From Methylomonas montana (GTDB lineage: Bacteria > Pseudomonadota > Gammaproteobacteria > Methylococcales > Methylomonadaceae): a stretch of 64,000 nucleotides of DNA. Below the pieces are notes generated by a model, which saw nothing but the letters and a program-made list of their open reading frames with translations, was not told where the DNA came from and ran no database searches. This document shows, piece after piece, positions 1 through 64,000 of the stretch (position 1 is the stretch's first letter; each line of letters opens with the position of its first letter). The position numbers were made by a program, and so were the translations under genes. The stretch spans positions 2,232,001 to 2,296,000 of the forward strand of contig NZ_CP129884.1 of assembly GCF_030490285.1 (NCBI RefSeq), in the 5' to 3' direction.

Positions 1-1592
1 TGATCGATGTCGGCGAATGCACTCAGATTGAAATCGCGCAGCTGATGCTCGGCATCGTTTTCAAACGCCGACAGGGCCGCATGCTCGCGAAAAATATCGG
101 CGCTGGATTGGTAGTTAAAGGCATCCCTGAAACCCATGCGTTGCGCCACCTGGCTGACGATCCACCAATCGTGTTGGGCCTCGCCGGATGCCGGAAACAA
201 AGGCCTTTGCCGGGAGATGCGCCGCTCCAGATTGGTGACGGTGCCGTCTTTTTCGCTCCAGCCAGTGGCCGGCAGCAGCACATGCGCCAGTTCGGCGGTG
301 TCGGTATTGGCGATGCAATCGGAGACTACTACCAGTTCGCATTGTTGCAAGGCGCGTTTGATCTTGTCCGCATCCGGCATCGACACCACCGGATTGGTAG
401 CCATGATCCACACCGCCTTGATCTGGCCGGCGGCGATCGCGTCGAACATCGCCACGGCTTTCAAGCCTTGTTTGTCGGCGACACTGGCGCTGCCCCAGAA
501 ACGGCCGACTCTATCGACATGTTCCGGGTTTTCCAGATCCATGTGTGCGGCCAGTGTATTCGCCAAGCCGCCCACTTCGCGGCCGCCCATCGCGTTGGGT
601 TGGCCTGTGAAGGAAAACGGCCCCATGCCCGGCTTGCCGATACGGCCAGTGGCCAGATGGCAGTTGATGATGGCGTTGCATTTATCCGAGCCGGAGCTGG
701 ATTGATTGATGCCTTGCGAATAGACCGTGACGGTTTTTTCGGTGTTGGCAAACCAGTCGAACAACGTACCGACCGCCTCGTTACTTAAACCGCAGTCGGC
801 CGCGACTTGTTCGATGCTGCCGGCGCTGCGTTGCGCCTCGGCCAACGCGGCTTCGAAACCTTCGGTATGACTATCGATATAAGCCTGATCGAGCCGGCCG
901 CTTTGTTGCAGATGCGCCAGGATGCCGTTGAACAACAGCGCGTCCATACCGGGTTTGACGGCCAGATGCAGATCGGCGATGTCGCAACTGGCCGTGGCGC
1001 GCGGATCGATCACCACAATCTTCAGATTCGGATTGTTTTCCTTGGCCCGGCGTATCCGTTGAAAACTGATTGGGTGGCACCAGGCGGCATTGGAGCCGAC
1101 CAGCAATATCAACTCGGCCAGCTCCAGATCTTCATAATTGCAAGGTACAGCATCGGCGCCGAAAGCGCGCTTGTAACCGACTACCGCCGATGACATGCAC
1201 AGCCTGGAATTGGTATCGATATTGGCCGTGCCGATAAAGCCTTTCATCAATTTATTGGCAACGTAATAGTCCTCGGTCAGCAACTGCCCTGACACATAAA
1301 ACGCCACGGCTGCGGGGCCGTGACGCTCGATAATGGCATTAAAACGTTCTGCAACATGGTTCAAGGCGTCGTCCCAGTCGACGCGTTGTCCATGGATGCT
1401 GGGATAGAGCAGGCGGTTTTCCAGCGACACCGTGTCGCCCAGCGTCGCGCCTTTCGAGCAGAGTTTACCGAAATTGGACGGATGCTCGCTGTCGCCCTTG
1501 ATGGTCACCCGGTGTCCGGCAATGTCTTCCACCGTCGCTTCGATGCCGCAACCGACGCCGCAATAGGGGCAAGTGGTTTTAATGGTGTTCAT
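1..1592 (-). CDS. nasA: Assimilatory nitrate reductase catalytic subunit (3' end cut by window)
   Basis: Molybdopterin oxidoreductase that reduces nitrate to nitrite in the cytoplasm for nitrogen assimilation. About 530 codons are visible, starting with MNTIKTTCPYCGVGCG. The cysteines at residues 8, 11, 15 and about 45 form the N-terminal [4Fe-4S] motif, and the later NSRLCMSSAV segment carries the Cys expected to bind Mo. The frame stays open to base 1, so the C-terminus lies outside the window. It is the last visible gene of the minus-strand nrt/nas operon, 12 bases after the flavoprotein gene that probably feeds it electrons. The full-length family is about 900 residues. NapA is less likely because there is no Tat signal and the whole context is assimilatory. 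Confidence 0.93.
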   Translation of the reverse strand, partial: MNTIKTTCPYCGVGCGIEATVEDIAGHRVTIKGDSEHPSNFGKLCSKGATLGDTVSLENRLLYPSIHGQRVDWDDALNHVAERFNAIIERHGPAAVAFYVSGQLLTEDYYVANKLMKGFIGTANIDTNSRLCMSSAVVGYKRAFGADAVPCNYEDLELAELILLVGSNAAWCHPISFQRIRRAKENNPNLKIVVIDPRATASCDIADLHLAVKPGMDALLFNGILAHLQQSGRLDQAYIDSHTEGFEAALAEAQRSAGSIEQVAADCGLSNEAVGTLFDWFANTEKTVTVYSQGINQSSSGSDKCNAIINCHLATGRIGKPGMGPFSFTGQPNAMGGREVGGLANTLAAHMDLENPEHVDRVGRFWGSASVADKQGLKAVAMFDAIAAGQIKAVWIMATNPVVSMPDADKIKRALQQCELVVVSDCIANTDTAELAHVLLPATGWSEKDGTVTNLERRISRQRPLFPASGEAQHDWWIVSQVAQRMGFRDAFNYQSSADIFREHAALSAFENDAEHQLRDFNLSAFADID

Positions 1593-1604
1593 CTGTAAAT
1601 CCGT

Positions 1605-2828
1605 TTATGCCGCGTTAGCCAGCGGCGTTTGGCCAAACATTAGCCGATGGCGGATCGCCGCTATCGAGGTTCTATCCTTGACCAGATTCAAGTACCAGGC
1701 GCTGTCGCTGGTGTCGCCATAGAGTATTACGCCGACGACTATATTGCTGCGTAGCACGATTTTTTTATAGACGCCCAAATCGTGGTCGATCAATTGCAAA
1801 ATATGACATTCGCTATCGCCTTCGAAATCGCCCACCGAAAATAAATCGATGCCGGTGACTTTCAACATGGTCGCCGACGACAAGGTTTTATATTGGCTTG
1901 AAGTGAGTCCGGACAATTGCCGGGCGCAGACCTTCGCCTGCTCGTAGACCGGTGCGACCAAGCCGAACAGCTCGCCGCGATGTTGCACGCATTCGCCGAC
2001 CGAATAAATTGCCGGGTCGCTGCTGCGCATGCCGTCGTCGACCACGATGCCATGTTGGCATTCCAGACCAATGCGCTTGGCCAGGCTGATATTGGGCTTG
2101 ATACCGGTGGACATCACCAGTAAATCGGCCGGCAATACGCTGCCGTCATCGAGTCGCACCGCACTGATATGGCCATCTCGCTGATCTATGCGTTCGATGG
2201 TGGTGCCCAGATAAAAGCGGATGCCTTTATCGGCCAGTTGCCGCTGTAAAAAGGCGGCGGCCTTGCGATCCAGTTGCCGGTTCAGTAAATGGTCCGCGCG
2301 ATTGATCACGCTGACTTGCATGCCGCGTTGTAGCAGGCCGTTGGCGGCTTCCAGACCCAGCAGGCCGCCGCCCAGAATCACCGCGTGGCGTTTGCTGGTG
2401 GCTTTTTCGATCATCGTTTCCACATCGGCGATGTCGCGAAACCCTAGCACCCCGTCGACATCTCGGCCGGGAATATCCAACATCAACGGTAACGAGCCGG
2501 TGGCGATCAATAGCTTATCGTAGAACGCGCAAGTGCCGTCCTTGGCGATCACGCACCGACGTTCGCGGTCCACATCGACGACCGCCTTATCCGGTCCGCA
2601 ATGCAGGGTAATCCGGTTTTTTCGATACCATTCGAAATCGTGAATCATGATGTCGGCGATGCTTTTCGCACCGAACAACACCGGCGTCAGCATGATGCGG
2701 TTGTAATTGCCGTGCGGTTCGGCACCGAAGACGGTGATGTCGTAGCGACCCGGCGCGGTTTGAATCAATTCGTCAACGGTACGCATGCCGGCCATGCCGT
2801 TGCCGATCACTACCAATTTTGGTTTCAT
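1605..2828 (-). CDS. NirB-N-terminal-like FAD/NADH oxidoreductase, probable electron donor to NasA
   Basis: Flavoprotein of 407 residues beginning MKPKLVVIGNGMAGMRT, a typical FAD dinucleotide-binding motif (GNGMAG). A second NAD-binding motif (GGGLLGLEAA) lies near residue 150. It matches the pyridine-nucleotide reductase half of the large nitrite reductase subunit NirB but ends where NirB continues into the BFD [2Fe-2S] and siroheme domains. Those parts are absent, so it cannot itself reduce nitrite. Its place directly upstream of nasA argues for a NasB-like role passing NADH electrons to nitrate reductase. I chose the ATG at 2828 because homologues start there; an in-frame upstream start at 2945 would overlap the porin gene. 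Family assignment is firm; the partnership is inferred. Confidence 0.85.
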   Translation of the reverse strand: MKPKLVVIGNGMAGMRTVDELIQTAPGRYDITVFGAEPHGNYNRIMLTPVLFGAKSIADIMIHDFEWYRKNRITLHCGPDKAVVDVDRERRCVIAKDGTCAFYDKLLIATGSLPLMLDIPGRDVDGVLGFRDIADVETMIEKATSKRHAVILGGGLLGLEAANGLLQRGMQVSVINRADHLLNRQLDRKAAAFLQRQLADKGIRFYLGTTIERIDQRDGHISAVRLDDGSVLPADLLVMSTGIKPNISLAKRIGLECQHGIVVDDGMRSSDPAIYSVGECVQHRGELFGLVAPVYEQAKVCARQLSGLTSSQYKTLSSATMLKVTGIDLFSVGDFEGDSECHILQLIDHDLGVYKKIVLRSNIVVGVILYGDTSDSAWYLNLVKDRTSIAAIRHRLMFGQTPLANAA

Positions 2829-2859
2829 GATGTTGTCGAATGAATAGTGTGGATGATCC

Positions 2860-2883
2860 GGGGCGAATAACTGCATTCGCCCC
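2860..2883 (-). terminator. Strong hairpin between porin and flavoprotein genes
   Basis: Perfect 9-bp inverted repeat (ggggcgaat / attcgcccc) with a 6-base loop, lying in the 61-base gap of the operon. There is no T-tract after it. It may be an mRNA-stabilising or partial termination element that adjusts nasA expression against the transporter, rather than an operon end. Confidence 0.4.
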
Positions 2884-2889
2884 GACCGC

Positions 2890-4152
2890 TTAAAAACTGA
2901 CGTTGGCTTGCAACCAGATTTTTTGGGTATCGGTAAACGCTGCATTTTCGGTATTGAAATTGGCGTATTTGGCTAGCAAGGAATAGTGCTTGCCGAATTT
3001 TTTCAGTATCGAAAAATCCCATTCGCTGCCGTATTCGACACCGCCGGTATCGTCGTAAAAATCGTGATACACGCCGGTGAAGATCAGGCTATCGTTCATG
3101 GTTTTGTAGCTGGCGGTGGCGAATACGTCGCGTATACCGTTAGCCGGTGTCACCAGGAATAAATCGGCCCAACCTTGGAAGGCATGGTTAGTGCCCAGCG
3201 GGGTTTGGAAAACCCGGTTGTTGCCGTAACCGTTGAGTTGTTCGACGGCGCCTTGCAAGGTCAGGTTATAGGCACTCAAGCCACTCATCAGATTGATACG
3301 GTCGGCTTGGTAATGATTAGGGTTGTCCGCGTAGTCGGACTGTTTGCTCCATTCGGCGGTATATACGAAATTGACGGTATCGAAGAACTGCGGCGATTTG
3401 CCGTCGAAGCGCAAACCATAGGTTTGCGACGATTTACTGTAGTTTTCCACTTCCCGATAATCAAGCCAGTAGCCGTAGCCGATCAGATTGCCCCAATCGC
3501 CGACCTTATAATTCAAATTCAAAATCGGCGAATTCATGTCCTCGGTTCTGCCGGCGATATTTTGTACATGATCGATATAACCGGCGTTGATGGTCAGACC
3601 GAACAGCGTTTGATTGTTATGGGTGATCAAAATGGAATCGAAAGTTTGCTCCATTTGCCGCCAGCCGACGTTACCGATGAAACGATCATCGTCGAATTTG
3701 ATGCGTTGCCGGCCGACTTTAATCAGCGTATCGGCGATGCCTTTGTAGCTGAGCCAGAACTGATTGAGCTCGCTTTGGTCCGGGTCGACGATGGTCGAAT
3801 ATTGAGTGCGGCGGTTGACAGTGCTGTTGTAATCTTCCTGCAAGGCATAAAGGCCTTCGTATTCCGCATAGGCTTGAAAATCGTGAAAGGTCGGCGTCAG
3901 GAAGCCCAAGCGCAAGCGGGCAGTATTGGCATTTGCAGTTTTCGGGCCGCCGGAGCCCTTGTCCTGATCCACATTCTCCCAACGGTAGTTCAAATCCATT
4001 TTTACCGCGCCGTTGCTGCCGTAATGGTAAAAATTCAATGCGTCTTCTACCTCCTTGGTAATGTCGGCCGACGCCGGCAAACTGGCGATGGTCATCGACA
4101 ACAGTGTTGCCGGCAAGGTGACGCTCGGCAGTTTGGTTTTTTGCAGTGGCAT
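2890..4152 (-). CDS. Outer-membrane porin of the alginate-export/OprD-like beta-barrel type
   Basis: A 420-residue secreted protein with a signal peptide (MPLQKTKLPSVTLPATLL... ending near SLPASA), alternating amphipathic beta-strand segments, and a C-terminal phenylalanine (QANVSF) typical of outer-membrane barrels recognised by BAM. Segments such as LNQFWLSYKG and KVGRQRIKFDDDRF resemble the alginate_exp porin family. It sits inside the nrt/nas operon, 34 bases after nrtCD, so it probably lets nitrate or nitrite cross the outer membrane. The substrate is inferred from position only. I used the ATG at 4152 because a good ribosome site (AAAGGGGG) precedes it, rather than an upstream ATG at 4203 that overlaps nrtCD. 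Confidence 0.8.
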   Translation of the reverse strand: MPLQKTKLPSVTLPATLLSMTIASLPASADITKEVEDALNFYHYGSNGAVKMDLNYRWENVDQDKGSGGPKTANANTARLRLGFLTPTFHDFQAYAEYEGLYALQEDYNSTVNRRTQYSTIVDPDQSELNQFWLSYKGIADTLIKVGRQRIKFDDDRFIGNVGWRQMEQTFDSILITHNNQTLFGLTINAGYIDHVQNIAGRTEDMNSPILNLNYKVGDWGNLIGYGYWLDYREVENYSKSSQTYGLRFDGKSPQFFDTVNFVYTAEWSKQSDYADNPNHYQADRINLMSGLSAYNLTLQGAVEQLNGYGNNRVFQTPLGTNHAFQGWADLFLVTPANGIRDVFATASYKTMNDSLIFTGVYHDFYDDTGGVEYGSEWDFSILKKFGKHYSLLAKYANFNTENAAFTDTQKIWLQANVSF

Positions 4153-4186
4153 AAAGCCCCCTTTGGCTGGATGGATAAACATGAAA

Positions 4187-5947
4187 TCAATGAGTGTGGT
4201 CACATTCGGACAGGAAGGTCAGCAGGCTTTCCCGGTATTTGTAGTAATCGGGGTGCTCCAGCAGCGCCTTGCGGCTACGCGGTCGCGGCAAATCGATCTC
4301 CAGAATCTTGCCGATCTTGGCGTGGGGACCGTTGGTCATCATCACCACCCGATCAGCCAATAGAATGGCTTCGTCGACATCGTGGGTGACGACGATGGCG
4401 GTGACGTGAGTGCGTTCCCAAACTTCCATCAACACTTCCTGCAATTCCCAGCGCGTCAAGGAATCCAGCATGCCAAACGGTTCGTCGAGCAGCAGCAATT
4501 TGGGCGATAACGCGAAAGCACGGGCGATACCGACCCGTTGGCGCATGCCGTTGGAAAGGTCGGCGGCTTTCTTGAACATGGAGTCGGCCAGACCGACGCG
4601 GGTTAAATAGTATTCGACGATATCGTCGCGTTCGTCTTGGCTGGCGTGCGGATAGACTTTATCGACGCCGAGCATGACGTTTTGGAACGCGGTCAACCAA
4701 GGGAATAGGCTAGGGGCTTGAAACACCACGCCGCGATCCGGGCCGGCGCCGTTGATTTCCCGGTTATCCAGGATAATGCCGCCTTCGGAAATTTCGTTGA
4801 GGCCGGCGGTCATCGACAACACTGTGGATTTGCCGCAACCTGAGTGGCCGATGATGGAAATGAATTCGCCTTTTTTCATTTTCATATCAAAACCGTCTAC
4901 CACCTTGACGCTGCTGTTGCCGTCCGGTGTCGGGTAGATTTTCGAGAGGTTGGCGAATTCCAGATAGCGGGCCTTGCCCAGGTCGCGCGCATTAGGTTTT
5001 AACGCGGAAGTATCCAGTTTCCAGTCGTTACTGGTATTGGGGCGTACGTCCGGCAGTTTGATTTTGTCGCTGCTCACGGTTTGGGTTTTTTCTATGCCGA
5101 TATTCATCAGATAACGGGTGATTTCGGCGCGCAAGCGCTTGAACTCCTCGTTATGATTCAGCGCGGTGCGGTCGCGGGGCCGTTCCAGATCGATATGAAA
5201 CGCCGGCCCGAAACTGGCGTCCGGGCCGGGATTGAGCGGAATCACCCGGTCGGCCATATAAATGGCTTCGTCGACGTCGTTGGTGATCAGAATCACCGTC
5301 TTTTTGTCCTGCTCCCAGATTTGCAGAATTTCGTCTTGCAGATTGCCGCGCGTCAAGGCATCCAGCGCGCTAAGCGGTTCGTCCAGCAACAAAATGTCGG
5401 GGTTGGCGGCCAAGGCGCGGGCGACATTGACCCGTTGGCGCATACCGCCGGACAACTCGCCCGGCTTTTTATCCATGGCCCGGCCCAGATTGACCATCTT
5501 CACGTATTTTTCGGTATGGGCGCGGCGTTGCTCGGCCGTCCAGTTCTTGAAGATCGCATCCACCGCCAGCGCCACGTTTTCATAAACTGTCAGCCAGGGC
5601 ATCAGAGAATAGTTTTGAAACACCACACCCCGATCCGGGCCAGGTTCTTTTATAGGCTGGCCTTGCTTCAGCAACTCGCCGCTATCGGCATGGATCAAAC
5701 CGGCGATCATCGATACCAAGGTGGTTTTGCCGCTGCCGGAAAAGCCGACGATGGCGATGAATTCGCCTTCGCGAATATCCAGATTGATGTCTTTCAGGAT
5801 GGAGGTTTTATCCCGGCCTTCGCCGTAGGATTTACAGACGTTTTTCAATTCCACCAAGGGCTTGTAGGCATCGTTGGCTGGAACGGCAGCGGTTGCTGAT
5901 TGTTTGTGCATGGAAAGCTCGATAATTTTTGCTTGGGCGGCGCTCAT
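4187..5947 (-). CDS. nrtCD: Nitrate ABC transporter ATPase, two fused ABC domains
   Basis: A 586-residue protein with two complete ABC ATPase domains in tandem. The first has Walker [10 protein letters not shown], signature LSGGMRQR and Walker [12 protein letters not shown]. The second has GHSGCGKST, the altered signature LSNGMRQR, and [11 protein letters not shown]. Cyanobacterial systems use separate NrtC and NrtD subunits; here the two ATPases are one polypeptide and there is no NrtA-like C-terminal sensor domain. It powers nitrate import through NrtB. The start at 5947 follows a GAGGATG ribosome site, 10 bases after nrtB ends, so translation is probably coupled. The leading region before the first domain is about 28 residues. 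Confidence 0.93.
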
Positions 5948-5957
5948 GACGGCATCC

Positions 5958-6971
5958 TCAGATTTTTTGGAACGAGAACAGGTTTTGTAGCGAGTGCATG
6001 ACTCGGTCCAAGATGAAGCCGATGATGCCGATGGTAAATACCGCGACCATGATCCGGCTCAGCGAATTGGAGCTGCCGTTTTGAAACTCGTCCCAGACGA
6101 ATTTGCCTAGCCCAGGGTTTTGCGCCAGCATTTCCGCAGCGATCAGCACCATCCAACCCACGCCCAGCGATAGGCGCATGCCGGTAAAGATGTAGGGCAG
6201 GGCGGACGGCAGAATGATGCGTTTGATCTGGGTCATCCAATCCAGGCGCAGCACTTTGCCGACGTTGACCAGATCGCGGTCTATCGACGATACGCCGACG
6301 GCGGTATTGATCAGCGTTGGCCACAGCGAACACAAGGTCACGGTAATCGCCGAAGTGACGAAGGATTTGGCGAACCAGGAGTCGTCGGTGGTGACATAGA
6401 CCGCGCTGACCACCAGCGTGACGATAGGCAGCCAAGCCAGCGGCGATACCGGTTTGAAAATCTGAATCAAAGGGTTAAAAGCGGTATTCAATACCGGACT
6501 CATGCCGCACAGGATACCCAGCGGTACTGCAAACAGCGTGGCGACGATGAAACCGGCGAATACGGTACGCAAGCTGGTGAAAATTTGATCCAGGTAAGTC
6601 GGTTTGCCGGTATAAGGACGTTGCTTGATTTCGGTTTTGGGGTCCTCGGCCAGTTTTTCTTTGTTGCGTAGTTCCTGACGTTGGTAGAACTCGGCCATTT
6701 TGGTTTTTTCGGCGAAATGCTCAGCGACCAGACCGTCGACTTCGCTCCAGACCGCCACCGGGCCGGGAATCGCCCCCAGGCTGGTGTTGATGCGAGCCGC
6801 AGTCACGCTCCAGAAGCCAAGAAAAAGTACAAAAGCAATGATGGGCACACCCATGATCAGCCAAAGCTGGCGCAGTTGTTTAGCCGGATTTTCGCCGGCG
6901 GCTATTTTGACTAAGGGCACAAACCAGGTCAGGCCGGTGATATTGAAAAATTTAATCAGTTTGTTAGTCAT
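5958..6971 (-). CDS. nrtB: Nitrate ABC transporter permease
   Basis: Inner-membrane permease of 337 residues in the NrtB/SsuC/TauC family. A first membrane segment around residues 30-55 is followed by a hydrophilic stretch of about 70 residues and then the binding-protein-dependent transport domain with roughly five further helices. The EAA-type loop is visible ([17 protein letters not shown]...). It forms the channel for nitrate brought by NrtA and is driven by the fused NrtCD ATPase encoded immediately downstream. It begins 89 bases after nrtA. The family includes cyanate, taurine and sulfonate permeases, but with nrtA and nasA in the same operon nitrate is the best substrate call. Confidence 0.92.
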
Positions 6972-7060
6972 GGCTTTACTCGCATATATTCGGGGTCGAT
7001 AAAAAGGATGCGTCCATGCATCAAAATACGATCCTTGTGTAGAGCACCCACCAGAGTTCG

Positions 7061-8455
7061 TTAATCGACTATCTTGCCGCCGGAGACGGTTTGCTTGCCT
7101 TTCAGGCCTATCGGAAATTTGGCCAGATAATCGTTAGGCTTGTTGGCATCGAATGGAATCTTGTCGATGAAGAAGTTTTGCGATGGCTTGATGCCGGTGT
7201 CGGCCGGGAAGTCTTCGGCCTTGGCTTTACCTTCGGCGACCAGTTCTTTCGCGGCGGCCAGATAGATGTCCGGGCGATAAACTTTTTTCGCGGTTTCCAG
7301 GTACCAGTTGTCCGGTTTGTATTCGTTGACCATGCCCCAGCGGCGTAACTGCGTCAGATACCAGACCGCACTGCTGTAAGACGGGTAGCTGGCACCGTGG
7401 CGGAAGAAAGTATTGAAGTCGGGAAGGGCGCGTTTATCGCCTTTTTCATATTCGAAGGTGCCGTTCATGCTGGCGGCCAATACCTCGACATCGGCGCCGA
7501 CATATTGCTTCTGCGACAACATTTCGATCGCTTCCTTGCGATTCTTGTTGTTGTCGGCGTCCAACCAGATAGCGGCGCGAATTAAAGCCTTAGTGACCGC
7601 CAGGTAAGTATTGGGATATTTGTCGGCCCAAGCCTGGGTAACGCCGAAGACTTTTTCCGGCGTGTCTTTCCAGAGTTCTTCGTCGGTGATCACCGGCACG
7701 CCAATGCCTTTAAATACTGCTTGCTGGTTCCACGGTTCGCCGACGCAGTAGCCGAAAATGGTGCCGGACTCCAGCGTCGCCGGCATTTGCGGCGGCGGAG
7801 TTACCGATAGCATGGCTTCGGCGTTGATTTGACCGGAAATGTCTTGGGGTGGTGAATAGAACCCAGGGTTAATACCACCGGCGGCCAGCCAGTAACGTAA
7901 TTTCACGTTATGCGAGCCGGCCGGGAAGGTCATTGCCATATTGAACGGCTTGCCTTCCGCTTTGTATTTGTCGATGACCGGTTTCAGCGCATCCGCTTTA
8001 ACCGGGCGCACCAGTTTGCCGCCCTCCGTGGGAATGTTGGGCTTCATTTGTTTCCAGATGTCGTTGGATATGGTGATGGCATTGCCGTTGAAGCCCATGC
8101 TGAACGGTACAACGATATCCGCTTTGGTGCCGAAGCCGACACTTGCCGCCAATGGCGCCGGCGCCAACATATGCGAGCCGTCCAGTTCGCCGTTGACGAC
8201 TCGGTCCATCACCACTTTCCAGTTGGCTTGGGCCTCCAGTTGCACGAACAGGCCTTCTTCCTCGAAAAAGCCTTTTTCGGCGGCTACCGCCAGCGGCGCC
8301 ATATCGGTGAGTTTGATGAAACCGAATTTCAGGTCTTCTTTCTCCAGTTTGCCGGCGGCGAAGCTGTGGTTGGAAAAGCCTAATATTGCCACTGCGACGG
8401 CCGAACTTAGCGCGGCGACAAGTGTTTTCGGTGTAAATATTCTGCAATGTTTCAT
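7061..8455 (-). CDS. nrtA: Nitrate ABC transporter substrate-binding protein
   Basis: Periplasmic nitrate-binding protein of 464 residues in the NrtA/CmpA family. A signal peptide covers about the first 38 residues (hydrophobic core [15 protein letters not shown], then SFAAG). The mature start [21 protein letters not shown] is the classic NrtA N-lobe sequence. It is the first gene of the operon and follows a long regulated leader. The ATG at 8455 is preceded by AGGAA five bases upstream; the ATG at 8470 has no such site. CmpA (bicarbonate) is a close relative, but nasA in the operon favours nitrate. Confidence 0.93.
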
Positions 8456-8487
8456 GTCGGTTCCTGTCATTTGAGAAAAATTGGCCC

Positions 8488-8538
8488 AAAAAAAAGGCGT
8501 CTACGTCCGATTTGTCATCAAATCGGGCGATAGACGCC
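8488..8538 (-). terminator. Intrinsic terminator in the nrtA leader (attenuator)
   Basis: Read on the minus strand, a long GC-rich hairpin (arms starting GGCGTCTA and ending TAGACGCC, about 19-20 bases each with small mismatches, 4-base loop) is followed at once by eight T residues (plus-strand A-tract 8488-8495). It stands about 30 bases before the nrtA start and downstream of the promoter, so it would stop transcription before the operon unless antiterminated. Confidence 0.88.
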
Positions 8539-8550
8539 TTTGTCTCGATT

Positions 8551-8594
8551 GCTCAACGATGAGCTGCTTTAGTGTGCGACTCCTACGCTGGAGT
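8551..8594 (-). promoter_or_regulatory. ANTAR-target leader RNA: two hexaloop hairpins
   Basis: On the minus strand two short hairpins stand in tandem. P1 (8579-8594) is ACTCC-AGCGTA-GGAGT and P2 (8551-8564) is GCTC-ATCGTT-GAGC. Both have six-base loops with A at position 1 and G at position 4, the known signature of RNA bound by ANTAR-domain antiterminators such as NasR and NasT. The terminator follows 12 bases later. This predicts nitrate-responsive antitermination of the operon; the regulator gene is not in this window. Confidence 0.85.
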
Positions 8595-8608
8595 ATTGCC
8601 TTACATAA

Positions 8609-8625
8609 AGCAAACCCGGTGCCAA
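8609..8625 (-). promoter_or_regulatory. Sigma-54 (-24/-12) promoter of the nrt/nas operon
   Basis: Minus-strand TTGGCACCGGGTTTGCT matches the RpoN consensus TGGCAC-N5-TTGCW, with exactly 10 bases between the invariant GG and GC. Transcription should start near 8598, just before the ANTAR hairpins, which fits the leader architecture. Confidence 0.88.
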
Positions 8626-8775
8626 TCTTTGCATTTCACTGGGATGTTTTTATAAATCTTATTTTAAAACAGTGGCTTATTGTGTTTTTTAAATGAGCTT
8701 GATGTGTTGTGAGTCAGACGGCGCACTAAAACGGCGTTGAAAACGATGCACTCTATTGAAACAGCCCCTGTTTTT

Positions 8776-8791
8776 TGCACTTGTATGGTGC
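8776..8791. promoter_or_regulatory. NtrC-type enhancer site
   Basis: The sequence tgcacttgtatggtgc matches the NtrC consensus GCAC-N5-TGGTGC exactly. It lies about 155 bases upstream of the sigma-54 promoter, a normal enhancer distance. A weaker half-site (tgcac at 8747-8751) lies 29 bases nearer the promoter. In the rest of the gap up to the terminator at 8983 I see no credible gene. Confidence 0.8.
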
Positions 8792-8982
8792 GGCAATCAT
8801 TAACGGTAGCCTACGGAAAAACAGGGATTGCGGATTGCACGTAGCCTTTCTAAACGCTAGCGAAGCCAACGGAATGGCGCTTAACTATCGGGAACCGGGT
8901 AAATTTGGAGTTGTTCTGGCGAGGCTTATCCGACGAGATGCTTGCCGGAGAAAGTAGAAATCGGCTGGCGTTTAAGAGAAGA

Positions 8983-9015
8983 GGGCGCAACGACGGCTGT
9001 TAAAGTGTTGCGCCC
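8983..9015 (-). terminator. Terminator downstream of the carbonic anhydrase gene
   Basis: A perfect 9-bp inverted repeat (gggcgcaac / gttgcgccc) with a 15-base loop starts 22 bases after the carbonic anhydrase stop codon. On the minus strand it is followed by a pyrimidine-rich TCTTCTCTT. Confidence 0.6.
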
Positions 9016-9036
9016 TTAATCGGACAAGATTGCGGT

Positions 9037-9615
9037 TTAGCGGGCTTGACCGGCCGCGGTCGCTTCCGGTACTTCCAGTAACCTGCCGGTTTTTACGTCG
9101 TAAACGTAGCCATAAACCGGGATTTCGCCGGGTACCAAGGGATGCGATTTAATGCGGTTAACGTCTTCCAGCACGCTTTCCGCTTGGTTTTTGATGGTCA
9201 GCCAATTGATGTATTTACCGTCGGTCGAACCTGGACCCGCGCCATTGTCGTGCCAACCGGTCGCATCGATGCTGGCGGTCTGTAAACTGCTGGCCAGCAA
9301 ATCGCTCATGATTTCATTGGTAAAGGTTTCCATGCCGCAATCGGTGTGATGAATCACGAACCATTCCTTGGTGCCGAGTAATTTGTAGGAAATAACCAGG
9401 GAACGGATTGCGTCGTCGCTGGCGCGGCCGCCTGCGTTGCGGATCACGTGAGCATCGCCTTCGGATAAACCTGCGTATTTGGCAGGGTCGAGGCGGGCGT
9501 CCATGCAAGTCAGTATCGCAAACTGACGTGCGGGAGGCATGGCCAAGCCACCTTTGTCGAAACCGGACGCATATTCGCGATTGGCCAGGAGTACTTCGTT
9601 GTGAATTTTGCTCAT
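9037..9615 (-). CDS. Beta-class carbonic anhydrase
   Basis: A 192-residue zinc enzyme interconverting CO2 and bicarbonate. The beta-class active site is clear: Cys37 with the Asp39/Arg41 dyad (TCMDAR), then His90 and Cys93 (HHTDCG). The short form of about 190 residues with [12 protein letters not shown] matches cytoplasmic bacterial beta-CAs. I chose the ATG at 9615, which follows a GAGG site, instead of an upstream ATG at 9702 that would add an unlike 29-residue leader. It is a single gene with its own terminator, divergent from the LysR regulator 150 bases away, which may control it. In a C1- or CO2-dependent organism it would supply bicarbonate to carboxylases; that is inference. Confidence 0.93.
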
Positions 9616-9739
9616 AATAACCTCGGTGGGTGAAAAAACGTCTGGTTTAAAACCACGAAACCAGACGGTGTAACGACTATCTCCGGGCGGCATTGTAGCC
9701 AAGCGCTATTCTGGTTTAAAGATGCTATTTGGTTTATAA

Positions 9740-9762
9740 AATATAAACTTTAAGTTTATATT
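9740..9762. promoter_or_regulatory. Perfect AT-rich palindrome between carbonic anhydrase and LysR genes
   Basis: An 11-bp perfect inverted repeat around one central base (aatataaactt t aagtttatatt). It ends 10 bases before the LysR gene start and lies in the divergent promoter region. It has the size and symmetry of a LysR-type or other dimeric-regulator operator, probably autoregulatory. Confidence 0.55.
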
Positions 9763-9772
9763 GGATGCTGCA

Positions 9773-10657
9773 ATGGATAAGTTTAACAACATGCGCGTTT
9801 TTTGCCGGATTGTCGAGTTGGGCACGTTTTCGGCGGTCGCCAAGGAAATGAAGCTATCGACCATGATGATCAGCAAATACATCGCCCAACTGGAGGCGTC
9901 CTTGGGCGTGGTTTTGCTGCATCGCACCACGCGCAGCTTAAGCCTGACCAGCGCCGGAGAAGCTTATTACAACCGCAGCAAGCAATTGCTGGAGGATCTG
10001 GCTGATTTGGAAGCCGCCACCGCGCAATTGGGCGAAAGGGTGAAAGGCACCATCAAACTCAGCGCGCCTATCGATTTTGGCGGTATGTATATGGTGCCGG
10101 CTATCGAAAGTTATCTGCGCCAATATCCGGAGGTGAAGATTTTGATGTCGCTGGACAACAAGCCGCCGAATTTACGGGTCGGTAGTTTCGATATTTCCTT
10201 ATTGGTGACCGACACGCTCGACCCTGGCGTCGTGGCGCGCAAGATTGCCGAGACTGAATTATGTACCTATGCATCGCCGGCTTATCTGAGCGAAAAAGGC
10301 TGTCCGCAAACGATAGACGAGCTTGGCAACCACCAATGCCTGCATTATGTCGATACGCCGCATGGGGATTATTGGCTGTTTAATGTCGATGGCGAACTAA
10401 AAAAAATCAAATCCGATTGGGTGCTGGCGTCGAATAACGGTCGGGCATTGTGTCAGGCGGCGGCGATGGGGATGGGAATCGTCCAGGCGCCCAGGCTATC
10501 GGTAGCGCCGTATTTACAAAGCGGCGAGTTGGTGGAAATTTTGCGCGAATACCGCCGCACATCGCTGGCAATCTACGCCACTTATTTGCAGCGGCGTTTT
10601 TATCCCGCTAAGTTAACAAGCTTCATCGATTTTTTATTGGCGTATTTCGAGCGATAA
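9773..10657 (+). CDS. LysR-family transcriptional regulator
   Basis: A 294-residue DNA-binding regulator. The N-terminal winged helix-turn-helix is plain (MDKFNNMRVFCRIVELGTFS..., then KLSTMMISKYIAQLE and LHRTTRS). The C-terminal two-lobe effector domain spans residues 90-294. The sequence places it in the large CrgA/DsdC-like LysR group, whose ligand cannot be predicted. I use the ATG at 9773 because the earlier TTG at 9761 lies inside the palindrome and adds nothing conserved. It diverges from the carbonic anhydrase gene, a usual arrangement for a LysR target, so the carbonic anhydrase is the best candidate target. Confidence 0.9.
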   Translation: MDKFNNMRVFCRIVELGTFSAVAKEMKLSTMMISKYIAQLEASLGVVLLHRTTRSLSLTSAGEAYYNRSKQLLEDLADLEAATAQLGERVKGTIKLSAPIDFGGMYMVPAIESYLRQYPEVKILMSLDNKPPNLRVGSFDISLLVTDTLDPGVVARKIAETELCTYASPAYLSEKGCPQTIDELGNHQCLHYVDTPHGDYWLFNVDGELKKIKSDWVLASNNGRALCQAAAMGMGIVQAPRLSVAPYLQSGELVEILREYRRTSLAIYATYLQRRFYPAKLTSFIDFLLAYFER

Positions 10658-10671
10658 GGCTGAAATTGGGC

Positions 10672-11952
10672 TTATGAAATCAAATACGTTGACTGCGGTT
10701 CCTCGGCCGCTTCGAGTATTTGTTCCATGCTGACTTTATCGTAACCACCGGATAGCAGGACGATAAAACGCTCGCGCAGCATCGGGCTTTGCCGGGAACG
10801 CAGGATAATATTATTGGCGTCTTTTTGCTCCAGAATCCGATACCAGTTGTAAATCATTTGGAAAATCCGCCCCATCGGTTCACGGATGCGCTCCTCATAA
10901 TTACGCAACCGGGCCGCGCTGAAATCGCCGCCGTTAGCGAAACCGTCCAGAATGGCATCGGCAGCGAACAGACCGCTACGCATCGCCAGTGTCACGCCGG
11001 CGGAAAACACCGGATCGACAAACATCGAGGCATCGCCCACCAGCACAAAGCCGTCGCCGTGAAAACGCTCATTCATATAACCGATAGAAGAAATGGTTTT
11101 GACTTCCATCGCTTGCTCAGCGTCTTCGAGCCATTCGCGCACGCTGGTACAACTGGCGATGGCTTTCTCGAAGCGTTCTTGGGGAGAATCGCCCAAGTTT
11201 TTCGCGAAGCGGGTATCCAAAACTGCACCGACGCTGGTGATATCGTTTCTTAAAGGGATATACCAAACCCAGCCGCCATCGATGGTGTGGATGTCGGTCG
11301 TCACCGAGCCATCCATCACCTCGCCAAAATTGATAAAACCGTGCGGATTGCGGCGAAAGCCACCCTTGAAATGGGCAAAATGGGCGATTTTGTTCAGTTC
11401 GGGTAAGGGGCGCCGCCAGTTGAGTTTGCGGGCGATCAGCGACTCCCGTCCTGATGCGTCAACCACCACCGAGGCATGAATCGGCGCAGGTGCGGAACCA
11501 TTCTTCCCGGCACTAACACCAATCGCTCGTTCGCCTTCGAATAGTACGTCCGCGACTGACCATTCCCGACGCACGTCAACGCCACATTCTGCTGCATGTT
11601 CCAGCAAAATTTCATCGAAACGAGCGCGTTCGACATGATAGGTATAAGGCCGTTCGAAATACCCTGGATATTCGGCAGTCAGTAGCAACACATCGGGTTT
11701 TTGATTGAACATACCGAAATTGGCGCCCTGTTTCACTGTAAAACCTTCGGCTTCAATCTTTTCGGTGATACCCAGCCGCCGCCAGATTTCCCAACAGGCC
11801 GGCAACAAGGATTCACCGATTTGAAAGCGCGGAAAACGAGAGCGCTCGAACAACACCACGCGTTTGCCGGCTTTAGCCAACATGATCGCCGCGCTGGCGC
11901 CGGCCGGGCCGCCACCGATGACGGCGGCATCGAAGCATTCAAATTGCGACAT
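10672..11952 (-). CDS. Flavin-dependent halogenase-like oxidoreductase (copy 1)
   Basis: A 426-residue FAD enzyme of the halogenase/geranylgeranyl-reductase superfamily. The FAD motif VIGGGPAGA lies at residues 11-19. GESLLP follows, then Lys74 in VKQGANF, the position of the catalytic lysine of CndH/PltA-type halogenases. Later comes WVWYIP, the W.W.IP motif of flavin-dependent halogenases, and GDASMFVDPVFSAGV, the second FAD motif. Two paralogues sit at 25.6 and 49.9 kb inside the aryl-polyene island. Such enzymes occur in xanthomonadin-type clusters, where the aryl ring can be halogenated. A ribosome site (AGGTGG) precedes the ATG. Whether it halogenates or acts as a monooxygenase cannot be read from sequence. 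Confidence 0.82.
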   Translation of the reverse strand: MSQFECFDAAVIGGGPAGASAAIMLAKAGKRVVLFERSRFPRFQIGESLLPACWEIWRRLGITEKIEAEGFTVKQGANFGMFNQKPDVLLLTAEYPGYFERPYTYHVERARFDEILLEHAAECGVDVRREWSVADVLFEGERAIGVSAGKNGSAPAPIHASVVVDASGRESLIARKLNWRRPLPELNKIAHFAHFKGGFRRNPHGFINFGEVMDGSVTTDIHTIDGGWVWYIPLRNDITSVGAVLDTRFAKNLGDSPQERFEKAIASCTSVREWLEDAEQAMEVKTISSIGYMNERFHGDGFVLVGDASMFVDPVFSAGVTLAMRSGLFAADAILDGFANGGDFSAARLRNYEERIREPMGRIFQMIYNWYRILEQKDANNIILRSRQSPMLRERFIVLLSGGYDKVSMEQILEAAEEPQSTYLIS

Positions 11953-12004
11953 CGGATTCCACCTGAATCTGGGAGTGATTGTTTAATTGCATGACTAGTT
12001 TGTT

Positions 12005-12159
12005 GCAATGCCGTTGAGTTAAGCAGCCTCTTCTGTTGGACGCTGTCGTAAAAGTCAAATGTAGGTTGGGTTGAATACAATAAAGCCCAACCTACCTATT
12101 ACACAGCCTCTGATAGAGGGCGGGACAGGGAACGGTTTTCCTTAACTTAACGGCATTGC
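12005..12159. mobile_element. MITE-like palindromic element
   Basis: Terminal inverted repeats of 19 bases with one mismatch (GCAATGCCGTTGAGTTAAG at 12005-12023; the reverse complement of 12141-12159 has A in place of one G) enclose 117 bases with no ORF. Inside is a 10-bp perfect hairpin (gtaggttggg / cccaacctac, 12061-12095). A 30-base stretch beginning gctgtcgtaaaag recurs, inverted, at 25433-25466. No transposase lies nearby. The surrounding gap 11953-12356 otherwise holds no gene. Confidence 0.6.
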
Positions 12160-12356
12160 TGTTTTGAGTGTGGGTTTCTTACTGTTCAGTCTAATACAAA
12201 CCCGTTGGCAACGCGTTCATGAACAGGAGGGCTAAACGCAAAACAGCTTCCATCAGCGTTGTCAGCATCTATTGTTCCAGGCAATTACATGCACCGTTTG
12301 CATAAACGCTAATTTTGCAATAATACCCCGCTAACTAACTCTAAAACCAGCCGCCG

Positions 12357-13556
12357 ATGAACACCACGGAAATATTCCTGATTGCTCTGACCATTATCTA
12401 CAGTTTGCCGTATCTGATATGGCGAATCGGCAGGACAGACTATTTCGCGCCATTGGTGGTGGTGCAGATCATTACCGGCATCCTGCTGGGGCCTGGCATT
12501 TTAGGTGCGGCATTTCCCGATTATTACGCCTTTGTGTTCAACAACCAGGTGATACAAGCGCTGAACGGCATCGCCTGGTGGTCGGTGATGCTGTTTGTCT
12601 GGGTTGCAGGCATTGAATTGGATCTGCGCCAAGCCTGGGAACATAGGCTGGAAAGTACTATCACCGCCGGACTGGCGCTGGGCGTGCCTTTGGGGTTTGG
12701 CTGCGTCGCCGCCTTGGGTATGCTGACGTTCGAGGGCTGGATAGGCAGTAAAGCGATGCCCTGGCAATTCGTACTGGGTATCGGTATGTCCTGCGCGGTG
12801 ACAGCGTTGCCGATATTGATTTTATTGATGGAAAAACTGGAAGTCCTGCGCCAGCCCATCGGTCAGCGCATCCTGCGTTATGCCAGCATGGACGATATTG
12901 CGATTTGGGCGGTGCTGGCATTAATTCTATTGGATTGGGAGCGGGTGGGTCGGCAGGGTGCTTTTCTGCTGGGTTTTGCGATATCGGCATATGGGATTAG
13001 GAAACTGATGGCCTGGCTGCCGGAACGCGACCGTTGGTATGTCGGCATCATCGCCTTGGCGGCTACCGGTTTTGCCGCGGATTGGGCGGGGCTACATTTT
13101 ATGGTCGGCGCCTTCCTGGCCGGCGCTATCCTGGATGGCTGTTGGTTCAATCAAACGCAAATGGACCTGTTACGCCATCATCTTTTGCTGACGGTGATGC
13201 CGGTTTATTTCATCAGCGCCGGCTTGAAAACCAATTGGGCCATGGGCGGAACCGCGGTGCTGGTCGTCGCCGGCCTATTGTTGTTTGTCTCGGTGTTCGG
13301 AAAGCTGCTCGGCACCCATCTGGCCGGAAAAATCCTGAAATGGAAACGCGGCGAGGCCTCTTTGATTGGCTGGCTGCTGCAAACCAAGGCCTTGATCATG
13401 ATCATCTTTGCCAATGTTTTGTTGGATAAGGAAATTATTACCAGCGAGACTTTCACGGCCCTATTGCTGATGGCCGTGCTCAGCACCATGCTGACGGTGC
13501 CGGTGGTATCGCCGAAACTGGCGCGAATGAAGTCGATTATCTTCCGCGCCAAATAA
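12357..13556 (+). CDS. Cation/proton antiporter, CPA2 (Kef/NapA) family
   Basis: A 399-residue integral membrane protein with about twelve hydrophobic helices and no cytosolic RCK/TrkA-N domain. The exchanger-family core is present: an early PLVVVQIITGILLGPGILG segment, and a later unwound-helix region containing SMDDIAIWAV and HFMVGAFLAG. Proteins of this family exchange Na+ or K+ for H+ across the inner membrane; the ion cannot be told. The gene stands alone between the MITE-like repeat and the Wadjet-like operon, which starts 80 bases downstream on the same strand, so read-through is possible. No clear ribosome site precedes the ATG. Confidence 0.85.
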   Translation: MNTTEIFLIALTIIYSLPYLIWRIGRTDYFAPLVVVQIITGILLGPGILGAAFPDYYAFVFNNQVIQALNGIAWWSVMLFVWVAGIELDLRQAWEHRLESTITAGLALGVPLGFGCVAALGMLTFEGWIGSKAMPWQFVLGIGMSCAVTALPILILLMEKLEVLRQPIGQRILRYASMDDIAIWAVLALILLDWERVGRQGAFLLGFAISAYGIRKLMAWLPERDRWYVGIIALAATGFAADWAGLHFMVGAFLAGAILDGCWFNQTQMDLLRHHLLLTVMPVYFISAGLKTNWAMGGTAVLVVAGLLLFVSVFGKLLGTHLAGKILKWKRGEASLIGWLLQTKALIMIIFANVLLDKEIITSETFTALLLMAVLSTMLTVPVVSPKLARMKSIIFRAK

Positions 13557-13636
13557 CGGTTGTAAACCGTAAAACCGCCAGCGTTGATCTGGGTTCCGTC
13601 ACCACCTTACTTGGGCTTGTAAATCTAAGAACATCA

Positions 13637-16600
13637 ATGACAAACTGTTACCAATTGCAAAAAATTATCCTGATAGACAGTTTTTGGTCCGGCAAAACCG
13701 TTTTGTTGAAACTGGACGGGCACACCAATCTCAGCGGCACCAACGGCGCCGGCAAAACCACCTTTCTGCGCTTGATGCAGTTGTTCTGGGGCGAGCGCCC
13801 CAGCAATATCGTCGGTGGCAGCGGCAGCAAAAAAAGCTTTCTGGAATATTATCTGCCCCGCACCAGCAGCTATCTGGTGTATGAATACCAACGGCCCTAT
13901 CAACAGGTTTGCCATGTCATGGTGCAAAGTGATGGTCGCGCTGCTAGATACAAGTTCATTGACGCACCGTATCGGCAGGATTTCTATATCGCTGAAAGCG
14001 GTTATCCCCGCGACAGCCAGAGTATAGAGCGTTTTTACCGAACGACCGGGTCTGAAACGTCCAAATTCGTCGCAGTCGACGACTACTGCGGCATCATTCA
14101 GTGCCATCAGCTCAGCGGTGGCAAAAAAGACTTGCGCCTGTTGCAAAAGCGTTATGCGATGGCTGCCGCACCGATGAACCACATCGAAAAAGTCATCGGC
14201 TCGGTGATCGAAAAAATCGGCGATTTCGACGTGATCAAGCAAATGCTGATCGATATTTCCCGCAGTAAGCTCAGTCAAACCTTTTTGCAAAACGAAGACG
14301 AACAACAACCCTTCCAGCTGAATAAACAACATATCGACGCCTGGCTGGCCGATTTGAGCGCGGCGCGGGAAATTGAAGCCAAGCGCGCCGACTTTGACCA
14401 GTTGCTGCAAACCCTGGCCGAGCTGAAGCAAACCCTGAAGTTGCTGTCGCATTTGCACTTTCTGGGTCGGGACAAATACAAGACCGGGCAGCGAGACAGT
14501 GAAAAACTGGGTGGCAGTCTAACCGGCTTACGCCAACAGCGGGATCATCTGCAGCAAACCTACAATCAACAGCTTGAACCCAAGGAAGACGCGCTTAGAA
14601 ATGCAAAAGTCGGCTTAGAAGACCTCAATTTCCAAATCGAACAGCTGGAAGCGCAAAAACTGACATTCGAAGCACAAGGCGCCGAAAGCTTTGGACTCAA
14701 AGGTGGCAAGGCCGAAGACTACGCGCAACAACAGCAGGATATTCAAGCCGAACTGGATGCGCTTGAAAACAAAACCCAGGAAATCACCCGCTTTTACCAA
14801 AACAAATTATTCGAGCTACGGCACGGCCACGACAGAAAAGTCCAAAGCTACCAACAGCAACGCTCCGAAGCCAAACTGCGGCAAAGCCAAAGCCTGCGCG
14901 AAGCGGATAGCGAATTTCAGCAGCGCAAAGATCGCTTGCTGGAAGACAAAGAACGCCGCCTGCAGCCTGTTAAAGAACAGCGCACGCAATTTTCGACCAC
15001 ATTTCAGCTCAAGCAAAACGAACTAAAAAATCCGCCGATTCCGGATAGTCTGCGCGCCGATCAGCGCAAAAACCGCGCAGCGCTGGATGATGCCGGCCAG
15101 TGCAGCAAGGCGGCTTATCAAGCCTTGGCCGAAACGCAATCCGATTACCAAAACCGGCTGAATCTTTACCAGCAAATCGAACGGGATATCCAAGCCAAGA
15201 AAGCGGAATCCAGGCGCACAAAAGCACAGCATGCCGACTGTCAGAAACGTCTACGCCCGGAGCCTGGTTCGCTGCAATATTTCCTGGAACAGGAAGTCGA
15301 AGGCTGGCAGCAAAACATAGGCCGGGTGATCGCGCCGGATCTCTTGGACAATAGCGGCCTAGCTCCGCAATGGAATAACCAAGCTAGCCAGGAGTTTTAC
15401 GGCCTTAGCATCGACTTGGAGGCCTTGGCCGATCGCAGCTCTCTGACAGAAGACAAGGCACACCTGGAACAGCAGGAAAAAGACCTGTTCGAACGGGTGA
15501 CCACATTAAGCAAGGAATGTGCTGAACTGGAAGCATCTTTGCAAGCCGCCAATAAACTGCGCGAGCAAGCCAAGGCCGCCGGGGGTAAAGCACAACAAGC
15601 CGTGCAACAGGCCGACAAGCAGGAGGAAAACCTGCGCAACGAAGGCAAAGCGCTGTCCGACCAGGTCGAGGCTGCAACCGCCAAATCCAGACAGCAATTG
15701 GAAGATAGCATTAACCAATTGTCCGCCGACATCAATGCCTGCGACAAGGCCTTGGCCGACATCGACAGACAGCACTTGCAGGTCATGCGGGAGCTGCAAA
15801 ACGAGTATCTGGCCCGCAAAGGCATCATCGATTCGGATTTGGAGAATTTTCTGCTGGCCATCCAGGCGCAAATCGAAGCCGACAACGCGCATTTCAAACA
15901 GGAGCAAAGCCGCATCAACCAGCAATTGAAAAGCGATTTAGTGAGCAGCGGCGCCGATGAGCAGACTGTTTTGACGCTAATGGCTACACGCAAAGAAGCA
16001 GAGCACTTGGAAAAAGAGGCTCGCGTTTTTCAGCGCAAAGCCCAGGAATATCAAGACTGGCTGCAAAAACGCTGGCAACAGCATCCGCAGTACTGCCGGC
16101 AACGCGATGACTGCTTTCGTCAAATTCAGCAGTTGCAAGACGAAACTGATCGGTTAAAGCAGGATTTTCAACGGCAAAGAACCGAGTTGAACCAACAAAT
16201 CGGCACTCTGGAAGAACAGCTGAAGACAAACAACAGCCTGTTGGCGCTGTTGGAGCAATGCATGGAGCAATTACGCAATTGCCCGCCGGTGTTGGCCGAG
16301 GGCCAGCCTGACTATGCGGCGGGCACTCTACCTCGCTTGGTTCAAGAAAACATCAAGCAACGCAAGCGTCAAGAGCACGATATTCAAAGCGGGAAGCAGG
16401 AGCTGGTGAAACTTTTCAACTCTCATCAGCGCAGCCAATTGGCGGAAGCCTGGTCGCAAGCGCTGCACTCGGCTGCTCACCGCAGCGAGTTTTTTCAGGC
16501 CGAAGCCCTGGAGATCGAACAACCGTTAATCGATGTATTGCAAATGGTCGGCCACGTCAAACAGGCTACCGCTCAACAAATCGAGTTGCACGCTTCCAGC

Positions 16601-17317
16601 GTCAACACCTTTTATCAGCATTTGTATAATTTTGACCGCGCGATCAAAAGTACCGGCAGCGAATTGTCTAAATACGTCAGCGAGGAACGCTATTTCGCCG
16701 CGCTAGGCGAAATCACAGTCAATATCCGTTCCAAAATGAGCGACCTGGAATATTGGCAAGCCTTGAAAAAGTTCGGTGATCAATACGGCCAATACCGTGA
16801 CACCGCTGAATTGAGCGGACAACAGGGTGTTCCGGAAGGTTTGGTGCAGGCCATGAACGAACTGACCGCGCTGTTGCCGGCCACTGGGGTCAAAATCAGG
16901 CATGTGGCTTTGTTCGACATCGAATTCAGCATCTTCGAAAACGGCCAGCTTAAACATGCCCGCAACGCCCGCGAATTAAGGGACGTGAGCTCCACCGGCC
17001 TGTCTTATCTGGCGCTGATTACCTTCTTCACCGGCGTCACCGCCATGCTGCGCAAACAAAACCCCACCGTGGTGTGCTGGCCGATCGACGAACTCGGCGA
17101 TCTGGCGCCGGAAAACATCGAGGCGATGATGAATCTTTTAGCCAAGCAAAACATCCATATTCTTTCTGCAACCCCGACCGCGGACCGTCATGTGCTGGGT
17201 TTGTTCAATCGCCGCTATCTACTGACTCAGCAAAGGCTGCACGAAGTAGAACTACCGCCCAGCAAGCTGGATACACTGTTGAACGCACAGACTCTCCAGG
17301 AGGCTAATCATGTTTAA
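13637..17317 (+). CDS. jetC: Wadjet/MksB-like SMC ATPase (JetC type)
   Basis: A 1226-residue SMC-like protein. Walker A (GTNGAGKTT, residues 34-42) is at the N-terminus. It is followed by more than 900 residues rich in Gln, Glu, Lys and Leu typical of long coiled coils. The C-terminal head has a signature-like SSTGLSYLAL and Walker B VVCWPIDELGDL with the catalytic Glu near residue 1151. Wadjet JetC/MksB motors load on plasmid DNA, extrude loops and present small circles for cutting by JetD. Genes for JetB-, JetA- and JetD-like partners follow with overlaps. The architecture supports the call strongly; the exact Wadjet type is open, and a DUF3584-like variant is possible. The start has only a weak ribosome site. 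Confidence 0.85.
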   Translation: MTNCYQLQKIILIDSFWSGKTVLLKLDGHTNLSGTNGAGKTTFLRLMQLFWGERPSNIVGGSGSKKSFLEYYLPRTSSYLVYEYQRPYQQVCHVMVQSDGRAARYKFIDAPYRQDFYIAESGYPRDSQSIERFYRTTGSETSKFVAVDDYCGIIQCHQLSGGKKDLRLLQKRYAMAAAPMNHIEKVIGSVIEKIGDFDVIKQMLIDISRSKLSQTFLQNEDEQQPFQLNKQHIDAWLADLSAAREIEAKRADFDQLLQTLAELKQTLKLLSHLHFLGRDKYKTGQRDSEKLGGSLTGLRQQRDHLQQTYNQQLEPKEDALRNAKVGLEDLNFQIEQLEAQKLTFEAQGAESFGLKGGKAEDYAQQQQDIQAELDALENKTQEITRFYQNKLFELRHGHDRKVQSYQQQRSEAKLRQSQSLREADSEFQQRKDRLLEDKERRLQPVKEQRTQFSTTFQLKQNELKNPPIPDSLRADQRKNRAALDDAGQCSKAAYQALAETQSDYQNRLNLYQQIERDIQAKKAESRRTKAQHADCQKRLRPEPGSLQYFLEQEVEGWQQNIGRVIAPDLLDNSGLAPQWNNQASQEFYGLSIDLEALADRSSLTEDKAHLEQQEKDLFERVTTLSKECAELEASLQAANKLREQAKAAGGKAQQAVQQADKQEENLRNEGKALSDQVEAATAKSRQQLEDSINQLSADINACDKALADIDRQHLQVMRELQNEYLARKGIIDSDLENFLLAIQAQIEADNAHFKQEQSRINQQLKSDLVSSGADEQTVLTLMATRKEAEHLEKEARVFQRKAQEYQDWLQKRWQQHPQYCRQRDDCFRQIQQLQDETDRLKQDFQRQRTELNQQIGTLEEQLKTNNSLLALLEQCMEQLRNCPPVLAEGQPDYAAGTLPRLVQENIKQRKRQEHDIQSGKQELVKLFNSHQRSQLAEAWSQALHSAAHRSEFFQAEALEIEQPLIDVLQMVGHVKQATAQQIELHASSVNTFYQHLYNFDRAIKSTGSELSKYVSEERYFAALGEITVNIRSKMSDLEYWQALKKFGDQYGQYRDTAELSGQQGVPEGLVQAMNELTALLPATGVKIRHVALFDIEFSIFENGQLKHARNARELRDVSSTGLSYLALITFFTGVTAMLRKQNPTVVCWPIDELGDLAPENIEAMMNLLAKQNIHILSATPTADRHVLGLFNRRYLLTQQRLHEVELPPSKLDTLLNAQTLQEANHV

Positions 17318-17942
17318 GCAAGTTGCCGAAGACCTGTTGACTGGTCATTTCATTTGTCCGACTGCCTACCCGGAGGCGTTTGAGTATTTGTCGCAGCCGG
17401 CCAATGCCGACAAGATCAACGCCTTCTTAAAACCACTGGACCGCGAATTGTTGAATCTGGACGGCGAACTGTTTTACGCCGGCTACACTGTAGTCGACGA
17501 CAGCAACCACGCCGCCATCAGAGAGGCTTTTTCGGAAATACGCTCGCAGTTACGCCCGGTGGTGGAATGGATGGATATGGTGATGACGGCTCTGGGGCAA
17601 GACACGCCGATTCGGGCTCGCGACGAGATTCGCCTGCATAAGTTGTTGCAAGCCATTGAGCATGAACCGTCCTTATCGGAACAACTGAGTCGCCTTACGC
17701 AATTAACGCTGTTCAAAACTAACAAAACGGTTATCGCCGAGCAGTTGTCCTGGGTATTGCAAAAATTGGAACAAACCGGCTACCTGGCTCGCCCCAATCC
17801 GCAAGCTTCGGTTTATATTGCTACAGGCAAGATCAATTATCTGCATGCCGTGATTGCCTTTTTGAACGATGCCGAGAACCTGGAGTTGGATCAACACGCA
17901 AGCGACGGCGAAGACCACGAACAGCAGGAACTGTTTTTATGA
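17310..17942 (+). CDS. jetB: Wadjet JetB/MksE-like subunit (DUF4194 type)
   Basis: A 210-residue protein that overlaps the end of the SMC gene by 8 bases and has an AGGAGG site just upstream. It is rich in short helices with winged-helix character (RDEIRLHKLLQAIE, SRLTQLTLFKTNKTVIA). Its place and size match JetB/MksE, the kleisin-binding KITE subunit of SMC complexes of the Mks class. It would bridge the kleisin-like JetA product and stabilise the motor dimer. The stop overlaps the next start in ATGA, so the subunits are translationally coupled. Assignment rests mainly on operon context and size because sequence conservation is low in this family. Confidence 0.72.
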   Translation: MFKQVAEDLLTGHFICPTAYPEAFEYLSQPANADKINAFLKPLDRELLNLDGELFYAGYTVVDDSNHAAIREAFSEIRSQLRPVVEWMDMVMTALGQDTPIRARDEIRLHKLLQAIEHEPSLSEQLSRLTQLTLFKTNKTVIAEQLSWVLQKLEQTGYLARPNPQASVYIATGKINYLHAVIAFLNDAENLELDQHASDGEDHEQQELFL

Positions 17943-19168
17943 GCTTTGATCACGAGCAGATTGCCGGACTGATCCGCAAGCTGGCCGGTGCCGACCAATT
18001 GTTGGCGCAAACTTACAGCGACGGCACGCTGTTCGCCGATGATGAAAACCGTGCCGCGATCAACAGCTTAAAGAAATTCGGTATTTTACGCACCGCCGAT
18101 ACCAGCGATGAATACCGTTTGACCAGCGACATCAAGCGCTTGATCGACCGCCTGCTATTGCGCAATCAGCGATACCAGCAAAGCATCAACATGGCCAAGA
18201 TAATTTTGAATGTTGAGGAAGACATCGAAGACTATCGCCGCGCAGTGGAACAGAACCGCCAGGACGAAGCGCAATATCATCTAATACAGATCGACGATAC
18301 GCTGTACGAGGCGATTGAGGCGCTGGAGAACAGCCTGAGTGTGATGTTCGCGGCCATCATCAGCCAATTCGGTTTTGTCGGATCTTTGAGCAGCAAAATC
18401 AGACAAAACCAACGGGCGCTTAACTATGCTCAAGATCTGGTGCAAGAGCTTAATCAAGTCAGAATCAACGATTGCTACGGTTGGCTGAGCTGGAGCACTA
18501 TTCCGCCGGAATTGAGTCGAAAAGTCATCAATTTCATCGACCAACACAAAAGCATCGTCGAACGGCTGACCGGTATCGTCGGTCGCATGAAGGAATTGCT
18601 GTTCAAATTGCGGTTGCAAGAGCAAACCGCCAACCGCTGCCGGGCCATGGCGTATTTTCTCAGGCAACATCCGGAATGGGAAGCACTGGACTGGAGCGCG
18701 GAAGCCAGCATCCCGGCACTATTAAAACGCGGTGCCGGCCTGGCACTTCAGCCCGGCATCAATACCGCCAATCCTGTATTGCAGGCCGATCTGACCGCTA
18801 TCGTCCAGGAACTGCGACGCCAGTCTAAGCCCGTCGCGCCGCTGGCAAGGGACAGCGCCTCACAGCCGCTGAATACCGAGATTCCCGATCGGATCGCATA
18901 CGATCAAGATCTATACGAAACCCATATCGAAAATCTGTTTGCGCTAGCGCTTCAGCAGCAGGGACGCAAAATTTCGGCACTGCATTATTGGCGTGAGCAA
19001 AGTCTGGAAGTCAAAGCCGAACTGTGGCTGGACATGATATTCGCGCAACATTGCTGCCTGCCCCAACGTGTGCGCCACGCCATTATATTGGACATGCAAG
19101 GCGAAAGCCTGGCCGGTTTCGATGGTAACCAGATCATCGAAGAAATCGTGCTACAAAGGGTGGCGTGA
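17939..19168 (+). CDS. jetA: Wadjet JetA/MksF-like kleisin subunit (DUF3375 type)
   Basis: A 409-residue helical protein. An N-terminal winged-helix-like part (KKFGILRTADTSDEYRLTSD, residues 45-65) is followed by a long helical middle with possible coiled coil (residues 75-260). A C-terminal domain covers residues 310-409. Size and gene order correspond to JetA/MksF, the kleisin that closes the SMC ring. It is shorter than many type I JetA proteins (about 480-500 residues by general knowledge). It starts in ATGA overlap with jetB and ends one base before jetD. The order C-B-A-D differs from the usual A-B-C-D. Function in plasmid restriction is inferred from the complete four-gene set. Confidence 0.72.
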   Translation: MSFDHEQIAGLIRKLAGADQLLAQTYSDGTLFADDENRAAINSLKKFGILRTADTSDEYRLTSDIKRLIDRLLLRNQRYQQSINMAKIILNVEEDIEDYRRAVEQNRQDEAQYHLIQIDDTLYEAIEALENSLSVMFAAIISQFGFVGSLSSKIRQNQRALNYAQDLVQELNQVRINDCYGWLSWSTIPPELSRKVINFIDQHKSIVERLTGIVGRMKELLFKLRLQEQTANRCRAMAYFLRQHPEWEALDWSAEASIPALLKRGAGLALQPGINTANPVLQADLTAIVQELRRQSKPVAPLARDSASQPLNTEIPDRIAYDQDLYETHIENLFALALQQQGRKISALHYWREQSLEVKAELWLDMIFAQHCCLPQRVRHAIILDMQGESLAGFDGNQIIEEIVLQRVA

Positions 19169-19169
19169 C

Positions 19170-20078
19170 ATGGACAGGAAGATGTTCCAATGGATCAGTG
19201 CCTTGGTCAGAGACAAACCGAATCAAGACAGCAAGCGCCGCATTAGTCCGCTTGGTCAACAAGTACTGGCACATTATGGTTGTGGTTATGTCCGCAACAA
19301 CTGTCTGATTTTTAGCGCCGAGGACAAGCGCCGCCTGCGTCAGAGGGTAAAAGACGAAATGGGCCTGGACCCGTTCATAACCGAGCAATTGCCAGCCGAA
19401 CGGTTGGAGATAGCCAAATTTCACCCCAATGAAAAACTGGCCGCTAAGCCTGCCGGCCATGATCATCTATTACTGAACAGTGCCGACGGCGTCCTCCGCA
19501 TCAACGGTGTACAAATTCCACTGCATCCGCAAAGCATCGCCTCGGCCGGCTTGCTTTGCCTGAACGCCAGCTTGCGGACAGTCGAGCACCAGACCATTGT
19601 GGTCGTCGAAAACCTGGCCATCATGTCGTTATGCCATAACTGGCAACTGCCGCTGCCTGACAACCACGCTCTGTGGGTCTATCGCGGCGATTACAAAAGT
19701 GGCGCCAAAGCCCAGGCCTGCCGCGACTTTATCAAGCGTTTTGGCGCCGACAAAACCGTTATCGTCTTCAGCGATATGGATCCTAAAGGCTTGGAAATTG
19801 CGGCGACATTGCCTTTTGCAAAATTCTGGTTGGGTCCCAAAGCCGATTCGTGCCAACCTTTACTGAATAGTCGATATGCAAGCCGCATGGGTTTTGACAC
19901 TCAGTCTGACGCTCTTGGTTATTTGCTTCGGCAGGCAGATTCAAATTTGTTATCCGAGCCCTTTAAGAATCTTGTTTCCGTAATGCGCGATGAACGTAGT
20001 TCGTTGCGACAAGAACATACCTATAGCCACAATGTGCCTTTGGAATTAATTCCCATCTGGCTGCACGATCATTGCTGA
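19170..20078 (+). CDS. jetD: Wadjet JetD/MksG-like TOPRIM nuclease
   Basis: A 302-residue protein with a C-terminal TOPRIM domain: VVVEN with Glu147, and FSDMDPKG with Asp202 and Asp204, giving the acidic metal-binding set of topoisomerase/primase-type nucleases. JetD proteins of Wadjet systems (DUF2220-type) cleave plasmid DNA after the SMC motor has extruded it. About 140 residues precede the TOPRIM core, less than in typical JetD proteins, so the arm domain may be reduced. The ATG at 19170 follows the jetA stop by one base; a longer frame from 19068 lies inside jetA and is not likely used. It converges on the minus-strand desaturase gene 40 bases away. Confidence 0.82.
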   Translation: MDRKMFQWISALVRDKPNQDSKRRISPLGQQVLAHYGCGYVRNNCLIFSAEDKRRLRQRVKDEMGLDPFITEQLPAERLEIAKFHPNEKLAAKPAGHDHLLLNSADGVLRINGVQIPLHPQSIASAGLLCLNASLRTVEHQTIVVVENLAIMSLCHNWQLPLPDNHALWVYRGDYKSGAKAQACRDFIKRFGADKTVIVFSDMDPKGLEIAATLPFAKFWLGPKADSCQPLLNSRYASRMGFDTQSDALGYLLRQADSNLLSEPFKNLVSVMRDERSSLRQEHTYSHNVPLELIPIWLHDHC

Positions 20079-20117
20079 AGCTTGTCAGTGCTGCGTTTCA
20101 GCTTTGCCGAAAGGCCG

Positions 20118-21668
20118 CTATTCCAGTCCTAAATAGATCCAAAAATCCTCTTGCTTAGCTATGCCGAGCACGGCTTGAGCGGCGAGTAGTGCAGAGACGC
20201 TGACGCCCGCCACGCCGCCGCCCGGCCGGGTCCAATGGCCGGTGTGATACAGGCCGGGCAGGGCACCTACCACACTGGGCCGGTTCGGACCGATCTGATC
20301 CGGACTGGGGGCAAAGCCGTAGGCCGCGCCTTGCTGGTTGAGGGTGTAGCGCTCCAAGGTGCGCGGCGAACCCGACTCCACCATCAACAAGTGGTCGTTA
20401 AGGCCGGGAAAATGCCGCTCGGCCTTTTCCAACAACCGCTGCTGAAAGCCGCTCTTGGCTATGCGCCAGGACTGACCGACGTCAAACGGGCATAGCGTGG
20501 TCAGCATGATAATGCTTTGTCCCGGCGGCGCCAGGGAAGTATCGGCCAAAGAAGGCAGCGTCGCGGAAAACCAGTTGCATTGGCCGGCCCGAGTTAAGGC
20601 GTAGCTGGCTTCATGGTCGAACGATTCGAAAAAAAAGCCCTCATGGGCATGGCTCTGTTCGGCGATGGGCAGGTCGGTAGCGATATAGCTGGCGAAGATC
20701 GACAAAGACGGCGACAGCTTCGCCAAGCTTTCGCAATAACCATTTGGCAAGTGCTCGCGGCCGACTAACAACTCGGCAGTCTGCCGCGCGTCGATGTTGG
20801 AAACCACTGTTTCGGCCCGGATCACCTGGCCGTTTTCTAATATGACCCCGCAGGCTTTGCCGTGCTCGACGCAAATCCGCCGCACGCTGGAGTTTAGCAA
20901 GACTTCGCCGCCCTGATTTTCGATGGCCGCAGCCAGTTGATTGGCGTATATCTGGAAACTGCCTAGGCAGTAGTAGCCGCCTTCGTAAGTGTAACCCGCC
21001 ATCATGGCTGCCCAGTACAGAAAGGACAGTTGCGACGGCGGCAGACCCAAATAAGGCCAGAGCATCGCGCAAGCGCTTTTCAGGCGGACATCGACCAGAA
21101 ACTCGTCCAGCGCTTCGGCCAGCGTGGTGCGGCGGTAGCGGAACAAATTGGATAGCATTTGCGCCGGCGAGACCCGCGTCGCCTTACTCTGGGCTAATAA
21201 CTCTTCCGCCAGCATGGCCTCTTCCGCCAACACCCGGCAAAGCCGGATCAATGCCAGCAGGCCTTCTTTTTCCTGCGGAAAGCGTTCGGTCAAGCCGGCA
21301 ACGAACTCCGCCTCGCCGGCTCGCAAAGGGATTTCGAATTCCGGAAAAACCGCGCGGGCGTAAGATGGGACGGGAATGAAAAGAGACTGTGGATCTATAC
21401 CCACGGCACGGCAGATTTTATTAATGGTGCTGCCGTTGCCGTAGCCTTCCGGGTTGCAACCGCTGACCAGATGTACACCGGAATCGAAATGAAAATTTCG
21501 TCGCTTGAAGCCGTGGGCATAGCCGCCCGGCCTGTCGTGCCTTTCCACCAGCAACACCGACTTGCCGGTTTTCGCCAGTAATGCGGCGGTACTCAGTCCG
21601 CCAATGCCCGCGCCAATGACGACGACGTCGTAAACTTCTTTTGCCGATTCCCTGTGAACGCCGCGCAT
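20118..21668 (-). CDS. CrtI/CrtISO-like FAD oxidoreductase (phytoene desaturase superfamily)
   Basis: A 516-residue FAD enzyme with the N-terminal dinucleotide motif VVIGAGIGGLSTAALLAKTG and the superfamily C-terminal signature HTGHWTRPGGGVAGVSVS, where these enzymes normally have GxxTxPGxGVxG. It resembles carotenoid isomerases and all-trans-retinol 13,14-reductases more than bona fide CrtI. The substrate is therefore probably a polyene such as a carotenoid or aryl polyene. It is a lone gene convergent with the Wadjet-like operon and 2.3 kb before the aryl-polyene island. Similar FAD proteins occur in aryl-polyene or flexirubin-type clusters, so it may belong functionally to the island, but this is not shown by the sequence. 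Confidence 0.78.
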   Translation of the reverse strand: MRGVHRESAKEVYDVVVIGAGIGGLSTAALLAKTGKSVLLVERHDRPGGYAHGFKRRNFHFDSGVHLVSGCNPEGYGNGSTINKICRAVGIDPQSLFIPVPSYARAVFPEFEIPLRAGEAEFVAGLTERFPQEKEGLLALIRLCRVLAEEAMLAEELLAQSKATRVSPAQMLSNLFRYRRTTLAEALDEFLVDVRLKSACAMLWPYLGLPPSQLSFLYWAAMMAGYTYEGGYYCLGSFQIYANQLAAAIENQGGEVLLNSSVRRICVEHGKACGVILENGQVIRAETVVSNIDARQTAELLVGREHLPNGYCESLAKLSPSLSIFASYIATDLPIAEQSHAHEGFFFESFDHEASYALTRAGQCNWFSATLPSLADTSLAPPGQSIIMLTTLCPFDVGQSWRIAKSGFQQRLLEKAERHFPGLNDHLLMVESGSPRTLERYTLNQQGAAYGFAPSPDQIGPNRPSVVGALPGLYHTGHWTRPGGGVAGVSVSALLAAQAVLGIAKQEDFWIYLGLE

Positions 21669-22144
21669 GGAGTGTCTTCTATGAGGATAAATAGCTGGCT
21701 AGCTTAGGAACAAACTTAACAGAAAACAAGTTGGTTTTTTGTCCGGGGATAACCGATGGAAACTTTGTTATTGTGCTGCTAACACGCGTTTTGGAGAGGG
21801 GTGTTCAGGCAGGTTCGGCTACCAGTAATCATTCAAACCATATTTCTGAACGCCAAAAATCAAGCAATCAGCCGACAGTCAATTGCATGGAAGAGAAACT
21901 ATATCAATCGCCAAAAGAAGTGATCCGGTTCATTGTTCCGTTTAGTAATGATCAAAATGTATGCTGCCCACTTAGAAAAAAGGCTTTCAGAAAATTATTG
22001 CCTCTGCAAATCCTTTATTATATAAATGTGATGGTACACATAATTAATTATTACTAGGTAGGTTAACTTTATAACGGTTGAGCCCAGTATGATTAGTTTT
22101 GTTCGTCTTTATTTGTAAAAACACATAATGGGAGTCAAGACAAT
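21669..22144. other. Non-coding gap
   Basis: An AT-richer gap of 476 bases. The one ORF in it (21731-22057, plus) has no ribosome site, no recognisable motif and biased low-quality composition, so I do not call it. The last 60 bases presumably hold the promoter of the HbpS-like gene; no convincing operator is visible. Confidence 0.5.
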
Positions 22145-22957
22145 ATGTATAAGAAAACCTTTGCCAAAACATCCGCCACCCTATCATTGCTCATCTGCTC
22201 ATCAACCGCCATGGCAGTTTGCGAAGGGCTACCTGCCCACGCTGAACTGAAAGCCGCGTTGCAAGCGGCCGTGGCGCAACCGAACGGCGGCTTCAACTTA
22301 CAAATGTGGGCGACCGTGGTGGATCGTGATGGCATCGTCTGCGCGGTTACCTTCTCTGGCGCCGATCGAGGCTCACAATGGCCTGGCAGCCGGGTGATTT
22401 CCGCCCAGAAGGCCAACACTGCCAATGCGTTTAGCCTCAACGGGCTGGCACTCTCGACAGCGAATCTTTACTCGGCGGTGCTTCCAGGCGGCAGTCTATT
22501 TGGCCTGCAACTCAGCAATCCGGTGGATACGACCGTCGCCTACGCGGGTAGCCCGGCGCTTTTCGGCACTGCCTCCGACCCGATGCGCGGTCGCAAGATC
22601 GGTGGTGTGAATGTGTTTGGCGGGGGGCTTGGGCTTTACGATAGCAACCAAAAAATTATCGGTGGCCTTGGGGTCAGTGGCGATTCTGCCTGCGCCGACC
22701 ACAACATCGCTTGGCGCGTTCGTAATGATCTTAATCTTGATCACTTTGGCGCTTTCGTGGGCGGCGTCAGTGGAGACGCCATACGGCCGGACAATATTGT
22801 CTACGACATCCCGCTTCAGCCGCTCTCGACTACAGTCAACGGGGCTGGCAATAGCGCTGGGGGCTGGGGGCACCCGCAATGTTCGGCGGCCGCCAAATCC
22901 ATCGCTACGGATAATCCTGCTACTAATCCGAGCGCCCTTCCTCCGGTACAACCCTGA
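22145..22957 (+). CDS. Secreted GlcG/HbpS-like (DUF336) protein
   Basis: A 270-residue protein with a Sec signal peptide (MYKKTFAKTSATLSLLICSS..., cleavage near AMA). The rest resembles the HbpS/GlcG family, small alpha/beta proteins some of which bind haem: AQKANTANAF, GGSLFGLQLSN, KIGGVNVFGGGLGLYD and KIIGGLGVSGDSACADH, the last being the family's most conserved stretch. A Pro/Ala/Asn-rich C-terminal tail follows. The family is usually about 140 residues cytosolic or 160 secreted, so this version is longer, with a central insertion. The role may be haem or redox sensing in the periplasm, but this is uncertain. The next gene is a PEP-CTERM protein 130 bases downstream. Confidence 0.78.
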   Translation: MYKKTFAKTSATLSLLICSSTAMAVCEGLPAHAELKAALQAAVAQPNGGFNLQMWATVVDRDGIVCAVTFSGADRGSQWPGSRVISAQKANTANAFSLNGLALSTANLYSAVLPGGSLFGLQLSNPVDTTVAYAGSPALFGTASDPMRGRKIGGVNVFGGGLGLYDSNQKIIGGLGVSGDSACADHNIAWRVRNDLNLDHFGAFVGGVSGDAIRPDNIVYDIPLQPLSTTVNGAGNSAGGWGHPQCSAAAKSIATDNPATNPSALPPVQP

Positions 22958-23090
22958 TAGGGAAGATTACCTGTGCTGGCTTGAGGTCAGCACAGACATA
23001 GCTGTTTATCCAAGAGCCCTGAACAATGGAATAGCCGATTCTGTCCGGGGCCGCCACCAGATCGCTTTCATCCTGCCGTAGGAGTACATG

Positions 23091-23828
23091 ATGAATCTCA
23101 GACTATCACTCCGCGTGTTGCAATTCGCGGGGTTGCTGTTTTTAGCAACAACACTTCCCGCTTACGCCACCGCCGTTTATAACGTTTCCATCACTGGTGA
23201 TCTCACCGTCAGTACTGCGGGAGGAGACATCGGTTACACCCAGATTCTCACCCAACCGGCTTCGATAAGCACTATTGTGAATCCTCCTGGCGGGGGAACT
23301 GCTGTAGCAACTGCAGATTTCACAGAATTCACCCCGATCGCAGCCAACACTATTCGCGTGAACGCTACTGCAAACGGAACGGCAGAGGGGGCAGGAAGCA
23401 CATCCTTTTCCACGGGATCCGTGGGAGGTGGGTTGAATATCACAAACCTGGGAACTTCTCCAGCTCCGTTGTTTATCAATGTTGACATTGACTGGGCCTG
23501 GACTTTGCTTCTGGACGATCCCGTCAATGAATCGGCAAGCGCAGCCTTTTCTCTGGCTTTATATGCTGACGGTCAATTTGTGGCGACGCTGATAGACTTG
23601 CTTGTAAATGATACTATTGGTTCAGATAGCCTGGTCACGACAGTGCCCATCGACTTTGACTACCCAGACCTTGCCACTTTGGATTCAGGTCAAACGCGGC
23701 TTTTTTCGATAGTGGCCAGCGCTACCGGAAATGCAAATACGGTGCCTGAGCCCAGCACACTCGCCTTATTATTATCAGCAGGGTTGCTCGGGTTCGTTCG
23801 AATATCGTTCCGGCGCCAAGTCGGGTAG
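23091..23828 (+). CDS. PEP-CTERM sorting-domain exported protein
   Basis: A 245-residue exported protein. It has an N-terminal signal peptide (hydrophobic LLFLATTLPAYATA) and a low-complexity beta-rich body with many Thr, Ala, Gly and Asn. At the C-terminus is VPEPSTLALLLSAGLLGFV followed by basic residues, the PEP-CTERM tripartite signal (VPEP motif, membrane helix, Arg cluster). Exosortase/EpsH systems recognise such tails and process them for display in the envelope or extracellular matrix. The body domain is not recognised. I used the second of two adjacent ATGs; both fit the ribosome site GTAGGAG. The exosortase gene is not in this window. Confidence 0.88.
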   Translation: MNLRLSLRVLQFAGLLFLATTLPAYATAVYNVSITGDLTVSTAGGDIGYTQILTQPASISTIVNPPGGGTAVATADFTEFTPIAANTIRVNATANGTAEGAGSTSFSTGSVGGGLNITNLGTSPAPLFINVDIDWAWTLLLDDPVNESASAAFSLALYADGQFVATLIDLLVNDTIGSDSLVTTVPIDFDYPDLATLDSGQTRLFSIVASATGNANTVPEPSTLALLLSAGLLGFVRISFRRQVG

Positions 23829-23897
23829 GGTGGGCACGGTTTTGTGCCCACGCGAGATTTGCCGATTAAACTTGGTGGGCAAATTTGCCCACCCTAC
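23825..23897. repeat. Palindromic intergenic repeat (GTAGGGTGGGCA type)
   Basis: Outer arms gtagggtgggca (23825-23836) and tgcccaccctac (23886-23897) are perfect inverted repeats. Inner hairpins (tgggcac/gtgccca and gggcaaatttgccc) nest inside. It has the form of a small dispersed palindromic repeat, sits between the PEP-CTERM gene and the convergent ligase gene, and may also act as a bidirectional terminator. Confidence 0.6.
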
Positions 23898-23947
23898 ATC
23901 TGACAGGAAGTAGCCAATTGCCTTGAAAGATAAGTAGCCCAAATTCA

Positions 23948-25267
23948 TTAAACCAAGCCAGCCACCAGATTTTCCAACTCGATTTTTGCCAGTTTGCCTG
24001 TCTGATCGCGGGGAACGGCTGTAACGAAATGGATTTTCCGTGGCAGAAACACCTCGTCCACATAGGGCTGTAAGCCTAACCGAATATCTTGGTTGTTTAG
24101 TTGGCTGACAACGACAACGGCCAATCGACCATTTTCCTGGATGAAGCAAAAGCCGTCTTCCACGCCGTCTATGTCTTTCAAGCGGCGGTTCAGTTCGGTC
24201 AGGGAGGCGCGCTTGCCGCCGATTTTCACCATATCTTGATCGCGGCCCAATACCGCGAAGCGGCCGTCGGCTTCGATTTGCACGCTATCTTGCAGTTGTA
24301 CCGCATTCGGCAAATGCTTGGATTCCAGGCTGGTCGGTCCGCTTTTATCTTGAATCAAGCGGCAGCCCAAGTAAGGTCGCCACAGGTTTTCCCGCAAGGT
24401 CTCGCGGCTGGCAAACGACAGCGTTTCAGTGCTGCCATAGATTTCACGGGGCGATTGCCCTAAAATTGCCGCGGTTTCGCCGGCCAACTTTTCGGATAAG
24501 GTATCGGTGGCGGAAATGATTCCGGCCAGATTGTCCCAAGGGGTGTCGGCCTTGATCAAGGAACGCAGATGTGTGGGCGTGGAAGCCAGTATCGTGGGCC
24601 ACGGCGCGTTTTTAATCGTTTGACGAATGTCTTCGGCGTAGAACGGGCGGCCGTCGTGCAGCACCAGCTTGGAAAACAACGGCCAAAATACCGAGGTTTC
24701 CAGGCCGTACATGTGTTGCGGCGGGGTGGTGGAAAGCATCAATAATTGCTGCTCAGCCAATCCCAGACTGCTTACCGCCATCTCGGCGGATGTTTTAAAG
24801 GTATTTAGGCTATGCGGGCAGGGCTTGGGTTTGCCGGTGCTGCCGGAAGTGAAGGCGATCACGGCGGTGCGCTGCCAGTCGAAGCGGGGTTGCAACGTCA
24901 TACTTGTAGAACCTGGCGCAGTTACTTCGAACCATTCCAAGTCCGCTTGCTCCAGGGGGTGTTCTCTGGCGGTATACGCGCCGGGATAATCGCGGAGAAT
25001 TTCCAGGATTACCGCCATCTGACCGGCCGGCGGCAACAGGCAGATTTGCCCGCGCGTAGCCGCCGCTAGAAGGCAGACGCAAAACAGGTAGCGGTTTTCG
25101 CATAAATTAAACAGGTAGGGCCGATCCGGTAACTGAGCGGCCAGGGCCAGGACATCGGACCATAAATTGCCTCGGCTCACCACCCGGCCGTTGTGGAGTG
25201 CAAAAGGGGCTGCGTAGCTCGAATCCATTGGTATCTGTGGAGCGGGGGATTTCTGGGTTTCCTGCAT
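23948..25267 (-). CDS. Aryl/acyl-CoA or acyl-ACP ligase of the aryl-polyene pathway (ApeH-like)
   Basis: A 439-residue ANL-superfamily adenylating enzyme. Motifs in order: FTSGSTGKPKP (P-loop A3), STTPPQHMYGLE, EIYGSTET (A5), and GRDQDMVKIGG (A7/A8). The C-terminal lysine lies in DQTGKLAKIEL. It is shorter than standard acyl-CoA ligases, like the ApeH ligases that load an aromatic acid starter onto the carrier protein in aryl-polyene synthesis. It is the first gene of the island, divergent from the halogenase-like and ketosynthase genes. The substrate (a benzoic or cinnamic-type acid) is inferred from the pathway, not from a specificity code. Confidence 0.82.
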   Translation of the reverse strand: MQETQKSPAPQIPMDSSYAAPFALHNGRVVSRGNLWSDVLALAAQLPDRPYLFNLCENRYLFCVCLLAAATRGQICLLPPAGQMAVILEILRDYPGAYTAREHPLEQADLEWFEVTAPGSTSMTLQPRFDWQRTAVIAFTSGSTGKPKPCPHSLNTFKTSAEMAVSSLGLAEQQLLMLSTTPPQHMYGLETSVFWPLFSKLVLHDGRPFYAEDIRQTIKNAPWPTILASTPTHLRSLIKADTPWDNLAGIISATDTLSEKLAGETAAILGQSPREIYGSTETLSFASRETLRENLWRPYLGCRLIQDKSGPTSLESKHLPNAVQLQDSVQIEADGRFAVLGRDQDMVKIGGKRASLTELNRRLKDIDGVEDGFCFIQENGRLAVVVVSQLNNQDIRLGLQPYVDEVFLPRKIHFVTAVPRDQTGKLAKIELENLVAGLV

Positions 25268-25346
25268 TGAGTAAGTTTGATTAGGTGGGTCGCTGGTTTT
25301 TATGTCGATAAAGTAAGTTAGCGTATTCCTTTTCCGTCTTGGCGAG

Positions 25347-25463
25347 TGTCGTAAAGGTAGCTTGGGCTGAATGCAATGAAGCCCAACATTTTGATTTTGT
25401 TGGGTTACGCTACGCTTTTATGCCCCTAGGGTAAACCCAACCTACGTTTTGGCTTTTACGACA
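25347..25463. repeat. Palindromic dispersed repeat related to the 12-kb element
   Basis: Ends are inverted repeats (tgtcgtaaagg at 25347 and cttttacgaca ending at 25463), with internal GCCCAAC/GTTGGG hairpins. The right 34 bases, inverted, match 12042-12073 (gctgtcgtaaaag, then caaa and gtaggttgggtt). It fills most of the 304-base gap between the divergent ligase and halogenase-like genes, which holds no ORF. Confidence 0.55.
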
Positions 25464-25583
25464 GCCTCCGCGAGGAGCGGGAGCTTTTGCTTCGCCCTCA
25501 AAGGGGTTAACTCACCGACGGCCACGGGCTATGAGTTTTAGTGTTGGGCGATATTTTAACCGGATAAGAAGGTGAAAAAACAA

Positions 25584-26810
25584 ATGGATGCGGATGTATT
25601 GATTATTGGGGCCGGCCCCTCCGGCAGCGTGGCCGCCAAGATGCTGAAACAACTCGGCCATCAAGTGGTGATTTTGGAAAAGGAACAGTTCCCGCGCTTT
25701 TCGATAGGCGAAAGCCTGCTGCCCCAATGCATGGCATTTATGGAAGACGCCGATATGTTGCCGGCGGTAACTGCGGAAGGCTTCCAATTCAAAAATGGCG
25801 CGGCGTTTTCCAGGGCCGGCAAACTGACCGAGTTCGATTTTACCCAGAAATTTAGCGCCGGCTGGGGCACTACCTTTCAAGTGCCGCGTGCCCGTTTCGA
25901 CAAGGTTTTAGCCGACAGCGCCGAAGCCGCCGGTGTGCCCATCCATTACCAGCAGACTATCCTGGCAGCCGATTTTAGTAATCCAGGACAAGCCCGCCTG
26001 ACCAGCGTCGATGCCAATGGCGTACAGAAAGAATGGCGCGCGGCGATGGTGTTGGATGCCAGTGGTTTTGGCCGGGTGCTGCCTCGGCTATTGAATTTGG
26101 AAACGCCTTCTTCGTTATCACCGCGTCGAGCGCTGTTCACCCACATCGAAGACCGGATTAGCGTGGCGGATTACGACCGCAATAAGATTCTGATCGCTAT
26201 TCATCCCAAATTTCACGAGATTTGGTATTGGTTGATTCCGTTCAGCAACGGCAGAAGTTCGCTGGGCGTGGTGACGCCAGCCGGTTTCCTGGACGGTCGC
26301 AGCGGCGAGCCACTGGCAGTGCTGAGGGAAATTGTCATGGAAGAACCTCGGCTCGCTGAGCTGTTGCAGGACAGCCGTTTCGATACGCCGGCCAATACCA
26401 TTGGCGGCTATTCAGCCAACGTCAAGCAACTCTATGGCCAGGGTTTTGCATTGCTTGGCAATGCCGGCGAATTCCTCGATCCGGTGTTTTCATCGGGCGT
26501 TACTATCGCGATGAAATCCGCCGCCTTGGCGGTTCCCTTGGTTGACCGACAATTACGCGGCCAGTCGGTGAACTGGTCTGTCGAATACGAGCAGGCTTTG
26601 CGCAAGGGCATAGAGGTATTTCGGGCTTACGTGGAGGCTTGGTACGATGGCCGCTTCCAAAAAATCATCTTCGAAGAACATCAGTTGGCCAGCGTCAAAG
26701 CCATGATCTGTTCAATTCTAGCCGGCTACGCCTGGGACGAAGAAAATCCGATGACACAGCGCCCCGCCAATAAAATCGAGGCTATCGCCGACGTATACCC
26801 GACTTTGTGA
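25584..26810 (+). CDS. Flavin-dependent halogenase-like oxidoreductase (copy 2)
   Basis: A FAD enzyme of 408 residues from the ATG at 25584; a GTG at 25572 would add four residues. FAD motif IIGAGPSGSVAA lies near residue 8, then GESLLP, and Lys70 in FKNGAAF at the catalytic-lysine position of CndH/PltA halogenases. WYWLIP (the W.W.IP motif) and GNAGEFLDPVFSSGV follow. It is the first plus-strand gene of the main island and is followed 27 bases later by a ketosynthase, suggesting it acts on the growing or finished aryl polyene. Halogenase, hydroxylase or reductase activity cannot be separated by sequence alone. Confidence 0.82.
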   Translation: MDADVLIIGAGPSGSVAAKMLKQLGHQVVILEKEQFPRFSIGESLLPQCMAFMEDADMLPAVTAEGFQFKNGAAFSRAGKLTEFDFTQKFSAGWGTTFQVPRARFDKVLADSAEAAGVPIHYQQTILAADFSNPGQARLTSVDANGVQKEWRAAMVLDASGFGRVLPRLLNLETPSSLSPRRALFTHIEDRISVADYDRNKILIAIHPKFHEIWYWLIPFSNGRSSLGVVTPAGFLDGRSGEPLAVLREIVMEEPRLAELLQDSRFDTPANTIGGYSANVKQLYGQGFALLGNAGEFLDPVFSSGVTIAMKSAALAVPLVDRQLRGQSVNWSVEYEQALRKGIEVFRAYVEAWYDGRFQKIIFEEHQLASVKAMICSILAGYAWDEENPMTQRPANKIEAIADVYPTL

Positions 26811-26837
26811 TCGCGGTTTTCAGAATGAGGACAATCC

Positions 26838-28007
26838 TTGTATTTGAATGACTTAGGCATAGTCTGCGCGTTGGGCGATAGCAAGGCCGAAGTATTGCAC
26901 GCCTGGCTTTCCGGTCACTACGGTAAACCCGCCGCCATACCTTGGCTAGGCTCGGACATTCCCGCGATAGGCGTGCAAACGCAGCTGCACGCGCTGCCGC
27001 AAAGCCTGACTCACTACGATTGTCGAAACAACCGCATGCTGCTGACGGCGCTGGCGCAGATCGAGTCCGGTGTCGGCCGGATGATCATGCGTTACGGTCG
27101 GGACCGGATCGGCCTAGTGCTCGGCACCAGTACATCCGGGATCGCCGAGGGCGAATCAGCGGTGCAGGTGTTGCAGACCACGGGGCGGATGCCGGCCAAT
27201 TATCACTATAAACAGCAGGAATTGGGAGGCGCTGCGGAATGTTTGGCGACCTATCTGGATATTCAGGGGCCTGCCTTTACCGTCTCGACCAGTTGTTCGT
27301 CCAGTGCCAACGCCTTGGCTTCGGCCCGCCGCTTGTTACGCTTGGGGATCTGCGATGCGGTGGTGGTTGGCGGCAGCGATGCCTTATGTCGAACCACTTT
27401 GGAAGGCTTTACGGCCTTGGGGGCGGTTAGCCGCACCGCTTGTAATGCCTTTAGCAAAAACCGTGACGGGACCATCCTCGGCGAAGGAGCGGCTTTGTTC
27501 CTGGTCAGCCGAGAGCCGGCAGTCGCTGCGCTGCTGGGGGTTGGAACCAGTTCGGACGCCTATCATATTTCAGCGCCCCGTCCCGACGGCAGCTGCGCCT
27601 ATTCGGCCATGCAAGCGGCCCTGCAAGATGCCGCGCTGACGCCTGAACAGCTGGATTACATCAATCTCCACGGTACCGCAACCCGGCAAAACGACGCGAT
27701 GGAAGGCCGAGCGGTTGAGCGTTTGTTTGGCAGCGAGACCGCGTGCGGTTCGAACAAGCCTGCGACCGGCCATTGTCTAGGCGCGGCCGGCGCCATCGAA
27801 GCCGGTTTGTGCTGGCTGCTGCTGTCCGATTTGAATCCGGAAAAACGTTTGCCGCCGCATCTATGGGATGGGGTAAGCGATCCGGAAATACCGAAGCTGG
27901 GGTTTCTCACGCTGGAAAGCCGGCAGCCTAAGCGACTACAATACTGCCTTAGCAATTCTTTCTCTTTTGGAGGCAATAATGTATCCCTGCTCATCGGGCA
28001 ACTCTGA
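26838..28007 (+). CDS. Beta-ketoacyl-ACP synthase, ApeO-like
   Basis: A 389-residue condensing enzyme that extends the aryl polyene on its carrier protein. The catalytic triad is intact: Cys153 in STSCSSSA, His278 in NLHGTAT, and His312 in ATGHCLGAAG. It resembles the ApeO branch rather than housekeeping FabF; its closest partner in the window is the ketosynthase at 47.8 kb, which shares the opening layout and YDCRN..LL/ALK segments. Translation begins at a TTG with a GAGG site 8 bases upstream. The end overlaps the dehydratase start by 29 bases, so the two are coupled. ApeO-type enzymes are reported to pair with a chain-length-factor-like partner. Confidence 0.88.
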   Translation: MYLNDLGIVCALGDSKAEVLHAWLSGHYGKPAAIPWLGSDIPAIGVQTQLHALPQSLTHYDCRNNRMLLTALAQIESGVGRMIMRYGRDRIGLVLGTSTSGIAEGESAVQVLQTTGRMPANYHYKQQELGGAAECLATYLDIQGPAFTVSTSCSSSANALASARRLLRLGICDAVVVGGSDALCRTTLEGFTALGAVSRTACNAFSKNRDGTILGEGAALFLVSREPAVAALLGVGTSSDAYHISAPRPDGSCAYSAMQAALQDAALTPEQLDYINLHGTATRQNDAMEGRAVERLFGSETACGSNKPATGHCLGAAGAIEAGLCWLLLSDLNPEKRLPPHLWDGVSDPEIPKLGFLTLESRQPKRLQYCLSNSFSFGGNNVSLLIGQL

Positions 28008-28470
28008 CAGCCCTGCGGATTTCCCGTACGCCGTCGCAGCGCTAGTGCCCCAGTCTCAAGATATGGTGCTGCTGGACAGAGTGCTGGAAGTAGGGGAAAG
28101 CCATATCGTCGCCGAACTGAGTGTGCGCGACGATGGCTTGTTTTCGCAAGCGGATCACACGGTTCCGGCTTGGGTAGGCATGGAATATATGGCTCAGGCC
28201 ATTGCCGCGTTTTCCGGCTACAACCGGAAGATACGGGGGGAAGAGATAGGCTTGGGATTTTTATTGGGTACCCGTCACTATCAATGCTCCGTCGCTAGCT
28301 TCCCTTGCGGCACTCGGCTGAATGTGCGAGCGGAAAAGATCATCGAAGCGGCCAACGATATGTCGGTTTTCGATTGCACCATTCAGGGCGACAACATCAG
28401 CGCCACCGCCAACCTCAACGTCCTGTTGCCGCAGGATTCGGAAAAATTTCTCGCAGGAAAGGGAATATGA
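27979..28470 (+). CDS. 3-hydroxyacyl-ACP dehydratase, ApeP-like hot-dog protein
   Basis: A 163-residue hot-dog-fold protein. It is recognised by LVPQSQDMVLLDRVLE near the start and the central helix PAWVGMEYMAQAIAAF, as in the ApeP/FabA-like dehydratases of aryl-polyene clusters. It removes water from the 3-hydroxyacyl intermediate to give the conjugated double bond. The ATG at 27979 follows GGAGG five bases upstream and lies inside the 3' end of the ketosynthase gene. The stop overlaps the next ATG (ATGA). A second dehydratase (ApeI-like, 32.4 kb) is present, matching the two-dehydratase arrangement known for these clusters. Confidence 0.85.
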   Translation: MYPCSSGNSDSPADFPYAVAALVPQSQDMVLLDRVLEVGESHIVAELSVRDDGLFSQADHTVPAWVGMEYMAQAIAAFSGYNRKIRGEEIGLGFLLGTRHYQCSVASFPCGTRLNVRAEKIIEAANDMSVFDCTIQGDNISATANLNVLLPQDSEKFLAGKGI

Positions 28471-29195
28471 GTCAAAAAACCATCCTGGTGACCGGATCCA
28501 GTCGTGGCATCGGTAAAGCCATCGCTTTGCGTCTGGCCCGCCAGGGGTACGATATTGTCGTGCATTGTCGCAGTCGTCTGGACGAGGCTTTGCAAGTACG
28601 GGACGAAATTCTGCAAATGGACAGGCAGTCTAGGGTATTGAGCTTCGACCTGGCCGACCGTAATGCCGCCAAGCAAGTGCTCGAACAGGACATCCAGGCT
28701 CACGGCGCTTATTATGGCGTGGTGTGCAATGCCGGGCTTTCCAGGGACAACGCCTTTCCGGCGTTGAGCGGAGAAGATTGGGATCAGGTGTTGCGCAGCA
28801 ATCTGGACGGTTTCTACAACGTGCTTTATCCCTTGGTAATGCCCATGATTCAGCGCCGCAAGCCCGGACGCATCGTGACATTGTCGTCGGTTTCAGGGCT
28901 TGTCGGCAATCGCGGCCAAGTCAACTATAGCGCCGCCAAGGCCGGCATCATAGGCGCCACCAAGGCGTTGGCGGTGGAATTGGCGAAACGTAAAATCACC
29001 GTCAATTGCGTGGCGCCAGGCCTGATCGAGACCGATATGCTGGAAGGGTTGCCTTTGGAAGAGATGGTCTCGGCGATTCCGGCAAAACGGTTGGGAACTC
29101 CGGAAGAAGTGGCCGCCTTGGTGGCTTTCCTGATGTCCGACGACGCGGCTTACATTACCCGGCAGGTGATTTCGGTGAATGGAGGTTTGTGTTGA
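28467..29195 (+). CDS. 3-oxoacyl-ACP reductase, FabG/ApeQ-like
   Basis: A 242-residue classical short-chain dehydrogenase. Residues 7-14 give the NADP(H) motif TGSSRGIG. NAG lies near residue 87, and the catalytic set Ser, Tyr and Lys is in LSSVSG and YSAAKAG. The C-terminal VNGGL motif is also present. It reduces the 3-oxoacyl-ACP made by the ketosynthases. It starts in ATGA overlap with the dehydratase and its stop overlaps the TTG start of the next ketosynthase, placing KS-DH-KR-KS in one coupled unit. A housekeeping FabG role is less likely because of that context. Confidence 0.93.
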   Translation: MSQKTILVTGSSRGIGKAIALRLARQGYDIVVHCRSRLDEALQVRDEILQMDRQSRVLSFDLADRNAAKQVLEQDIQAHGAYYGVVCNAGLSRDNAFPALSGEDWDQVLRSNLDGFYNVLYPLVMPMIQRRKPGRIVTLSSVSGLVGNRGQVNYSAAKAGIIGATKALAVELAKRKITVNCVAPGLIETDMLEGLPLEEMVSAIPAKRLGTPEEVAALVAFLMSDDAAYITRQVISVNGGLC

Positions 29196-30424
29196 GCCGC
29201 CGCGTGGTGGTGACCGGCATGGCCGGTTTTTCGCCGATCGGCAACGATTGGGACGAGATACGCGCCCGACTCGTAGCCCGCCGTTCCGGCATTCGTTATT
29301 TGCCGGAGTGGGAGATCTATAACGGTCTGTTGACCCGCCTGGGCGGACCGGTGGAAAATTTCAACCTGCCCGCGCATTACACCCGCAAAAACACCCGCAG
29401 CATGGGGCGAGTCTCGCTGTTGGCGACCCGCGCCACGGAATTGGCATTGATTGATGCCGGTTTGTTGAGCGATCCGGTCATCAGTGGCGGGCGCACCGGC
29501 GTGGCCTATGGCTCATCAGTAGGATCAACTCCGGCGATCGCCGATTTTGGCAGAATGCTGATTAATCATGACATCGGCAATCTCAACGCCACCACCTACT
29601 TGAAGATGATGGGCCACACCACCGCGGCCAATGTGGCGCTGTTTTTCCAGGTACGGGGTCGGGTCATTCCAAGCGTCAGCGCCTGTACCTCCGGCAGCAT
29701 GGGCATCGGTTACGCTTATGAAGCCATCAAATTCGGTTTGCAGGATGTGATGCTGGCGGGCGGTGCGGAGGAGCTTTGCCCCACCGAAGCGGCGCTGTTC
29801 GATGCCTTATACGCTACCAGTACCCGTAACGCCGAACCGGAACTCACCCCCAGACCTTTCGACATCGACCGGGATGGACTGGTGATCGGCGAGGGCGGCT
29901 GTACGCTGGTACTGGAGGAACTGGAACGTGCTTTAGCGCGAGGCGCACGGATCTATGCCGAGGTGGCGGGCTTCGCTACCAATGCCGACGGCGCCCATGC
30001 CACCCAGCCCAACGCGGAAACCATGCAGGTGGTCATGCGTCTGGCTTTGCAGGATGCGCGTCTTGAACCGGGCCAAATCGCTTATATCAGCGCCCACGGC
30101 ACCGCGACCGAACAAGGCGATATCGCCGAAAGTCATGCCACCGGCGCGGTGTTCGGAGCCAATACCCCAATCAGTAGCCTGAAAAGCTACACCGGCCATA
30201 CTTTGGGGGCCTGCGGCGCCTTGGAAGCCATGGTTGCCATCAGGATGATGCAGGATGGCTGGTTTCATCCCAATCTTAACCTTGATCATCCTGATCAGCG
30301 TTGTGCGGAGCTCGATTACATCACCGGCGATGGCCGTAGTATTAACGTCAACTACGTGATGAGCAATAATTTTGCTTTTGGCGGTATCAACACTTCTTTG
30401 GTTTTACGTCGCTGGGAAGACTGA
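29192..30424 (+). CDS. Beta-ketoacyl-ACP synthase II, ApeR/FabF-like
   Basis: A 410-residue FabF-type ketosynthase with the full triad: Cys165 in SACTSGSMG, His302 in SAHGTAT and His336 in YTGHTLGA. It begins RRVVVTGMAGFSPIG, the usual FabF opening. I place the start at the TTG at 29192, overlapping the FabG stop, with GGAGG six bases upstream; a GTG one codon earlier is possible. In aryl-polyene systems ApeR is a homodimeric ketosynthase acting alongside the ApeO/chain-length-factor pair. The next gene, one base after the stop, is a chain-length-factor-like protein. Confidence 0.9.
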   Translation: MSRRVVVTGMAGFSPIGNDWDEIRARLVARRSGIRYLPEWEIYNGLLTRLGGPVENFNLPAHYTRKNTRSMGRVSLLATRATELALIDAGLLSDPVISGGRTGVAYGSSVGSTPAIADFGRMLINHDIGNLNATTYLKMMGHTTAANVALFFQVRGRVIPSVSACTSGSMGIGYAYEAIKFGLQDVMLAGGAEELCPTEAALFDALYATSTRNAEPELTPRPFDIDRDGLVIGEGGCTLVLEELERALARGARIYAEVAGFATNADGAHATQPNAETMQVVMRLALQDARLEPGQIAYISAHGTATEQGDIAESHATGAVFGANTPISSLKSYTGHTLGACGALEAMVAIRMMQDGWFHPNLNLDHPDQRCAELDYITGDGRSINVNYVMSNNFAFGGINTSLVLRRWED

Positions 30425-30425
30425 A

Positions 30426-31202
30426 GTGTCCGATAACATGGCGTATTCCCACCCGCAGGCTTCGGCGCCGAGCGGGATGGAAACCCGGTTGAATTTCACG
30501 CTCGATTACTGGTGTCTATGGCAATCGCAACAAACTTCCGTAACTGGCGGTTGGCCAGGCGGGGACGTTTTGCCGTATAACGATGGCAGTGCCGACGTGA
30601 GTTTTTTGCCGGTGATGCAAAGGCGCCGGCTGTCGCCCCTGGCCAGGGCGGTCTGCGCAGTGGTTTGGCGCGGTCGGCTTGCAGGCGGCGATATGCCTAC
30701 GGTGTTTTTCTCAAGCCATGGCGAAAGCCAGTATTACTTCGAGATGCTGGCAGGCATGGCTGAGGGTGAGCCTGTGTCGCCTACTCGCTTCAGCCTGTGC
30801 GTACACAATGCCATCGCCGGTCTGTCCAGCATCCACACCGAGAGTTTCTTGCCCTATGTGTGCTTGGCGGGTGGTTCGGAGGGCATGTTTGCAGCATTCC
30901 TCGAAGCGGGGGGCATGCTGTTGGAAGTCCCCCGGGTTTTGGTGGTTTGCTATGAGCAAGCTTTGCCAGAAGTGTACCAAGCCTACCTATCCACGCCCGA
31001 CATTACTTGGGCTTTGGCGATGGTTCTGACTAAATCCGGAGGGCCGGGGCGTCAGTTGCGGCTGGTGCGCGAGCCAGCCTGCAGTCCGGAATATCAGGAC
31101 AGGCAGGCGGCAAGTTTTGTGCAGGCCATTCTGGATGGCGTGCGGAGTTCGGGTTGTCGTCTCGAACGCTCGTTTTGGCGCTGGAGTCTGGACGATGTTT
31201 GA
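30426..31202 (+). CDS. Ketosynthase-like chain length factor (ApeC-like), copy 1
   Basis: A 258-residue protein resembling only the N-terminal half of a ketosynthase (Ketoacyl-synt_2 type): FFSSHGESQYYFEML, then FSLCVHNAIAGLSSI, and LAGGSEGMFAAFLEA. It lacks the catalytic histidine motifs. Such proteins form heterodimers with ApeO-like ketosynthases and help set polyene length. The start is a GTG one base after the ApeR-like gene; an ATG at 30438 is the alternative. A paralogue lies at 49.0 kb. The segment aligned with the active site carries no Cys-Ser-Ser nucleophile, in keeping with a non-catalytic partner. Confidence 0.78.
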   Translation: MSDNMAYSHPQASAPSGMETRLNFTLDYWCLWQSQQTSVTGGWPGGDVLPYNDGSADVSFLPVMQRRRLSPLARAVCAVVWRGRLAGGDMPTVFFSSHGESQYYFEMLAGMAEGEPVSPTRFSLCVHNAIAGLSSIHTESFLPYVCLAGGSEGMFAAFLEAGGMLLEVPRVLVVCYEQALPEVYQAYLSTPDITWALAMVLTKSGGPGRQLRLVREPACSPEYQDRQAASFVQAILDGVRSSGCRLERSFWRWSLDDV

Positions 31203-31359
31203 GCCTCACGGCGACGGTGGCGTACAAGTAAAAATCCTCCTCAAAAAATGCCAGCGGTTTAAGCGCCCAACCGGTTTACTTCAAACCGGCAAATTGGGGA
31301 TGATGCGGGGATAATTCCGCTTCAGGGACGTAAAGAGTTGTTCTGTTGCGACCCGGTAA

Positions 31360-31522
31360 AGGACCGGCCTTCACTCCATAGACGTATTGGAACTTGGAGG
31401 GGCCTTGAAGAAAAAATACAATATTGACATTGATACCGATGTAAGCGGGCTTGCCGGGCATTTTGCCTTGCTGAAAAATCTGGCCCGATTGATCGTGTAT
31501 CGCAACAGGAAACTGAACCCGT
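31360..31522 (+). pseudogene. Remnant of an acyl carrier protein gene
   Basis: One frame reads GLHSIDVLELGGALKKKYN, then IDIDTD and HFALLKNLARLIVYRN. This is the ACP helix II/III pattern, and the intact ACP at 44.0 kb reads GLDSIDALEIGVMLDRQYG. Here the Asp before the phosphopantetheine Ser has become His. A stop at 31357 cuts the frame, an apparent frameshift lies near 31366 (upstream GKG-like bases are in another frame), and the frame has no own stop before the next ACP gene. A broken tandem ACP is the best reading. The rest of the gap (31203-31359) holds no recognisable gene. Confidence 0.6.
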
Positions 31523-31771
31523 ATGAAAACCCAAGAAGAAATATTCGCCACATTAAGACAGATTATGTCGGAAATGTTCGAGTTGGCGCCCGAGGACATC
31601 GTTCTGGATGCCAACTTGCGGCAGGATTTGGATATAGACAGTATCGACGCCGTGGATTTAATGGTCAGGCTACGGGAGATTACCGGCAAACGCATCAATC
31701 CGGAAGACTTCAAAAATGCCCGCACCATCCAGGACGTTGTCGATACCGTATACCGAATCAGCGCTAGCTAA
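31523..31771 (+). CDS. Acyl carrier protein (ApeE/F-like)
   Basis: An 82-residue acidic carrier protein with the phosphopantetheine motif DIDSIDAVDL; the Ser at residue 40 receives the prosthetic group. It carries the growing aryl-polyene chain between ketosynthases, reductase and dehydratases. An AGGAAA site precedes the ATG. It follows a broken ACP remnant, so a tandem ACP pair, usual in aryl-polyene clusters, appears to have lost one member here. It is followed 6 bases later by a COG4648-type membrane protein, an arrangement repeated at 44.0-44.9 kb. Confidence 0.93.
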   Translation: MKTQEEIFATLRQIMSEMFELAPEDIVLDANLRQDLDIDSIDAVDLMVRLREITGKRINPEDFKNARTIQDVVDTVYRISAS

Positions 31772-31777
31772 GCGTCC

Positions 31778-32428
31778 ATGCTTAAGGATACTCTCAGCAA
31801 GTGGATGGCCTTGGCGTCCTTGGGCGAGGCTTGGAACGACGCCGGTCCCGAGCCAGCCGCCGAACGTCAAGGCATGTTCCTCAGCGTCGTCGTCTGGGGC
31901 CTGGCGGCCGCTTATCCCTTTCTGATTTGGTTTTCGCAGGATTACCTTCAGCCGCGTACCATGTCTTTGCTATTGGCCGGGCTTTTCTTGTTGCGCTTCC
32001 TGCTGCGCCGAAGTCTCGGCAAGCCCGCCGGCGAGGCGGAACCGCTGCTGATGCTGATCTGCGCCTTTTTTCTGCTGGCGGCCGCGCTGGTCAACGAAAC
32101 CAGCTGGTTGCTGGCCTATCCGGTGTTCGTCAGCCTGTTGTTTTTTAGCGTGTTTGCCTTCAGTCTGGCTTATCCGCCGACCGTGGTGGAACGGCTGGCG
32201 AGACTCGAAGATCCTAATCTGCCGCCCAAAGGGGTGATATACACCCGCAAGGTGACACAGGTGTGGATAGGTTTTTTCCTGGCGAATGCCGGGCTCTCGT
32301 TGCTAACCATCTGGTATGGCGATCGCTGGCTGTGGAGCCTTTACAACGGCTGCATCTCCTATATATTGATGGGCTTGTTGATGGCCGGGGAAATGGTCAT
32401 CCGCCGCAAAGTTAAGGCAAGTTTTTGA
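31778..32428 (+). CDS. COG4648-type inner-membrane protein, copy 1
   Basis: A 216-residue protein with five or six hydrophobic helices (for example VVVWGLAAAYPFLIWF and LLMLICAFFLLAAALV). The conserved stretch FAFSLAYPPTVVERLARL aligns with the Sxx(F/T)VERL(A/V)RL region of the paralogue at 44.3 kb. Members of this family are regular parts of aryl-polyene clusters, always near the ACP; their biochemical role is unknown. A role in anchoring or passing the chain at the membrane is speculation. It starts 6 bases after the ACP gene, and the next gene starts within its stop region. Confidence 0.75.
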   Translation: MLKDTLSKWMALASLGEAWNDAGPEPAAERQGMFLSVVVWGLAAAYPFLIWFSQDYLQPRTMSLLLAGLFLLRFLLRRSLGKPAGEAEPLLMLICAFFLLAAALVNETSWLLAYPVFVSLLFFSVFAFSLAYPPTVVERLARLEDPNLPPKGVIYTRKVTQVWIGFFLANAGLSLLTIWYGDRWLWSLYNGCISYILMGLLMAGEMVIRRKVKASF

Positions 32429-32808
32429 ATAGTGTAATGTTGGTAGATAAGCAAACCGTTTTGTTTCCGAAAATAGTGGGAGAAAACTCCCATGCCGATC
32501 AGGTGCTCCTGACGTTGCGAATCCCCGAGGAGCTGGCTTATTTCAAAGGCCATTTCGAGGAAATTCCGGTTGTCCCCGGCGTCGCGCAAATTCAATGGGC
32601 GGTGCATTACGCTCGGCAATACCTCGGGTTAAATCTTGGCTTCAGTCATATGGAAGTCGTGAAATTTAAAGAGCTTTTATTGCCCGGACAGCAGTTGGAA
32701 TTGAGCTTGCATTATCTGGAGCAGGCTTGCAAATTGGAGTTTTGTTACCGTTCGGCAGTCTGCGAATACAGCTCGGGTAGAATCTATTTTCATGACCACC
32801 TTGTTTAA
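32425..32808 (+). CDS. 3-hydroxyacyl-ACP dehydratase, ApeI/FabZ-like
   Basis: A hot-dog protein of 127 residues (TTG start at 32425 overlapping the previous stop) or 123 residues (ATG at 32437). The motif YFKGHFEEIPVVPGVAQIQ is the FabZ-type HFxxxPVxPG signature with the catalytic His. It is the second dehydratase of the island and with the ApeP-like protein would process the polyene intermediates. Spacing to the AAGG site favours the TTG. It overlaps the glycosyltransferase start by 17 bases. Confidence 0.82.
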   Translation: MNSVMLVDKQTVLFPKIVGENSHADQVLLTLRIPEELAYFKGHFEEIPVVPGVAQIQWAVHYARQYLGLNLGFSHMEVVKFKELLLPGQQLELSLHYLEQACKLEFCYRSAVCEYSSGRIYFHDHLV

Positions 32809-33535
32809 TCCCTGCATACTGATTCCTGTCTACAACCATGAAAATCCGCTAACGGGGATTGTCGAGCGTTTGTCCGCTTATCGGCTGCCTTGTCTGCTGG
32901 TGGATGACGGTAGCGATGCGAGCTGCGCAGCGATTATTCGCAGTCTGGCGGATCGCTATTCCTGGGTACAAAGTATCCGGCTGGAGCTGAACCAGGGGAA
33001 GGGTGCGGCGGTCAAGGCCGGCATTCTGGCTGCGCAGGCTCAAGCTTATTCTCATGCGCTGCAAATCGATGCCGACGGTCAGCATGATCTGGACGATCTG
33101 GCTAAATTCCTAGCCGCCACCCGGCAACAGCCGGACGCGGTCGTTATCGGTCGAGCATTATTCGATGCATCGATTCCCAAACTGCGCTTTTACGCTCGTT
33201 ATCTGACGCATGCCTGGGTGCATATCAACACCTTGTCCTGCGCGATTCCCGACTCCATGTGCGGCTACCGTGTCTATCCCGTGGCATCCTGCGCGAAGTT
33301 GATCCAAAGCATAGCCATGGAAAATCGGATGGGCTTCGATACGGAGATTTTGGTTAGGCTTTACTGGCAAGGGGTAACGGTCATCTCTATTCCAACTCAG
33401 GTTCGCTATCCGCTAGATGGCTTATCCCATTTCCGTGCCTGGGAGGACAATTTGCTCCTCAGTCAGACCCATGCCCGCTTGTTTTTCGGCATGTTGCTAC
33501 GTTTGCCAAAACTGTTGGCGAGGCATTTTCGATGA
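32792..33535 (+). CDS. Family 2 glycosyltransferase
   Basis: A 247-residue GT-A-fold glycosyltransferase. The N-terminus CILIPVYNHEN and LLVDDGSD bind the nucleotide sugar, and LQIDADGQHD holds the DxD metal motif. No membrane helices are evident. In aryl-polyene clusters a GT2 and an acyltransferase, often fused, attach the pigment to a lipid or sugar anchor so that it stays in the outer membrane. Here they are separate genes joined by ATGA overlap. Sugar donor and acceptor are unknown. The dolichyl-phosphate mannosyltransferase-like family is the closest general match. Confidence 0.88.
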   Translation: MTTLFNPCILIPVYNHENPLTGIVERLSAYRLPCLLVDDGSDASCAAIIRSLADRYSWVQSIRLELNQGKGAAVKAGILAAQAQAYSHALQIDADGQHDLDDLAKFLAATRQQPDAVVIGRALFDASIPKLRFYARYLTHAWVHINTLSCAIPDSMCGYRVYPVASCAKLIQSIAMENRMGFDTEILVRLYWQGVTVISIPTQVRYPLDGLSHFRAWEDNLLLSQTHARLFFGMLLRLPKLLARHFR

Positions 33536-34518
33536 AGCCCGCTAACGCTGCCGGCCATTGGGCGGCTCTCGAGGAAAACAGTCTGCTCTGGGGCATACGG
33601 ATATTGGTATGGATTTATCGGCTGTTCGGCCGCTGGGTGTTTCGCCTGTTCTTACGGCCGGTCGTCAGCTATTACTTCCTTTTCGGACCTGTTGCCCGTC
33701 AGGCTTCAATGGATTATTTGCGCCGTCTGGGCCGGTTTTACCCGGAATTGGGCATGGACGGCGGGCTCTGGCAGAGTTATCAGCATTTTCTGAGCTTCGG
33801 CGAGACCTTGTTGGACAAGATCGTGGTTTGGACCGGCAGCATAGATCAAAGTGAGGTAGATTTTCCCAACCGACAGTTGCTGCTCGACATGATCGATCAA
33901 AAGCGGGGGGGAATGCTGCTATCCGGGCATATTGGTAACTTTGAAATTTGTCAGGCGGTTGCTAACCAGCGCCGGCAGATTCACCTCAACATCCTGGTGC
34001 ATACCAAACATGCCGAGAAATTCAATCGCTTACTCGGCGGCAGTAAAGGCAGCGCTACTATCCAACTGATCCAAGTCACCGAACTCAGTCCGGCGATCGC
34101 TATTTCCCTGCAAGAAAAGATCGAACGCGGCGAGTTTTTGGTGATGGTGGGTGATCGAATACCGGTACAAGTCGGCGGCCGTACGGTGCCGGCCAGCTTC
34201 CTCGGCGAAGACGCCAGTTTTCCGCAAGGCCCTTATTTGTTGGCCTCGCTGCTGCGTTGTCCGGTATATACCCTGTTTTGCTTCCCCGTAGACGGACGAT
34301 TTCAGATTAAACTGGAACTGTTTGCCGAAGCTATCCGCATCCCGCGTTCCGAACCGCAACGCAGAGAGATGCTGGAATCGCTGGCGCGACGTTATGCGGA
34401 ACGCTTGGAAGCCTATTGCCGCTTGGTGCCGTTGCAATGGTTTAACTTTTACCCGTATTGGAGCCGGTCAAGCGATGACGATGCCGGCCAGGTAGCAGCG
34501 GAGGACAAGCGACTATGA
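33532..34518 (+). CDS. LpxL/HtrB-like acyltransferase
   Basis: A 328-residue acyltransferase of the lauroyl/myristoyl transferase family. One N-terminal membrane segment is present (VWIYRLFGRWVFRLFL). The catalytic block comes next: LLSGHIGNFEICQAV holds the HxxxxE dyad in the form H-I-G-N-F-E. Later are VMVGDRIPVQVGGR and SFPQGPYLLASLL, both typical of LpxL relatives. It follows the glycosyltransferase in ATGA overlap and probably acylates the glycosylated pigment anchor. A housekeeping lipid A role is unlikely because the gene is embedded in the island. Confidence 0.87.
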   Translation: MKPANAAGHWAALEENSLLWGIRILVWIYRLFGRWVFRLFLRPVVSYYFLFGPVARQASMDYLRRLGRFYPELGMDGGLWQSYQHFLSFGETLLDKIVVWTGSIDQSEVDFPNRQLLLDMIDQKRGGMLLSGHIGNFEICQAVANQRRQIHLNILVHTKHAEKFNRLLGGSKGSATIQLIQVTELSPAIAISLQEKIERGEFLVMVGDRIPVQVGGRTVPASFLGEDASFPQGPYLLASLLRCPVYTLFCFPVDGRFQIKLELFAEAIRIPRSEPQRREMLESLARRYAERLEAYCRLVPLQWFNFYPYWSRSSDDDAGQVAAEDKRL

Positions 34519-34931
34519 TCCGCGCCGACGTCGAGTTGACAGTGCCTTTTCATGACATCGATCTATTGAACATCGCCTGGCATGGGCACTATTGTAAATA
34601 TATCGAGCTTGCCCGTTGCGCGATGCTGGACAAAATCGGCTACGGTTATATGGCCATGAAGGACACGGGATACGTTTGGCCCATCGTCGATTTGCATCTG
34701 AAGTTTGTCCGCCCGGCCAAGTTTGAGCAGAGTATTCGGGTGTCGGCGGAACTGGTGGAATGGGAATATCGGATGAAGATCAAATACTCGATCGCCGACA
34801 CCAACACCGGGGAAGTGCTGGCCAAGGGGCATACCATACAGGCGGCGGTCGATGCCGTCAGCGGCGAAATGTGCTACGCCTCGCCGGCGGTATTTCTGGA
34901 AAAACTCGGCATCAAAACCGATGCCCCATAG
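34515..34931 (+). CDS. YbgC/4-hydroxybenzoyl-CoA-type thioesterase (ApeK-like)
   Basis: A 138-residue hot-dog thioesterase. The N-terminal VPFHDIDLLNIAWHGHYCKYIELAR-type stretch, here with Asp at residues 14 and 16 and an active-site HGHY, is the acyl-CoA thioesterase signature. It would release aryl-polyene chains from the carrier protein or clear misprimed ones. It begins in ATGA overlap with the acyltransferase and closes the first half of the island; no terminator is obvious in the 160 bases after it. Confidence 0.87.
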   Translation: MIRADVELTVPFHDIDLLNIAWHGHYCKYIELARCAMLDKIGYGYMAMKDTGYVWPIVDLHLKFVRPAKFEQSIRVSAELVEWEYRMKIKYSIADTNTGEVLAKGHTIQAAVDAVSGEMCYASPAVFLEKLGIKTDAP

Positions 34932-35097
34932 CCGGGCATTGATGTTTTCCGTTTTGCGCTGGGTAAGGCTGGGCTAGTCTTTCATATTTGACTCGCCACC
35001 GGTTCCGCTGGCTTGTACTATCTGATCTATCGTTCGCGGCGCTATGTCTAGGTTGGCGCCAGCATTTTCTTAACCATTTGCTCGAGGGACTTTGACT

Positions 35098-35661
35098 ATG
35101 TTCAGAAAAAACTTAATTTTGATTTTGCTTTGCCTGGCTGTTTTGGCGGTCGGTTGTAAAAAAGACCTTAAATCCGGCGAAGCGGCCGCAGTGGTCCCGC
35201 AGGCACAGGTTTACTTCACGCAGTTCAGTCTGTTCCAAGAGCAGAACAGGTTCCGCACCACCAATTACCGCAAGGGTCAATTGATTCCTATCAATACAGC
35301 GGTTGCGCTGCTCTCTCTGGATTCGGACCAGGCGGTGCTCAGGGTGGAGGCAAGCGGCCAGCTGATAACCATCGAAAACGTGCAGAAATTCACCAAAGAC
35401 GAGATGCCGATCGCCTTCAGTAAAATCGCCGGCACCAGCAAGGTCGACCTTAACCGGTTTACTGCCGCCGAGCGCGAAAGCATTTTGGCGGGGCAGGTCA
35501 AGAAAGACATGAGCAAGAAAGCCGTGCTGGCAGCCATAGGCTATCCACCCCAACATGTGACGCCCTCGCTGGATGGCGACGATTGGACATACTGGTCCAA
35601 CCTGTTCAATCGCTTTGTCGTGAAATTCAAAAACGGCAAGGTCGACAGCATCGTCGACTGA
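35098..35661 (+). CDS. SmpA/OmlA-like lipoprotein
   Basis: A 187-residue lipoprotein. A signal peptide ends in the lipobox LAVGC near residue 20. The C-terminal part (ILAGQVKKDMSKKAVLAAIG, then SLDGDDWTYW) resembles the BamE/SmpA-type small outer-membrane lipoprotein fold. ATG 35098 follows GAGGGA nine bases upstream, better than the TTG two codons earlier. It may help envelope insertion of the pigment complex, but it could also be unrelated to the island. A short hairpin (35664-35681) follows the stop, without a T-tract. Confidence 0.7.
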   Translation: MFRKNLILILLCLAVLAVGCKKDLKSGEAAAVVPQAQVYFTQFSLFQEQNRFRTTNYRKGQLIPINTAVALLSLDSDQAVLRVEASGQLITIENVQKFTKDEMPIAFSKIAGTSKVDLNRFTAAERESILAGQVKKDMSKKAVLAAIGYPPQHVTPSLDGDDWTYWSNLFNRFVVKFKNGKVDSIVD

Positions 35662-35728
35662 TGCCGCAATCCCGGTTGCGGAAGAAATAGTGCCTTAAGA
35701 ATAACGGGATAATAAATTTGATGGATTT

Positions 35729-36475
35729 TTACTGCTGTAAATAAATGCGTAAGTAATCGTAAAACCAAACAGACACACCATAACCTTGATCGCCTGCAAA
35801 AAAGCCAAGATTACAGGCCCGAGCGATTTCCTTGCCTCCTGCTATGGATAGACGTTCCATTTCGTTGCCAAATCCAGGTGTTTTTGATCGCATGTAGACG
35901 GTATAGGCATTGAGTTGTGCCGAATTCGACATTTTACTGAAAGCCTCTTCCTTTTCTTCTTCGGTGATGGGGCAACGCCGATTAAAATAATCGTGCGCCT
36001 GTTGTGCGTATGCGTCACGAATACCGAACACATTTTTTTCCACTATCGCAGAATGGCCATTGCGATACACCATCAAATAAATTTTTCCGCCGGAGCAAAC
36101 AAAACGTAAAAACACGGGTTTGCTCGTTTGCGAACGCATACTGACCACATCTTCCGGTGAATGTGCGGCATAACCACTTATATGCCCGATACTGTTTGCC
36201 GGATGGCAATGCAAATCGCCAAAAAAAAGATTGTCCTCTACATAGGGCAGGTTAATGCCGGTCGCATTGCCTTCAATCACCTTATCAGAAATGGCCAATT
36301 CCCCTTTTCCATTCATACTTAAGGTGACGCCTAACTCCATGCCGCGCGATTCACCGGTCGTGAAGAAGTCATAACAATACTGAACAAAAGAGCGTGGAAT
36401 ATCCAGATAGGCCGGAAAACTATTGGGATACTGGTTCTTGGTGATTACATCGGAAACATATTGCATTAGTTGCAT
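35729..36475 (-). CDS. Hypothetical protein with a JAB/MPN-like metal-binding pattern
   Basis: A 248-residue cytoplasmic protein not firmly recognised. The stretch FGDLHCHP...HSPEDV gives H-x-H followed 14 residues on by S-x-x-D, similar to the zinc motif of JAMM/MPN isopeptidases, with a Glu candidate upstream (MELGVTL). The spacing differs from the canonical seven residues, so the assignment is tentative. The N-terminal 50 residues and C-terminal 70 are helical and have no match I know. Its base composition is more AT-rich than the flanking island genes, suggesting transfer. It stands alone between the lipoprotein gene and the rhodanese gene. Confidence 0.5.
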   Translation of the reverse strand: MQLMQYVSDVITKNQYPNSFPAYLDIPRSFVQYCYDFFTTGESRGMELGVTLSMNGKGELAISDKVIEGNATGINLPYVEDNLFFGDLHCHPANSIGHISGYAAHSPEDVVSMRSQTSKPVFLRFVCSGGKIYLMVYRNGHSAIVEKNVFGIRDAYAQQAHDYFNRRCPITEEEKEEAFSKMSNSAQLNAYTVYMRSKTPGFGNEMERLSIAGGKEIARACNLGFFAGDQGYGVSVWFYDYLRIYLQQ

Positions 36476-36614
36476 TAAATACTCCCCATATACTGACCAC
36501 CGGGCAACTGGATATTGCAGTCGCTGGTAGGGATACTATAAAAGATAAAGTGTTTCGTGCTTTTGCCTGCTACTGCCATTCTCAGTCTAGCGGATAAAAG
36601 ACATAAGCTGCTAA

Positions 36615-36992
36615 TTATTCAAAATCAAACCCTGCTTTTTTCCAGGCCTTGGTGCCGCCTTCGAGATTCATTAAATTACTGTAACCTAATTCATGTAGTG
36701 TTCTGGCCGCAGCATTGCCCATCGGACCGCCTTCGCAATACAGATAAATCGGGGTGTTTTTATCCTTGGGCAGTTTGTCTTGGTATTTTTTGATGTCGTT
36801 GTAGGGAATAAAAGCATCGGTGCCTTTGATATGCCGCTGCTCGGGGATATGTACGTCAACCAGAAAAATATCCTGGTTTTGCAGCAGTTGGTTTAATTCG
36901 GGCGCGGCGATAACTTGCAAATAGTCTGGCGCTTGATACGTACAAGCGCATAGAAAGAACATCAAAGCTGAAATGGAATAGTATTTTTTCAT
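36615..36992 (-). CDS. Rhodanese-domain lipoprotein
   Basis: A 125-residue protein with a lipoprotein signal (MKKYYSISALMFFLCAC, lipobox Cys near residue 15-17) and a single rhodanese domain. The active-site loop is YLYCEGGPMG with the catalytic Cys, followed by the family motif ARTLHELGYSNLMNLEGGTKAWKKAGF-like end, split by the usual helix. It would act in sulfur transfer or phosphate-ester sensing in the periplasm. It lies 3 bases after the polysaccharide deacetylase gene, so both belong to the minus-strand acyl-dehydrogenase operon. Confidence 0.85.
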   Translation of the reverse strand: MKKYYSISALMFFLCACTYQAPDYLQVIAAPELNQLLQNQDIFLVDVHIPEQRHIKGTDAFIPYNDIKKYQDKLPKDKNTPIYLYCEGGPMGNAAARTLHELGYSNLMNLEGGTKAWKKAGFDFE

Positions 36993-36995
36993 GGC

Positions 36996-37865
36996 TTAAG
37001 TCTCCGCAGTCTGATGCGTTCTGTTAAAAAGGGGTTCCTGCATGTGCCGGGAACGATCCAAGCTTTCGCCTAGCGTTACCGTGTGCAACTTCGCGGCGGC
37101 TATGGCATCCAGCAAGGCGGGTAGCACTTCCAGTATGACCGGAACATCCTCAGCCGTTCGGGCCGCATTTCTATCATGCAGCAACAATATGTCTCCGGCC
37201 TTTAGACCTTTCAATAGTCTTGCCAACACCACTTGCGGATCGCGCTGCACAGTATCAAAGCCGCGCCGGCTCCAACTAGCCAATTGTAGATCCAGCCGGT
37301 TGAGCACCGGGTCTAGCCAAGGGTTGCGCAAGCCTACAGGCGGCCGAAAAAAACGGGGGCGGATGCCGGTAACCTTAGTCAGAGCATCCTGGGCCGTATT
37401 AAGTTCGGCCAGCCATCCGTCTAGCAGCAGAAACGGCAAGTGGTATTTGTGTTGCATGCTGTGATTTTCCACCCCATGGCCACGCTTGACGATGTCTCGA
37501 CACAAGTCTGGGTAGGATTGAGCATTCTCGGCGATGCAAAAAAACGTAGCCTTGGCGCCGTAACGATCCAGTACATCGAGCACGGCGGGGGTAATTTCGG
37601 GATCGGGGCCGTCGTCGATGGTGATGGCGATTTCGCCCCGCTCGGCGGAAGCTGGCGGCAGCGAAGTCCAGTTTGATCCCGCCCAGGAACAGCGCGGCCA
37701 GAGTCCGGCAAAGGTTAACAGCAGGTGGTCGGCAACCACGACGGCCAAGGCCCAGGGCCAGATGGCAGGATGGATCGCGATCGCTAGCGGCGCGGCTAGC
37801 GTCAGCACGAACGAAGTCTTCATCAACGGCGTAGGTTGCCAGTTTCGGTAAGCGGAAAGAGTCAT
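36996..37865 (-). CDS. Polysaccharide deacetylase (NodB-like), membrane-anchored
   Basis: A 289-residue carbohydrate esterase-4 protein. Two N-terminal hydrophobic helices (residues 15-60) precede a NodB domain with motif 1 TIDDGPD and motif 2 ENHSMQHKYH, which carries the HxxxH-type zinc histidines. RFFRPPVGLRN is motif 3. It removes N-acetyl groups from cell-envelope polysaccharide or a glycolipid anchor. It starts 2 bases before the acyl-dehydrogenase stop region, hence co-transcribed. Its link to the pigment glycosyltransferase is plausible but unproven. Confidence 0.85.
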   Translation of the reverse strand: MTLSAYRNWQPTPLMKTSFVLTLAAPLAIAIHPAIWPWALAVVVADHLLLTFAGLWPRCSWAGSNWTSLPPASAERGEIAITIDDGPDPEITPAVLDVLDRYGAKATFFCIAENAQSYPDLCRDIVKRGHGVENHSMQHKYHLPFLLLDGWLAELNTAQDALTKVTGIRPRFFRPPVGLRNPWLDPVLNRLDLQLASWSRRGFDTVQRDPQVVLARLLKGLKAGDILLLHDRNAARTAEDVPVILEVLPALLDAIAAAKLHTVTLGESLDRSRHMQEPLFNRTHQTAET

Positions 37866-37867
37866 GA

Positions 37868-38983
37868 TTAATAGGATTGAGGGTTAAGCTTGTAGGCGTC
37901 GCCGGTACCGAGCAGGGCGGCAATCAGGTTTTTCTGCACTTCCGAACTGCCGGAAAACAGCCGGCCGGCCAGTGCGTCTTGTACCAATTCAGCCATGAGA
38001 CTCCCGGATTCCAGGCCAGCCGCGCCCATGATCTGCACCGCATCCAGGCTGGATTGCAAAAATGCCTCGGCGGCATAGAGTTTGGTTTGCGCGGAGGCCA
38101 TAGTCAGTCGTTGGCCGGCGGCGCAAAGCCGTGCGCATTCGCCTAACCATAAATCGATGGTATCCAGCCTTAATTTCATGTCGGCGATTCTATGACTGAT
38201 GGCTTGATGGCGGCCCAGATGCACGCCGCCGGCGCGCCGTTCCCGACTGTAACGAACAACTTCCGCCAACTGCCAGTCCATGATCCCGGCGATGCCGGCA
38301 AACACGAAGGCGCGTTCGTATTCCAACGCCTTTTGGATCATCTGCGTGCCGGCGCCGACTTTTCCCAGCAAGCGGCCGGCTTCGAGCCGACAATCTTTCA
38401 ATATCACGCTGCCGGTGGCACTGCCCCGGCAAGCATCCAATGCACCTTCATTGCTGAAATGACAGCCGTGATCTTCTCGGGAAACCAGGAACGCGGAAAT
38501 CTTGCCGTCCAGCTTGGCGTAAATTACCAGCCAGTCGGCCAACGGCACATTGCTGATATAGCGTTTTTCGCCGTTCAATATATAACCGCCGTCGTTATGT
38601 TGCGCGTGAGTTGTCATCGCTTGCACGTCGGAACCGCAGGACGGCTCGGTAATCGCATGGCCGCCTAGCCATTGTCCGTTTAGCAATGGCGGCAGAAATG
38701 TCTCCTTCTGCGCCTCGCTGCCGTACAACAAAATAGGGAAAACCGAGCCCCATAGATGTGCATTGATCGCCAGCATCAGACCAGGATCGCGGCAGGCTGC
38801 ACCGAGGCGGCGATGGGTTTTGACCAACGCGGCGAAATCGTCGCCGAAGCCGCCGATGTGCTCGGGGAGGGCATGGCGGAACACACCTTGCTCGGCGACG
38901 GTGCGCAAGCGGGCTTGGATTTTGGCTTCGTCCGGTGGGCCGGCATACGGAGTTAAATCGGAAAAGTCGGGAGGTTTATTCAT
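37868..38983 (-). CDS. Acyl-CoA-dehydrogenase-like flavoenzyme, possibly acting on carrier-bound proline
   Basis: A 371-residue ACAD-family FAD protein. HAITEPSCGSD and GEKRYISN are family motifs; GSATGSVILKDC and the C-terminal FSGSSEVQKN follow. The base at the usual C-terminal Glu position (medium-chain type) is replaced by Ser. A Glu sits in ALEYERAF, the helix-G position used by isovaleryl-CoA dehydrogenase and by prolyl-carrier-protein dehydrogenases such as PltE and PigA. With the adenylating enzyme and carrier protein upstream on the same strand this fits oxidation of prolyl- to pyrrolyl-thioester. A fatty acyl substrate remains possible. Confidence 0.8.
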   Translation of the reverse strand: MNKPPDFSDLTPYAGPPDEAKIQARLRTVAEQGVFRHALPEHIGGFGDDFAALVKTHRRLGAACRDPGLMLAINAHLWGSVFPILLYGSEAQKETFLPPLLNGQWLGGHAITEPSCGSDVQAMTTHAQHNDGGYILNGEKRYISNVPLADWLVIYAKLDGKISAFLVSREDHGCHFSNEGALDACRGSATGSVILKDCRLEAGRLLGKVGAGTQMIQKALEYERAFVFAGIAGIMDWQLAEVVRYSRERRAGGVHLGRHQAISHRIADMKLRLDTIDLWLGECARLCAAGQRLTMASAQTKLYAAEAFLQSSLDAVQIMGAAGLESGSLMAELVQDALAGRLFSGSSEVQKNLIAALLGTGDAYKLNPQSY

Positions 38984-39038
38984 ATTGAGTTTTTACACAG
39001 GCGAAGAGATTGATTTTTATCGAGGCCGTTATTGTATC

Positions 39039-39086
39039 GTTCCCACGCTCCAGCGTGGGAATGCCGCCCCGGACGCTCCAGCGTCA
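39039..39086. repeat. REP-type palindrome pair 1
   Basis: Two adjacent palindromes, gttcccacgctccagcgtgg and ggacgctccagcgtc, flank the 3' side of the REP-associated transposase. The same units in opposite order occur at 39638-39684 and in variant form at 41656-41741. Confidence 0.8.
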
Positions 39087-39089
39087 CGA

Positions 39090-39619
39090 CTACCATACGT
39101 CAATCTCGATCAAGCCACCCTGTCCCGCATAGTTCGATGCACTGGAGTAGCGCCAATGCTCTGGCAAATTCACATAACCTCGCTTGACCGGATTGGCATG
39201 AATATAATCCAACTTCTCCTGCATCATCGCTTCGCTGAGAATCAGCTCCGCATGCACACCCTCCTGCCAGAACTGAAACTCCCGGTCATGCTTGTGAGCG
39301 CATTTGGCAAACCGCAATCTCTGCAATAAATGTTCGGCTTGTTTTGCCTGCAAATGATCGATGACCCGCCGAGCGGTAAACGCTTTGAAACTGGCAACAC
39401 ATTTATCCAGCGCGGTACTTTGCGCGATGAAATGCAGGTGGTTTTCCAAAATCACGTAACCGTAAAGCTTCAAACCGACCTGTTGCTGTTGATATTGCCA
39501 GCAGTCGAGCAGGATTTGCACGGTATCCGGCCGGGTAAACACCGGCAGCCATTCCACGACCGGCAGGTCATGAAATGCGCTTGCCGAGATTCAGTGATGG
39601 TGTAACGGCTTCGGCCCAT
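39090..39619 (-). pseudogene. REP-associated tyrosine transposase (RAYT), frameshifted
   Basis: A Y1/HUH-family transposase related to IS200/IS605 TnpA that mobilises REP sequences. The HUH motif is in ENHLHFIAQ, and the C-terminal tyrosine region is LDYIHANPVKRGYV. The N-terminal MGRSRYTITESRQAHFMTC starts at an ATG at 39619, but the remainder (VVEWLPVFTR onward) is in another frame. The change falls near 39560, where one base is missing compared with the family reading TC-x-VVEWLPVF. The longest intact frame would have to start at a GTG at 39557 and lose the first 20 residues. REP palindromes flank it on both sides, the normal REPtron layout. Confidence 0.82.
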
Positions 39620-39637
39620 TGGCTAGTTGTTTGTTCA

Positions 39638-39684
39638 GGACGCTGGAGCGTCCGGGGCTGCATTCCCACGCGGAGCGTGGGAAT
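39638..39684. repeat. REP-type palindrome pair 2
   Basis: Palindromes ggacgctggagcgtcc and ttcccacgcggagcgtggga, the reverse arrangement of the pair at 39039-39086, on the 5' side of the transposase remnant. Together they bracket the element. Confidence 0.8.
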
Positions 39685-39705
39685 CATGTTAGACGTAAAG
39701 TATGA

Positions 39706-40089
39706 TTAATTGCATGGCCCGATTATTTTTCCAACGAAAAGATTGGGCCCGTCAAATATTGTGTAGCCGCTGATTGCTTTTGTGTAAAACGCTACCTTTT
39801 TTGCTATATCAACCGACCAAGTCTCGACAACGCTCCTATTTGGTTCAGAGTGGACACACACGACTGAGGTAGATGATGCTTCTTTGCAAGACAAGTCACT
39901 AGGAATGACGGCCGTTGATGAGCCTGATATCTGAACCATAAAGCTTTGTCCAGACATTCCGTCTTTGCTAATTGCGTAGCCCTCATCCGCTTTTGCAGAG
40001 ACGCCGCTGAAATCTCCAACCTTCCAGCATCCAGCGTGCGACGTGTTGGAAACCATGATAGCCAGCATAAATAGCGCAACTCTGTGCAT
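39706..40089 (-). CDS. Small secreted hypothetical protein
   Basis: A 127-residue protein with a Sec signal peptide (MHRVALFMLAIMVSNTSHAG). The mature part has four cysteines, two of them in SDLSCKEASSTSVVCVHSE, suggesting disulfide-bonded periplasmic folding. I do not recognise the family. It lies between the REP/RAYT element and the adenylating-enzyme gene, and its codon use looks less GC-rich than the neighbours. It may have arrived with the mobile element. No partner or function can be assigned. Confidence 0.6.
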   Translation of the reverse strand: MHRVALFMLAIMVSNTSHAGCWKVGDFSGVSAKADEGYAISKDGMSGQSFMVQISGSSTAVIPSDLSCKEASSTSVVCVHSEPNRSVVETWSVDIAKKVAFYTKAISGYTIFDGPNLFVGKIIGPCN

Positions 40090-40193
40090 GAGATTCCTCT
40101 AATTGGTTAAAATGACTATGAAGTGTCCGTATATCATCGCCGATTGCAGTATGCCTAGCAATAAACGCAGTCTGATGGTTTTCCGCCTGAACT

Positions 40194-41621
40194 TTAAGCT
40201 ACCAGTAAGCTCCGCACTTTGCAGTAATCCATCTTCCCATTCGCCAATCGCGGTAACTCTTCCAAAACCAGATAACGACTCGGCTGCATATAAGCCGGTA
40301 ATTGTCGGCTCAGTACATTGCGAATCTCCGCGATAGTCAATTCCGATTCCAAAACCACTGCCAACGCCGGGCGTTGGCCGGCAGTAGGATCATCTATGCC
40401 GATCACCGCGCAGCCGTTGATACCGTGGATGGCGTTGACGACAGCCTCAATTTCAGCTGGCTCGACGCGGTAGCCGGAGCATTTCAGCATGCGTCCCAGG
40501 CGGCCGTGAAAGCGATATTCGCCTTGTTCCTGGCTGGCGCGGTCGCCGCTGACATACCAGCCGTCAGCGTTCATAAAAGACTGCACGCGGCCATCGCGCC
40601 AGTAGCCGCTAGCCAGTGTCGGTCCACGTACCCATAACTCGCCGGTTTCGGTGTCGATATGCAGTTCGCAGCCAGCGGCTGGCTGGCCGATGGGGATAGT
40701 TTGCGCCGCGACCAAGCGGTCGCGCGCCACCGGCCAATAACAGCAGACATTGGTTTCGGTGGGGCCGAAGAAATTGTACAAGGCGGTCTGCGGCAAACTG
40801 ACGGCCAGATCAATCAGGGCAGGGGTGGGAAATACTTCGCCGGCGAAGATGAGAAAGCGCAACGCGGCGAGCGGGGTTTGCGCCAGGTTGCCTTTATAGG
40901 TCAGGAAGGCCAATAGCGAGGGTACGGTGTACCAGCCGCTGATGGCTTGCTCGCTCAGCCAGGTGCTCAAGCGGGCGGGGGCCATAGTCAATCCGGCCGG
41001 AAGGAAATACAGGCTGGCGCCGGCGCCCAACACGGCGTATAGATCGAAGGTAGAAAGGTCGAAGAAGAATGGTGCGCTGCTGGCGATGCGGTCGGCAGGC
41101 GTTAAAGTCAGTAAGTCGGCGGCCCATGAGGCGAATGCCGATACCGCTCTATGGCTGAGCGCCACGCCGCGCGGCTGACCGGTGGAGCCGGAGGTGTACA
41201 AAATCGCGGCCAGCGATTCGGCGGGAATTTCAACTGGCTCCGGAACGCCTTCGTTACAGCTGGCGATGTCCAGCCACAAATTTTCATCCAGCCAAGCCGG
41301 CGCAGAACCCGCTCCCACTACCGCGCCAACCTGAGCGTCACTGACGATAAAGCTCAGTCTCGGCGCCGGATTTTTCAGGTCGAGCGGCACGTAGCACGCC
41401 CCGGCCAGCAGCACGCCGAACAGCGCGATGGCCGCGTCTATGCCGCGATCCAGATGAATCGCTACCGGCTGGCCGGGTGGGATGCCCTTGGCTTGCAACG
41501 CGGCGGCGATGGTTTGCGCCTGTTGCAGCAAGTGCCGATAACTGATTTGCCGGTCTTGCTCTTGCAGGGCCAGGGCGTCGGGTTGGTGTCGGCATTGGCG
41601 TAGAACGGGGGCTAGCAACAT
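40194..41621 (-). CDS. Stand-alone amino-acid adenylating enzyme (PltF/PigI-like)
   Basis: A 475-residue NRPS-type adenylation protein with no fused carrier domain. Core motifs: ILYTSGSTGQPRG (A3), FFFDLSTFDLY (A4 region), NFFGPTETNVC (A5), GWYVSGD (A7), and RLANGKMDY with the catalytic A10 Lys. The FDLSTFDLY and GPTETNVC segments resemble L-proline:carrier-protein ligases of the pyoluteorin/prodigiosin routes and D-alanine ligases. With a free carrier protein and an ACAD enzyme on the same strand, proline activation is the leading idea. The specificity code has not been checked. The condensation-like gene lies upstream beyond a REP repeat. Confidence 0.83.
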   Translation of the reverse strand: MLLAPVLRQCRHQPDALALQEQDRQISYRHLLQQAQTIAAALQAKGIPPGQPVAIHLDRGIDAAIALFGVLLAGACYVPLDLKNPAPRLSFIVSDAQVGAVVGAGSAPAWLDENLWLDIASCNEGVPEPVEIPAESLAAILYTSGSTGQPRGVALSHRAVSAFASWAADLLTLTPADRIASSAPFFFDLSTFDLYAVLGAGASLYFLPAGLTMAPARLSTWLSEQAISGWYTVPSLLAFLTYKGNLAQTPLAALRFLIFAGEVFPTPALIDLAVSLPQTALYNFFGPTETNVCCYWPVARDRLVAAQTIPIGQPAAGCELHIDTETGELWVRGPTLASGYWRDGRVQSFMNADGWYVSGDRASQEQGEYRFHGRLGRMLKCSGYRVEPAEIEAVVNAIHGINGCAVIGIDDPTAGQRPALAVVLESELTIAEIRNVLSRQLPAYMQPSRYLVLEELPRLANGKMDYCKVRSLLVA

Positions 41622-41655
41622 GAGTTAAGGGATATTCTAAAAATTATTACTTATA

Positions 41656-41741
41656 GCTCCCACGCTCCGGCGTGAGAGCTCCAGCGTCCCGAACCGCTGG
41701 AGCGGTTCCGGTTGCATTCCCACGCTGGAGCGCGGGAACGA
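41656..41741. repeat. REP-type palindromes, third copy
   Basis: Variant units ctcccacgctccggcgtgag, ccgctggagcgg and ttcccacgctggagcgcggg form three small hairpins in the gap between the adenylating and condensation-like genes. They match the REPs around the RAYT remnant 2 kb away. No gene lies in the gap. Confidence 0.75.
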
Positions 41742-41749
41742 TACGTCAC

Positions 41750-43042
41750 TCAGCTCTCCCCGGTTTCCAACAACTCCGCGTTCATCCCCGCTATCACCGC
41801 ATCCAGCCAAGCTTCGTCAACCGCCGGCGATAAGTAGCTATAGGATAAGACCAGCTTGCCGTCGAGCTGGCTAGCCAATAGCGCTAATCCCGGCGGTAAG
41901 GTCATCCAGCACATCAGGGACAGATTGGTCACCGGAACGCCGAGAAAGCCTTTTTTGCCCCACGACAAGTCGCCGATGTCGGAAAACCACAGCGAACTCA
42001 ATTCGCCGCCGCTGTGTTGTTTGCGCAAAATTTTGGCGTAGCGGGCCGGAGACAGCCATTGACCAAGCCACATCAGCGGCAGGTAGGCCAGATCCAGTTC
42101 ATCCCTTACTACTTGTTTATGCTGACTCAAAAGATGCGCAAACAAGCCTTTTCTGTCTCGAACCTGATCGCGGGTGGCGCGGGCAAACAGGCAGCCGATA
42201 TGATTACCAAACACCGGCGTCGGCGCGTTCTGGCGACGCAGGTTGAAGGCGTAAGGAATGCAATAACCGTCTTTAGCAGCCGGCGGCCCTACCAGCTCCA
42301 TCGCTCGCATGAAGCAGCCCAGGTAATACAGCGTGCGCCCGGTCAGACCGGTGTATTGTTGCGCCAGTTTGGCGATGCGCTGCGACTGATCCGTATCGAA
42401 ACGCTGCACTTTTAGACGCAGCACTTGCGGGCCTTGTTCAACCTGGGTTGGCAGGCAACTATCCAGACTATTGGCTGCGGTGTTGTGGCGTTTGGCCTTG
42501 AAGAACAACTGGAGTTTTTTCCAGAATCCCCATTGCGCTAATTTGGCTTCGATCAACGATGGCGATTCCTTGAAGCTTTCCGGCCGCTCGGACGACAGGA
42601 AATCCAGCAATATCTTGCCGCCACGCGCATCCAGCAAGGGATGCAGCCAGATCAGCAGCAAAGTGCCGCCGTCTGCCCCGGCTATCCAGTGCACCGTCAG
42701 CGGCCGGGATTCGGGGCGATTGAAAATATCCAACAGTAGGCGTTGGGTTTCATCCGTCTCATCCGCACCGGGCTGGCATTGATGCTGCTCCAGCGGGATA
42801 GTCCGGCCAGTCGCTACCCAGGCATAACGTTTGCCGCGAGTTTCGATGATGGCGGAGGCTTGCGGAAAGCGTTCCACCAGCAGATCTAAACGTTGTTGCA
42901 GGGCTTGCAAATCGGGTGCGGCGGCCAATTGCAACGCAAATCCGCAATAGCCGCCCGGCATGCCGGCGTCGCGGATTTCCTGATCGAGTACGAAGGTAAA
43001 ATAGTCGGCAGGGTTGAAGAGCTTGTCGGCAAGGTTTGTCAT
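41750..43042 (-). CDS. Condensation-domain-like acyltransferase
   Basis: A 430-residue protein of the CoA/carrier-dependent acyltransferase fold (NRPS condensation, wax-ester synthase and PapA5 types). The catalytic motif appears as LHPLLDARGG: the second His and the Asp of HHxxxDG are kept, and the first His is replaced by Leu. FSDIGDLSW and VTNLSLMCW lie in the C-terminal half, where condensation domains have their floor-loop motifs. It starts in TGATG overlap with the carrier protein gene, so the two surely work together. It could join a carrier-bound amino-acyl or pyrrolyl group to an amine or alcohol. Confidence 0.7.
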   Translation of the reverse strand: MTNLADKLFNPADYFTFVLDQEIRDAGMPGGYCGFALQLAAAPDLQALQQRLDLLVERFPQASAIIETRGKRYAWVATGRTIPLEQHQCQPGADETDETQRLLLDIFNRPESRPLTVHWIAGADGGTLLLIWLHPLLDARGGKILLDFLSSERPESFKESPSLIEAKLAQWGFWKKLQLFFKAKRHNTAANSLDSCLPTQVEQGPQVLRLKVQRFDTDQSQRIAKLAQQYTGLTGRTLYYLGCFMRAMELVGPPAAKDGYCIPYAFNLRRQNAPTPVFGNHIGCLFARATRDQVRDRKGLFAHLLSQHKQVVRDELDLAYLPLMWLGQWLSPARYAKILRKQHSGGELSSLWFSDIGDLSWGKKGFLGVPVTNLSLMCWMTLPPGLALLASQLDGKLVLSYSYLSPAVDEAWLDAVIAGMNAELLETGES

Positions 43043-43281
43043 CAGGCTTGGCCGCTGCGGCGTATCCATCTGTCTAGTGAGTTCAGGCTGCCGACGTTAT
43101 CCGGTTCGATTTCGGTGTCCGGCAGTGCCACGCCAAACTCTTTCTCGGCGAACATGATCAGCCGCATGATGCCCATGCTGTCCAGCCCCGCGTCCAACAG
43201 GTTATCGTCATCGCCGAAAGAGGCCGAATCTTCATGATAAATAAGTTCGGCAAAGATGAAATTCTTGAGTTTTTCCTTCAT
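43042..43281 (-). CDS. Peptidyl/acyl carrier protein of the condensation module
   Basis: A 79-residue carrier protein with the modification motif AGLDSMGIMRL; the Ser at about residue 36 would take phosphopantetheine. It differs from the island's polyketide ACPs (DSID motif) and looks more like aryl/prolyl carrier proteins, with DSMG. The ATG at 43281 is chosen because the longer frame reading from 43506 overlaps the methyltransferase gene. Coupled to the condensation-like gene by TGATG, it probably receives the amino acid activated by the enzyme encoded at 40.2 kb. Confidence 0.85.
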   Translation of the reverse strand: MKEKLKNFIFAELIYHEDSASFGDDDNLLDAGLDSMGIMRLIMFAEKEFGVALPDTEIEPDNVGSLNSLDRWIRRSGQA

Positions 43282-43351
43282 GGCATCGAAATGGTTTGTG
43301 AGTGAGGTGAAAATTATACTCAGATCGCCAGCAAACGATCGGTTTCCGGCG

Positions 43352-43858
43352 TCAGCCAGCGTCCGAAGAAAAAGCCTGTAACGCAAAACCCCAGCGCGGA
43401 ACCTGACGGCAGTAGTCGCTATAGAACACGCCAAAACGGCTGGCAAGGCCGGGTTCTTCGTGAAATACCACGGCGGTATGGAAAAGCAGTGCAATCGAGC
43501 CGGCATAAACTAACAGGGCCGGATCGGCAAACAGCAAACACTCGGCCAACAACAGTATCAAAACGCCTTGAAACATCGGGTTGCGGGTCCGGCGATACAG
43601 CCCGGTGACGACCAGTTTCTGCGGCGGATCGATCGGAGCAGGGGTGCCTAGTCCCTCAATGGCAAAATCCCAGGCGCAACGCAGATAAAAGGCCGAGCCG
43701 AGGATGATACAGAAGCCCGCGGGCAGCGCCCAGGTCAGGTTGGCCGGCTGCAAGTTACCGACTGGATCGGAAAGTAGCCAGTGCGGAATGTAAATTAGCA
43801 CCGTGCCGGGCACGAGTAGGGTGAATAGCAGGATCTTGAAGGCCAGGAAAGGACGCAC
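43352..43858 (-). CDS. Isoprenylcysteine-methyltransferase-like membrane protein
   Basis: A membrane protein of about 169 residues in the ICMT/PEMT-like methyltransferase family. Four hydrophobic helices are visible, and the C-terminal motif KLVVTGLYRRTRNPMFQGVL plus FHEEPGLASRFG...YCRQVPRW is the family's SAM-binding signature (the RNPMY-like and EEP parts). There is no ATG; the GTG at 43858 (VRPFLAFKILLF) is the best start, since longer readings run across the divergent ACP gene. It could O-methylate the pigment head group, a known modification in aryl polyenes. It diverges from the ACP gene at 44.0 kb. Confidence 0.75.
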   Translation of the reverse strand: MRPFLAFKILLFTLLVPGTVLIYIPHWLLSDPVGNLQPANLTWALPAGFCIILGSAFYLRCAWDFAIEGLGTPAPIDPPQKLVVTGLYRRTRNPMFQGVLILLLAECLLFADPALLVYAGSIALLFHTAVVFHEEPGLASRFGVFYSDYCRQVPRWGFALQAFSSDAG

Positions 43859-44000
43859 GTATCTGTCTGTCGGAATTGGAATGTTGGCTGGTTTGGGTTT
43901 GCGGCAATTTTGGCATTCCCGGCGACTCAATCCAAGTGATTTTGAACCTCTCCGGGAATTTGTGTAGAATTCGGCGTTTGTTAATGGAACATAAACCGCC

Positions 44001-44264
44001 ATGTCAGATGACTTGATTAGCCAATTGAAAACCATGCTTATCGAGGGCTTGCTCCTGGAAGACATCGTACCGGATGATCTTTCTGCGGATGCCGCTTTGT
44101 TCGGCGGCGGACTGGGATTGGATTCTATCGACGCGCTGGAAATAGGCGTGATGCTCGATCGCCAATACGGTATCAAGATCACGTCCGGCGACGAACGCAA
44201 TAATCAGATTTTTCTCTCTCTCCGTTCCCTCGCAGAATTCGTCGCCGCCAATCGCACCCGTTAA
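44001..44264 (+). CDS. Acyl carrier protein (second polyketide ACP)
   Basis: An 87-residue ACP with the motif GLGLDSIDALEIGV; the Ser takes phosphopantetheine. It has the same layout as the broken ACP remnant at 31.4 kb and is the intact paralogue. It opens the second plus-strand half of the island, divergent from the methyltransferase gene, and is followed 2 bases later by a COG4648-type membrane protein, as with the ACP at 31.5 kb. Confidence 0.92.
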   Translation: MSDDLISQLKTMLIEGLLLEDIVPDDLSADAALFGGGLGLDSIDALEIGVMLDRQYGIKITSGDERNNQIFLSLRSLAEFVAANRTR

Positions 44265-44266
44265 AT

Positions 44267-44878
44267 ATGGGTTATGTCATCAAGCCGATCGTCATTGCCT
44301 GTATTCTTGTCGCCTATCCATTCCTCAGTGCTTATCTAGCCGGCCTGGGCTTTGCCAGCTTTGAACTGTTGGTATTTGCGGCGCTAACGCTATGGCGCGG
44401 CATTACGGCGACGATGTTGGTCGCGCGACTGGGCAGTTTCTTATTGGCGGCCGTGTTGTTGGCGGGGGCATATTTTGCCAATGCCTATTTCATCTGGCTG
44501 GTCCCCTCGTTTGCCTATTTGTGGCTGACGGTCTTGTTCGGGCATACCTTATGGTCGCCGCCCTCTTTTTGCGAACGCCTGGTGCGCTTGCAATTTCCGG
44601 ACTTAGTACCTGGCATTGCCGAATACTGTCGGGAGCTGACCTGGGTCTGGACCTTGTTTTTCGCCGTCAACATGGTGATCTGCGCCTTGCTGCCGGTTAT
44701 CGCCGGGCAAACCGCTTGGGCACTCTATACCGGGGTGCTGATTTATGGGCTGATGGCTTTACTGGGAACCGGCGAATGGTTTTACCGGCATCGGCGTTTT
44801 CCCGATCTGGAGATTCCGCCGGCGTTGGAGACTTTCAAATGCATCGCTATGAACGGTCATAAGGTATTCAAGGGATGA
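44267..44878 (+). CDS. COG4648-type inner-membrane protein, copy 2
   Basis: A 203-residue membrane protein with about five helices, paralogous to the 31.8-kb gene. Shared landmarks are SPPSFCERLVRLQFPDLVPG against YPPTVVERLARLEDPNLPPK, split by similar loops, then a Trp-rich helix and a GEW/GEM end. The C-terminal tail is longer (about 25 residues). It overlaps the LolA-like gene in ATGA. Its biochemical role is unknown; it is linked to ACPs in aryl-polyene clusters. Confidence 0.75.
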   Translation: MGYVIKPIVIACILVAYPFLSAYLAGLGFASFELLVFAALTLWRGITATMLVARLGSFLLAAVLLAGAYFANAYFIWLVPSFAYLWLTVLFGHTLWSPPSFCERLVRLQFPDLVPGIAEYCRELTWVWTLFFAVNMVICALLPVIAGQTAWALYTGVLIYGLMALLGTGEWFYRHRRFPDLEIPPALETFKCIAMNGHKVFKG

Positions 44879-45507
44879 GTTTTAAACGCAGCCTGTTTTT
44901 GCTCCTGGCCTTATTGCCCGTTGCTGGATTGGCCGATGAAGCCGTGCTGACCGAATTGTTGGCCCGCATCCGCCAAACTGACCAGTCATTTTTTCGCTAC
45001 GAGGAAACCCGCATACTGGAGCTGGCCTCGTCGCCATGGCATGGTCAAGGTTACATGCTATCCGGTCCGGACGGCAGCATAGTCAAATTGCAACTGCAAC
45101 CCGCGCGGGTGATCATGGCTATCGCCGAACAGCGCATGTACTACTGGGATCCGCAACAAAACCAACGCCACAGCGCGGCTTTAGGCTCGGCTGGTCCCGC
45201 GGGCGAGCAGATCACGGTATTCCGTTCCATCCTGCAGGGCCGCACCGAAGAATTGCAAACAAGCTATGACCTTGTCGCCGAAAAGCAAGGCAAGCGATGG
45301 ACCTTGCGGATGACGCCTAAACCGGAACTCAGCAACGATGAGATTCCGGCTATCGAAATCTCCGGTGACGAAGAGGACAAACAGCGGCGCATCCTGATCC
45401 GTCAAGCGGACGGTGAATCTACCGAGTACCGGATGCAGAAAGCCTCTGCAGCCCAGCAACAGGAATATTCCTTCCAGCATTTGCTGCTGGAAGCGATCGG
45501 AGAATAA
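44875..45507 (+). CDS. LolA-like periplasmic lipid/pigment carrier
   Basis: A 210-residue periplasmic protein with a signal peptide (MSFKRSLFLLLALLPVAGLA) and a LolA/LolB-like half-barrel. Recognition rests on SFFRYEETRILELASSPWHG and later LRMTPKPEL, the LolA-type strand pattern. Such proteins accompany the MMPL exporter in aryl-polyene and xanthomonadin clusters and are thought to carry the lipidated pigment across the periplasm to the outer membrane. It begins in ATGA overlap with the membrane protein gene, and the exporter gene follows 3 bases after its stop. Confidence 0.83.
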   Translation: MSFKRSLFLLLALLPVAGLADEAVLTELLARIRQTDQSFFRYEETRILELASSPWHGQGYMLSGPDGSIVKLQLQPARVIMAIAEQRMYYWDPQQNQRHSAALGSAGPAGEQITVFRSILQGRTEELQTSYDLVAEKQGKRWTLRMTPKPELSNDEIPAIEISGDEEDKQRRILIRQADGESTEYRMQKASAAQQQEYSFQHLLLEAIGE

Positions 45508-45510
45508 GGC

Positions 45511-47841
45511 GTGTCTTTCGTCTGGAGAAAGCGCTGGTTCATACTGCTGTTTCCGCTATTGTTGGCGGTGACTGTCTGGCAACTTCGGGTCGAGACAGAC
45601 CTGAACGCTTTTTTTACCGCTACCGACGACGAAGATTCCAGGCTGTTGTCCGGCTTGTTGAAATCCGGCGAACTATCGCGGCGCTATATGTTAGTGGTCG
45701 AAAAGGCGGAACCGGCGAACTCGGCTAGCGAAACCAGCCCTACGGAATCCCCGCTTTCCTTAGCCGTATTCAGCGCTCGACTGCTTAGTCAGTTTGCCAA
45801 GCTGGAAGACGTGGAACAGGTGTGGCCGGCCGACCAGCCGCCCCGCGACTGGATCGATGCCGTAGCGTCTTACGCGCCTTACCAGGCCCGCATATTCAGC
45901 CTGAATCCCGAACAGGACGGGCAGGAATTATTCGATCCTGCCAAGTTGGCAGCTAAGGCAGAAGGACTCAAACAGGCTCTGCTTTCACCCCAGGGCAGTT
46001 TCGTCAAAGCCATCGCCAAGCAGGATCCTTTGTTATTGTCACTGAACGGCTTCAAGGATTTACAGGGCCAATTCCAGCAACAAGCCAAGCTCGGTGACGG
46101 CGGTGCCCTGATCTTGCAAAGCCGGCCGGCTGCGTTGGATTCCGAAGCACATACCCGGCTGCAAGCGGCGATCCGGGCCAGCTTCGACAGCTTGAACTCA
46201 GAAACCGGCGGCGCCTTTCGGCTCTCCATGGCCGGGGTACCGGTGTTCAGCGTGGCGGCCCAAAGCGAGATCAGCCAGGACGTGACTCTGGTTTCGGTGG
46301 TGTCCAGCCTCGCCGTGGCCTTGGTGTTTATCTTCCTGTTTCATTCTTTTTCTGCCTTGCACTGGGTGATGATGGTGCAGGGCGCTTCCTTTGTGATCGG
46401 CACCTTGGCGACAGCATTGGTGTTCCAGGATGTCCACAGTTTGACACTGGCTCTCGGCGCCAGCTTGATTGGCATCTCTTCCGATTATCCCATTCATGTG
46501 ATGGTACATTGCGCCAAACACCGCAATACGCCGCTTTCAGCGGTCCGGTTGCTGTGGCCGAGTCTGTTAATGGGCGGCTTGACCACCGTCATCGGCTATG
46601 GCGCTTTGGGCTTTACCGGGTTTCCAGGCTTCGAGCAAATCGCCGTGTTTGCCGTAGCCAGCATTGCCGGGTCCTTGGGCCTGACCCGCTGGGTGTTGCC
46701 GGCCTTGCTGACTCATTCCTCGTTGCACGCTGCGCATTTGCCGGGCATCGGCGCCTGGGTGGATTTCTGCGGCCGTCACCGGAAATTGTTGCTGGGTCTG
46801 TTCGGCGTCGGCGTGATATTTGCCGGACTATCCCTACCGCAAATCCGCTGGATGGACGATATGCAAAATCTGGCGATGGACATGGATTTGTTGAAACGGC
46901 AGGATGCGACGGTGCGTTCTCATTTTTCCAGTATCGAGCCGGGCCGCTTTGTGTTGATACAAGCGGACGACTGGGAAACCGCGCTCCAACGTTCCGAAGC
47001 GGCCGAGCGGCGCTTGAAGGCGCTGAAGCAGGCCGGTGTCGTCAGCGAATACCACGGCCTGTTTCCTTGGCTGGTGTCCGAACAACTGCAAACCGAAAAC
47101 GCCAAAGTTTACCAACGAGGTCTAACTCCGGAGTTTCAGCAAGCCTGGAAAGCTGGATTATCCAAGGCTGGCCTGTCCGTCGAGAAACTGGGTACGCTGT
47201 TTCCTGCGTCGGCTGAACCATTGCAACCCGCTGCGGTAATGGATTCGCCGGTACGGCATATCCTGTCCGGACAAATGCTGGCCGGGCAAAATGGCGTGAT
47301 GTTGTCGCTGTGGCTGGGCGAGCACGATCCCGATCAACTGATCGAAGGCCTGGCCGGTTTGGAAGGCACTCGTTACTTCAGTCAAAAGGATCAATTGGAT
47401 CATTTGGCAGGAAAATATCGGGACCGATCTTTAGTGATGCTGGGCATCGGTATCGGCGTGATGGCGCTGTTTATCTGGCTGCAGCAACGCGATCTGCGTA
47501 AGGTATTTTTGACCCTGTTGCCTTCCGTGGCGTCTGTTCTGTTCATTTTCGCCACCTGGGCGTTGATGGGCGAGGAAGTCAGTTTCCTGCATGTGATTGG
47601 CCTGTTGTTGTCGGTATCGCTATGCGTGGATTACGGGATATTCTTTATCGACAATCGCGGCCGCGATGCCGATGTCACCTACCACGCCATCGCCTCATCG
47701 ACCCTGACGACGATTGCTTCCTTTGGAGCGCTTGGGCTAGGCAAGACGCCAACCTTGCCGATTCTGGCGCTGTCGGTGAGCTTGGGTGTTACCTTGGGTT
47801 TTCTACTCTGTCCTTTACTGATCCAAAAGCCAACTAATTAA
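45511..47841 (+). CDS. MMPL/RND-family exporter
   Basis: A 776-residue inner-membrane transporter with one helix at the N-terminus, a large periplasmic domain, a block of five helices (residues 255-400), a second periplasmic domain and a final block of five helices. The opening LRVETDLNAFFTA is typical of COG4258 exporters. ALGASLIGISSDYPIHVMVH and VSLCVDYGIFF are the duplicated transmembrane motifs bearing the proton-relay Asp. It probably moves the lipid-linked aryl polyene out of the inner membrane to the LolA-like carrier. The start is a GTG with GGAG eight bases upstream. The stop overlaps the next ATG. Confidence 0.9.
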   Translation: MSFVWRKRWFILLFPLLLAVTVWQLRVETDLNAFFTATDDEDSRLLSGLLKSGELSRRYMLVVEKAEPANSASETSPTESPLSLAVFSARLLSQFAKLEDVEQVWPADQPPRDWIDAVASYAPYQARIFSLNPEQDGQELFDPAKLAAKAEGLKQALLSPQGSFVKAIAKQDPLLLSLNGFKDLQGQFQQQAKLGDGGALILQSRPAALDSEAHTRLQAAIRASFDSLNSETGGAFRLSMAGVPVFSVAAQSEISQDVTLVSVVSSLAVALVFIFLFHSFSALHWVMMVQGASFVIGTLATALVFQDVHSLTLALGASLIGISSDYPIHVMVHCAKHRNTPLSAVRLLWPSLLMGGLTTVIGYGALGFTGFPGFEQIAVFAVASIAGSLGLTRWVLPALLTHSSLHAAHLPGIGAWVDFCGRHRKLLLGLFGVGVIFAGLSLPQIRWMDDMQNLAMDMDLLKRQDATVRSHFSSIEPGRFVLIQADDWETALQRSEAAERRLKALKQAGVVSEYHGLFPWLVSEQLQTENAKVYQRGLTPEFQQAWKAGLSKAGLSVEKLGTLFPASAEPLQPAAVMDSPVRHILSGQMLAGQNGVMLSLWLGEHDPDQLIEGLAGLEGTRYFSQKDQLDHLAGKYRDRSLVMLGIGIGVMALFIWLQQRDLRKVFLTLLPSVASVLFIFATWALMGEEVSFLHVIGLLLSVSLCVDYGIFFIDNRGRDADVTYHAIASSTLTTIASFGALGLGKTPTLPILALSVSLGVTLGFLLCPLLIQKPTN

Positions 47842-49040
47842 TGACGATCCCGCAGATACCGCCAGTTTCCGTCACGGCCTACCAGTGCGTCAGCGCTGCC
47901 GGCGACGATGTGGAAGCCTTATACTCGAGTTTGATCGACAATCGCAGCTGTCTGAAACTGCTACAACTGTTCGATATTCCTTTCGAAACGGTGGTGGGCG
48001 AGGTGACGTCACCTTTGCCGGAAATTCGTCCCAGCCTGAAAGCCTATGATTGCCGCAATGCCAGGCTGGCGCTTAAAGCGCTGAGCCAGGGCGGTTTTCG
48101 CGCCGAGGTGGAACGGGCAATCGCAAGGTATGGCGCGGCACGAGTGGGCTTGATATTGGGCACCAGCACTTCGGGTATTTACGACTCCGAGAATGCTTAT
48201 GCCCGTTTGCGGCAAGATGGCGTGATGCCCGGCGATTTTCATTTCCTGCAAGTCCAGACGGCCCAGGCCACCGCGGAGTTTTTGCGGCTGGAACTGGGTT
48301 TGCATGGGCCTTGCTATGCGATTTCCACGGCCTGTTCTTCCAGCGCGAAAGCCTTGGCGGCAGCGCAACGGTTGATTGCGACAGACTGTTGCGACGCGGT
48401 GTTGGTGGCCGGGGTGGACAGTTTATGCCGCTTGACGCTACGCGGTTTCAACAGTTTGCAATTAATTTCGCCACAAGCCTGCCGGCCGATGGATGCCGAG
48501 CGCCAAGGCATCAACATCGGCGAGGGGGCGGCTTTGCTGCTGCTGGAAAAGCAAAGCTCGGACAATGCCGGCCGGCCTCGACTGTTGGCAGTGGGGGAGT
48601 CCTCCGATGCCCATCACATGAGCGCGCCTCATCCCGACGGGGTCGGCGCGGCAACCGCCATGGCCCAAGCCTTGCGCCTGGCGGGGCGGCAAGTAGGCGA
48701 GGTCGATTACATCAACCTGCACGCCACCGCCAGCACGCTTAACGATCTATCTGAGGCCAGAGCGGTGGTCAGCCTGTTTCCGAATCCACCGCCCTGCAGC
48801 GGCGTGAAAGGTTTGCTTGGCCACACCTTGGGTGCGGCCGGCGCGGTGGAAACTGTGGTCAGTCTGCTGGCTTTGGAACGGGGTTTTTTACCTGGTACTT
48901 GCGGGTTGAAGCGGCCGGACCCGGAATGTCTGTTTCCGGTCGTCGCCGCGCCGAACCTGGAATTTAGCCCTCGACTGATATTGAGCAATGCCTTTGGTTT
49001 TGGCGGCAATAACGCCAGTGTTTTGCTGGAGGCCGCGTGA
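47841..49040 (+). CDS. Beta-ketoacyl-ACP synthase, second ApeO-like copy
   Basis: A 399-residue condensing enzyme with Cys165 in STACSSSAKAL, His294 in NLHATAS (Gly of the usual HGT replaced by Ala) and His328 in LGHTLGAAG. All three catalytic residues are present. It is most like the 26.8-kb ketosynthase among the window's three. The stop of the exporter gene overlaps its ATG, and the chain-length-factor-like gene overlaps its own stop, making a clear KS/CLF pair. Two ApeO-like ketosynthases in one island are more than a minimal cluster needs. Confidence 0.88.
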   Translation: MTIPQIPPVSVTAYQCVSAAGDDVEALYSSLIDNRSCLKLLQLFDIPFETVVGEVTSPLPEIRPSLKAYDCRNARLALKALSQGGFRAEVERAIARYGAARVGLILGTSTSGIYDSENAYARLRQDGVMPGDFHFLQVQTAQATAEFLRLELGLHGPCYAISTACSSSAKALAAAQRLIATDCCDAVLVAGVDSLCRLTLRGFNSLQLISPQACRPMDAERQGINIGEGAALLLLEKQSSDNAGRPRLLAVGESSDAHHMSAPHPDGVGAATAMAQALRLAGRQVGEVDYINLHATASTLNDLSEARAVVSLFPNPPPCSGVKGLLGHTLGAAGAVETVVSLLALERGFLPGTCGLKRPDPECLFPVVAAPNLEFSPRLILSNAFGFGGNNASVLLEAA

Positions 49041-49777
49041 TGGAATGCATGAGTCTGCTCGGCTTTGGCGCCTGTGCGCCGGACGCTGAATTTCGGGCCA
49101 GTCTGCCGTTTCCGGCCTTTGATATTAATCGCCAGACGATTCCGCCGCTGTTGCGCCGCCGTAGTAGCCAGGCGATGCAATTGGCGTTCAGCGCGGCGGC
49201 AGCGGCCTGCGAGCATGCCCAACGCTCGCCGGCGACGCTGCCTTCGATATTCGCCAGCGTGGCCGGCGAAATCAAGACCACCGACCTGCTTTGCACCGAG
49301 TTGGTCAAGCCGGAAGGAGTGATGTCCCCCAGCGCTTTTCACAATTCCGTGCAAAATACCGCGGCCGCTTATTGGAGTATTGCCCAGCTATGTACCCAGC
49401 CTGCCAGCGCGTTAGCGGCAGGATCAGACACCTTTGCGATGGCCTTGTTGGAAGTCTGGTGCCAATTGGCTTGCCAAGGCGGCGAGCTGCTGCTGGTTTG
49501 CTACGATGAACCCTGGCCGGAATATCTCGATCCGGGCTGCGGCGAGTCGGCTTTTGGCTGTGCCTTGGTGTTGGCAGCCGGAATGGTGGAGGGCAGTATC
49601 ATGCAACTCGGCAGACCTCAAACAGGAGCGCCGACTTTACCACCCGCCTGGGCGGCGTTGATTGCGAAAATGCCGATCTTGGCGGCCATGCCCTTGCTTG
49701 AACGGGCCGCGAGAGCAGAAAATCACCCGCAAGTCGTGTCGGTTTCGCCGGCGTGGCAGGTTGAAGTCAGCGGTTGA
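49040..49777 (+). CDS. Ketosynthase-like chain length factor (ApeC-like), copy 2
   Basis: A 245-residue N-terminal-half ketosynthase-like protein. MSPSAFHNSVQNTAAAYWSI is the family hallmark; the usual catalytic Cys-Ser-Ser is absent. It matches the 30.4-kb copy in layout (FSLCVHNAIAGLSSI there). The start is the ATG at 49040 with GGAGG seven bases upstream; a GTG one codon earlier is possible. It should pair with the ketosynthase encoded just before it. The C-terminal 50 residues are weakly conserved. Confidence 0.78.
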   Translation: MECMSLLGFGACAPDAEFRASLPFPAFDINRQTIPPLLRRRSSQAMQLAFSAAAAACEHAQRSPATLPSIFASVAGEIKTTDLLCTELVKPEGVMSPSAFHNSVQNTAAAYWSIAQLCTQPASALAAGSDTFAMALLEVWCQLACQGGELLLVCYDEPWPEYLDPGCGESAFGCALVLAAGMVEGSIMQLGRPQTGAPTLPPAWAALIAKMPILAAMPLLERAARAENHPQVVSVSPAWQVEVSG

Positions 49778-49857
49778 TAGCGGTTTTTGACCTCCTGAAC
49801 TTTGCTATGCTTGCGCAAAAGACAGATTTTCGAGCGATTTTTTATTAAACAGATCAG

Positions 49858-51066
49858 ATGATGCCCGACAATAAACAAAATGTTTTTGACTACGACGTCG
49901 TCGTAGTCGGTGGCGGCCCGGCCGGTTCGACGGCGGCGACTTTGCTGGCACAATATGGCCACAAGATTTTGCTGTTGGAGAGCGACCGACATCCGCGCTT
50001 CCACATTGGCGAATCCATGCTGCCTTTTAGCGAGCCGGTCATTCAGCGCTTGGGGATAGATTGGAGCGCCGGCAACCTGGCTAAGAGCGGGGCGGTTTTC
50101 ATCGACGAAACCACCGAACAGCGCATGTATTTCCCGCTAAGCGTACACCGTAAAACCTACCAGATCGAACGCGGCCCCTTCGACCAGCTGTTGTTTGAAA
50201 ACGCCGCCAAACACGGTGTCGAAACCCATCAGGAAGAAAAAGTATTGGATGTCTCCTGTCAGCCACAAGGGGTGGACATCGTTTCCGATAAGGGCCAATA
50301 CCGCTGTCGCTATTTGATTGATGCCACGGGCCGCAGCGCGTTGACGGGCAGGAAAGGCAAGGCCATCCAGCGCATCGAAAATTTGGGCAAGTTTGCGGTG
50401 TATAGCCACTTTCAGAATATTCAGCCGGGCGAAGAGGCCGATGATCTGTTCCGTTCCGGCAATATTTATGTGCCGGTCGTGGACATCGGCTGGATCTGGG
50501 TCATTCCACTGTCCGGACGGCGCTTGAGCGTTGGGCTGGTGGTCCAAAAAGATCGCCCCAGAGACTGTGACGCAGAAGCATTGTTGCGCCGTTATCTGGC
50601 GGCTTCACCTATTTTGAACCGATTGCTGGCGGGGGCAGAGCAATCTGCACCCGTTCGGGTTGAAGCGGATTTCAGCTACACCAACCAAAGCCGCTACGGC
50701 TCTCGCTACGCTTGTTGCGGCGACGCCGCCGGTTTCCTTGATCCGGTGTTTTCCTCCGGCGTATTTCTGGCTTTCACCAGTGCCGCTCGCGTCGCTGACC
50801 GCGTTCACCAAGGGCTGGCGGAAGGGCGTGAAGCCGATCCTGAGCTACACGCCGAGGACGATCAGAATTACTTGTTGGGTTTCAACACCATGCGGCTGTT
50901 CGTGGAACGCTTTTACCAATCCAACATCGTCCATAACTTGTTTTTCGAGGCCGACCGCGATCCCGATTTGAAAGCCCAGATTGCGCAGCTCTTGGCGGGC
51001 GATTTATGGGTCGACAACAACACCTTGCAACAAAGTCTGCTGGCTGGGCGCCGAAACGTAAGTTAA
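49858..51066 (+). CDS. Flavin-dependent halogenase-like oxidoreductase (copy 3)
   Basis: A 402-residue FAD enzyme. The motif VVVGGGPAGSTAA lies at residues 15-27, GESMLP at 51-56, Lys76 in AKSGAVF at the halogenase lysine position, and WIWVIP (W.W.IP) in mid-protein, with GDAAGFLDPVFSSGV later. It closes the island, 80 bases after the second chain-length-factor gene, and is the third such paralogue in the window. Members of this branch hydroxylate or halogenate carrier-bound aromatic rings. The exact reaction is not deducible. Confidence 0.82.
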   Translation: MMPDNKQNVFDYDVVVVGGGPAGSTAATLLAQYGHKILLLESDRHPRFHIGESMLPFSEPVIQRLGIDWSAGNLAKSGAVFIDETTEQRMYFPLSVHRKTYQIERGPFDQLLFENAAKHGVETHQEEKVLDVSCQPQGVDIVSDKGQYRCRYLIDATGRSALTGRKGKAIQRIENLGKFAVYSHFQNIQPGEEADDLFRSGNIYVPVVDIGWIWVIPLSGRRLSVGLVVQKDRPRDCDAEALLRRYLAASPILNRLLAGAEQSAPVRVEADFSYTNQSRYGSRYACCGDAAGFLDPVFSSGVFLAFTSAARVADRVHQGLAEGREADPELHAEDDQNYLLGFNTMRLFVERFYQSNIVHNLFFEADRDPDLKAQIAQLLAGDLWVDNNTLQQSLLAGRRNVS

Positions 51067-51120
51067 TTTTTTTCGCCGGTTGACTGTCACTGATTGATAT
51101 AACCGGATCTCTGCAAACGG

Positions 51121-52581
51121 TTAGCCGATTTTATCCATCGTTTGCGCCAGACGGCAAATGGCCTCATCAATCTGGTTTGCCTGAATCATGCCGTAACCCA
51201 GAGCAAAGCCGTTACGCGCAGGTTTTTGCGTAGCGTAGCTATCCAAAGGCTGCAAGCGAATGCCTTCGGCGGCCGCTGTTAGCGCCAATTTTCTTGCCTG
51301 CAGCGACTCTGCCAGTTCCACCGTTAGGTGTAAACCCACATCGGCGCCAATCACGCTCAGCCTGTCGCCGCAATGTCGATCCAACGACTGCTTCAGTATA
51401 GAGCGGCGCTCGGCATAGATTTTGTGCATCTTGCGAATGTGGCGCAGCAGATGGCCTTCCTCGATGAATGCGGCCAGCATATCCTGCGCGATCACCGCGC
51501 AATGCCAATCGGTGTAGGCCTTTGCCGCAACCAATGCGCGCCTGGCCCAGAGCGGCGTAACCACGTAACCGAGCCGGATTGAAGGAAACAGGCTTTTGGA
51601 AAAGGTGCCGACATAAAATACCGATCCGTGACGATCCAGCGTCTGTAGTGCATCGATTGGCCGGTCGTTGAAGCGAAATTCGCCATCGTAATCGTCCTCA
51701 ATCACCACCGCACCACGGCTCTGAGCAAAATCCAACAGAGCTGCCCGGCGCCTTGCCGATAGCGTGACGCCAAGCGGGCACTGGTGCGAAGGCGTGACGT
51801 AGATCACCCGCGCATCCTCCGGCAGACGCTCGACCACCAGTCCCTCATGATCGACCGGAATGGGCGCGATTTTGGCGCGAGCAGCGGCAAATGCCGCTCG
51901 CAGTGGCGGATAACCGGGCTCTTCTACGGCGACGACTGTTTTGTCCGGAGTGACCAATATCCGTGCCAGTAAATCGAAAGCCTGCTGGGCACCGGCCGTC
52001 ACCACCACATTCTCCACCCGGCAGGAAACCGCTCTGGCATAAGAAATATGCTTGGTGATCGCCACCCGCAACGCTTCCCGCCCTTCGGGTTCAGTATACG
52101 CGGCGGGCGTTTTCGTCAGTGGCCGTAAAATCCTGGTCGATAAACGTCGCCACAGGGAAAAGGGGAACAATGTCTTATCGGGAAGTCCCACCCGAAAGTC
52201 GTAACGGAACGCATCCCGCGACATCGGTCCCGGAAAAATCGGCGGCGGCTGCCGCCAGAATTCGTTCAGGCGCACATCCGGCAAACTAACGCGGTTCGGC
52301 GTCCTGCTCGGCATCGGCTGGGATGCGAGGTTGGCAACATAAGTCCCCACGTTGGGGTGAATCACCAAGTAACCTTCGCTCAATAAAAGATCATATGCAG
52401 CCACGACGGTATTGCGCGAGACGCCAAGTGCCGCGGCCAGCGCGCGGGTGGATGGCAGGCGCAGTCCCGGCTGCAGCCTGCCATCGTCAATTGCGGCCCT
52501 CAACTGGCGATGCACGGTGCGGAGCAAATCACCGGAACCTTGCGGCGGCAACGTAATTGCCAAATCGAAAAATGGTCTCAT
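51121..52581 (-). CDS. MocR/PdxR-type transcriptional regulator (GntR HTH + aminotransferase domain)
   Basis: A 486-residue fusion. The N-terminal GntR winged helix-turn-helix (residues 15-75) has GLRLPSTRALAAALGVSRNT. The C-terminal two-thirds is a fold-type I aminotransferase domain with the PLP lysine in VGTFSKSLFPSIRLGY. MocR regulators sense PLP or amino-compound adducts and control vitamin B6, GABA, taurine or similar metabolism, usually from a divergent promoter. The divergent neighbour here is a frameshifted gene followed by a haloalkane dehalogenase, so its present target is unclear. No pdxST lies in the window. Confidence 0.92.
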   Translation of the reverse strand: MRPFFDLAITLPPQGSGDLLRTVHRQLRAAIDDGRLQPGLRLPSTRALAAALGVSRNTVVAAYDLLLSEGYLVIHPNVGTYVANLASQPMPSRTPNRVSLPDVRLNEFWRQPPPIFPGPMSRDAFRYDFRVGLPDKTLFPFSLWRRLSTRILRPLTKTPAAYTEPEGREALRVAITKHISYARAVSCRVENVVVTAGAQQAFDLLARILVTPDKTVVAVEEPGYPPLRAAFAAARAKIAPIPVDHEGLVVERLPEDARVIYVTPSHQCPLGVTLSARRRAALLDFAQSRGAVVIEDDYDGEFRFNDRPIDALQTLDRHGSVFYVGTFSKSLFPSIRLGYVVTPLWARRALVAAKAYTDWHCAVIAQDMLAAFIEEGHLLRHIRKMHKIYAERRSILKQSLDRHCGDRLSVIGADVGLHLTVELAESLQARKLALTAAAEGIRLQPLDSYATQKPARNGFALGYGMIQANQIDEAICRLAQTMDKIG

Positions 52582-52671
52582 GATTTTTTTGATTGGTGGA
52601 TCTTACCTGGCATCGCAAGCGGTCGTATTTTATCCGCACCTGACGAGAATCCAACATTAAGGAGAAGTATC

Positions 52672-53057
52672 TTGACCATGACCATAGAGCCTGCAAACGT
52701 AGCCCGCAAAGGCGTGCGCTTTGTTTCATCCTTCAACGGCTCATCTCGGCTAGCCACGCTTTACAGCACGGCGGCTATGGAAAATCGCTCGCCCGATGCC
52801 TACTTTTATTCTAACAGAAAAACTCGGCCGTCAAGGTCGTCATCGTGCCGGTGTCAGGCGGACTTCTGGCGGAAATCTTGCCGCAACTGGCAATCTCTGG
52901 GCTGAGTCAGGATAGAAACGCCGCTGCCTGCGCAGCATTCTCGGCCAATACGTTTCAGAACAGTATCGTGGTCGGACTGGACGACGCCACGCTGACGGGC
53001 GGGCCGCCGGTGATGCTCTGGGCGGCGGATGGGAGACGCTGTAGTTGTAACAGATGA
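52672..53057 (+). pseudogene. Frameshifted gene of unknown function
   Basis: A well-formed start (TTG at 52672, AAGGAG seven bases upstream) reads MTMTIEPANVARKGVRF and on to about residue 50. Meaningful-looking sequence then continues in another frame from near 52815 (VKVVIVPVSGGLLAEILPQ, ending at a stop at 53055-53057). One base appears lost or gained. The family is not recognised. It is divergent from the MocR regulator and may once have been its target. The region 53058-53244 holds no gene. Confidence 0.45.
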
Positions 53058-53244
53058 CGCGTCAGCGAAAGTGGTCCCATGCAATTCACGAATGGTGGCT
53101 CTTTAACGGTATGGGTAACGGACGTATTCTGCTGCCCATACCCATCGCGGTTACAAAATCACTATCTGCAATAAGGGGGCAGTCATGAATACCGGCAATG
53201 CATTGACACATTTGACCAGAGATCCGATTGAAAGGAGATTCAAC

Positions 53245-54174
53245 ATGTTCGAATTGCAAATATCCAGTACCGATCCTTATCCGCGCAAACGTATCGCCGT
53301 ACTCGATACCGAGATCAGCTATATCGACGTTGGCGAGGGCGATCCCATCGTTTTTTTGCATGGTAACCCGACGTCTTCCTACTTGTGGCGCAACATCATT
53401 CCGTTCCTCGTCGAGCAGGGCCGCTGCCTTGCTCCGGATTTGGTGGGGATGGGACAGTCCGGCGAGTCCCCAAACGCCGCCTATCGCTTCACGGATCATG
53501 CGCGCTATCTTGACGCCTGGTTCGATACGTTGGATTTGACCGAAAACGTGATATTGGTCTTGCACGATTGGGGATCAGCCTTAGGCTTCTACCGGGCTTA
53601 TCGGCATCCGCAGCAGATTCGGGCCATCGCTTACATGGAAGCCCTGGTGCAACCCAGGCGCTGGGAAGATTTTCCTGATGGTCGAGACGCTCTGTTCCGC
53701 GCCTTGCGTTCGGAGCAGGGCGAGCAAATGGTATTGACAGACAATTTTTTCGTGGAAACCGTTTTGCCGAAGAGCGTACTTCGTAAGCTATCTGACGGGG
53801 AAATGGATGCCTATCGGACGCCGTTCAAATCGCACGCGGCGCGATGGCCGACACTGATTTGGCCGCGAGAAATACCTATCGATGGCGAACCGGCGGATGT
53901 CGTCAGGATTGTTGAGCAATATGGGCATTGGTTGTCCTCCAGCCAGATTCCAAAATTGCTGGTCTCGGCCGAACCGGGTGCACTGCTCACCGGTCGCGCA
54001 CTCGAATTTTGCCGGACCTGGCCGAACCAACAGGAGGTGTCGGTCAAGGGCATTCATTATATTCAGGAAGATTCGCACGTCGAAATCGGCACTGCGTTGC
54101 GGGCGTTTGTCCGGCAACTCGCTAACAGTCAATGTAATCGATCAACACTTGAAATAACTAATCTTGCCCGTTAA
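53245..54174 (+). CDS. Haloalkane dehalogenase, HLD-II (LinB/DhaA-like)
   Basis: A 309-residue alpha/beta hydrolase that hydrolyses carbon-halogen bonds of haloalkanes to alcohols. The full catalytic set of the HLD-II subfamily is visible: nucleophile Asp108 in LHDWGS, halide-binding Asn41 ([10 protein letters not shown]) and Trp109, acid Glu132 in AYMEAL, and His271 in IHYIQED. The numbering is close to that of LinB. The ATG at 53245 follows a strong AAGGAG; an upstream ATG at 53185 would add an unlike 20-residue leader. It stands alone after the frameshifted gene. The natural substrate is unknown; housekeeping detoxification is as likely as pollutant use. Confidence 0.88.
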
Positions 54175-54300
54175 ACAAGTTATCTCAATTGCATCCGTAC
54201 TTTTTTCAGCACAAAAACCCGGCGCTTGCGCACCTGTCAGGACGACGGTGTGCCAGTGGGTGTAATTACGCACGATTAAACTGATAAATTTAGGTTCTCC

Positions 54301-55062
54301 TCAAACAAACCGCACCTCAACCATTTCATTGAGCCGCTTGCGCCTCAACTCCCAATCCTTTATCACTGCCGATAGCAGTTTATAAAACGCCAGACTATGA
54401 TTGCGCTCTTTCACATGGCAAAGCTCATGCGTAATCACGTAATCAATACAATCCTTCGGGGCGGCAATCAGCTCCGGGTTAAGGATGATATTGCCTTGCG
54501 CGGTGCAGCTTCCCCACCTGTTCGGCATAAAACGAAGCTGGAAGCCTTGATGATGCAGAATTTCTAACTTGGCAACTTGCCTGACACAAAGCGCATAGCT
54601 CTCCGAAAAAACCGTCTTTGCCCGCGAGCGATACCACGCCTGTAAAAGCATTCTGACTTTTTCAGTGCTATTCGGTGTCGCTGTTTCTACAATCAGTCGA
54701 CCATGCACCAGTTTGACATGATCCACCAACCCCTGATTGACCAGTAACCGGTATTGCCGTCCCAAATAACGATGCGTTTCTCCGGACACATAGCGCCTTT
54801 GGGGCAGGGCAGGGGGATAGGCCTCGAATTGTAATTTTTGCTTAAAAATCCACGCTGCTTTTTTCTTTACCTTTTCGGCAATCGCTTCGCGGCTGGCCGT
54901 CATCGGTGCATCGACAATCACTTGTCCATCTGGGTACACATGAATAGCCAAGGTCTTGCGGTCAGAAGCATTCACGCGATAGATGATTTCCGTCTGCCCG
55001 AATAAAACAGACTGTTTGGGTTTTTCCGCCACCGCCAAAACACCGCGCCTCATGCTAGCCAT
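54301..55062 (-). CDS. YgjP-like (M48-related, DUF45) metal-dependent hydrolase
   Basis: A predicted zinc metallopeptidase of about 253 residues. The motif THELCHVKERNH holds HExxH, and the third ligand lies in the following HSLAFY helix. MPNRWGSCTAQGNI is the second family hallmark. The start is uncertain between ATGs at 55077, 55062 and 55053. Proteins of this family are often encoded directly after hsdR in type I restriction loci, and here the gene overlaps the end of an hsdR fragment. No hsdM or hsdS remains, so its present role is unknown. Confidence 0.82.
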   Translation of the reverse strand: MASMRRGVLAVAEKPKQSVLFGQTEIIYRVNASDRKTLAIHVYPDGQVIVDAPMTASREAIAEKVKKKAAWIFKQKLQFEAYPPALPQRRYVSGETHRYLGRQYRLLVNQGLVDHVKLVHGRLIVETATPNSTEKVRMLLQAWYRSRAKTVFSESYALCVRQVAKLEILHHQGFQLRFMPNRWGSCTAQGNIILNPELIAAPKDCIDYVITHELCHVKERNHSLAFYKLLSAVIKDWELRRKRLNEMVEVRFV

Positions 55063-55432
55063 TCCGTCGTTCCGCAATAGCCAGCACTTGATAGGTGATC
55101 CGCTCGATCAGCTCTATATCCATGGGCAATTCATAACGGCCTTTCAGACTGTAAAGGTAATCCTCGATCTCATTCATCATCAGGTTTTTTACATCCTGAT
55201 TTCTTGTCCAGTCGCGGATTTTATGCCCGCTGATAATCTCGTCCAGCTTCACGGCGGTTTCTGCCGCAAAGACTTCCGGCGTGGTGTAGCCCGCCACGGA
55301 ATAAACCGCCAAGGGCTCCTGAATCACGCCATAAAAAGCTTTGGCTTCGTCTCGATGCGCCAAAATATCCGGCAGGTCTGAACTGGTTTTGCCGCGCAAA
55401 TCATCAAGGGTTATGCCGTTTACAAATGTACT
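55055..55432 (-). pseudogene. C-terminal fragment of type I restriction enzyme subunit HsdR
   Basis: An open frame of about 125 residues without a proper start. It contains ITLDDLRGKTSSDLPDILAH, a region of EcoR124-type HsdR before the C-terminal helical domain, then the helical tail ending IAERRNG. The nuclease and helicase parts (normally more than 800 residues) are missing; a stop at about 55435 and IS debris lie where they should be. It is evidence of a lost restriction-modification locus. Confidence 0.65.
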
Positions 55433-55596
55433 TTAAATCTAGTTACAAGTTTACTTAAATGAACGCCAACGCAAAAAGTGTTCCTATTGATAGTATTCAA
55501 TTTAACATAATATACATTATGCGAAGTCCGGGGAGTCGCTATTTTTGCCGAAAGATTTTTTCGAGCATCCCAGCAGGAAAAAATCGGCAAAAATAT

Positions 55597-55698
55597 TGCG
55601 TCCGGCAAAGCATGAGCCGTAAGGACAATTGGCGGGATAACGCCTTGTCGGAAAGCTTCTTTCATCTCCTGAAAACCGAATTGATACACCATCAGCCA
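55597..55698 (+). pseudogene. IS3-family transposase (OrfB) fragment
   Basis: The frame reads MSRKDNWRDNALSESFFHLL and KTELIHHQ, the well-known SRKGN-DNA-ESFF-TLK-E segment around the last catalytic Glu of IS3-family DDE transposases. Only about 33 residues remain. It lies in a 690-base stretch (55433-56118) with no intact gene. Confidence 0.6.
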
Positions 55699-55792
55699 CC
55701 TTGTGGTTGATGTACTGGGAGCCGTTATCGGAATGGACGTTGCGACTCACAAACGGCAAGGCATCCATCATGTATGTAAACACGATCGCCAT
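55688..55792 (-). pseudogene. DDE transposase fragment
   Basis: The minus-strand reading YMMDALPFVSRNVHSDNGSQ then YINHKVAD matches the second-Asp region of an integrase-type transposase (FHSDNGSEYINHxVA). It directly abuts the IS3-type fragment on the opposite strand, so at least two elements have collided here. Bases 55800-56050 contain further unassignable debris. Confidence 0.5.
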
Positions 55793-56051
55793 CCCAACTT
55801 CAAGCCCCCAGGTTCATCTCACACTGGGAATACAGCGCCTCGCTCAGGCTCATGTGTCATTGGACGAGGCTTCGACTAATACAACCCGGTGGCGTACGCT
55901 GAGCCATTAAATCCCCAGGTCAATTTTCAATCGGCGCCAACAATCATGGCGGTTTTGCGGTATGTATGCGACAGGACTATTTTCTCATGGCGATGAGTTT
56001 TTCGAGGTGCCCAAACTCAAAGACTTGGTAGCAGGATAAGCAATGAACTAA

Positions 56052-56079
56052 TTGTGTAACATCCCCTTATTGATATGCT
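56052..56079 (+). promoter_or_regulatory. Sigma-70 promoter of feoABC
   Basis: The -35-like TTGTGT (56052-56057), a 16-base spacer and TATGCT (56074-56079) lie 40 bases before the feoA start, just upstream of the Fur-type site. Confidence 0.5.
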
Positions 56080-56089
56080 ATATTGCAAA

Positions 56090-56108
56090 TTAATGAGAAC
56101 AATTATTA
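56090..56108. promoter_or_regulatory. Fur-box-like operator
   Basis: The core aatgagaacaattat agrees with the Fur consensus AATGATAATCATTAT at 12 of 15 bases. It lies right after the predicted -10 and before feoA, where bound Fur would block iron-replete transcription. Confidence 0.6.
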
Positions 56109-56118
56109 ATTAGCTTAT

Positions 56119-56352
56119 ATGTCGACATATCTTAAAGCGCTTGCGACCGGCGATACAGGTCGGATAGTTGGTTTCGATCGGTCCGGCGGCGTTTATCGCA
56201 AAAAATTGTTGGCCATGGGATTAACGCCAGGCACGGAATTCACTATCACGCGTTTCGCGCCTATGGGCGATCCGGTTGAAATCAGGATCCGCGGATTTTC
56301 TTTGTCGCTGCGCAAAAACGAGGCGTCAGTCTTACTCATAGAAAAAGTATGA
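56119..56352 (+). CDS. feoA: Ferrous iron transport protein A
   Basis: A 77-residue SH3-like domain protein. LATGDTGRIVGFDRSGGVYR and KKLLAMGLTPGTEFTI are the typical FeoA core, and the C-terminal RGFSLSLRKNEASVLLI closes the barrel. It assists FeoB in Fe2+ uptake from the cytoplasmic side. It is the first gene of feoABC, downstream of a promoter with a Fur-type site, and its stop overlaps the feoB start in ATGA. It is of normal family length. Confidence 0.95.
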   Translation: MSTYLKALATGDTGRIVGFDRSGGVYRKKLLAMGLTPGTEFTITRFAPMGDPVEIRIRGFSLSLRKNEASVLLIEKV

Positions 56353-58670
56353 GTATGGACTTTTCCGTCGGCGTTGTCGGTAATCCTAATTGCGGAAAAA
56401 CCACACTGTTCAATGCATTGACTGGCTCTAAGCAGCATGTCGGCAATTGGCCAGGCGTGACTGTCGAACAAAAAACCGGCGAATACACGCATCAAGGCAA
56501 ACAAATAAGCCTCGTCGACTTGCCCGGCACTTATTCCTTGGAAGCTGATGACGACAGTATTTCGCTGGACGAAAAAGTAGCCCGCGATTATGTGGCGTCT
56601 CGCCAAGCTGATTTGATCATCAACATCGTCGATGCTTCCAACATAGAACGAAATCTTTATCTGACCTCGCAACTGATCGAAATGCGGGTGCCGATGATAC
56701 TGGTCTTGAACATGATGGACGCGGTTAAAAAACGCGGCATCAAAATCGACCTCGAACTGCTCGCTAAAGAAATGGCTTGCCCGGTAGTGTCGGTTACCGC
56801 TGCGACCGGTGCCGGCATCAGGGAATTGCGCGACGTCATTAATAAAGCTTGCGTCAGCAAGCCAATTCCAGGCTTACAAGTTAATTACGATCCGGCCATT
56901 GAAACTGCCGTCAGCCAATTACAGCCCAAATTAACCCAGCAATCTGTCGATTTAGTTTGCGATAGTCGTTGGCTTGCACTGCGTTTACTCGAAAACGATA
57001 CCTTGGCCAAACAGCTTGCCGGTCCTGAACTGCAAAAAGCTGCGGAACAATTGCGTGCAGACATCGAAGTTCAAACCCAAGACGAAATCGATATCCTAGC
57101 CGCCGACGCCCGCTATGGCTTGGTTAACCAATTGGTAAAAGCCAGCGTCTGCAAACTCAACGAGGTTTCCCGCAATACCACGGACAAAATCGACAGTATC
57201 GTCCTAAATCGCTTCCTGGGCATTCCCATCTTTTTGTTGGTGATGTACGCGATGTTCATGTTTACCATCAATATCGGCAGCGCTTTCGTCGATTTTTTCG
57301 ACAAAGCGGTCGGAGCATTGCTGGTGGATGGCTTAAGCGAGTTACTGACCGCCTTGAATTTGCCGGACTGGCTAGTGGTATTAATCAGTAGCGGTATCGG
57401 CGGTGGCATTCAAGTTGTGTCTACCTTTATTCCCATCGTCGGCTTCTTATTCATATTTTTATCGATGCTGGAAGACTCCGGCTATATGTCCAGAGCTGCA
57501 TTTGTAATGGACCGTTTCATGTGCATCATTGGCCTACCCGGCAAGTCGTTTGTGCCGATGATCGTCGGTTTTGGCTGCAATGTGCCAGCCATTATCGCTA
57601 CCCGCACATTGGATAATCAGCGTGATAGGGTTTTAACTAATCTGATGAATCCGTTCATGTCCTGCGGCGCCCGTCTGCCGGTTTACGCCTTGTTTGCCGC
57701 CGCGTTTTTTCCGGTTGGCGGCCAGAATCTGGTGTTTGGTTTGTATTTATTCGGCATCGTGGTAGCGGTATTGACCGGATTAATCATGCGTCACACCTTG
57801 TTGCGCGGCTCCCCCACGCCTTTTTTGATGGAACTGCCCGCTTACCATTTGCCCACTTTGCAAGGCGTGTACACCAAAACCTGGGAACGCTTAAAAACCT
57901 TCATCTTCAACGCCGGCAAAGTCATCGTGCCGATGGTGTTGGTGTTGAATGTATTGAACTCTTTGGGTACCGACGGCAGTTTCGGCCAGGAAAATAGCGA
58001 TAAATCGGTGTTGAGCGAAATTGGTCGCACCCTAACCCCGGTCTTCCAGCCCATGGGCATCGCTCATGACAACTGGCCGGCCACCGTTGGTATTTTTACC
58101 GGCGTGCTGGCCAAGGAAGCGGTAGTCGGTACGCTGGATGCGTTGTACAGCCAAATGGCTGTTTCCGATCACGCATTGGAAAAGAAAAATTTCAATTTAC
58201 AACAGGCGTTGCTTGAAGCCTGTCAAACAGTGCCCGACAATCTGCTGGCAATTGCCGACAAACTGCTCGATCCATTAGGATTGGGCATAGCCAATATCTC
58301 CGATCAGGCTGCAGCAGCGGAACAACAGCAAGTCAAACTTGATACATTCGGCGTAATGCAAGCGCATTTTGATGGCCAAATCGGCGCCTTTGCTTATTTA
58401 TTGTTTATTTTGCTGTACGCGCCCTGCGTAGCCGCCACTGCGGCGATATACAAAGAAACCAACGGCAGCTGGGCTTTATTCGTGGTGTGCTGGACCACCT
58501 TTGTCGCTTACTTGACGGCCACCCTCTTCTACCAAGGCATGACCTATGCCCAGCACCCAAATTCGGCTATCGGCTGGATATTGGCGCTAACCCTTATCTT
58601 TGCTGGCATATTGTTCTTGTTACGTTTTTACGGGGTACGCCAAGCTGCTGCGAATGGAGTCATGCAATGA
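56349..58670 (+). CDS. feoB: Ferrous iron transporter B
   Basis: A 773-residue Fe2+ transporter with an N-terminal GTPase domain: P-loop GNPNCGKTTLFNALTG (G1), DLPGTYSL (G3), and NMMD (G4). A helical spacer follows to about residue 270, then the membrane part with the two Gate motifs (GFGCNVPAIIATRTL and the later LYAPCVAATAA region). The conserved Cys in each gate motif is present. It overlaps feoA and feoC by ATGA, so the three are translationally coupled. Iron import under reducing or low-oxygen conditions is the known family role. Confidence 0.97.
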   Translation: MSMDFSVGVVGNPNCGKTTLFNALTGSKQHVGNWPGVTVEQKTGEYTHQGKQISLVDLPGTYSLEADDDSISLDEKVARDYVASRQADLIINIVDASNIERNLYLTSQLIEMRVPMILVLNMMDAVKKRGIKIDLELLAKEMACPVVSVTAATGAGIRELRDVINKACVSKPIPGLQVNYDPAIETAVSQLQPKLTQQSVDLVCDSRWLALRLLENDTLAKQLAGPELQKAAEQLRADIEVQTQDEIDILAADARYGLVNQLVKASVCKLNEVSRNTTDKIDSIVLNRFLGIPIFLLVMYAMFMFTINIGSAFVDFFDKAVGALLVDGLSELLTALNLPDWLVVLISSGIGGGIQVVSTFIPIVGFLFIFLSMLEDSGYMSRAAFVMDRFMCIIGLPGKSFVPMIVGFGCNVPAIIATRTLDNQRDRVLTNLMNPFMSCGARLPVYALFAAAFFPVGGQNLVFGLYLFGIVVAVLTGLIMRHTLLRGSPTPFLMELPAYHLPTLQGVYTKTWERLKTFIFNAGKVIVPMVLVLNVLNSLGTDGSFGQENSDKSVLSEIGRTLTPVFQPMGIAHDNWPATVGIFTGVLAKEAVVGTLDALYSQMAVSDHALEKKNFNLQQALLEACQTVPDNLLAIADKLLDPLGLGIANISDQAAAAEQQQVKLDTFGVMQAHFDGQIGAFAYLLFILLYAPCVAATAAIYKETNGSWALFVVCWTTFVAYLTATLFYQGMTYAQHPNSAIGWILALTLIFAGILFLLRFYGVRQAAANGVMQ

Positions 58671-58888
58671 TATTGTCCGACTTACGCAGCTATTTGCAGG
58701 AAAAACGCCGGGTAACCTTGAGCGATTTAGTAGCCCATTTTCATATGGATGCCGATGCCTTGCGAGGGATGCTGGGCAAATGGATCAACAAAGGTAAAGT
58801 ACGTTTAAATCCGGTCGCTTCGTCCTGCGGCACTAGCTGTTGCAAGTGCGACCCGACCTTGACCGAGATTTACGAGTGGGTCGATTAG
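58667..58888 (+). CDS. feoC: FeoC-like [Fe-S]-binding winged-helix protein
   Basis: A 73-residue small protein starting in ATGA overlap with feoB. The winged helix covers residues 1-45 (LRSYLQEKRRVTLSDLVAHF). Near the C-terminus SCGTSCCKC supplies the four-cysteine cluster-binding loop of FeoC. It probably protects or regulates FeoB. The plus-strand frame could be read from further upstream inside feoB, but this ATG gives the normal family length. Confidence 0.9.
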   Translation: MILSDLRSYLQEKRRVTLSDLVAHFHMDADALRGMLGKWINKGKVRLNPVASSCGTSCCKCDPTLTEIYEWVD

Positions 58889-58890
58889 CA

Positions 58891-58914
58891 TAGCGAGGCG
58901 TATTCACCTCGCTA
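58891..58914. terminator. Hairpin between feoC and the convergent gene
   Basis: A perfect 8-bp inverted repeat (tagcgagg / cctcgcta) with an 8-base loop in the convergent gap between feoC and the minus-strand gene ending at 58925. It probably serves both strands, though T-tracts are weak. Confidence 0.5.
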
Positions 58915-58924
58915 GACTGAAATG

Positions 58925-59215
58925 TTATTTATCTTCTGCCAACCAGCCTTGCAGCGCTTCGATCAACTCTTGCGCCTGTTTTTCGCTGGAAATATTGAAT
59001 TTCGATTTTTGCTGATATTCGCCGTTGCGTTTTTGATAACGGCGGATACTAAATCTATCCTGGCTGTATTGATTCTTGGCCGGCTCCCAATCCTGATAAC
59101 GGTAAATGACCGTCGCCCAAGCGCCCTTACTCAGGATCTTTTTGTCCAGTTCCTTGACAGTTTCAACGCCGCCGTCTTCGTAACTAATGGTTAAATCTTC
59201 AACGTTTTCAGCCAT
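58925..59215 (-). CDS. Conserved hypothetical protein
   Basis: A cytoplasmic protein of 96 residues beginning MAENVEDLTISYEDG. Charged and without signal or membrane segments, it has a predicted beta-rich first half (WATVIYRYQDWEPAKNQYS, then FSIRRYQKRNGEYQQ) and a C-terminal helix (AQELIEALQGWLAED). Such small proteins are widespread in gammaproteobacteria as hypothetical genes; I do not know a function. The ATG at 59215 is preferred over one at 59260, which adds an unlike 15-residue leader. It lies between feoC and the beta-propeller gene. Confidence 0.75.
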   Translation of the reverse strand: MAENVEDLTISYEDGGVETVKELDKKILSKGAWATVIYRYQDWEPAKNQYSQDRFSIRRYQKRNGEYQQKSKFNISSEKQAQELIEALQGWLAEDK

Positions 59216-59287
59216 GTATTTCTCAATGATGTTAGCAACGGCGCGCAGTCTACCATACAAGCGATCCGGTAAAAATGTCTATCGGGG

Positions 59288-60238
59288 CTAAGGCGTGATG
59301 AATTCGCCAAAGGCGCGACTGCCCTCCCCCGTCTTAATGGTATTAACCACTTGCAGGGTTTTGGCGTCGATGACTGAAACATTGTTATCAAACCAATTGG
59401 CGACATAAACATGCTGATCATCTGGATGAGTACTGATACCCTCCGGCTTATCGCCGACAGTGATTACCTCAATCTGTTTTAAAGTCGCTGTATCCACTAC
59501 CGAGACCGTGCTGTCGTCCTGATTGGTGACAAACAGCAGTTTATCGTTTGAAGCTAAAGCCACCGCATAGGGCCTCGCCCCTACTTTGATGGTAGCCAAG
59601 CGTTTCAGGCTGCGGGCGTCCAGCACCGTCACATCGTCGCTTTCGACGTTAGCGGAATACAGGCGCTTGCCTTGGCTATCCACGGCAATGCCGAATGGAT
59701 GTGCGCCAACCTTGGTGGTGTTGCGGATCGCCAATTTTCTTATATCGATTTGCGAGATGGAATCATCGATGCGATTGGCAACGTATAGCCAACGATTGTC
59801 CGGACTAACCGCCATGCCGGATGGCGATTTGCCAACGGTTATGGTTTTTTGTTTGGCAAAGTTTTTCGTGTCGAAAACCGTCACCGAATTTTCATACCAA
59901 TCAGCCACAAATACTTGTTCGCCTTTTCTATCGGCGGTAATTCCCAGCGATGCTCCGCCAACCTTAACAGTACGTAATTTGGTCAGTTTTTCGCTATCCA
60001 ATACCGCAAAGCCGCCGCCTTCCGGGGTGCTGATATAAATCTGTTTTAAGGGCAGATTCACCGCAACACCAGCCGGCTTACCCTCAACCTTAATGGTCTC
60101 GACTACTTGTTGAGTTTGGGTATCGATCACCGATACCGAATTATCCAACTGATTGGTGATAAAGGCGTGAGGATCGGCGTTGACGCTAGATAAAGCACTT
60201 AGCAGCGTCAAAGCCAAAAACGAATATCTGTTGTACAT
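59288..60238 (-). CDS. Periplasmic YVTN/YncE-type beta-propeller protein
   Basis: A 316-residue protein with a signal peptide (MYNRYSFLALTLLSALSSVNA) and about seven repeats of roughly 42 residues carrying the YVTN-type pattern: AFITNQLDNSVSVIDTQT, YVANRIDDSISQIDI, FVTNQDDSTVSVVDT and YVANWFDNNVSVIDAKT. This is a complete seven-bladed propeller exported to the periplasm. Family members bind DNA, metal or partner proteins, or serve with c-type dehydrogenases in methylotrophs; the ligand here is unknown. The next gene on the strand, upstream, encodes an SRPBCC protein. Confidence 0.88.
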   Translation of the reverse strand: MYNRYSFLALTLLSALSSVNADPHAFITNQLDNSVSVIDTQTQQVVETIKVEGKPAGVAVNLPLKQIYISTPEGGGFAVLDSEKLTKLRTVKVGGASLGITADRKGEQVFVADWYENSVTVFDTKNFAKQKTITVGKSPSGMAVSPDNRWLYVANRIDDSISQIDIRKLAIRNTTKVGAHPFGIAVDSQGKRLYSANVESDDVTVLDARSLKRLATIKVGARPYAVALASNDKLLFVTNQDDSTVSVVDTATLKQIEVITVGDKPEGISTHPDDQHVYVANWFDNNVSVIDAKTLQVVNTIKTGEGSRAFGEFITP

Positions 60239-60270
60239 GGTGAGGATGAGTGGAATTTTGCAGCGGAAGG

Positions 60271-60293
60271 GTTCTCGGCGGTATACCGAGAAC
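60271..60293 (-). terminator. Hairpin after the SRPBCC gene
   Basis: A perfect 8-bp inverted repeat (gttctcgg / ccgagaac) with a 7-base loop, 15 bases after the SRPBCC stop codon on the minus strand. No T-tract follows, so it may be a weak or Rho-assisted terminator or a processing site. Confidence 0.4.
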
Positions 60294-60307
60294 CGGACGA
60301 CAACGTT

Positions 60308-60904
60308 TTAGCGTTTGATGTCGATTTCAACGGAAACAGCGCCCGCACCGACTTTTTTAGCAATAGATTCCAGGCCGGATTTCAACACGTTAGTGACCGC
60401 TTTGTCGGCTGCTTCTTCGTTCAGTTCAGCCGGAGGATTGTTGTTGACGTAAGCGCGGTAATAAGTCGCCACCCATTCCACTTCGGCTTTACCGCCTTTA
60501 TCGGTAACGGATATTTCGGCTGCATAGTTGCCGACTGGTAATACGGGAATATGTTCGTCCTGACCGGCGTGTTTGATAGTACCGGATGAGCTCATCTCGG
60601 TAATTTTGTATTTGTAGGCAAATTTGGCTGCATCATAGGCTTTCAACTCTTCGGTGATGGTGCCGCCATTGGTCAGATGCAGCGTGCGGATTGCGCCTTT
60701 ATTATTGGTGCCTTCCCCTGTTACGCTTCTAACGGCTGGCAACCAGGATAGATCGTCGTAACTTTTAATCACATCCCAAACTTTTGCCGCTGGCGCATCA
60801 ATGGTTACAGTCGCGGTCAGTTTTGCTCTAACCGGGCCATGAGCATTTGCCATGCTGGTAAACAAAAACAATGCAGCTGAAACGAATAGCGAGGTTTTTT
60901 TCAT
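60308..60904 (-). CDS. Secreted SRPBCC-family (START-like) ligand-binding protein
   Basis: A 198-residue protein with a signal peptide (MKKTSLFVSAALFLFTSMANA) and a polyketide-cyclase/dehydrase-like SRPBCC domain: VTIDAPAAKVWDVIKSYDDLSWLP-type opening (split here by the normal loop), then GTIKHAGQDEHIPVLPVGNY and EVEWVATYYRAY. Periplasmic members bind hydrophobic small molecules. In the propeller/SRPBCC neighbourhood of methylotrophs it could handle a cofactor or lipid; this is speculation. A hairpin separates it from the propeller gene. Confidence 0.83.
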   Translation of the reverse strand: MKKTSLFVSAALFLFTSMANAHGPVRAKLTATVTIDAPAAKVWDVIKSYDDLSWLPAVRSVTGEGTNNKGAIRTLHLTNGGTITEELKAYDAAKFAYKYKITEMSSSGTIKHAGQDEHIPVLPVGNYAAEISVTDKGGKAEVEWVATYYRAYVNNNPPAELNEEAADKAVTNVLKSGLESIAKKVGAGAVSVEIDIKR

Positions 60905-61030
60905 AACACTTTCCTATGATGGTCACATAAAATGGAGAGGGCGATTATAAAATAAAATCCTTCTGGGAGTATCCGCAAAAGCATGTTTGCGGAAATTTTC
61001 CCGACACCCCTTCCCTCTTTTGAGCATTTG

Positions 61031-62470
61031 ATGACCACAGCGACTTTTTTTTGGCACGATTACGAAACCTTCGGTATCGATCCGCAACGCGACCGGCCTT
61101 GTCAATTCGCCGGCATCCGCACCGATTACGATTTCAATATCGTCGGCGAACCTATCATGGTGTATTGCCAGTCCGCCGGAGACTATTTGCCGCATCCGGA
61201 AGCGTGCTTGATTACCGGCATCACGCCGCAACTCACCCTTGAAAAAGGCGTCTGCGAGGCTGAGTTTGCCAGCATGATTAGTCGGCAACTCGCCGAACCC
61301 GGCACCTGCGGCGTGGGTTACAACAGTATCCGCTTCGACGACGAAGTGACCCGCAATCTGCTATATCGCAATTTTTACGATCCTTACGCTCGCGAATGGC
61401 AAAACGGTAATTCCCGCTGGGATATTATCGACATCGTTCGTGCCGCCAAAGCTTTGCGTCCGGAAGGCATCGAGTGGCCGCTGAATGCCGACGGCGTTGC
61501 CAGTTTTAAGTTGGAAGAACTCACCAAGGCCAACGGCATTGCCCATGAAGCGGCGCATGATGCGTTATCCGATGTGTATGCAACGATTGCGATGGCCAAG
61601 TTGGTCAAACAACGCCAACCGAAGCTATTCGACTATTTGTTGAATAACCGGCATAAAAATGCGGCTTTAAAACTATTGCAACTTGGTAGTTTTGCCCCGT
61701 TAATCCATGTCTCCGGCCGTTTTGCCGCACGTAACAATAGTCTTGCAGTGGTATTGCCCTTGGCGCAGCATCCGACGAATAGCAACGAAATTATCGTTTA
61801 CGATCTCTCAGTCTGTCCCGAACCTTTGCTGGAGCTAACCGCAGAGGAAATCCAGCAAAGGCTATTTGTTGCCAGCGACGCGTTGCCTGAAGGTGTTGCC
61901 AGAATCCCATTAAAGACTGTGCATATCAATAAGGCTCCTGTGTTGGCACCCTTGTCTGTGGTAAGGCCGGCCGACGCCGAGCGCTTGCAACTTGATTTGG
62001 ACTTGTGTCGATCCAACTTGCAGCGAATTCAGACCGCGCCACCTCTGGCCGATAAGCTCGCCGAAATTTTTACGCGCAAATACCACGATTCTCCCAGCGA
62101 TCCTGATTTGATGATTTACAGCGGCGGTTTTTTCAGCAACAACGACAAGGCGATCATGGCCCAGATCAGACAAGCCAGACCTACTGAGCTAACCGAATTT
62201 GATGCCGATTTCGACGACGCCCGTCTGCCTGAAATGCTGTTTCGCTATCGCGCCCGAAATTATCCGTATACTCTGTCACAGGAAGACGCCAAACTCTGGC
62301 AACAATATTGCCGAGACAAGCTAAACAGTGTGGCTACGGATGGCTACCTAAACCTGGAGCAGTTCACCGCCAAAATTGCGGCAATGCGCGAAGAACTTGG
62401 CGCGGATCAAGCGATATTGAAAGCGCTTGCGGATTATGCTGAAGAACAACGCTTAAAATTGTTGAATTGA
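61031..62470 (+). CDS. sbcB: Exodeoxyribonuclease I
   Basis: A 480-residue 3'-5' single-strand DNA exonuclease. The DEDD nuclease motifs are present: HDYETFG (Exo I, D and E), GYNSIRFDDE (Exo II) and AHEAAHDALSDV (Exo III, HxxxxxD). The SH3-like and C-terminal helical domains of ExoI follow, with LFNYRARNYP replaced here by LFRYRARNYPYTLS. Length and motifs match E. coli SbcB. The ATG at 61031 precedes MTTATFFWHDY; the upstream ATG at 60983 adds a leader without homology. It diverges from the SRPBCC gene. Confidence 0.95.
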   Translation: MTTATFFWHDYETFGIDPQRDRPCQFAGIRTDYDFNIVGEPIMVYCQSAGDYLPHPEACLITGITPQLTLEKGVCEAEFASMISRQLAEPGTCGVGYNSIRFDDEVTRNLLYRNFYDPYAREWQNGNSRWDIIDIVRAAKALRPEGIEWPLNADGVASFKLEELTKANGIAHEAAHDALSDVYATIAMAKLVKQRQPKLFDYLLNNRHKNAALKLLQLGSFAPLIHVSGRFAARNNSLAVVLPLAQHPTNSNEIIVYDLSVCPEPLLELTAEEIQQRLFVASDALPEGVARIPLKTVHINKAPVLAPLSVVRPADAERLQLDLDLCRSNLQRIQTAPPLADKLAEIFTRKYHDSPSDPDLMIYSGGFFSNNDKAIMAQIRQARPTELTEFDADFDDARLPEMLFRYRARNYPYTLSQEDAKLWQQYCRDKLNSVATDGYLNLEQFTAKIAAMREELGADQAILKALADYAEEQRLKLLN

Positions 62471-62577
62471 CGATTCTTTGCTGATTGAAAATTCAGTAGT
62501 TCTTTTCAGGAACAAAGCGATTTATGCGTTATGCCGTATAATGCAGGCCATTTGAGTGAATTTTCTACCGAGGAATC

Positions 62578-63759
62578 ATGAGCATTACACTGTCCAACAG
62601 AGTTAAAGCGGTTAAACCATCCCCTACCCTGGCTATCACCGCCAGAGCCGCCGCGATGCGCGCCGCTGGCAAAGATATTATCGGCCTGGGCGCCGGCGAG
62701 CCGGATTTCGATACACCGGATCATATTAAAGCGGCCGCCATTAAAGCCATTAATTCCGGTTTTACCAAATACACTGCTGTCGACGGCACCGCCGGCCTCA
62801 AAAAAGCCATTATCGAGAAATTCAAACGCGATAACGGCTTGGATTATCAGCCCAATCAAATTTTGGTGTCCTGCGGCGGTAAACAGAGCTTTTTCAATCT
62901 GGCTCAGGCCCTGCTCAATTCCGGCGACGAAGTGATCATCCCCTCCCCTTACTGGGTTTCCTACCCGGACATGGTGCTATTGGCCGACGGCGTACCCGTT
63001 ATTATCGAAACCGGCCAGGCGCAAAATTTTAAAATCACGCCAGCGCAATTGCGTGCGGCCATCACCCCGAAAACTCGATTGTTGGTGATCAACAGCCCAT
63101 CCAACCCGACTGGCGCGGCTTATAGCCTAGACGAATTAAAAGCCTTGGGTGACGTATTGCGCGAGTTCCCGGATGTGCTGATCGCCACCGACGACATGTA
63201 CGAACTGATCCTCTGGAACAAAGGCGATTTCGTTAACATCCTGAATGCCCATCCGGATTTTTACGATCGCACCATCGTCTTGAACGGCGTCTCCAAAGCT
63301 TACTCCATGACCGGCTGGCGGATCGGCTATGCCGCCGGCCCCGCGCCGTTGATTGAAGCCATGTGCATCATTCAATCGCAAAGCACTTCCAACCCCACAT
63401 CAATCTCGCAAGTCGCTGCCGAAGAAGCGTTGAATGGCGACCAAAGTTGCATCGACACCATGATGGTGGAATTTAAAAAACGCCATGACTATGTCGTTGC
63501 CGAACTGAATAGCATAGCCGGTATCGAATGTTTGCCGACCGACGGCACCTTTTACGTATTCCCTAACGTGGAAAAACTATTGAGCAGACTGGACGGCATC
63601 AACGATGATCTGGAGTTTGCCGAATACTTAATCGAAAAAGCCGGCGTGGCGTTAGTGCCTGGTTCCGCATTCGGTTGCCCTGGCCACATCAGAATCTCCA
63701 TTGCCACCAGTATGGCCAATTTGGAAAACGCCTTGGTTAGAATCAAACAAGCGGTTTAA
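62578..63759 (+). CDS. Aspartate aminotransferase (class I, 1-alpha/1-gamma type)
   Basis: A 393-residue PLP enzyme exchanging amino groups between aspartate and 2-oxoglutarate. The opening is LSNRVKAVKPSPTLAITARA. Typical landmarks are GLGAGEPDFDTPDHI, INSPSNPTGAAY, and GVSKAYSMTGWRIGY with the PLP-binding lysine. Near the C-terminus is PGSAFGCPGHIRIS. It belongs to the AspC/AspB group found in many bacteria, some members of which are bifunctional with prephenate. The final seven codons and the stop are duplicated in tandem just after the gene. It is followed by a tRNA gene. Confidence 0.94.
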   Translation: MSITLSNRVKAVKPSPTLAITARAAAMRAAGKDIIGLGAGEPDFDTPDHIKAAAIKAINSGFTKYTAVDGTAGLKKAIIEKFKRDNGLDYQPNQILVSCGGKQSFFNLAQALLNSGDEVIIPSPYWVSYPDMVLLADGVPVIIETGQAQNFKITPAQLRAAITPKTRLLVINSPSNPTGAAYSLDELKALGDVLREFPDVLIATDDMYELILWNKGDFVNILNAHPDFYDRTIVLNGVSKAYSMTGWRIGYAAGPAPLIEAMCIIQSQSTSNPTSISQVAAEEALNGDQSCIDTMMVEFKKRHDYVVAELNSIAGIECLPTDGTFYVFPNVEKLLSRLDGINDDLEFAEYLIEKAGVALVPGSAFGCPGHIRISIATSMANLENALVRIKQAV

Positions 63760-63784
63760 TTTAGAATCAAACAAGCGGTTTAAT
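63737..63784. repeat. Perfect 24-bp tandem duplication over the aminotransferase stop codon
   Basis: Bases 63737-63760 (ttagaatc...ggtttaat) are repeated exactly at 63761-63784. The first copy encodes the last residues and stop of the aminotransferase, and the second is non-coding. It is a recent replication-slippage event. Confidence 0.95.
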
Positions 63785-63901
63785 TCGGTTAGTTAATTTT
63801 CGATCACTAGCGGACAGGTCGGCATTAATTTGCCAATTTTCAATTGACAAATTTAAACAATGTTATAGAATTCGCGGCCTTCGCACTTCATCAGTAAGAA
63901 G

Positions 63902-63988
63902 GCCTCGGTGGCGAAATAGGTAGACGCACGAGACTTAAAATCTCGCGACCGAAAGGTCGTACCGGTTCGATTCCGGTCTGAGGCACCA
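63902..63988 (+). tRNA. tRNA-Leu (anticodon UAA)
   Basis: A complete class II tRNA with encoded CCA end. The acceptor stem GCCTCGG pairs with CTGAGGC. The anticodon arm GAGACTTAAAATCTC shows TAA. The long variable arm CGACCGAAAGGTCG is typical of tRNA-Leu, and the T-loop GGTTCGATTCC is normal. Confidence 0.95.
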
Positions 63989-64000
63989 ATCATGCATCCA

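Follow-up and report, generated by a model that had tools for sequence, protein, structure and literature searches.

A three-hexaloop leader upstream of nrtA in Methylomonas montana: a probable NasT-dependent antitermination element behind an NtrC/sigma-54 promoter

The window, i.e., the whole stretch of 64,000 nucleotides of Methylomonas montana DNA that was analysed, contains a series of genes for nitrate transport and reduction, all on the minus strand. The first, nrtA (7061-8470), encodes the binding protein of a nitrate ABC transporter (PF13379, E 1.9e-96). By eye, its likelier start is the ATG at 8455, which has AGGA ahead of it. The next gene encodes an nrtB-like permease (5958-6971; PF00528, with the best NCBIfam match, TIGR01183, below its cut-off), and is followed by the double-ATPase protein of the nitrate transporter (4187-5947; TIGR01184 in two stretches, 604.5 bits, above cut-off), an outer-membrane protein of the Alginate_exp family (2890-4203; PF13372), a NirB-like NAD(P)H/FAD reductase (1605-2945; TIGR02374 over the first 390 positions, below cut-off), and the 5' part of nasA (1-1592; Pfam Molybdopterin). 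The latter, a molybdopterin nitrate reductase gene, extends past the window and spans 8915-11593 (minus strand) in locus L007. Only 1 nt separates nasA from a downstream EAL-YkuI_C gene, a member of the c-di-GMP phosphodiesterase family (L007, 7723-8913, minus strand, same genome but outside the window), and such a gene adjoins nasA in six of the eight genomes of the genus (relatives of it are found, e.g., in L310 and L307). On the other side, upstream of the control region, lies a carbonic anhydrase gene (Pro_CA, 9037-9702, minus strand), whose stop is 247 nt beyond the NtrC site.

The initial annotation had listed four elements ahead of nrtA, namely an NtrC site, a sigma-54 promoter, a pair of hexaloop hairpins, and a terminator with eight Ts. 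All four are present where it had put them, on the minus strand like nrtA. The perfect GCAC-N5-TGGTGC site, an NtrC-type enhancer element, is an exact match at 8777-8791 (GCACTTGTATGGTGC) and the sole one in the 64 kb. When one mismatch is allowed, the window contains 4 matches vs 5.97 expected, which alone is not significant. The -24/-12 promoter is also exactly as described: TTGGCACCGGGTTTGCT (8609-8625, minus strand) has a GG-to-GC spacing of 10 and is the only exact TTGGCAC-N5-TTGCT match in the window, where two mismatches give 9 matches for 7.6 expected. From the -12 position, the start of the RNA is predicted near 8598.

Three hairpins with six-nucleotide loops follow, each with A at loop position 1 and G at position 4 (A1/G4). 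The two of the initial annotation, H1 (ACTCC-AGCGTA-GGAGT, 8579-8594) and H2 (GCTC-ATCGTT-GAGC, 8551-8564), both on the minus strand and with -5.6 kcal/mol, are presumed recruitment hairpins. Folded alone, the minimum free energy structure of H2 also pairs A1 with U6, which leaves a 4-nt loop. The third, H3 (AGAC-AAAGGC-GTCT, 8532-8545, minus strand), has a C-G closing pair and is the predicted antiterminator. Spacers are of 14 nt between H1 and H2 and of 5 nt between H2 and H3. The intrinsic terminator hairpin (8493-8541, minus strand) has -30 kcal/mol and a z-score of -7.2 over the stretch 8489-8546, and it is followed by the run of eight Ts (8488-8495, minus strand). Neither H1 nor H2 overlaps the terminator. 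The loop and 3' arm of H3 constitute the terminator 5' arm, so that H3 and the terminator are mutually exclusive. The box GACAAAGGCGTC (8533-8544) is part of H3 and overlaps this same arm. Since H3 alone is weak (-2.3 kcal/mol) relative to the terminator stretch, its formation would depend on a bound protein, in line with the antitermination model discussed below.

To place these elements in context, we used the best 80 nrtA loci as a comparison set, and among them the nearest 27 (L024-L050). Of these, 26 are labelled Methylococcales or as genera that we take to belong there, and L044 is labelled gammaproteobacterium only. The leader precedes nrtA in 25 of the 27, as identified by a hairpin finder, except for L035, which was recognised by eye and whose weakened H3 the finder missed. 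The finder identified no leader in L038 and L039; as it demands pairing, it may have picked chance hairpins in some loci. All counts come from one alignment (A1) of the window and the 25 leader loci, i.e., 26 rows, of which two (L024 and L050) are out of register in H1; the finder shows A1/G4 hexaloops in both. Two alignments of the part from H2 to the terminator (A2 and A4) were set aside because several rows were badly cut.

The promoter elements are conserved in this set. A sigma-54 element precedes all 26 aligned leaders, and GCAC-N7-GTGC with at most one mismatch occurs in 23 of the 26 related upstream regions (350 nt each), whereas mononucleotide shuffles lead us to expect 1.6. Perfect copies are found in four regions vs 0.045 expected from the same shuffles. 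In 14 of the 23 regions with a site, a start lies 132-137 or 164-167 nt upstream of the -24 element, and no site was found within the 350 nt in L026, L027, and L040. Hence, the significance of the NtrC site comes from its conservation across related loci and not from single-site statistics. As the genome also encodes NtrC (TIGR01818, 738.9 bits vs 558.6) and RpoN, the GG-N10-GC element and the site upstream of it have what would be expected of an NtrC-dependent sigma-54 promoter.

The hairpins are conserved as well. Paired cells amount to 90.8% in H1, 99.0% in H2, and 91.3% in H3, relative to 32-46% in slid controls. The covariation score of H1-H3, the percentage paired, and the number of cells with two-sided change are above all 500 shuffles, which keep the relatedness of the sequences. 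Pairs that changed on both sides number 5 of 13, a value reached by 67 of the 500 shuffles, and the count of pair types was reached by 119. In the terminator, 94.6% of the cells are paired and covariation does not exceed that of the shuffles. Loop positions A1 and G4 are kept in 21 and 22 leaders in H1, 24 and 25 in H2, and 26 and 26 in H3 (out of 26). Variable positions are 3, 5, and 6 in the loop of H1 and 2, 3, 5, and 6 in that of H2; the loop of H3 is nearly invariant because it also serves the terminator. The closing pair is C-G in 24 leaders for H2 and in all 26 for H3, whereas H1 is closed by either C-G or U-G in 24. The spacer between H2 and H3 varies between 3 and 6 nt and that between H1 and H2 between 5 and 16 nt, being mostly of 10-11 nt. 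Two A1/G4 hexaloops with stems of at least 4 bp are present upstream of H3 in 20 of the 26 leaders and in none of the leaders produced by 300 rounds of dinucleotide shuffling. Elsewhere among the best 80 loci, we found H3 with one upstream hexaloop in L060, L082, and L087 and with two in L051 and L063. The nrtA leader of L036 (2817-2930) is shortened: it has lost H2, its H1 is degenerate, and it retains H3 and the terminator. A different type of nrtA leader, in which another terminator carries a GGC-A..G..-GCC hexaloop, is found in L055, L061, L062, L076, L079, L084, L097, and L103, several of them labelled Alteromonadales.

We then built a covariance model of the leader (R1) and searched it in 16 chosen genomes. 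In the genome of the window, it matches the nrtA leader (1.7e-19) and a second leader ahead of nirB (4.5e-7), with the next match at 0.26. Each of the eight genomes of the genus has one strong and one weaker match, the weaker being the nirB leader in all eight, and G117 has a third at 5e-5. The nirB leader (L006, 8239-8360; 3044238-3044359 in the genome, minus strand) keeps H3 and the terminator, and has upstream only a hairpin with a 7-nt loop. The exact 12-mer GACAAAGGCGTC is found in three places of the genome: the two leaders and L106. The copy in L106 was rejected as a third leader, since there is no T-run in the next 60 nt. By eye, H3 and a T-run after the same box are present in 11 nirB leaders; upstream, eight of them show a stem of 6 bp closed by a loop of 7 nt, and three show nothing regular. 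No upstream A1/G4 hexaloop was found in the nine nirB leaders scanned. We dropped an alternative structure for this leader, based on 10 nt of complementarity between the hairpin and the post-terminator GTCTCGTCGT, as the complementarity does not exceed 8 nt in the 10 other loci.

The initial annotation had proposed the Rfam ANTAR model as a check. No Rfam family reaches its gathering score at the leader; at these thresholds a single tRNA is the only match in the window. The nearest families are P11 (29.2 bits for a cut-off of 70) and the narK RNA (RF03032; 20.1 bits vs 43.2, match at 8531-8623, minus strand), which has the H3 box in common with the leader. A stricter search of P11 over 274 genomes at the class level matched 10, one of them above the cut-off, and the genome of the window was not among the matches. 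P11 (RF00625) is NalA, the leader of nirBD in Pseudomonas, which acts with NasT. It has the same order of elements, i.e., a sigma-54 promoter, two hexaloops, a GACAAAGGCGUC box, and a terminator, and its Rfam consensus has two hexaloop hairpins and then GGACAAAGGCGUCC, a layout like the one found here. However, our leader precedes nrtA and not nirBD, NasS was not found in the genome, and the P11 score is under the cut-off, which is why we do not file the leader as RF00625. NalA is reported to be under the control of sigma-54, NtrC, and NasT and to be needed for its operon. Considering this role of NalA, and the presence of the element before nrtA in almost all the nearest loci and before nirB in the same genome, it is very improbable that the element acts chiefly in trans, as a small RNA, with incidental read-through, even if termination should yield an RNA of about 110 nt and Rfam titles P11, as first catalogued, a Pseudomonas sRNA. 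Some caution is warranted by the Bradyrhizobium narK leader, where predicted NasT hairpins did not mean activation by NasT: expression was reported to be higher, not lower, without NasT (PMC6759348).

The comparison can be extended to the leaders bound by other ANTAR proteins. In the published model, there are two hexaloops and the last hairpin is the antiterminator (PMC3369936). The nasF leader of Klebsiella, with NasR, and the eut leaders, with EutV, share with ours the A1/G4 hexaloops, the C-G closing pairs, and a last hairpin that overlaps the terminator. SELEX for NasR chose this same C-G closing pair, A1, and G4 (PMC7496416). These leaders differ in that they have two hexaloops and ours three, and in that NasR carries a NIT domain where the protein found here is of the receiver-bearing NasT type. 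Judged by the model of Ramesh 2012, which asks for at least two A1/G4 hexaloop hairpins, the nrtA leader has three. Its last hexaloop hairpin, H3 (8532-8545), overlaps the 5' arm of the terminator (8493-8541), and both are conserved. The H2-H3 spacer, of 5 nt, fits that of paired hairpins, for which the range is 5-12 nt in the eut leaders of E. faecalis.

The initial annotation was thus right to propose antitermination through an ANTAR-type leader, with NtrC, RpoN, and a NasT-type protein in the genome, and it overlooked the hairpin predicted to switch, which is H3 and not H1 with H2. One could still take H1 and H2 as the two-hairpin ANTAR motif and H3 as merely the 5' arm of the terminator: both have A1/G4 hexaloops, and their spacers are of 14 nt here and of 5-16 nt in the 26 leaders. 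We consider this improbable. The two hairpins do not overlap the terminator, and the model thus leaves them without a means of opening it. Besides, the GAC that forms the 5' arm of H3 in 25 of the 26 leaders (GGC in one) is outside the terminator stem and far better kept than the preceding spacer. Finally, a 14-nt linker was reported to reduce the induction by EutV strongly. In our view, the nrtA leader is very probably an antitermination element of the NalA kind, dependent on NasT and transcribed from an NtrC/sigma-54 promoter.

The genome, a single contig of 4.63 Mb, encodes one ANTAR protein, as the Ramesh 2012 model would require. It has 193 aa with a receiver and an ANTAR domain, i.e., it is of the NasT type (E 2.5e-18). 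The initial annotation had staked its reading on the presence of such a protein and had named nasT/nasS or nasR as the genes to look for: a NasT-type protein was found, and neither NasS nor a NasR with a NIT-ANTAR fusion was, the sole ANTAR protein of the genome carrying a receiver domain. To assess the association between leader and regulator, we used 49 genomes, covering all of L024-L050 and 23 of the 53 other nrtA loci, weighted to loci lacking leaders and with L096 missing. An ANTAR match is present in 29 of the 30 genomes with a leader vs 11 of the 19 without (Fisher p 0.001, ignoring relatedness), a count in which L035 stands as lacking a leader although a weakened one is visible. When weak ANTAR matches are set aside, the values are 28 of 30 vs 8 of 19. 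The genomes of L038 and L039, where no leader was found, have no ANTAR match, and in L044, a MAG of 2.5 Mb, the leader is present and no ANTAR match was found. A number of genomes of the family, e.g., G010, G014, G065, G078, and G093, encode a further ANTAR protein with a weaker match (E about 1e-10 to 1e-14).

The sequence itself shows the elements and how they are conserved, the overlap between H3 and the terminator, and the regulator genes; from these we infer binding, its order, read-through, and a response to nitrate as follows. Under nitrogen limitation, phosphorylated NtrC at 8777-8791 would activate the sigma-54 RNA polymerase at 8609-8625, giving an RNA with its 5' end near 8598. In the default state, transcription would stop at the terminator (8493-8541) and leave an RNA of about 110 nt. 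Active NasT, supplied by a narK-nasT operon, would meet H1 and then H2 as they emerge, in the form of an ANTAR dimer, and pass to H3. Stabilised H3 would take the 5' arm of the terminator, and the polymerase would continue into nrtA and the genes behind. According to the EutV structure paper of 2022, the dimer binds one hexaloop at a time and moves from P1 to P2 (PMC8934654). Relative to this, the third hexaloop would add a second recruitment site. The nirB leader, with H3 only, and the nrtA leader, with three hexaloops, would thus serve one NasT in one genome, and the single hexaloop of the former counts against the dual-hexaloop rule. NasR is reported to bind the single P2 hairpin about twelvefold more weakly than P1P2 (PMC7496416), so that the control of nirB is expected to be weaker or of another kind.

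The initial annotation had also described the circuit as one of nitrogen starvation AND nitrate. Control by NtrC and sigma-54 supports the first half; the second remains inferential, as the ANTAR protein is receiver-ANTAR and not NIT-ANTAR, and NasS was not found. In Paracoccus denitrificans, a receiver-ANTAR protein is also reported to act on the leader of a nitrate operon, and it is paired with NasS, whereas here nasT is coupled to narK. Our query was a putative NasS encoded beside nasT in a genome of genus g14, named by its position and its likeness to NrtA and not from a curated family. Close matches (77-100%) were found in four g14 genomes only, among 121 genomes of the family. In the genome of the window, which has four PF13379 places, two of them weak (L004 and L005), the best matches reach 44% (NrtA) and 32% (an ABC binding protein whose N-terminus is Tat-like), even if a more divergent NasS is possible. 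Of the NasS-NasT pair, this genome therefore has NasT, with its receiver and ANTAR domains, and no detected NasS.

Most genera of the family with NasT encode instead a protein of 306 aa with three GAF repeats, usually beside nasT, and one genus keeps NasS. This triple-GAF protein is found in 38 of the 121 family genomes, all 38 with an ANTAR match, which 69 of the 121 have (Fisher p 2e-12, ignoring relatedness). Its gene is usually right behind nasT (e.g., plus strand, L203 3984-4904, L204 4371-5291, and L207 4175-5098): in 29 genomes both are on one strand and 37-79 nt separate the ANTAR domain from the start of the gene, in one the gene is on the opposite strand, and in eight it is not within 3 kb. 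It also occurs in L029, L032, L034, L037, L040, L041, L043, L045, L046, L049, and L050, in none of the four NasS genomes, and is absent from the genome of the window. Its AlphaFold model (pLDDT 83) has a general GAF similarity in Foldseek, with tandem GAFs of phosphodiesterases first and nitrate-bound NreA at rank 35 (E 1.1e-4). NreA of Staphylococcus is described as a nitrate-binding GAF protein (PMC8139620), so a GAF nitrate sensor is possible. The triple-GAF protein is a candidate partner or sensor of NasT, and its Foldseek likeness does not show nitrate binding. In six of the seven g15 genomes, an EAL-YkuI_C gene is at most 1.5 kb from nasT or the triple-GAF gene, and in G042 and G110 sigma-54 elements and A1/G4 hexaloops lie upstream of EAL genes. 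c-di-GMP was reported to inhibit NasT in Pseudomonas putida (Nie 2024, as cited in a review).

Strong ANTAR matches (E under 1e-14) are found in 65 genomes, 23 of which have no NasS and no triple-GAF protein. In all of these except G090, i.e., in 22, the end of narK is followed at 1-3 nt by the start of nasT, and G111 has narK-nasT together with a more distant GAF protein (50%). The genome of the window is of this type, with nasT 2 nt after narK; a sigma-54-like element is found 56 nt ahead of narK, and the interval contains no leader. Across 11 loci, the element is the best-scoring one and at 50-56 nt before narK in nine, the second best at 57 nt in L200, and at 99 nt in L208, with no leader between. 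Hence, the antiterminator as well as its targets would be under NtrC, in a feed-forward arrangement. It is this arrangement, together with the lack of a detected NasS, that gives some weight to the idea that NasT is constitutively active in the genus and that NtrC alone sets nrtA through the level of NasT, the leader being a delay or threshold and not a nitrate switch. We think this rather unlikely, since the leader and its terminator are kept in all eight genomes of the genus, which suggests regulated read-through. A slightly better, if still tentative, explanation is that another protein senses nitrate in place of NasS, either NarK, coupled to nasT in almost all the genomes concerned, or NrtA in a second role. 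The case for NarK is one of gene order, and co-transcription may serve the expression level; the N-terminus of NrtA resembles, by eye, an export signal, which argues against a cytoplasmic role. One may speculate, with more doubt, that the methanotroph family changed the nitrate sensor of NasT, with NasS in one genus, the triple-GAF protein in most, and NarK in the genus of the window sensing by holding and releasing NasT, the three-hexaloop leader being a relay that suits such a NasT.

Among the entries and openings of abstracts listed by full-text literature searches, in which most subscription papers were outside the scope, there was no report of three-hexaloop leaders, of NasT without NasS, or of NasT in methanotrophs. 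Three conserved hexaloops before nrtA, beside a single one before nirB in the same genome, would make the relay model directly testable. The presence of NasT without a detectable NasS raises the question of how nitrate reaches the antiterminator, for which the family offers three arrangements, with NasS, triple GAF, or NarK. If our reading is right, a known switch would be extended to methanotrophs, bacteria whose use of nitrate bears on methane oxidation and nitrogen loss.
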